DNA of 20,267 nucleotides from a virus. The stretch's first letter is position 1; each line of letters starts with the position of its first letter. Positions 1-20,267 of this stretch are shown here, piece by piece. The stretch is from the IMG/VR virus record IMGVR_UViG_3300044984_001391, positions 1-20,267 of that record, one strand, 5' to 3'. A program made the position numbers and the translations under genes. The notes below the pieces were generated by a model, which was not told where the DNA came from, made no database searches, and worked only from the letters and a program-made list of their open reading frames with translations.

Positions 1-255
1 GCGGGCTTTATTTTCAACAGGAGTTCGCAAGGGAAACGTGGGATTACAATCCCTCATAGTGTTGGCGTAATAGATGCTGACTATCGTGGAAATTTAAAAG
101 TTTTGCTAAAAAATATTTCGGAAGATCCGTATGTAATCGAGGCTGGCGACCGAATTGCACAGCTTGTGGTACAACGTGTAGAGCTTCCCACATTCTATGA
201 TGCATGGAATGACACACAACGCGGTACTGGCGGTTTCGGCAGTACCGGACAATAA
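1..255 (+). CDS. dut: dUTP diphosphatase, 3' part (5' end outside window)
   Basis: This is the C-terminal 84 residues of a trimeric dUTPase, which hydrolyses dUTP to dUMP and PPi, keeping uracil out of DNA and feeding dTMP synthesis. The reading frame is open from base 1 and stops with TAA at 253-255. Visible family motifs in order: the Arg-Ser-Ser motif 2 (residues 7-9 of the fragment), motif 3 around GVIDADYRG (22-30) with the catalytic Asp, motif 4 GDRIAQLVV, and the C-terminal P-loop-like motif 5 RGTGGFGSTG (74-83) that closes over the triphosphate. The C terminus is complete. The nrdJ start lies 16 nt downstream, so the two nucleotide-metabolism genes are probably co-transcribed. The motif set is unambiguous; only the N-terminal part is missing. 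Confidence 0.95.
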   Translation, partial: AGFIFNRSSQGKRGITIPHSVGVIDADYRGNLKVLLKNISEDPYVIEAGDRIAQLVVQRVELPTFYDAWNDTQRGTGGFGSTGQ

Positions 256-271
256 ACTAGAAAGAGAATTA

Positions 272-2239
272 ATGACAGCAGTAAGCACACGAGCACAAGT
301 AATCACACGGAGAACATATAATAGGCCAACTTCAGACGACGGAAAACAATTTGAAACCTGGGAAGAAACAGTAGCCCGCGTTATTGACCACCAACAGTGG
401 TTATGGGAACGAGCAGTAGCCCGCGATCTTAACGATGTAGAGTACGCAGAGCTTTACGATCTTGAGCAATTGATGCTAGATCGCAAGGTTGCAATGAGTG
501 GTCGTACACTTTGGCTTGGTGGAACCAACGTTGCCAAAACACGTGAAGCATCGCAATTTAATTGCAGCTTTACGCACGTTGAAACAATCTATGACGTTGT
601 TGACGTCTTATGGTTGCTGCTACAGGGTTGCGGCGTAGGTTTCAAGCCAATTGTTGGTACACTAAATGGCTTTAGTAAGCCAATTAAAAATATTCGAGTA
701 GTACGCTCAACACGTACCGAAAAAGGTGGTAATGAACACAATACCGAGACATTTGACCCAGTTACTAAAACTTGGACTATTCAAGTCGGTGACAGTGCAG
801 AAGCATGGGCAAAATCCATTGGTAAACTACTGGCAGGTAAGTATCCAGCGGATACTCTTGTTCTTGATTTTAGTCAGCTTCGCCCAGCTGGTGAAAGGTT
901 GAAAGGTTATGGATGGATTTCTTCAGGCGATGCTGCAATTAGTGCTGCTTATACTTCTATCGCCAATATACTTAACGGCCGTGCTGATAGTCTACTTACT
1001 AGGATGGATATTCTGGACATTGTTAACCATCTTGGCACTATTCTATCCAGCCGTCGCAGTGCTGAAATCGCACTTTTCGATTACGGTCAGCCGGAATGGG
1101 AAGAATTTGCGGTAGCCAAAAAAGACTGGTGGTTGCACAACAATGCACACCGCACACAGTCAAACAATAGTTTAGTGTTTAAAGAGAAACCACTTAAGTC
1201 AGACCTAGAGCGTATTTTCGCAATGATGGTTGAAGCGGGTGGTAGTGAACCAGGATTTATCAATGAAGTTGAAGCACTCCGACGCGCTCCGTGGTTTAAG
1301 GGAGCCAATCCATGCGTTGAAATCTTACTCGGTAACAAAAGTTTCTGTAACCTTACCGAAACTGACATTGCCAAGTTCAAAGGCGACACTGCCGGTTTGC
1401 ACAACGCAATTCGCTTGGCAGCTCGTGCCAACTACCGACAAACTTGCGTTAACTTACAGGACGGTATTCTTCAAGAGTCTTGGCACCTTAACAACTATTT
1501 CATGCGACTTTGTGGAGTGGGACTAACTGGTATCGCTATGCGTCCAGATATGGGTTCTTATGACTATGAGTACTTGAAGCGTACTGCAACTGGTGCTGCT
1601 ATTGGTATGGCTCAGGAATTGGGTTTACCAGCTCCTAAAAATATTACCTGTGTTAAGCCAAGTGGAACACTTAGCAAAATCATGGATACCACAGAAGGCG
1701 TACACAAACCACTAGGAAAGTACATTTTCAATAATGTTCAATTTAGCAAACATGACCCGGTGGTTGAAAAGCTACGTCAAGCTAACTATCGCGTTATTAA
1801 TCATCCTGTTGATGATTCAGGCGTTCTTGTTACATTTCCGGTAGCCTGGGAAGGTGTTCCGTTTGATGTGGTTGAGGGTAAAGAAGTTAACTTAGAGTCT
1901 GCTATTGTGCAACTTGAACGTTATCGCCTTATCCAGACTAGCTGGAATCAGCAAAACACTTCAGTAACAATCAGCTATGACCCTAGCGAAGTTCCTGGTA
2001 TTATTGACTGGTTGCTAGATAATTGGGATTGCTATGTTGGTGTGAGTTTTATCTACCGCACAGACCCAACTAAAACAGCTAAAGACCTTGGCTACCTGTA
2101 CCTACCACAAGAAGTTGTAACCGAACACGATTACAAAGAATATGTTTCCACTCTTGGCGTTGTTGATTTAAACAATACCAATAGTTTCGATGAAATCACC
2201 GATGCCGAATGTGCAACCGGTGCTTGCCCAATTAAATAA
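272..2239 (+). CDS. nrdJ: Adenosylcobalamin-dependent ribonucleoside-triphosphate reductase (class II)
   Basis: Monomeric class II ribonucleotide reductase of 655 aa, which makes dNTPs from NTPs using coenzyme B12 to generate a thiyl radical. Compared with the well-studied Lactobacillus leichmannii enzyme (about 739 aa), the key residues are all present: Cys98 (NCSF, equivalent to C119), Asn346/Cys348/Glu350 in NPCVE (radical Cys, equivalent to C408/E410), Cys359 (SFCN, equivalent to C419, same 11-residue spacing) and a C-terminal pair Cys647/Cys652 (ECATGACPIK) for re-reduction. I chose ATG 272 rather than the in-frame ATG 197, because 197 would overlap dut by 59 nt and 272 sits after an AAAGAGA purine run. 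The enzyme needs cobalamin from the host but no oxygen and no separate small subunit. A short ORF starts 1 nt after the stop. Confidence 0.95.
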   Translation: MTAVSTRAQVITRRTYNRPTSDDGKQFETWEETVARVIDHQQWLWERAVARDLNDVEYAELYDLEQLMLDRKVAMSGRTLWLGGTNVAKTREASQFNCSFTHVETIYDVVDVLWLLLQGCGVGFKPIVGTLNGFSKPIKNIRVVRSTRTEKGGNEHNTETFDPVTKTWTIQVGDSAEAWAKSIGKLLAGKYPADTLVLDFSQLRPAGERLKGYGWISSGDAAISAAYTSIANILNGRADSLLTRMDILDIVNHLGTILSSRRSAEIALFDYGQPEWEEFAVAKKDWWLHNNAHRTQSNNSLVFKEKPLKSDLERIFAMMVEAGGSEPGFINEVEALRRAPWFKGANPCVEILLGNKSFCNLTETDIAKFKGDTAGLHNAIRLAARANYRQTCVNLQDGILQESWHLNNYFMRLCGVGLTGIAMRPDMGSYDYEYLKRTATGAAIGMAQELGLPAPKNITCVKPSGTLSKIMDTTEGVHKPLGKYIFNNVQFSKHDPVVEKLRQANYRVINHPVDDSGVLVTFPVAWEGVPFDVVEGKEVNLESAIVQLERYRLIQTSWNQQNTSVTISYDPSEVPGIIDWLLDNWDCYVGVSFIYRTDPTKTAKDLGYLYLPQEVVTEHDYKEYVSTLGVVDLNNTNSFDEITDAECATGACPIK

Positions 2240-2240
2240 T

Positions 2241-2444
2241 ATGACACAACCTAATCAAAACCCAACTTTCACTTTTGAACTTAATCTTGAAGAAGCTAAT
2301 ATTATTTTAGCTGCGTTACAAGAGATTCCAGCTAAAATCTGCAACCCTATCAGCGAGAAAATCAAAGCTCAAGCGCAGGAACAGATCAACGCTATGCAAC
2401 CTGCAGAAGCTCCAGCTGCTGCAAACGAAGCTGCTGCTGAGTAA
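2241..2444 (+). CDS. Small conserved phage protein of unknown function
   Basis: Encodes 67 aa. The central part reads FTFELNLEEANIILAALQEI, then an amphipathic helical stretch ending in many Gln residues, then an Ala/Pro/Glu-rich tail. From memory, similar 'EEANLILAAL' small proteins recur in aquatic tailed-phage genomes, but I know no function. The start ATG 2241 follows the nrdJ stop by 1 nt (TAATATG), a spacing also seen at other junctions here, which suggests translational coupling. An in-frame ATG at 2190 would lie within nrdJ and is not needed. The gene ends just before a strong terminator, so it is last in the dut-nrdJ transcript. Predicted cytoplasmic; no signal or membrane segment. 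Confidence 0.75.
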   Translation: MTQPNQNPTFTFELNLEEANIILAALQEIPAKICNPISEKIKAQAQEQINAMQPAEAPAAANEAAAE

Positions 2445-2457
2445 TTTTTAGCCAAAG

Positions 2458-2495
2458 AAAAAAGCCCCCGCATCGAAAGATTCGGGGGCTTTTTT
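2458..2495 (+). terminator. Rho-independent terminator after the nrdJ unit
   Basis: GCCCCCG (2464-2470) pairs with CGGGGGC (2483-2489). The flanking A6 and T6 tracts extend the stem and give the U-run. The apex is a GAAA tetraloop closed by ATC/GAT. It sits 13 nt after the stop of the small ORF. The A-tract on the left would also let it work for transcripts from the other strand, but no gene there needs it. Confidence 0.92.
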
Positions 2496-2597
2496 GTCGT
2501 CAAAATTTCGTAACACTCAGCTATGCACTTGCCCAAAAATATCCTGCATAATTTTTTATTACCGTGCATTTTTGCTCCTGGAACCCTAAAAGTTGGG

Positions 2598-2626
2598 TTG
2601 CGCTGTTTCACAAACTGTTGTATAAT
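2598..2626 (+). promoter_or_regulatory. Predicted promoter for the 308-aa gene
   Basis: A perfect -10 TATAAT (2621-2626) follows a weak -35 TTGCGC (2598-2603) with a 17-bp spacer. The -10 is embedded in TATAATTATAT, which recurs at the phoH promoter. It lies between the terminator at 2458-2495 and the gene at 2706, where a promoter is required. With so poor a -35, a phage-modified polymerase is possible: TATAATTA matches the T4 late box TATAAATA at 7 of 8 positions. Confidence 0.65.
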
Positions 2627-2631
2627 TATAT

Positions 2632-2654
2632 CAGTTCTTAAATTTTAAGAACTG
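2632..2654 (+). promoter_or_regulatory. 23-bp perfect palindrome in the 5' leader
   Basis: Left arm CAGTTCTTAAA (2632-2642) and right arm TTTAAGAACTG (2644-2654) are exact reverse complements around one base. It begins 6 bp downstream of the -10, so it spans the expected transcription start. It could be an operator for a dimeric repressor or a hairpin at the mRNA 5' end. There is no U-run, so it is not a terminator. Confidence 0.6.
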
Positions 2655-2659
2655 CGCAG

Positions 2660-2674
2660 TGATACGCAGTATCA
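2660..2674 (+). repeat. Short inverted repeat TGATAC-GCA-GTATCA
   Basis: Six-base arms around three bases, directly after the larger palindrome and 31 bp before the start codon. CGCAGT occurs twice here (2655-2660 and 2665-2670). It may be a second leader hairpin or half-site; too short to be certain. Confidence 0.4.
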
Positions 2675-2705
2675 TATCAATCCACTACATAGGAATTTAC
2701 ACGAT

Positions 2706-3632
2706 ATGGATGATACAACGACTGGCGTACCTGTTTCCCCAGCAGCAACTGAGGAAGTTATGGAAGCGCTTAAACAACAAGCTAGCTTTGCTGACGAATA
2801 CTACAAGCAGCTAGCATCCCAAGTTAAAGAAACTTTAAAGGAAACTAAAATGGCAGATATTATGACTCCAACAATCCCAATGATGATGGGTGGCGGCGGC
2901 GGTGATGGTTTATTCGGTGGCGGAGCAGGTGGCGGCGGTTTAATCGGCGGTCTTATCCTAGGAAGCCTCCTACGCAACGGCGGAAATTTATTAGGTGGTG
3001 AAAACGGAGCAGCAGCAGGTGCAGTTCTACGTAGCCCACCAGAACAAGTTACAGCAAATATGAGCTTAATGGCAGCAATTGGTGCTGTTGATAAGTCAAT
3101 TGCTGTTTCAACAGCAACAATGGAAGCTTCACAAGCTACTCAATCATTGGGTATTATTAGCGCAATTAATGGTGCTAATGCTCCAGTTGCTGGTAAACTT
3201 GATAATCTTAAAGATGTAGTTAACGCTAATGCAGTTGCCTTAATGCAAGGTCAAGCAGCGATTAACCAGAATATCATGGAAAACCGTTATGAACTAAGCA
3301 AAGATATTAGTGCTGATGGTGAAAAGACTCGTGCTTTAATCACTAGCCAATACGAAATCAATCTACAACGTCAACTAGCTGATGCAAATGCAGCAATTAT
3401 TGAACTACGTAGCCGTGAGTATTCAGGTGCTGCTGCTCGCGGTGTTGAGGTTACAACAACCAACAACATCAACCAGATGCAACAACAACAGCAACAACAA
3501 GCTCAGTATGGTCAACTGGCCAATCTGATCTGGAGTTTAGGTCAAAGCATCCGTAACGACAATTCAGCAATCAACGTTGGAAGCGGTACACAAACTTCTA
3601 CTCCAACTAACACAAATACTAACATTCGTTAA
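2706..3632 (+). CDS. Glycine-rich / helical / poly-Q protein, unknown function
   Basis: A 308-aa protein I do not recognise. Residues 1-50 are predicted helical and charged. Residues 62-99 are dominated by Gly with Leu/Ile patches (GGGAGGGGLIGGLILGSLL), reminiscent of membrane-active or flexible linker segments. Residues about 115-245 are Ala/Gln/Asn-rich and probably long helices. Residues 257-270 are almost all Gln, followed by a short hydrophobic helix and an Asn/Thr tail. No signal peptide or enzyme motif. The gene stands alone between its own promoter/leader and a terminator, which points to independent, perhaps high, expression. A virion or scaffold-like role would fit the composition, but this is inference. 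The start is supported by TAGGAA upstream and absence of alternatives. Confidence 0.85.
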   Translation: MDDTTTGVPVSPAATEEVMEALKQQASFADEYYKQLASQVKETLKETKMADIMTPTIPMMMGGGGGDGLFGGGAGGGGLIGGLILGSLLRNGGNLLGGENGAAAGAVLRSPPEQVTANMSLMAAIGAVDKSIAVSTATMEASQATQSLGIISAINGANAPVAGKLDNLKDVVNANAVALMQGQAAINQNIMENRYELSKDISADGEKTRALITSQYEINLQRQLADANAAIIELRSREYSGAAARGVEVTTTNNINQMQQQQQQQAQYGQLANLIWSLGQSIRNDNSAINVGSGTQTSTPTNTNTNIR

Positions 3633-3643
3633 TATTTAGTTTT

Positions 3644-3679
3644 AAAGCCTCCAAGACCACAAGTCGTGGAGGCTTTTTT
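3644..3679 (+). terminator. Rho-independent terminator after the 308-aa gene
   Basis: AAAGCCTCCA (3644-3653) pairs with TGGAGGCTTT (3667-3676), with an inner GAC/GTC pairing and a T6 tract (3674-3679). It ends only 15 nt before the next ATG, so there is no room for a promoter between it and the downstream genes. Confidence 0.9.
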
Positions 3680-3694
3680 CATAAAGGAGTTGTT

Positions 3695-4135
3695 ATGCAA
3701 CAACAACAATTTATGCCCTTTGGTTGGCCTACACTTGGGTATTTACCACTACCGCCTATTATAGATGACAAAGACTTATTTATTAATAGTATTGTTAATG
3801 GCGGAACTCCAGGTCCAGCTGGACCTCCAGGCCCTCCCGGCCCTCCTGGTACTCCTGGATTAGTACCGGTTACTATAATTACTACAACGCCTTATGCAGC
3901 TGCATTAACTGACTACTATCTAGCTGTAGATGTAGCTGGGCCTGCTAGTATAGTACTACCAGTTGCCCCTGTTGGCACAGTCTTTGTTGTAAAGGACATA
4001 GATGGTGATGCTAATACCAATCCCATAACAATCACGGCTAGTACTACCATTGACGGTGCTGCTAGTGCAACAATCAACTCACCCTATGGTAGCCTAACTT
4101 TTATATTTAACGGCACCGAGTGGAATATTATCTAA
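3695..4135 (+). CDS. Collagen-like virion protein, paralogue A
   Basis: 146 aa. The N-terminal 35 residues are Trp/Pro/Leu-rich and lack a signal peptide. Residues 37-55 form six Gly-X-Y triplets (GTPGPAGPPGPPGPPGTPG), enough to seed a collagen triple helix, so the protein is probably a trimer. Residues 60-146 are a beta-rich domain with the pattern DYYLAVD, LP, VVKDIDG, NPITIT, TIDG, PYGSLTFIFNGTEWNII, shared with the next two genes. The SD AAAGGAG (3684-3690) is close to consensus, 4 nt before the ATG. Collagen-like segments are common in phage tail fibres and head or tail decoration proteins, so a surface-exposed structural role is inferred; the target is unknown. Confidence 0.85.
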   Translation: MQQQQFMPFGWPTLGYLPLPPIIDDKDLFINSIVNGGTPGPAGPPGPPGPPGTPGLVPVTIITTTPYAAALTDYYLAVDVAGPASIVLPVAPVGTVFVVKDIDGDANTNPITITASTTIDGAASATINSPYGSLTFIFNGTEWNII

Positions 4136-4144
4136 GGAACAATT

Positions 4145-4543
4145 ATGTCATACACAAACAACCCAACATCAATCCTAGCCGGTACAGGCATTACAGTAAC
4201 GCCAACAGCTGGCACAGGTGCTAATACTATTACAATCAGCGCAACGGGTACTCCTGTTCAAGCTGTACAAATAGCTGTAGCTACACCTGTTACGGTAACA
4301 AACGCTGATGACGTAGTAAGTGTTGAAGTACCTGGCCCAGTTGCTGTGGCAGTAGATTTACCTGCTGGCACAACTGGACAATTATTTTACGTTAAAGATG
4401 GATTAGGTTTAGCAGCACCAGCAACACCTATTACTATTACACCAGCTGCTGGAACTATTGATGGATCAGCAACCGCTACTATTGACACACCATATGGAGC
4501 ATTAACCCTAGTATACAGTGGTGTACAGTGGTTGATATTATAA
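4145..4543 (+). CDS. Beta-rich virion protein, paralogue B
   Basis: 132 aa without collagen triplets. The first 35 residues (SILAGTGITVTPTAGTGANT) have a fibre-shaft-like Gly/Thr/Ile pattern. The remaining domain matches the C-terminal half of paralogue A: LPAGTTGQLFYVKDGLG, then PITITPAAGTIDG, then TPYGALTLVYSGVQWLIL. An AAGGA Shine-Dalgarno precedes the ATG, and the gene lies 9 nt after gene A. The shared C-terminal domain with a varied N terminus suggests duplication followed by swapping of the attachment part. Structural role inferred; no catalytic motif. Confidence 0.82.
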   Translation: MSYTNNPTSILAGTGITVTPTAGTGANTITISATGTPVQAVQIAVATPVTVTNADDVVSVEVPGPVAVAVDLPAGTTGQLFYVKDGLGLAAPATPITITPAAGTIDGSATATIDTPYGALTLVYSGVQWLIL

Positions 4544-4544
4544 T

Positions 4545-5021
4545 ATGAGCTATACCAGACAACCTAATTCAGTATTAGCAGGCCGAGCATTAGTTCAAAA
4601 TCCTCCCGCTAATACAACATCACCTCCAGGAGTACTAGCCGTTAAACTTGATGCTAATATTGCTACTAATACTGAACTAGGAGTAGTGCAAGTAGGGGCT
4701 GGTTTAAGTGTTACACCTCTTGGAGTACTGTCTGTTAATAGTGGAATAGGGCTATTTCCAGTAAAAATAGCCAATGCTAATTATACTGCACTATCTACAG
4801 ATTATTATATTGGTGCTAATACTAGCGGTATAACTATTACGCTGCCAGCCGGCATTACCGGCAAGATTTACACGGTAAAAAATCAAGTAAATGGAAATAT
4901 AACTCTGGTAGGTACTGGCGGACAACAAATTGATAGCCAAAACCATAAGAACATAGGTTCTAATGATTGTGTTATTGTACTATTTAACGGTACTCGTTGG
5001 AGTATAATCTCAAAGGAATAA
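4545..5021 (+). CDS. Tail-fibre-like virion protein, paralogue C
   Basis: 158 aa. It starts with MSYTRQPNSVLAGRALVQ, parallel to the start of paralogue B (MSYTNNPTSILAGTG). The middle has TELGVVQVGAGLSVTPLGVL, a phrase typical of phage fibre shafts. The C-terminal domain is the most diverged of the three: LPAGITGKIYTVKNQVNG, QQIDSQNHKNIG, VIVLFNGTRWSIISKE. The ATG follows the previous stop by 1 nt (TAATATG). No signal peptide. Probably a virion surface or fibre protein expressed with A, B and the Dps-like gene from one mRNA. Confidence 0.82.
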   Translation: MSYTRQPNSVLAGRALVQNPPANTTSPPGVLAVKLDANIATNTELGVVQVGAGLSVTPLGVLSVNSGIGLFPVKIANANYTALSTDYYIGANTSGITITLPAGITGKIYTVKNQVNGNITLVGTGGQQIDSQNHKNIGSNDCVIVLFNGTRWSIISKE

Positions 5022-5022
5022 T

Positions 5023-5460
5023 ATGGATGATCTAAAACTGGCGTTAAAAAACGCTTTTGCAACAACTTATGCGTTCTTAGTGAAAGCGGAAAACTTTCAC
5101 TGGAACGTAACAGGCGTGGACTTTTTACAGTACCACGAATTATTTGGAAAAATATACGACGAGGTAGATGATGAACTTGACGATTTTGCTGAGCATCTTC
5201 GTGCTTTACGTTGTTGGGTGCCTGTTAGTTTCTCACAACTTGCGGAGTACTCGTCGATTGCAGACACTGTGGAAGTGTTACCTAAAAATGAAATGCTGCG
5301 CACGCTATACGTTGACAACGGAAAAGTGCACGAAGACCTTCTAGCTGCCTATGCTCTTGCAGAAGAGTATGGTGAACAAGGTTTGTGTGCATTTTTAAGT
5401 GAACGAATTGATGCCCACCGTAAACATGGATGGATGTTATACTCCTCAATGGAGCTGTAA
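5023..5460 (+). CDS. Dps-like ferritin (DNA/iron protection protein)
   Basis: 145 aa with the Dps four-helix layout. Known Dps proteins form 12-mers that oxidise and store iron using H2O2, and some bind DNA. Compared with E. coli Dps, H51 corresponds to His26 (FHWNVTG), H63 to His38 (QYHEL), D78 to Asp53 and E82 to Glu57 (DDFAEHLRAL). The D67 position is Gly42, so one iron ligand is altered unless Asp46 takes over. The C terminus SERIDAHRKHGWML is typical of Dps. The Lys-rich N-terminal tail of E. coli Dps is absent, so DNA binding is uncertain. The gene starts 1 nt after paralogue C with AAAGGA upstream, and ends at the bidirectional terminator. It may protect phage DNA or bind iron in the infected cell. 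Confidence 0.85.
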   Translation: MDDLKLALKNAFATTYAFLVKAENFHWNVTGVDFLQYHELFGKIYDEVDDELDDFAEHLRALRCWVPVSFSQLAEYSSIADTVEVLPKNEMLRTLYVDNGKVHEDLLAAYALAEEYGEQGLCAFLSERIDAHRKHGWMLYSSMEL

Positions 5461-5463
5461 AGA

Positions 5464-5499
5464 AAAAAGCCCTTAACTAGTAATAGTTAAGGGCTTTTT
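5464..5499. terminator. Bidirectional terminator between convergent dps-like gene and phoH
   Basis: A perfect 16-bp stem (5464-5479 with 5484-5499) with a 4-nt loop, carrying A5 on the left and T5 on the right, so each strand reads a GC-containing hairpin followed by U residues. It lies between the ends of two convergent genes (stops at 5460 and 5502), and serves both transcription blocks. Confidence 0.93.
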
Positions 5500-5501
5500 G
5501 T

Positions 5502-6206
5502 TTAATTGTTATAAGCTAAGATAACTTGCTTACACATTTGTGATCTGACAATATCTTCATCACGGAAACTTACTATTTCCACACCCGGTATGTGCTGTAG
5601 TCGCTTTACAGCATCAAGCAATCCAGTATCTGGAATATCGGTTTGTTTAGGGTCTCCACTTAATATAACCTTGCAATTTTTACCAATACGGCTCAGCATC
5701 ATCTTAAACTCAGTTTTTGTTAAGTTTTGTGCTTCGTCAACTAAGATAATGCAATTATCAAAGCTTGCTCCACGCATAAATCCAAGCGGCTTAGGTTCAA
5801 TATTTTTTGCTTTGAGTGCATAGTCATAGAAACCTTTGCCTAGAGTGCGCGTAAACACTTGGTCGAATGGTTGAAGGTAAGGTGCGTATTTTTCATCAAT
5901 CTCGCCAGGCAAGAAGCCTAGACCACGACCTGTTTCCACGTTTGGTCGTGTTAATATAATTTTTGAAATTCGGCGATGATAAAGTTCTCCTGCTGCGTAA
6001 CTGGCTGCAACGTATGTTTTACCAGTACCTGCACTACCTATACCAAAAATAATTTCAGAAGACTTAATAGCTTCCAAATATTCGCCTTGAATATAGTTTA
6101 GTGGTTTAACATCCCTGAAACCAAACTCTACTTGATTTGGAGTACTGCTGTGAGATGCTGTTTGCGTTTGAACTTTGCGGGCTTTTTTGCCTGAGGAACT
6201 TGCCAT
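5502..6206 (-). CDS. phoH: PhoH-like P-loop ATPase
   Basis: 234 aa. PhoH proteins are RecA-like-fold NTPases often carried by aquatic phages; some have RNA helicase or ribonuclease links, and the phage role is unsettled. Walker A GSAGTGKT is at residues 57-64 and Walker B IILVDEAQN at 153-161. Family signatures NVETGRGLGFLPGEIDEKY (about 89-107) and ILSGDPKQTDIP (181-192) are present. The first 30 residues are Ser/Lys/Thr-rich and probably disordered. AAGGAAA precedes the ATG at a good distance. The gene has its own near-consensus promoter just upstream but could also be reached by read-through from the left-pointing operon, since no terminator is seen between them. Confidence 0.95.
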   Translation of the reverse strand: MASSSGKKARKVQTQTASHSSTPNQVEFGFRDVKPLNYIQGEYLEAIKSSEIIFGIGSAGTGKTYVAASYAAGELYHRRISKIILTRPNVETGRGLGFLPGEIDEKYAPYLQPFDQVFTRTLGKGFYDYALKAKNIEPKPLGFMRGASFDNCIILVDEAQNLTKTEFKMMLSRIGKNCKVILSGDPKQTDIPDTGLLDAVKRLQHIPGVEIVSFRDEDIVRSQMCKQVILAYNN

Positions 6207-6230
6207 GTATTTCCTTGTTAGTAGATAAAA

Positions 6231-6263
6231 GTTGAGGCGACCATATAATTATATCACCTCAAC
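6231..6263 (-). promoter_or_regulatory. Inverted repeat around the phoH -10 box (possible operator)
   Basis: GTTGAGG (6231-6237) and CCTCAAC (6257-6263) are exact 7-base inverted arms. Between them lies the self-complementary ATATAATTATAT (6243-6254), which contains the -10. The placement over the promoter core suggests a binding site for a repressor or a phage transcription factor. The spacers to the two arms differ (5 and 2 nt), so symmetry is not perfect. Confidence 0.5.
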
Positions 6264-6276
6264 ACTTGGGGGTCAA
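6248..6276 (-). promoter_or_regulatory. phoH promoter
   Basis: Read on the minus strand: -35 TTGACC (6276-6271), a 17-bp spacer, and -10 TATAAT (6253-6248). This is a 5/6 plus 6/6 match to the sigma-70 consensus. The -10 continues as TATAATTATAT, as in the promoter at 2621. The phoH start codon is about 40 bp downstream. Confidence 0.8.
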
Positions 6277-6285
6277 TATAAAATT

Positions 6286-6471
6286 TTACTTAGCCTTTTT
6301 ATCTGGCACTGCGGTGCCTTCAAGCTTTTTGTGAATTTTTACGTCTTTGCAAACTTCTTTAACTTTTTTCGTTTTGGCATCAGTTTGTTCCACACAAACT
6401 TTCTTTGTCTCCACGGCAAATGAGCTTGCGCCAAAGCTAAATAAGGCTAGTGCTAAAATTAATTGTTTCAT
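6286..6471 (-). CDS. Small exported Lys-rich protein with two cysteines
   Basis: 61 aa. It begins with a classic Sec signal peptide (MKQLILALALFSFGASSFA, likely cut after residue 19). The mature 42-residue peptide is rich in Lys and Val, with Cys26 and Cys41 that could form a disulfide in the periplasm, and ends HKKLEGTAVPDKKAK. From memory, small phage proteins with a similar K-V-C...V-C-K pattern exist in aquatic phages, without assigned function. The ATG directly abuts the preceding gene's stop (TAAATG), with a CGGAG Shine-Dalgarno. It is the last gene of the left-pointing envelope cluster. No hairpin follows it before the phoH promoter. Confidence 0.8.
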   Translation of the reverse strand: MKQLILALALFSFGASSFAVETKKVCVEQTDAKTKKVKEVCKDVKIHKKLEGTAVPDKKAK

Positions 6472-6927
6472 TTAAATCTCCGGTTGAGGTGCTGGTACTG
6501 GTGCAGGTTTTCCGTTAATGTAAATAACTTCTGAAGAAGCTCCTGAAGTTCCATTAAAGCCCGCAGTTGTTTGCATAGCTGGTGCATATGTCGGCTCAAT
6601 CTTTAGTGGATTGGCTTTTGCATAGCTAGTAGCAGTTTCTTGCGCTTGCTTCATTAACGCCATCTTTGCCTCAGTTTCTTCCTTATTACCGCCAGCTAAC
6701 ATAATACCACTTAGTGTACCTGTTAAAAATGTAGCAATAGGAATAATCAATTCAAAGAATTTTTGGTCAATAGGACTGATTGCATTCAGTGGCTGTGTAA
6801 CAAATATAATTGAGTATAGCACTACAAATACAATACCAGTTAGTGTAAGTGCTAAACAGATTCCAATAAAGAACTTTAAACGAGCCATTAACTGCTCGTC
6901 TGTATAGATAAATGTATTATTTGCCAC
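6472..6927 (-). CDS. Membrane protein with two transmembrane segments, GTG start
   Basis: 151 aa with the start I prefer. GTG at 6927 has AAAGGAG (6934-6940) 6 nt upstream and overlaps the previous gene by only 11 nt. An in-frame ATG at 6975 would add 16 residues and give a 59-nt overlap with a poorer SD. Hydrophobic segments lie at about residues 20-43 and 58-79 (FFELIIPIATFLTGTLSGIM); the rest is a soluble Ala/Pro-rich tail ending in PAPVPAPQPEI. Two TM segments and the lysis-cassette setting make it a possible holin, but size and long tail are also compatible with other inner-membrane roles. No family is assigned with confidence. Confidence 0.75.
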   Translation of the reverse strand: MANNTFIYTDEQLMARLKFFIGICLALTLTGIVFVVLYSIIFVTQPLNAISPIDQKFFELIIPIATFLTGTLSGIMLAGGNKEETEAKMALMKQAQETATSYAKANPLKIEPTYAPAMQTTAGFNGTSGASSEVIYINGKPAPVPAPQPEI

Positions 6928-7186
6928 AGGCAACTCCTTTTGTTGGCGCTGAGGCCAAAGCTGTTTTAGGTTCATCTGTTAGAGTCCTTGGGTCTTTTTG
7001 GCCCTTGAATATATGTTCTGGACATGACCTAGTTACGTCACACGCAGGTTTTTGGCACATTGGCTTATCCCAGTTAGCTGGGTCTTGGCATGGGTAGCGA
7101 AATCTATCTCCGCCAAATACTGCTAGTGCTAGTGGTAAAGCAATTAAGAATGCTAGCCATTTGAATAGTTTTTTATCGTCATGCAT
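6917..7186 (-). CDS. Single-TM protein with Cys-rich periplasmic-type domain
   Basis: 89 aa from the preferred ATG at 7186, which follows the previous stop by 1 nt (TAATATG), as at several junctions here. An upstream ATG at 7234 would overlap the preceding gene by 47 nt and has no better SD. Residues 9-26 are a transmembrane helix or uncleaved signal anchor. The following part, GGDRFRYPCQDPANWDKPMC and CDVTRSCPEHIFKGQ, has Cys at 33, 44, 49, 55 and a fifth at 87, suggesting disulfides outside the cytoplasm. I recall similar 'RYPCQDPANWD' proteins in other aquatic phages, of unknown role. Context suggests an envelope or lysis function. Confidence 0.75.
   Translation of the reverse strand: MHDDKKLFKWLAFLIALPLALAVFGGDRFRYPCQDPANWDKPMCQKPACDVTRSCPEHIFKGQKDPRTLTDEPKTALASAPTKGVACGK
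6934..6940 (-). promoter_or_regulatory. Strong Shine-Dalgarno that decides a GTG start
   Basis: AAAGGAG on the minus strand, 6 nt before GTG 6927. It lies inside the 3' end of the upstream gene. It is the main reason for choosing GTG over the ATG at 6975. Confidence 0.75.
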
Positions 7187-7187
7187 A

Positions 7188-7742
7188 TTATTTTGCCAGT
7201 GGGTTATCAATTGCTTTTTGAATCTTGTCATCAACAGATTTATTTAGCCTATCAATTTTTGAATCAGTATCGCGCTTTAGCTTATCCATATCATCACGGG
7301 TACGCTGAATTGCACTGTCAACATTTTTATACACACTTTTTAAATCTTGATCTGTTTCACGTTGAGCAAGTTTAACGCTACGCTCTATTTGCTCAGTTAC
7401 AGTCTCGTTACGACGAATATCGGTTTTAAGGTCGTTTTTAATATCACGAGTATAGTCAGTTGTTTTTTGAGAATTTTCCTCAATTACAGCTAACCGTTTA
7501 TCAAAATCTGATAGATCAGGGGCTGAATAATCTGCAATCTTTTTCTTCATACCTTGATAATCTTTGTAGACTTCAAAAGTACCGTAAAGTCCGCCCAATA
7601 ATGACGAAACTAGTGTAGCAGCAACCATTAGTTTAGCTGGAGTAAATTCGTATCCACCTATACTAATAACAGTATCTTTACTAACGTACTTTTTAGCTGC
7701 GGCTTCTAGGGCATCTACTTTTTTATTTAAATCTTCTGCCAT
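7188..7742 (-). CDS. Membrane-anchored coiled-coil protein
   Basis: 184 aa. A soluble N terminus (about 35 residues) is followed by one hydrophobic helix at about 37-58 (KLMVAATLVSSLLGGLYGTF) and then a long charged region (about 60-175) rich in Lys/Asp/Glu/Gln with heptad-like spacing, which should form a coiled coil. There is no Sec cleavage site. The SD AAGGAG is clear. The layout (one TM, long coiled coil) resembles inner-membrane spanins in outline, but a better i-spanin candidate sits next to the o-spanin at 10800-11219, so I only call it a membrane-anchored coiled-coil protein. It is part of a run of envelope genes. Confidence 0.78.
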   Translation of the reverse strand: MAEDLNKKVDALEAAAKKYVSKDTVISIGGYEFTPAKLMVAATLVSSLLGGLYGTFEVYKDYQGMKKKIADYSAPDLSDFDKRLAVIEENSQKTTDYTRDIKNDLKTDIRRNETVTEQIERSVKLAQRETDQDLKSVYKNVDSAIQRTRDDMDKLKRDTDSKIDRLNKSVDDKIQKAIDNPLAK

Positions 7743-7751
7743 GTCGGCTCC

Positions 7752-9134
7752 TTATCTATACTGGCTTTGTATCATTAACACGTGTTTTTGATCAGAACCT
7801 AATCCTCGTAAAATTCGGGTATTATCTACGTTTTGTTGCCCAACATATATCTCTTTTGAAGTATAAAATTTGGCATCTGGAATAACTGCAGCTGTATATG
7901 CAGCGTAGCCTTGAGGTATAACTGCAAGACTCTTAATATCCGTGGACCCTGCTAGTTCGTTAGAGTCAGCTGCTCGTTTAACACCATTAGTTTGCTGTAA
8001 CGCAGCTTGAGTGTCCAATACTGGTTGTTCGGAGTAACTATTAGCCAGTGAGTTATCTACCCTAGCTTGTACTGCTATAGGTTGTAGCTGTACCTCTTGT
8101 GTAAAGTAAGCAGCAGCTTTTTGTGCAGCACTAACAGCTAATGGGTTGGTTGCTGTGTTGTTACTACTAAACTCTGTTGTAGTTAAAGTTTGTTGCGATG
8201 CAAATAGTGAATTAGCTACTTGTTGCTGTGCAGCTTGTACTACCATGTTTTGCGTAGCTTTATCAGCATCTTGCACTCTTTTAATAGTATTAAGTATATT
8301 AGTTAAATTAGACTTTGGCTTTTCTTCTTTAACAACTGAATCTTTAACAACTTGAGGTATACCATCTGGTACCATTATAGTGCCGGATGTGCTAAGGTCT
8401 ACTCCACCTATACTAATAGTGGTTTCACCTGTTTTGGTTGTGTCCGTTGGTGTAGCTGTTATAGGAGCTGTATAAGTTATAGCAGTAGGTGCAGCAAGCA
8501 CTGGCTTATTAGCTTGAACAACTTGTGTATAACGTAAACTAAGATTTACATCTGAGACTTCTGGTCCATAGTATCCAGCCCAATAACCTACGTCATAGCT
8601 GCTAATACTAAGGTTTAACTTACCAAGTGTGGCTGCTTGATAAGGACTAGCATATGTACGAGAACCAGAAAACTTTGTCCACTGCATTATACTGTAACCA
8701 TAATCGTATAGGTCGCTTTCAAGTAAACTACCACTGCTGCTATACAACCCAACCCTAAAAGTCAGTGGATCTACTCCGCCTGCCCAACCAGCTTGATTGT
8801 TGTTGATATTAGAGTTTTTTACGGTCCAGCTATAGTTATATCCAGTCACTTGCAGGTCAACACCAGAAAGTTCAAGTGCTTTATTAACTGCTATGGTTTG
8901 AGCTAGAGTGCTGCGACCATAACCAAAAGTTATGCCGGAACCATCTGCACCAACATTTGGACACCAACCACCACTGTACCCTGCCCAAGTTCTTGTAGGT
9001 TGCAGTACATAACAACCTTCCCAGGTAGTTTGATTTATTAAGTTTGGGGTACTTAAATCATCTTGAGCATTAGAAAGCTTTGAAAATAATAGCCCCAAGC
9101 AAAGCACCAATACCAAGCTTCTTATAAGTATCAT
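7752..9134 (-). CDS. Sec-exported Trp/Tyr/Gly-rich protein, unknown function
   Basis: 460 aa. The signal peptide MILIRSLVLVLCLGLLF...SNA is probably cut after residue 23. Residues about 35-205 are rich in Trp, Tyr and Gly (TWEGCYVLQPTRTWAGYSGG, ALELSGVDLQVTGYNYSW, DVGYWAGYYGPEV), a composition seen in beta-sandwich carbohydrate- or surface-binding domains. The remainder is Ala/Gln/Thr-rich, likely helical and repetitive, with a C-terminal LRGLGSDQKHVLMIQSQYR. I recognise the N-terminal part as recurrent in aquatic phage genomes but know no function. The start overlaps the upstream gene by 65 nt; the signal peptide at the first Met supports it. Probably periplasmic or outer-membrane-associated during infection, or virion-bound. 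Confidence 0.8.
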   Translation of the reverse strand: MILIRSLVLVLCLGLLFSKLSNAQDDLSTPNLINQTTWEGCYVLQPTRTWAGYSGGWCPNVGADGSGITFGYGRSTLAQTIAVNKALELSGVDLQVTGYNYSWTVKNSNINNNQAGWAGGVDPLTFRVGLYSSSGSLLESDLYDYGYSIMQWTKFSGSRTYASPYQAATLGKLNLSISSYDVGYWAGYYGPEVSDVNLSLRYTQVVQANKPVLAAPTAITYTAPITATPTDTTKTGETTISIGGVDLSTSGTIMVPDGIPQVVKDSVVKEEKPKSNLTNILNTIKRVQDADKATQNMVVQAAQQQVANSLFASQQTLTTTEFSSNNTATNPLAVSAAQKAAAYFTQEVQLQPIAVQARVDNSLANSYSEQPVLDTQAALQQTNGVKRAADSNELAGSTDIKSLAVIPQGYAAYTAAVIPDAKFYTSKEIYVGQQNVDNTRILRGLGSDQKHVLMIQSQYR

Positions 9135-9918
9135 CTTTTGCTTCCATTTCTAGTTTAGGCAATTTTTGTGGATTAGCATCCCATGCAGCCTTAGCTTCTG
9201 TGCCAATTTTACCTTCATATGGACAAGGTGTACCAGCAGCTACCATTGCGTCCCATACTCTGCGATCTTGACACATTGTGGCAACTGCAGCAACTTTCAT
9301 ACCCATGTCGTATAGGGTTTTACTTAGCTTTAAGCGTTCGCAGTTTAAGTCACGGACTGTACCACCACCTGATACACCAAAAATTTGTGTTTGTACGCTG
9401 CCACTTGTGCCTGTTGTACACAAGTCTGCATTTCCACCGCTCATCATAGCAGGTGCAATTGCAGTTGGTGGTGGTTGGATTACTTTTTGAGTAATAAAAG
9501 TATCATTGATATTACGGTTGGTAACATCGCCGCTGTTAATATTTTGATTAACATTTGTGTTAGTATTGCTGTTAATGGTACTAGCAGTTGTGTCGTTAAT
9601 ATTGCGATTTGTTACCTCGCCACTGTTAACGTTATTATTAGTATAAGTCATAGACCCACTAGTAATATTATTGTTGTTGTTGGTTAATGTACCACTGTTA
9701 ACGTTGTTATTAGTATTTACGGAAGTACTAATGTTATTGTTGGTACTTGTACTGGTAACATTAGTGTTATTGTTATTAGTTATTGTGCCACTATTAACGT
9801 TATTGGTATTTACCGTACTAGTACTAGTAGATGTGCTACTAGTAGTAATATTACTATCTTGTGCACTTGCTAACACACAAGATCCGGCTAACAATGTCAA
9901 GATTAAAATCTTTTTCAT
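9070..9918 (-). CDS. Sec-exported Asn/Thr-rich repeat protein with conserved C-terminal domain
   Basis: 282 aa. The signal peptide is MKKILILTLLAGSCVLASA (cut after about 19; not a good lipobox). Residues 20-145 are almost only Asn, Thr, Ser, Val, Ile and Gly, with loose repeats (NVNSGTLTNNN, NVNSGEVTNRNINDT, NINSGDVTNRNINDT) that could stack as a beta-solenoid. Residues about 150-250 form a different domain with Cys and Trp (LCTTGTSGSVQTQIFGVS, TVRDLNCERLKLSKTLYDMG, MCQDRRVWDAM, AGTPCPYEGKIG). The protein ends in a short hydrophobic segment (GIGALLGAIIFKAF). The SD is GGAG. It lies 1 nt after the endolysin. Function unknown; export plus solenoid suggests a surface, envelope or virion-fibre role. 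Confidence 0.8.
   Translation of the reverse strand: MKKILILTLLAGSCVLASAQDSNITTSSTSTSTSTVNTNNVNSGTITNNNNTNVTSTSTNNNISTSVNTNNNVNSGTLTNNNNNITSGSMTYTNNNVNSGEVTNRNINDTTASTINSNTNTNVNQNINSGDVTNRNINDTFITQKVIQPPPTAIAPAMMSGGNADLCTTGTSGSVQTQIFGVSGGGTVRDLNCERLKLSKTLYDMGMKVAAVATMCQDRRVWDAMVAAGTPCPYEGKIGTEAKAAWDANPQKLPKLEMEAKDDTYKKLGIGALLGAIIFKAF
9481..9865 (-). repeat. Low-complexity Asn/Thr/Ser repeat region
   Basis: The part of the exported gene coding for loosely periodic N-x-N-S-G-x-(V/L/I)-T-N units. At the DNA level it is a run of AAC/AAT/ACT/AGT codons with many imperfect direct repeats; the two NRNINDT units are the clearest. It is prone to slippage and length variation. Confidence 0.65.
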
Positions 9919-9919
9919 A

Positions 9920-10540
9920 TTAAACTCCTAGTACATGCAGTGCGTGTTCGTAATGTTTGATACGATCAGCTAAGCCAATAGTTCCACCATTAATGCGCTT
10001 GGTTAGAGTAAGTATATCACCAGCATCTGCCCAACGATTTAAGTTATTGGTTTCCCAAAACCAGCAAGCACTTTGCGCAGCACCTTCAAATGTTTCCAAG
10101 TACTTGGCAGCTTCTTCTACAGGGATTTCTAAACTGGCTGCAAACCAGCTATAGTTATCCTTACCAGTTAACTGAATAAGTCCACGACCACAATAACGAT
10201 ATCCATCGCCACTCTCAGGTGGGCCGTTGCCCATGCGATTAGCGTACACTAAGTTAGCAATATCGGCTTGCTTGCCTGCATAGCGTTGTGCCATTTCGTC
10301 AGTTGGAAAATACTTGGGAAATATTTTACGAAGTGTAACTGCACGGTAGTTTAAATTTTCACGTAAGGCAGTAAACCCGCCCGACTCATGTGCACATTGT
10401 GCAATAAAAGCAGCAATCCGTTGTGGTGTGTTAATTTCGTAATCTGGTAGTAACTGAGCTAATGCAGTGTGCCACTGCTTAACATAAGGATTTTTTGGAA
10501 TTAGTTGTTGCAGCTCACTATAGCTTAGTTGATGAGTCAT
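9920..10540 (-). CDS. GH19-family endolysin (chitinase-fold muramidase)
   Basis: 206 aa, the usual size for a single-domain phage GH19 endolysin, which cleaves the glycan chains of peptidoglycan to release progeny. Catalytic Glu52 is in QCAHESGGF and the second Glu61 in LRENLNY. The substrate-groove signature YRYCGRGLIQLTGKDNY is at 114-130, and the C-terminal KRINGGTIGLADRIKHY matches the family. No signal peptide or SAR anchor, so release through the inner membrane should need a holin. The start ATG overlaps the o-spanin stop by 4 nt (ATGA), with AAGGAC upstream. Endolysin and spanins form one lysis cassette. Confidence 0.93.
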   Translation of the reverse strand: MTHQLSYSELQQLIPKNPYVKQWHTALAQLLPDYEINTPQRIAAFIAQCAHESGGFTALRENLNYRAVTLRKIFPKYFPTDEMAQRYAGKQADIANLVYANRMGNGPPESGDGYRYCGRGLIQLTGKDNYSWFAASLEIPVEEAAKYLETFEGAAQSACWFWETNNLNRWADAGDILTLTKRINGGTIGLADRIKHYEHALHVLGV

Positions 10541-10803
10541 TTAAGTCCTTTATGTATAGTTTTTTGTTCAAGATACCAACGCTGCCAAGCACTGAGTTTA
10601 GCAGCACACTGATAGTACTCCGAATAGTTATCGGTAACAATTTTTGCCACTTCTGACAATTTAGGGTCAGTATGTAGTTTTTGTAAATCTACACAAGGCT
10701 CTTGAACAAGAACTCCAGGAGCGTCTGGAAATTTTTGAGTGACTGGAACAACTGTTGAGCAGGCACTTAGTAATAAAACTAATGAAATAACTAGTAGTTT
10801 CAT
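10537..10803 (-). CDS. Outer-membrane lipoprotein spanin (o-spanin, Rz1-like)
   Basis: 88 aa with a lipoprotein signal: MKLLVISLVLLLSAC, lipobox LSAC, lipidated Cys15. The mature part is about 74 aa, Pro-containing at first (VPVTQKFPDAPGVLVQEPC) and then helical (NYSEYYQCAAKLSAWQRWYL). Rz1-type proteins sit in the outer membrane and join the i-spanin across the periplasm to fuse the membranes in the last step of lysis. Its start overlaps the upstream i-spanin gene by 4 nt (ATGA), and its stop overlaps the endolysin start by 4 nt. The spanin genes are adjacent rather than nested as in lambda. Confidence rests on lipobox, size and position. Confidence 0.85.
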   Translation of the reverse strand: MKLLVISLVLLLSACSTVVPVTQKFPDAPGVLVQEPCVDLQKLHTDPKLSEVAKIVTDNYSEYYQCAAKLSAWQRWYLEQKTIHKGLK

Positions 10804-11219
10804 TTTGGTACCTCTGCTGCACGGTTATGTACATCTACAAAAGTTTGTGGTATTACACAGGTATTGTCGTGTTTTACAACTTCACGATCAATATATTTAA
10901 CAACATCTTCACCACGAATTCGTACAATTTGTATTTGAGTAGTAGTTTTTTCTTTTATCACATCATTAACTACTTTAGACTCGGCAGCCATAACGTTGAT
11001 TTTAGATTGAAGCTCTGAGGCTGCTTGTTTCCAAGTATTCTCACAATATAACATTCCCAAAGTAAAAATTGTTGCGGCTATGATTGTATACGCAAAACTT
11101 TTAATTAGTAACTCATATGTTTTTACTTGAGGCAGATAGCTAATAAATAAACCGATTAATCCGCTTAATAATAAGAACCACCAAATCCAATCTGGAATAA
11201 TTTTAAAAATTAAAAACAT
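10800..11219 (-). CDS. Inner-membrane spanin candidate (Rz-like)
   Basis: 139 aa. Two hydrophobic segments (about 11-29, IWWFLLLSGLIGLFISYL, and 40-58, SFAYTIIAATIFTLGMLY) are followed by a helical periplasm-type domain (ENTWKQAASELQSKINVM, then RIRGEDVVKYIDREVVKHDN) ending with TFVDVHNRAAEVPK. Partner position directly before the lipoprotein spanin and the coiled-coil-like C-terminal region support i-spanin. Most i-spanins have one N-terminal TM; two here means the N terminus would have to face the periplasm for the C-terminal domain to do so too. The SD AAAGGAAA is good. Alternatively the first TM pair could give holin-like activity. Confidence 0.78.
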   Translation of the reverse strand: MFLIFKIIPDWIWWFLLLSGLIGLFISYLPQVKTYELLIKSFAYTIIAATIFTLGMLYCENTWKQAASELQSKINVMAAESKVVNDVIKEKTTTQIQIVRIRGEDVVKYIDREVVKHDNTCVIPQTFVDVHNRAAEVPK

Positions 11220-11274
11220 TTTTACTTTCCTTTATTAGTAGCTGTAAAAATAGCTACTTTGACTAATTATATTA

Positions 11275-11673
11275 TTAGCCAAGATTTGGTTTAACTGGCC
11301 AAGTAACACCGGTTATTACTCCCATTTCATCAATCACTGGAGTAATATTAGATTCAGTAATGTTTCTTAGTTCCTGTCTATAGCCGTCCCACGCAGCACA
11401 CCACTCCGATCCTCGGATAGCTCGTATGTCTGCACCCTGTGTCCAATCAGTTTGTTGCAAATACCAATTACGTATTTCTCGCACGCAGCGCATAGGCTCA
11501 TCAGCTTCAAGCTCAACTACTTTAGCATCTAATTCAGTTTTGCTAGGCCTTACTGTATTTGTATCATACCAAATAATCTGTTCGTAATCATTGTCACGAA
11601 CTGAGTATTGGGCTCCTGGATATAATGCAGAAATTGCTTCTGCGTATCCGATAAATCTTCTCATCCCTATCAT
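11275..11673 (-). CDS. Tail-assembly-chaperone-like protein
   Basis: 132 aa. The C-terminal half holds the pattern MRCVREIRNWYLQQTDWTQG, then GSEWCAAWDGYRQELRNIT, ending in WPVKPNLG. This R-x-x-R-N-x-x-L-x-x-T-D-W...W..YRQ.LR layout is that of the phage tail assembly chaperone/tail-fibre-assembly group, often encoded beside fibre genes; such proteins help fold or attach fibres. The start ATG 11673 has AGGAA at a good distance, whereas the ATG three codons later sits too close to its purine run. It begins 1 nt after the last 'MAIIFPN' paralogue, consistent with acting on those proteins. The link to particular fibres is inference. Confidence 0.8.
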   Translation of the reverse strand: MIGMRRFIGYAEAISALYPGAQYSVRDNDYEQIIWYDTNTVRPSKTELDAKVVELEADEPMRCVREIRNWYLQQTDWTQGADIRAIRGSEWCAAWDGYRQELRNITESNITPVIDEMGVITGVTWPVKPNLG

Positions 11674-11674
11674 G

Positions 11675-12139
11675 CTATGTTCCTATTTCATAAAGTCTAA
11701 GATAGTGTTGTGTACTACCACTGTTGTAACTACCTAACCAGGCTGTACCTTGATGTGCCAAGCAACTTGCTGTAAAAGTATACGTACCTACTGCAGCTGC
11801 TTGATGTATAAAAGTTTTTTCAAAGTACCCTATGTGTAAGCTAGCGGACCCTATATGTCCACCATACATAACTTGCGAACCATTACACAGTATTCTATGG
11901 TAAACCAAACACCACGATCCTTGTCCATAATCATTACGATGATTTACCATATATTCAACCATGATACGGTTATTAGCTTTACTGGTAGTAATTGAGGTAG
12001 TTAAAACGTCTACCCAGGCAGATGTAGTTGCAGTAGTACTGACTGTAGTAGTGTTATCTACAAATTGTATTACACTATTTGGTACATTAATCTTGCTGCC
12101 AGCAGCTTCAATGCTGCGATTTGGGAATATAATAGCCAT
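11675..12139 (-). CDS. Beta-rich tail protein, 'MAIIFPN' paralogue 1
   Basis: 154 aa. The N terminus MAIIFPNRSIEAAG...NSVIQFVDN and the C terminus HYLRLYEIGT are shared in pattern with the next two upstream genes. The middle is Thr/Ser/Val-rich (TTTVSTTATTSAWVDVLTTS) and then aromatic and variable. No signal peptide or TM. The predicted fold is all-beta, of the kind seen in phage tail receptor-binding domains. The start overlaps the stop of the previous paralogue by one base (TAATG), with GGAG 11 nt upstream. Likely a virion or fibre-tip component; binding target unknown. Confidence 0.8.
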   Translation of the reverse strand: MAIIFPNRSIEAAGSKINVPNSVIQFVDNTTTVSTTATTSAWVDVLTTSITTSKANNRIMVEYMVNHRNDYGQGSWCLVYHRILCNGSQVMYGGHIGSASLHIGYFEKTFIHQAAAVGTYTFTASCLAHQGTAWLGSYNSGSTQHYLRLYEIGT

Positions 12140-12621
12140 TATACTGCAATCTCCGTAAGTCTAATATAAGCTACAGCATCATTATCGGTACCGGTGTTAA
12201 ATCCAGAATTAGCGGCTGCATAACTCCAACCTCTGACTTTATATGTATGTGGACCAACAGATCCTGGAAAATGGCGCCCCACTCTGTGCACATGCCTAAT
12301 AGTGCTAGTTAAGTCCCCTACATATCCTGTATAACTAATCTGTGCTCCTGACCCTACATGCACAATATCCATGTAATAAAGATTCCAGCTGCCGTCACCT
12401 ACTTCAGCATACCTATTGTCGCTATGGTGTTCAATTAAAACACAGTTACTAGCATTGGTTAATGTAATACTACCACTAGTAAACCAATCTACTGCACTAG
12501 TACTTGAAGTATTCATTACTGAGGTAGTTACTGTGTGTACTGTTTGAATAATTCGACCTGGGGCGGAAATACGGCCACCTACTTGACTTAGTGATTGTCC
12601 GTTGGAAAAATTGATTGCCAT
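12139..12621 (-). CDS. Beta-rich tail protein, 'MAIIFPN' paralogue 2
   Basis: 160 aa: MAINFSNGQSLSQVGG...GRIIQTVHTVTTSV at the start and DAVAYIRLTEIAV at the end. The middle (SDNRYAEVGDGSWNLYYMDI, TIRHVHRVGRHFPG) differs strongly from its neighbours, while the scaffold positions (VIQ.V, SITLTNASN, the final RL.E) are kept. It is translationally coupled on both sides by single-base TAATG overlaps, with GGAG at the same 11-nt distance as paralogue 1. Inferred receptor-binding or fibre-associated protein. Confidence 0.8.
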   Translation of the reverse strand: MAINFSNGQSLSQVGGRISAPGRIIQTVHTVTTSVMNTSSTSAVDWFTSGSITLTNASNCVLIEHHSDNRYAEVGDGSWNLYYMDIVHVGSGAQISYTGYVGDLTSTIRHVHRVGRHFPGSVGPHTYKVRGWSYAAANSGFNTGTDNDAVAYIRLTEIAV

Positions 12622-13097
12622 TATGCTGCAAACTCCATTAATCTTATTATTGATACACCGTCACTGTTAGCACCGCTATTTAAATAAAATGTACCGTTAG
12701 TCGGGTAATTATATCCGGCCATAGTATAAGTCTGCGTTGCTGTAGTACCTGGACTATGTAAATACTGCTTTTGATACATTCCAATAACGTGTCTCCAAGT
12801 ACCATTCCAACCACTACGCATTAACTCGTTATTGGCAGCATCAAACAAGGAAATAATACCAAGACTCCAAGTACCTTGAGTAGAATCTTGCCTAAAGGTA
12901 GTCTGCATGTATATTAAAATTTTGTTTGAAGCATTAGTCGGAGTAATACTGGCCGATCCGAGATTGTTTCTTGTGCTCCAGTTATTGAAACTTAGGGTAG
13001 AAGTGATTCGTTCTTCTACAACCTGAACCACGGATCCTGGATAGGTAAATCCAGGAGTAACTTCGGAAATAGTATTATTAGGGAATATTATAGCCAT
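12621..13097 (-). CDS. Beta-rich tail protein, 'MAIIFPN' paralogue 3
   Basis: 158 aa: MAIIFPNNTISEVTPGFTYP, then GSVVQVVEERITSTL, then SASITPTNASNKILIYMQ, ending in SIIRLMEFAA. Overall layout is the same as paralogues 1 and 2; the 5' end of the DNA (ATGGCTATAATATTCCC) is almost the same as in paralogue 1. The start overlaps the halogenase 3' end by 10 nt and has no clear Shine-Dalgarno, so it probably depends on translation of the halogenase gene. No catalytic motif. Virion or fibre-tip role inferred. Confidence 0.78.
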   Translation of the reverse strand: MAIIFPNNTISEVTPGFTYPGSVVQVVEERITSTLSFNNWSTRNNLGSASITPTNASNKILIYMQTTFRQDSTQGTWSLGIISLFDAANNELMRSGWNGTWRHVIGMYQKQYLHSPGTTATQTYTMAGYNYPTNGTFYLNSGANSDGVSIIRLMEFAA

Positions 13098-14596
13098 TTT
13101 GTGTACTTATTAAAATTTTTAATAAACTCTGTGTTGTCTATGGAATTTTCTGCGACTTTTTTCATGTTGTGTTCATGAACTAACCACACGTCATTAGCAA
13201 TACTTCGTCTACCATAAAAGTCTAGGTCTTTTTTTGCATTTGTAGGAGTCAAGTGCCCTAAACCAGCCATAACCCAATTATACAAACCAGCACCCGCATA
13301 TCCGTGATACCCTTCAAAGTCTGTCGAATGCAGCTGTCTTGTTTTTTGAAGCTCTAGTAAATTTTTAACAGCATCAGTAAGCGTTTCGCCAGTTTGCATC
13401 CAGCGCCAAAATTCACTATCAGTTCTTTCACCTGTGTAGTGAAGTACCAAAAAGTCCTTGAAATCATCGTACATTTTTGCAGTGCGACGATTATAAATAT
13501 TGATACCACCAGTATTACAGGTTTCTTCTTGCGTTTCCCTTAGGTACTCAAAAATAAAACTTTGTAACTGCACAATAGTGCTATGTATACTTGTGGCTTC
13601 TAGCGGTTCTGCAAAAGCTGCACTAAGACCAGTCCATAAGACGTTCTTAACCCATGCCTTTTCTGTTCTGCCTGTATCGAATTTTAAAAATCTAATAGGT
13701 TCGACCGCGTGCCCTAGTACTGTTTCAATCTCTTGTTGTGCTTGCTCATTGGTTATAAATCTATCGTCAAATACATAACCACAGCCTTTTCGGCTTTGTA
13801 CAGGTATTTGCCACATCCAGCCTGATTTTTGTGCCCAAGCAGTAGTAACTGGCTCAATCTTTTCATTTTCTTTGTGTGGTACAATAAAGGGCATAGCAGT
13901 ATTAACTGGCAAATGCTCTCTATAGCTACGCCAATTGTTGCTCATAGGTTTTAAAAATATTCTTGCAAAACCTGAACAATCTATAAAGAAGTCTCCACAT
14001 ACTTCTAAGCCGTCTTTACAAGACACAGACTTGGCATAGCCTTTTTCATCTAAATTGATGTTGACTATTTCTGAGTCAATATGTTGTACAGCATCTCCGC
14101 ATATTTTCTTGAAGTACTTTCCAACTAAGTGTGCGTCAAAGTGATAAGCATGCCCTCGGGTATTATCAAGACCTGTTTCAGTAGTATATTTGAAAGATGA
14201 TGAGTTGTGATCTATTAAATATCCGTTAAAACTAGCTTTATGAAAAGGTATGTTTTGCTCCAAGGCATGAAGTAGCATATAATCACATGAACCTGAACTA
14301 TGGGTTCCGTCTATAGGACCATAGTAAGTATGTCCTACATTACGCCAATCTTTGTGCTTTATCCCAAGTTTAACAGTTGCACCTGTTTCACGGATAAAAT
14401 CTTCTTCGTTACAACCATAATCCCATGAGTTGCCTTGTATTATATCTGTCAAGTACCCGGTACTGCCTTCTCCAGCACCAACAATACCAATCTTACTTGA
14501 TTCTATAACCACAACTTCATGGTCTGGCTGAACTTTGGTGATCATTAGTGCTGCCAACCATCCGGCTGTGCCGCCACCACATATTACAATTTTCAT
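13088..14596 (-). CDS. Flavin-dependent tryptophan-halogenase-family protein
   Basis: 502 aa, normal for the family. These enzymes use FADH2, O2 and halide to make hypohalous acid, passed to an active-site Lys that halogenates an aromatic substrate. FAD-binding GGGTAGW is at residues 7-13. Lys76 in TVKLGIKHKDW fits catalytic Lys79 of PrnA. The halogenase signature WMWQIP is at 260-265, followed by GCGYVF. Glu333 in AEPLEATSIH fits catalytic Glu346 of PrnA. So all hallmark residues are intact and the gene looks functional. It sits inside the tail-fibre operon, 2 nt after a fibre-related gene and overlapping the next one. It needs reduced flavin from the host. Cyanophage Syn10 encodes a characterised relative (VirX1). 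The substrate here is unknown; free indole/aromatics, a host surface molecule or a fibre protein are all possible. Confidence 0.93.
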   Translation of the reverse strand: MKIVICGGGTAGWLAALMITKVQPDHEVVVIESSKIGIVGAGEGSTGYLTDIIQGNSWDYGCNEEDFIRETGATVKLGIKHKDWRNVGHTYYGPIDGTHSSGSCDYMLLHALEQNIPFHKASFNGYLIDHNSSSFKYTTETGLDNTRGHAYHFDAHLVGKYFKKICGDAVQHIDSEIVNINLDEKGYAKSVSCKDGLEVCGDFFIDCSGFARIFLKPMSNNWRSYREHLPVNTAMPFIVPHKENEKIEPVTTAWAQKSGWMWQIPVQSRKGCGYVFDDRFITNEQAQQEIETVLGHAVEPIRFLKFDTGRTEKAWVKNVLWTGLSAAFAEPLEATSIHSTIVQLQSFIFEYLRETQEETCNTGGINIYNRRTAKMYDDFKDFLVLHYTGERTDSEFWRWMQTGETLTDAVKNLLELQKTRQLHSTDFEGYHGYAGAGLYNWVMAGLGHLTPTNAKKDLDFYGRRSIANDVWLVHEHNMKKVAENSIDNTEFIKNFNKYTKWL

Positions 14597-14598
14597 CT

Positions 14599-14949
14599 TT
14601 AATCCGTTTTTGCCTTAGGAGGTACAGTGCTAGGGTCTACTTCTATTAGTGCAAATTTAAAAGTTTTGTTAGTCTTGTTATTATACAGGAATAAATCTTC
14701 TTCGCCTTCAACAATGGTATAGTCTCCTATACCATTGCTTAACTGCAAGTCGTTTGTGTAAATATTTCTCCAACGCAACGCAGAAGTTCCTAGGTCATAA
14801 GTATTAGTTACAGTTGGTGAAAATGTTGCACCTATTTGGTCAACAACATTGTATGCACCCCACTGCGACCTAGCAGAACTCCAAATATACTTATTATTTC
14901 CTAGAGTAATTATCTGCCCGTTTGAAGGGCTACTTGGAAAATCAATCAT
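14599..14949 (-). CDS. Small fibre-associated structural protein
   Basis: 116 aa. The N terminus MIDFPSSPSNGQIITLGNNKYIW is a pattern seen at the start of many phage fibre or baseplate proteins. The middle has YDLGTSALRWRNIYTNDLQL, a repeat-like unit frequent in phage tail fibres, and then GIGDYTIVEGEEDLFLYNNK with KFALIEVDPSTVPPKAK at the end. No catalytic residues or signal peptide. The start ATG overlaps the S74 fibre stop by 4 nt (ATGA), and GGGAG lies upstream. The halogenase begins 2 nt after its stop. Virion role inferred from these sequence patterns and position. Confidence 0.82.
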   Translation of the reverse strand: MIDFPSSPSNGQIITLGNNKYIWSSARSQWGAYNVVDQIGATFSPTVTNTYDLGTSALRWRNIYTNDLQLSNGIGDYTIVEGEEDLFLYNNKTNKTFKFALIEVDPSTVPPKAKTD

Positions 14950-16481
14950 TTATTTACTCCCGCTAGCCGCATTAATTCCTCAATTTGTTCCTGTTGTTGT
15001 TTAATAGCTTCAATCAAAACTGGAACTAATTTTTCATATGAGACTGTTTTATAAGACTGCCCATTGAGTTCAATGGATTCTGTTACAATTTCTGGCATAA
15101 CGGACTCAACCTGATCAGCAAGTACTCCGTAATCACGTTTTCCAGCTTTTGCTTCAATATGCTGAATACCACGCTTCCAGTTAAAAGTTCCACCATCAAG
15201 CTTTTTAAGAATACCGATAGGATCCTGTATAACTTCAAAGTTTTCTTTTAGCCTTGGGTCTGAGTAAGCAGTAACGTTACCCGCTGCAACCATATTACCG
15301 GATGGGTCGGAGTACCAGGACCAAGCAGTTCGTGACCAACCACCAAGACCAACATAGCCGTCAGCTCTTATGCCAAATTTAATAGCGTAAGCATCATTCC
15401 ATAAAGTCATGCCAGCTAGGTTAGCGTCCCCGGTACCTGTTGCACGACACACAAAGCTACCTTTTGTAGCACCACTGTCTTGCGACATAGACATGCTAAG
15501 TGTTGCACCTGTAAGTAGTCCTGTAAGTGTACCACCTGATAAATTACCGGCAGGTCCTTGTATACCTTGTATACCTTGAATACCTTGTGGGCCTTGCGGC
15601 CCAATTGGGCCTACGCCAGGGGAAGCATCAACCCACTGAGATGTGGTACCGTCATTATAGAAAACATAGGTTCTTCCTACTGTAGAATCCCACCATAGGC
15701 TTCCTGAAACAGGAGATGCAGGAGCATTATCACTAATCGTTATAATACTGCCACTAGAACCTGAAGAGGCTGCCGTAATGCGGCCTTTTGAGTCTACAGT
15801 AATATTTGCTGCTGTGTAGCTACCTGCTGTAACTCCGCTGTCTGCTAACGCGGCAGTTCCTGCAATATTAATGTTCCAAGTTGCGTAACCACCGCCACCA
15901 CCACCACCACCAGCGGGGCCTGGCCAACCGATATCTGCCCAAGTTGTAGCATAGTCTGTGGCAGAAGACTTGACCAGTACCATGTTTGTGGAGCCACCAG
16001 CAGCTACTCCAGGGCCTGGTGCTCCAGGTGCTCCGTCGGCTCCAGGTGCTCCGTCGGCTCCAGGTGCTCCGTCGGCTCCAGGCATACCGGGTGCTCCGTC
16101 AGCCCCGGTCATACCAGTCATACCAGTCATACCATCGGCACCGTTCAAGCCAGGCAGACCATCAGCACCAGCTGGCCCTTGTGGGCCTGCCACACCAGTA
16201 TCCCAGGTTCCATCACCTCGCCAAAATGTGGATACTGAGGCGTTGGTACCGCTATTCAGACGTGATACAGGCAGGTTAGCTGATAGGGAAGCTGCTGAAC
16301 CTGTGATACTAATACCCCAGGTTCCACTAGCACCTGTACCAGAAGTTGGGGTATATGTACCAGTATCAAGTCCCCAGGAATCTGTACCTAACTTTTTAAG
16401 TAATCCGCTAGTACCACTTAATGCAGCAATAGCGGTTAAATCGCCATCTATTGGCTGATTTGGTGATATAAATAAACTCAT
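14946..16481 (-). CDS. Collagen-like tail fibre with C-terminal S74 intramolecular chaperone
   Basis: 511 aa. The N terminus (MSLFISPNQPIDGDLTAIAA, then GLLKKLGTDSWGLDTGTYTP) is a standard fibre start. Gly-X-Y collagen triplets occupy about 99-157 and 291-312, and a Gly8 run is near 191-198. The C-terminal domain from about 405 is Peptidase S74: Ser407 and Lys412 in AYSDPRLKENF form the Ser-Lys dyad that auto-cleaves the chaperone after trimer folding. FNWKRGIQ and YGVLADQVESVMPEIV follow, then a helical QQQEQIEELM coil. If cleavage occurs before Ser407, the mature fibre is about 406 residues. AAGGAG precedes the ATG. This is a trimeric adhesin candidate for host recognition. Confidence 0.92.
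   Translation of the reverse strand: MSLFISPNQPIDGDLTAIAALSGTSGLLKKLGTDSWGLDTGTYTPTSGTGASGTWGISITGSAASLSANLPVSRLNSGTNASVSTFWRGDGTWDTGVAGPQGPAGADGLPGLNGADGMTGMTGMTGADGAPGMPGADGAPGADGAPGADGAPGAPGPGVAAGGSTNMVLVKSSATDYATTWADIGWPGPAGGGGGGGGYATWNINIAGTAALADSGVTAGSYTAANITVDSKGRITAASSGSSGSIITISDNAPASPVSGSLWWDSTVGRTYVFYNDGTTSQWVDASPGVGPIGPQGPQGIQGIQGIQGPAGNLSGGTLTGLLTGATLSMSMSQDSGATKGSFVCRATGTGDANLAGMTLWNDAYAIKFGIRADGYVGLGGWSRTAWSWYSDPSGNMVAAGNVTAYSDPRLKENFEVIQDPIGILKKLDGGTFNWKRGIQHIEAKAGKRDYGVLADQVESVMPEIVTESIELNGQSYKTVSYEKLVPVLIEAIKQQQEQIEELMRLAGVNK
15557..15601 (-). repeat. 9-bp tandem repeat in the second collagen segment
   Basis: Five units of the form CCTTGNNNN; the first two are identical (CCTTGTATA) and the third differs by one base. 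They code for IQG/PQG triplets of the fibre. In-frame unit gain or loss would change collagen length without disrupting the protein. Confidence 0.7.
16027..16080 (-). repeat. Three perfect 18-bp tandem repeats in the collagen segment
   Basis: GGTGCTCCGTCGGCTCCA occurs three times in a row (16027-16044, 16045-16062, 16063-16080). Each codes for two Gly-X-Y triplets (GADGAP). Perfect identity, including third codon positions, means recent expansion by slippage or recombination. Confidence 0.85.
16108..16134 (-). repeat. Three perfect 9-bp tandem repeats (MTG triplets)
   Basis: GTCATACCA three times in a row, coding for the fibre's MTGMTGMTG triplets. Another recent in-frame expansion close to the 18-bp set. 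Confidence 0.8.
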
Positions 16482-16489
16482 AATACTCC

Positions 16490-16912
16490 TTAAGTGTATT
16501 GTACATCAAACCAGCAATCGGCACTTCCTAAAGTTTTAGTAGGTCCTGTAGATGAATTGCAAATAACTATTCCAGCTGTAAATGCCCTACCAAAAGGTGC
16601 CGTATCAAAAGCAAAATTAGATTGTGGAGGTACGTAAAATATTATTTTTGGCACAGCAGTGTCTGCGGGTAAACTGGCTGAGTCGTGTATTTGTACAAAC
16701 TGTCCTAAGGTTTTAGAATTATACCCTGTAATAGAGTATAGAGTACCAGCGCCTGTTTTAACTAGTAGTGATGCTGCATAAGCTGTTGTAGTAGCATTAT
16801 TAATACTAGCTAGTAAGCTTACAGGGATAGCTGGTTGGTTAGATGCCAGAACAACACGAGCAGTGTCGTCGCTGGCTAAACCAATGTTTTTATCTTCTGC
16901 TCGTGTAGTCAT
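16490..16912 (-). CDS. Small virion structural protein, unknown
   Basis: 140 aa. It begins MTTRAEDKNIGLASDDTARV, then has LLVKTGAGTLYSITGYNSK, FVQIHDSASLPADTAVPKII and PPQSNFAFDTAPFGRAFTAG, ending CNSSTGPTKTLGSADCWFDV. This beta-rich sequence pattern recurs in tail or baseplate-associated phage proteins; I know no function. The start follows the previous stop by 1 nt (TAATATG) with no strong SD, so translation is probably coupled. Its stop lies 8 nt before the S74 fibre start. No signal peptide, TM or catalytic motif. Confidence 0.78.
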   Translation of the reverse strand: MTTRAEDKNIGLASDDTARVVLASNQPAIPVSLLASINNATTTAYAASLLVKTGAGTLYSITGYNSKTLGQFVQIHDSASLPADTAVPKIIFYVPPQSNFAFDTAPFGRAFTAGIVICNSSTGPTKTLGSADCWFDVQYT

Positions 16913-16913
16913 A

Positions 16914-18377
16914 TTATAAAGTTCCCCACTCTAAAGGTACGCGGAAGAACTCTGAACCACCGGCGCGTAATACATACAACCACGCAGCCCCGTCTGGAGT
17001 CTTTACATACTTTAGCCTTTTACCGTCGTAAGCGGCTGGGTTAGCGTAAGGAACCGTTGCCAGTGGTTCTAACTCTCGCGTTGATAGGTCTAACGCGTAC
17101 AGTCTGGTAGTACTTTCTTTTTGTACTATAAGCTTACGTTGACCGTCCCACATAGTGGAACCAGCACCAGTTGTGAATGTTTCTACTCCGATTTTCCATG
17201 TAGGAGTAACCCAAGAATTTGTGCCAATATTATAAATATAAAAGTTGGCGCTTGCATTACCTCGCATAGAAAATAGGCTAAAAGCTCCTAGTGCGTCGGG
17301 CCAAACTAAATTAGCGCCAGCTCCAGGGGCAGCAGGCATTGAAGCCAATGTGGTCCAGGTAGTGGCGGTACTACCGGTATTAAGATCAAGTCTATACATA
17401 GCACTACTAGTACTTCCTGGCTGATAGTACAGGAAGTCACTGCTAGGTTGTATCTTATAGACGCTAGTAGTATCTGGTGCAATTGTCCAGTTACCAGTAT
17501 TAGCGTTGCCAGTTACAGCAGTAGCCAAAGTTAGAGTATTACCAGTATTGGAAGCAATTCGGCGCTTTTGTCCGACCCCAGTACCACTAATTATTACAAC
17601 ATCACTATTAGCATATTGGTTAGTAGCCCAACTACTTACAGTATCAACAAGCGTTGATGTTGTAGAAGAAGTTACGCTTCCTTGAGGTAATTCTACTATG
17701 TAGGTATCACCAATTGCAGGAGTGCCGCCGAAAGCAGTTCCAACAACTAAAGTGCTGCCGTCTGTAACACTACTTACATATCTGCGCTGACCCTGATAAG
17801 TTCCGCTAGTTAAACGTACTTGCAAACCAACCATTTTATCTGCAAACGCGGTTGTTGTGTTTATGTCTTTTAAGGTAGTACTAGTGCTACCGACTGTTAA
17901 AATACCGGTTTCAATTATAGCAGGGATATCAGCTGGGTTAATTGTTACAAGCGTGGCGCCATAATCTGCGGCTACAGGTAGTACCGGAGTAATGGTTGTA
18001 GCTACCCAAGGTGGGCAAGTTACGCCACTTACAACTACGTTAGTACTATTTAAGTTAAATATCTGCCAACTGGTTAATGCAGCACCGTGCGCAATAATTA
18101 AAATATTGCGTATATTATCATGAGTAATAGTCAAACCACGATTACCGCTAGTTAGTGTGGCTAAAAATTGCCATCCGTGGTTCCAGGTATCAAATCGCAA
18201 TAAACTAGTAGTGCTGGCACTAGTTGCTGTTGTGCCATACTGGATAACATAATAGATATGACGGCTACCATCATATGTGCAATCCGCTCCGTGATAGCTT
18301 ATGACTGGACAAAATGGTAACCACTGCCATGCCGGTGTATCACTGCCTTTTGAGTAATTATATTGAATATTTGGCAT
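16914..18377 (-). CDS. Kelch-like beta-propeller virion protein
   Basis: 487 aa. Blade-like repeats flank a two-copy insert. Early and late parts have the spacing of kelch blades (HIYYVIQYG, LLRFDTWNHGWQFLATL; later MYRLDLNTG, WTTLASMP, FYIYNIGTNSWVTP, RLYALDLSTRELEPLATVP). The middle, about residues 160-305, has two related modules: SGTYQGQRRYVSSVTDGSTL and SGTGVGQKRRIASNTGNTL, each followed by a G-D-T-Y or N-W-T-I strand. No signal or enzyme residues. The start overlaps the previous stop by one base (TAATG), with GGAG upstream. A propeller among fibre genes suggests an adhesin or baseplate-attached protein, possibly carbohydrate-binding; this is inference. Confidence 0.8.
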   Translation of the reverse strand: MPNIQYNYSKGSDTPAWQWLPFCPVISYHGADCTYDGSRHIYYVIQYGTTATSASTTSLLRFDTWNHGWQFLATLTSGNRGLTITHDNIRNILIIAHGAALTSWQIFNLNSTNVVVSGVTCPPWVATTITPVLPVAADYGATLVTINPADIPAIIETGILTVGSTSTTLKDINTTTAFADKMVGLQVRLTSGTYQGQRRYVSSVTDGSTLVVGTAFGGTPAIGDTYIVELPQGSVTSSTTSTLVDTVSSWATNQYANSDVVIISGTGVGQKRRIASNTGNTLTLATAVTGNANTGNWTIAPDTTSVYKIQPSSDFLYYQPGSTSSAMYRLDLNTGSTATTWTTLASMPAAPGAGANLVWPDALGAFSLFSMRGNASANFYIYNIGTNSWVTPTWKIGVETFTTGAGSTMWDGQRKLIVQKESTTRLYALDLSTRELEPLATVPYANPAAYDGKRLKYVKTPDGAAWLYVLRAGGSEFFRVPLEWGTL

Positions 18378-18682
18378 TATTTAATTCTCCAGCGTTGCAT
18401 TGCAACATTTACGTTAATATTAGAAGCTATCATGGCATTTTCTCTGCCATCTACTGTGCTCCAAGAACCAGCGCTATACCAAGGCTCTGTTGAGGAGTTT
18501 AAAGTTCCACTACTATTTCTGTTATATACAATTGAAGTAACTGAACTATCCACAACTACGCGCATACGATCGTTAGAATCTTTCGCGTATGTAGTAGATT
18601 TTAATATTAATTTCAACATTGAAATAATACCGTCCTGCTTTAATTCAGTAGCTAAATTTTCAAAAGCATTTCTTAAACTCAT
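18377..18682 (-). CDS. Small baseplate/fibre-associated protein
   Basis: 101 aa. MSLRNAFENLATELKQDGII starts a helical N terminus, followed by LKSTTYAKDSNDRMRVVVDSS, a beta-rich part with EPWYSAGSWSTVDGRENAM and a final IASNINVNVAMQRWRIK. I recall similar 'RNAFENLATE...MRVVVD' proteins next to fibres in other phages, with no function. The start overlaps the upstream gene's stop by 4 nt (ATGA). No signal or TM. Structural role inferred. Confidence 0.78.
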   Translation of the reverse strand: MSLRNAFENLATELKQDGIISMLKLILKSTTYAKDSNDRMRVVVDSSVTSIVYNRNSSGTLNSSTEPWYSAGSWSTVDGRENAMIASNINVNVAMQRWRIK

Positions 18683-18966
18683 GCTGCTACCCCATCTTCA
18701 AACCAAAAAGTAAAATCGGTACCACTACTGCCTAGCCCTGTTTGAATCCACAGATATTTACTCAAACCAACTGGCTGAGTAGTGGATATAACTACAGGAG
18801 TATCATTGCTGCCTGCCGAAAAATAGTCAATATTGTTTAAAGCGGTTTTATAGAATAGTTTACCATCTGCGTAGTTAAGTGCTAGCTCACCATAATCTAA
18901 ATCTGTGACTAGTGGCGTCTTAGCCACTACCGACGATTTCTTAAGAACGATTTTACTTGTTGCCAT
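18679..18966 (-). CDS. Small virion protein with fibre N-terminal motif
   Basis: 95 aa. The first 45 residues, MATSKIVLKKSSVVAKTPLV then TDLDYGELALNYADGKLFYK, are the attachment-type motif frequently found at the N terminus of T4-like phage fibres; here it is followed by a short domain only (TTQPVGLSKYLWIQTGLGSS, DFTFWFEDGVAA). It may be a free-standing connector between baseplate and fibre or the remnant of a longer fibre. AGGGG lies upstream of the ATG. It follows the large fibre gene after a 48-nt gap with a hairpin. Confidence 0.82.
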   Translation of the reverse strand: MATSKIVLKKSSVVAKTPLVTDLDYGELALNYADGKLFYKTALNNIDYFSAGSNDTPVVISTTQPVGLSKYLWIQTGLGSSGTDFTFWFEDGVAA

Positions 18967-18989
18967 TATGACCCCTAAAAAGGAAGTTA

Positions 18990-19009
18990 AGCAGGGTAAA
19001 AACCCTGCT
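18990..19009 (-). other. Hairpin in the 48-nt gap after the large fibre gene
   Basis: AGCAGGGT pairs with ACCCTGCT (8 bp) around an A4 loop (U4 on the transcribed minus strand). On the transcribed strand it is followed by TTAACTTCCTTTTT rather than a clean U-run, so it is a weak or partial terminator, or an RNA-processing or mRNA-stability element. Confidence 0.55.
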
Positions 19010-19014
19010 ATTTA

Positions 19015-20267
19015 TTAATATGTTCCGCCGTCTAGCGTTGCTACTGTTACTAGACCACTTGTTACTGTAAAGATAGTGGAATCGAAACTTGCTAAACCGT
19101 TTACTGCGGTAGTTGCTGTTGGTATAGCTGTAGTAGAAACTGCAGTTACCAAGCCTTTTGCATTTACTGTGATAGTTGGTACGGTAGTGCCATTACCAAA
19201 GGCACCTACGTTGCTGTTAACTGTTGCTAATGTAAGTGCCGCACTAACTGCCGCACCACCGTTAAAGCTAACTGTCCAAGAAGCGTCGCCTGTTGCAGTT
19301 ATTGCACGAGCAGTTTGTAGTGTGCTAGCTGTTGAAGCATTACCAGTTAATGAACCTGTAAAGGTCGTTGCAGTAACACTTGTTAGTCCAGCAAGTGTAG
19401 TAGAACTAGCACCTAGTGCAATTGCCGTAGTACCTACTGTTACGCTGCTATTTGCTAGCTTAGCGTTAGCAATAGAACCTGCCAACATTGCGTTTGTAAC
19501 TGTACCAGTATCACCGGTTGTTATTACTGTACCAGTTGTTGCTGGAAGTGTAATAACGGTACCTGTTCCTGCTGCCGCTGCTGGAATGATCTGTACAGTA
19601 CCGCTAGTAGAACCAGGTAGTGTTACACTGCTAATACCTGTTAGTGCAAGGTTAGCACTAGCACGGTTTAGGGTTACTGCTGTAGTACCTATGTAGTGCG
19701 TATCTGCACGTAGTGCAACTGTGGAATCTACTGCAATTGTTACTGCACTAGAACCATTAAAGCTTGTTCCACTTAGTCCGCTACCAATAGTAAGAGCGTT
19801 TGTAGTGCTTGCGGCAATAGTAATGTTGGCGCTACCATTAAAACTTACACCGTTAATTGTACGAGCAGTTTGTAGTGTGGTAGCTGTTGAAGCATTACCA
19901 CTTAGTGCGCCATATACTGTAGCTACATTTAGAGCTTTATTTAAGTTCCAGCGATCATCTGCACTGCTGTAAGTAAGTGTTGCTGCAGTTGTTGGTCCGG
20001 TAATAGTTAAACCAGCACCATCTGCTCCAGCAGCATCTACAGCATCTTTGGATAATACAATATTTTTATCACCAACAGCCAGCGTTGTGGAGTTAATGGT
20101 AGTTGTGGTACCTTGAACAGTTAAGTTACCTGTGATAGTTGCATTACCAGCTACGCTAATGTTAGCAGCCGTAATATCATCACTGTTTAGCGATCCATTA
20201 ACTGTTACGTTGTTAAATGTTACGTTATCTGTAGTACCAACTGCTTGACCGATACTTAGTGTAGTGG
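19015..20267 (-). CDS. Large tail fibre, C-terminal part (5' end outside window)
   Basis: The frame is open from the right edge to a TAA at 19015-19017, giving at least 417 residues; the start lies beyond the window. An internal Met at 19488 is not the start, since fibre sequence continues upstream without a stop. Typical fibre phrases in N-to-C order: SVAGNATITGNLTVQG, TTLAVGDKNIVLSKDA, RWNLNKALNVA, GALSGNASTATTLQTAR, ALRADTHYIGTTAVTLNRAS, LPGSTSGTVQIIP, ITLPATTGTVITTGDTG, MLAGSIANAKLANSSVTVG, TGSLTGNASTASTLQTAR, SKLA-like and LTSVTATTF repeats, ending VTVATLDGGTY. It is a long beta-repetitive shaft. No chaperone domain at its C terminus. Probably the main long fibre for host contact. Confidence 0.9.
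   Translation of the reverse strand, partial: TTLSIGQAVGTTDNVTFNNVTVNGSLNSDDITAANISVAGNATITGNLTVQGTTTTINSTTLAVGDKNIVLSKDAVDAAGADGAGLTITGPTTAATLTYSSADDRWNLNKALNVATVYGALSGNASTATTLQTARTINGVSFNGSANITIAASTTNALTIGSGLSGTSFNGSSAVTIAVDSTVALRADTHYIGTTAVTLNRASANLALTGISSVTLPGSTSGTVQIIPAAAAGTGTVITLPATTGTVITTGDTGTVTNAMLAGSIANAKLANSSVTVGTTAIALGASSTTLAGLTSVTATTFTGSLTGNASTASTLQTARAITATGDASWTVSFNGGAAVSAALTLATVNSNVGAFGNGTTVPTITVNAKGLVTAVSTTAIPTATTAVNGLASFDSTIFTVTSGLVTVATLDGGTY
19306..19345 (-). repeat. 40-bp direct repeat, copy 1 (fibre)
   Basis: Matches 19861-19900 at 39 of 40 bases, coding for GNASTA(S/T)TLQTAR in the fibre shaft. Such long near-identical stretches 555 bp apart allow in-frame recombination (555 is a multiple of 3). 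Confidence 0.85.
19861..19900 (-). repeat. 40-bp direct repeat, copy 2 (fibre)
   Basis: Partner of the copy at 19306-19345, with one mismatch (G at 19880 versus C at 19325). Confidence 0.85.

Follow-up and report, generated by a model that had tools for sequence, protein, structure and literature searches.

Flavin-dependent halogenases (FDHs) encoded by viruses have been treated in the literature searched only as auxiliary metabolic genes (AMGs), or in terms of metabolites or the capsule (PMC2984593, PMC10452541, PMC7824862). VirX1 of cyanophage Syn10 (6QGM), characterised in vitro, halogenates many small aromatics (PMC8407142), and no natural substrate of a viral halogenase is established in the literature found. 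In the cyanophage halogenase/2OG/carbamoyltransferase cluster described by Iyer et al. (2021), to whose type loci L006-L010 of the present survey belong, phage halogenases also lie near structural genes. Among characterised tryptophan halogenases, the HxF motif stacks on the indole and the ATxxxx motif contacts it (PMC8269204), and MibH and ChlH act on peptide-bound Trp rather than free Trp (PMC8269204, PMC12518702); few FDHs modify folded proteins (PMC12518702). In a related flavoenzyme superfamily, QhpG dihydroxylates Trp in its operon partner QhpC (PMC7876137).

The halogenase gene considered here lies in a viral tail-fibre operon on IMG/VR record IMGVR_UViG_3300044984_001391, of which positions 1 to 20,267 (20,267 nt) form the whole stretch analysed, hereafter the window. 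It is surrounded by the following features, in which MAII denotes the 'MAIIFPN' proteins.

11275..11673, minus strand: tail-fibre assembly chaperone, Phage_tail_APC (PF16778, E=7e-9; phrog_4912 tail fiber assembly, E=1e-8).
11675..12139, minus strand: MAII3, paralogue, 154 aa, 29% identical to MAII1, with a positional orthologue elsewhere.
11912..11938, minus strand: R-x-D-x-x-x-G-x-W motif of MAII3, RNDYGQGSW.
12139..12621, minus strand: MAII2, paralogue, 160 aa, 31% identical to MAII1, with a positional orthologue elsewhere.
12385..12414, minus strand: R-x-D-x-x-x-G-x-W motif of MAII2, RYAEVGDGSW.
12621..13097, minus strand: MAII1, TNF/C1q-like small fibre-tip protein, 158 aa (phrog_6942 tail fiber, E=2.7e-6; jelly roll).
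12867..12893, minus strand: R-x-D-x-x-x-G-x-W motif of MAII1 (R69-W77), RQDSTQGTW.
13088..14596, minus strand: flavin-dependent halogenase, full length, 502 aa (PF04820, phrog_2928 and fold).
13598..13600, minus strand: active-site Glu333 codon (translation AEPLEAT).
14369..14371, minus strand: catalytic Lys76 codon (translation TVKLG).
14599..14949, minus strand: small fibre subunit directly upstream of the halogenase, 116 aa.
14946..16481, minus strand: long fibre subunit with collagen repeats and an S74 endosialidase-chaperone domain (PF01391, E=1.7e-8; PF13884, E=2e-10).
16490-16912, 16914-18377, 18377-18682 and 18679-18966, minus strand: further operon genes, with weak or no matches except the last.

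Judged by signatures and fold, the open reading frame at 13088-14596 (minus strand) is apparently an intact PF04820-type flavin-dependent halogenase. Its whole length is covered by matches to PF04820 Trp_halogenase (E=2e-96) and PHROG 2928 (E=1.4e-102), and its PDB matches are PyrH, Tar14 and Thal. The hallmark residues that a sequence-only reading had called intact were all found: GGGTAGW, the FAD dinucleotide motif GxGxxG, at residues 7-13 (identical in 62 of 68 relatives); Lys76, kept in 68/68 aligned phage relatives and 59/59 bacterial relatives; the WxWxIP motif as WMWQIP at 260-265, within GWMWQIP at 259-265, with both Trp kept in all 68 aligned phage relatives; and Glu333, kept in 66/68 and 59/59, respectively. 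The AlphaFold (AF2) model has a pLDDT of 94.6, and its VIA Z is 45.1 against PyrH (2wes, over 479 residues), 39.6 against MibH and 37.7 against VirX1. A dN/dS of 0.05 for the halogenase pair L011/L012 indicates strong purifying selection, which, together with the intact catalytic residues, rules out a decayed gene; the same selection and a gene order recurring in ten distinct phages exclude chance as the source of the observation.

PyrH, Thal, RebH and PrnA (PF04820) share with this enzyme a common fold (Z 41-45), GGGTAGW, Lys76, WxWxIP and Glu333, but the identity is ~27%, no natural-product cluster accompanies the phage gene, and the substrate pocket is different. Of the motifs that mark Trp halogenases, the first (ATFSxx or AT(V/I)PxL) is replaced in the window enzyme by GSTGYL, as aligned to PyrH, and the second (HxF, here HPF) by GPI; the region corresponding to the third (QxxQ, or QxxxQ in group B) has no alignment to PyrH. 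The HxF site reads P-I/L in 63/68 phage enzymes, and the Trp-stacking Phe is replaced by I, L or V in 64/68 phage relatives and by I in 59/59 bacterial relatives. Since this Phe has given way to Ile or Leu, free tryptophan is an unlikely substrate of the window halogenase, and assignment as a free-Trp halogenase was set aside with the first two motifs missing. Such an altered pocket would fit non-metabolic targeting. MibH, SrpI and ChlH are FDHs whose target is a Trp inside a peptide; they differ from the phage enzyme in belonging to RiPP clusters with precursor peptides, and MibH carries an APF motif.

In the window, probable fibre genes are followed on the minus strand by the collagen/S74 fibre, the 116-aa fibre subunit and the halogenase, and then by MAII1, MAII2, MAII3, the assembly chaperone, a phrog_4952 gene (possibly a spanin) and a GH19-like endolysin. 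From the 116-aa subunit through the chaperone the spacing is 2, -10, -1, -1 and 1 nt, so that the genes overlap or abut; the wedging of the halogenase described earlier, with a 2 nt gap upstream and a 10 nt overlap with the first MAII gene, is thereby confirmed. The 14946-16481 fibre also matches fibre PHROGs down to E=4.5e-26. Among the four distal genes only 18679-18966 clearly resembles fibre proteins (E=4e-6 to fibre N-terminal PHROGs), and all of the genes in 16490..18966 are probably fibre- or baseplate-associated. Transcription units were inferred from gene spacing alone: promoter-like sites in the window are fewer than the shuffled mean, terminator-like sites fall within about one sd of theirs, and no RNA families or tRNAs were found in it. 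The 20 kb window shows no flavin reductase, and the window ORFs scanned include no carbamoyltransferase, methylase or 2OG enzyme. The enzymes accompanying the halogenases of Iyer et al. are thus absent from the window cassette, whereas carbamoyltransferase and 2OG enzymes occur at other loci. Elsewhere in the window, two adjacent proteins of 460 and 282 aa with apparent signal peptides, one of them N/T/S-repeat-rich, are encoded at 7752-9918; the endolysin lies on one side of them and small membrane-protein-like ORFs on the other. The other half has a tandem of three small genes at 3695-5021 that look like structural-protein genes, two of them with weak PHROG matches (baseplate/fibre and unknown). 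The regions 197-2239 and 5023-6206 encode PhoH, a ferritin/Dps-like protein and a ribonucleotide reductase that shares 70% identity with the adenosylcobalamin type of Caudoviricetes MW202615.

IMG/VR was seeded with the halogenase and the neighbouring genes were labelled by profile; an independent second seeding used per-position alignments of MAII3, MAII2 and MAII1. The order halogenase, three MAII genes, chaperone recurs in the window and in L002, L003, L005, L011, L012, L016, L017 and L032. A tenth phage, L189, retains 127 nt before MAII1 that encode MLDNTEFSRRYA followed by a stop, the C-terminus of a halogenase (LDNTEF), so that ten distinct phages including the window carry the cassette, nine of them complete. 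An EVDPSxVPPK-like domain, represented in the 14599-14949 subunit by the C-terminus NGIGDYTIVEGEEDLF...EVDPSTVPPK, closes the fibre gene upstream of the halogenase in nine of nine complete cassettes. MAII seeding returned the known cassette contigs, a near-identical copy of L012 on a 211-kb contig, and the remote homologues L190 and L191. Four MAII-seeded contigs, L189 among them, start inside or just before the MAII genes. No MAII triplet without a halogenase was found, the sole close matches without one stopping at a contig edge. The proposed survey for a halogenase beside 'MAIIFPN' paralogues therefore came out in favour of the association, since every triplet with upstream sequence has a halogenase. 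A chaperone-seeded survey gave mostly unrelated fibre modules. A literature search of limited coverage found no description of a halogenase/MAII/chaperone cassette or of fibre halogenation.

Within the cassettes, gene overlaps reach 23 nt and the halogenases diverge to a pairwise identity of 48% (48-73%), and the flanks vary, with lysis genes in the window, NUDIX-gp14-gp13 neck genes in L002/L005/L189, other ORFs in L003, and 2OG-oxygenase arrays in L016/L017/L032. The earlier view that the embedding is unlike a metabolic cargo gene holds to this extent: halogenases closely related to that of the window never leave the MAII triplet/chaperone unit, while the flanks turn over. Halogenase distances correlate with those of MAII1, MAII2, MAII3 and the chaperone (Mantel r 0.87, 0.83, 0.79 and 0.81; p<=0.0005), as would also be expected from plain vertical inheritance of the cassette block. 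Each MAII is nearest to the same-position MAII of other phages in 197/216 comparisons, so that the three are positional orthologues. As far as comparison of the sequences can show, halogenase, tip and chaperone genes form a conserved cassette, which is apparently mobile. A strict clade of cassette halogenases is unsupported: a 21-row clade (SH-aLRT 93) also includes L018, L059 and tandem L020-type enzymes.

The description of the neighbours as three variable beta-rich paralogues and an assembly chaperone agrees with the paralogue identities (29-31% to MAII1), the jelly-roll model and the PF16778 match. The AlphaFold (AF2) model of the MAII1 monomer is a jelly roll of ten predicted strands (pLDDT 83), with VIA Z of 13.9 against the Pgp3 C-terminal domain, 13.5 against the PLTL lectin and 12.7 against the BC2L-C lectin, and a range of 13.9-12.4 against TNF-like lectins and Pgp3. 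PLTL and BC2L-C (TNF/C1q-like trimeric lectins) and Chlamydia Pgp3 thus resemble MAII in fold, but are just 5-14% identical. The MAII proteins are predicted from this model to be TNF/C1q jelly-rolls that form tail-fibre tips. MAII1 had no match among cultured phages.

Across 27 aligned MAIIs only M1, I3, Q25, I51, R69, W77, G99 and E155 are invariant, and Q25 is common to remote TNF-like phage proteins as well. R69, D71 and W77 are almost confined to cassette MAIIs: W77 is present in 101/101 high-scoring cassette MAII rows (a redundant set) as against 1/41 low-scoring homologue rows, and two TNF-like paralogues encoded at other places in the L012 genome lack the three residues. The invariant R-x-D-x-x-x-G-x-W motif, which was examined in phage homologues, is a candidate modification site or cassette-specific structural motif. 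Given its near confinement to cassette MAIIs, W77 stands out as the candidate acceptor, a choice qualified by the fact that those MAIIs form one clade.

Outside the cassette branch, the position of the halogenase is more variable. In cultured S-SRM01 the gene lies between fibre genes and an adhesin-tip-like gene, and in cultured Syn10 (VirX1) and S-CREM1 it follows fibre-like genes. VirX1 is a viral FDH with the same catalytic residues, and its gene precedes a small-ORF array; it differs from the window halogenase in being about 24% identical, in having YPFGP instead of YGPID, in the absence of a MAII triplet and in occupying a distant branch. The halogenases of S-PM2, Syn1, Sf-CH3 and S-B64 (35% identity or less) lie away from fibre genes, those of the first three in AMG regions, and the halogenases of HTVC008M and S-SSM7 adjoin neck genes with 2OG or sugar genes. 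The sequence-only reading had taken a position away from fibre genes in related phages as a sign against its proposal; such positions do occur among distant halogenases (<=35%) but not among close relatives. The association with fibres is thus tight in the cassette branch, frequent elsewhere and not universal.

In other phage clades, between one and five halogenases accompany numerous 2OG-Fe(II) oxygenases near gp13/gp14. The islands in L007, L025, L044-L046 and L055 pack as many as five halogenases and some ten 2OG-Fe(II) oxygenases into about 12 kb, and in L007 and L025 GroES-like (100-102-aa) and GroEL-like (554-564-aa) genes stand between the island and NUDIX-gp14-gp13. Four tandem paralogues of about 230-240 aa with a 'HIDCFT' N-terminus (L006:8155-10988) recur in halogenase/2OG islands; the one scanned, L006 9574-10296, has no Pfam match. 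L020-type halogenase pairs adjoin genes that read as an RfaE-like kinase, an epimerase and a cupin; in L022, L042 and similar loci, tandem halogenase pairs beside neck genes are followed by genes that read as an RfaE/HldE-like kinase, an epimerase and a cupin. A second triplet-plus-halogenase design, without MAII, is seen at L018:4440-6109, where three other small fibre-like paralogues and then two halogenases all follow an EVDxSxVP fibre. In L066, L078, L081, L084 and L085, a different phage group, the halogenase comes directly after a ~360-aa gene where a probable fibre module ends; in L066 this gene is a beta-1,4-glycosyltransferase by PHROG, and enzymatic decoration of fibres is possible at these loci too. 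A bacterial sister clade, 36-41% identical and with the same PID motif, occurs in Devosia, Pelagibacterium and other Proteobacteria in operons of GH4 glycosidases and ABC transporters (12/41 scanned neighbours are GH4). At L203-L282 (Devosia, Pelagibacterium, marine Alphaproteobacteria, Colwellia) the PID-motif halogenases stand with GH4 and oligopeptide/sugar ABC transporters, and their substrate is probably not free Trp.

Several readings of the cassette enzyme can be weighed against this background. The enzyme could modify a component of the host surface, aromatic or glycan-linked, or else a glycan encoded by the phage, in receptor alteration or superinfection exclusion, and its adjacency to fibre tips would then reflect a shared receptor theme. 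The GH4/ABC context of the bacterial sister clade, which suggests an ancestral non-protein substrate, points this way, as do phage halogenases beside sugar-nucleotide genes (S-SSM7, L020 type) or the beta-1,4-glycosyltransferase of L066, the resemblance of MAII to lectins and the capsule decoration raised by Iyer et al. for the cyanophage cluster (PMC7824862). However, the cassette contains no sugar gene, FDHs require an electron-rich aromatic ring, and a surface-modifying gene would have no reason to stay strictly ordered with the chaperone and the three tip paralogues, which makes this reading unlikely. Slightly less likely still is an AMG whose product is a halogenated small molecule. This is the standing literature view for cyanophage prnA (PMC2984593, PMC10452541, PMC7824862), VirX1 takes many small aromatics (PMC8407142), and AMG regions contain the copies of S-PM2, Syn1 and Sf-CH3; against it stand the lack of pathway genes in the window cassette, the absolute linkage to the tips and the loss of the Trp-stacking Phe.

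A purely positional linkage, in which the fibre region acts as a hotspot for insertion and the halogenase is inherited with the block free of any functional tie, would account for the correlated distances through vertical inheritance, and many T4-like contigs do have halogenase islands, 2OG arrays and sugar genes gathered between their fibre genes and neck genes. It is nevertheless improbable, given an order kept at 48-73% halogenase identity despite replaced flanks, overlaps of up to 23 nt and no MAII triplet without a halogenase. The least probable reading is a flavin monooxygenase that hydroxylates peptidyl Trp or Tyr of the fibre in the manner of QhpG or LodB despite its halogenase signatures. 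QhpG and LodB, which serve tryptophylquinone maturation, belong to a related flavoenzyme superfamily but are monooxygenases. The window protein has a weak match to the QhpG model (1.9e-4), its relatives match LodB, and QhpG acts on the Trp of a partner protein (PMC7876137); yet the profile similarity is sub-threshold (NCBIfam QhpG/LodB scores of about 20-35 bits against cut-offs of 240-900), and Lys76, Glu333 and WxWxIP are all kept.

The reading favoured here, held tentatively and at a little less than an even chance, is that the window halogenase halogenates the co-encoded fibre tips. Its basis at the sequence level is an intact catalytic machinery, conserved gene order, start and stop codons that overlap, and divergence that is coordinated, and the gene is supported as part of a self-contained fibre-tip cassette that would be dedicated to the fibre module. 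Modification of the tips is favoured because ten phages carry an ordered unit that is kept while the flanks change, because halogenase distances track those of the positionally orthologous MAIIs and the chaperone, and because the MAIIs have a TNF/C1q lectin fold with the cassette-specific R69/D71/W77. It is favoured further because the pocket disfavours free Trp, which MibH and ChlH likewise spare, because cultured S-SRM01, Syn10 and S-CREM1 repeat the fibre-adjacent theme, and because the related flavoenzyme QhpG modifies Trp inside a partner protein. Several points weigh against it: shared ancestry confounds the W77 contrast, the Mantel correlations are explicable by vertical inheritance, the halogenases of sister phage clades (L018, L020-type) occur without MAII, those of the bacterial sister clade lie in GH4/ABC operons, no flavin reductase is visible in the window, and few FDHs modify folded proteins (PMC12518702).

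If the fibre tips are indeed the substrate, the gene product would be a functional halogenase of the two-component type that draws, late in infection, on FADH2, O2 and halide supplied by the host. Aromatic residues of the co-translated tip proteins, or of adjacent fibre proteins, would be halogenated during folding or assembly, the invariant Trp of R-x-D-x-x-x-G-x-W being the leading candidate, and the halogenated tips may be tuned in receptor binding or stability. The proposal has its likeness in QhpG acting on a partner-protein Trp and in MibH, SrpI and ChlH acting on peptidyl Trp. More speculatively, the system may be the first virus-encoded halogenation (or other oxidation) of aromatics in a virus's own receptor-binding protein, with the tip Trp as acceptor and the cassette mobile as a unit.

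The cassette provides a specific, testable candidate substrate for a viral halogenase, namely three tip proteins with one invariant Trp each, and the cultured phages S-SRM01 and Syn10, whose halogenase genes lie in or beside fibre genes, are pointed to for the substrate question. If the proposal is true, receptor binding by phages would be tuned post-translationally in a new way, by halogenation, and the cassette enzymes would be natural protein halogenases whose protein substrates are linked to them. Taken at the level of gene content and order, the cassette suggests that phages may chemically decorate their own tail fibres.
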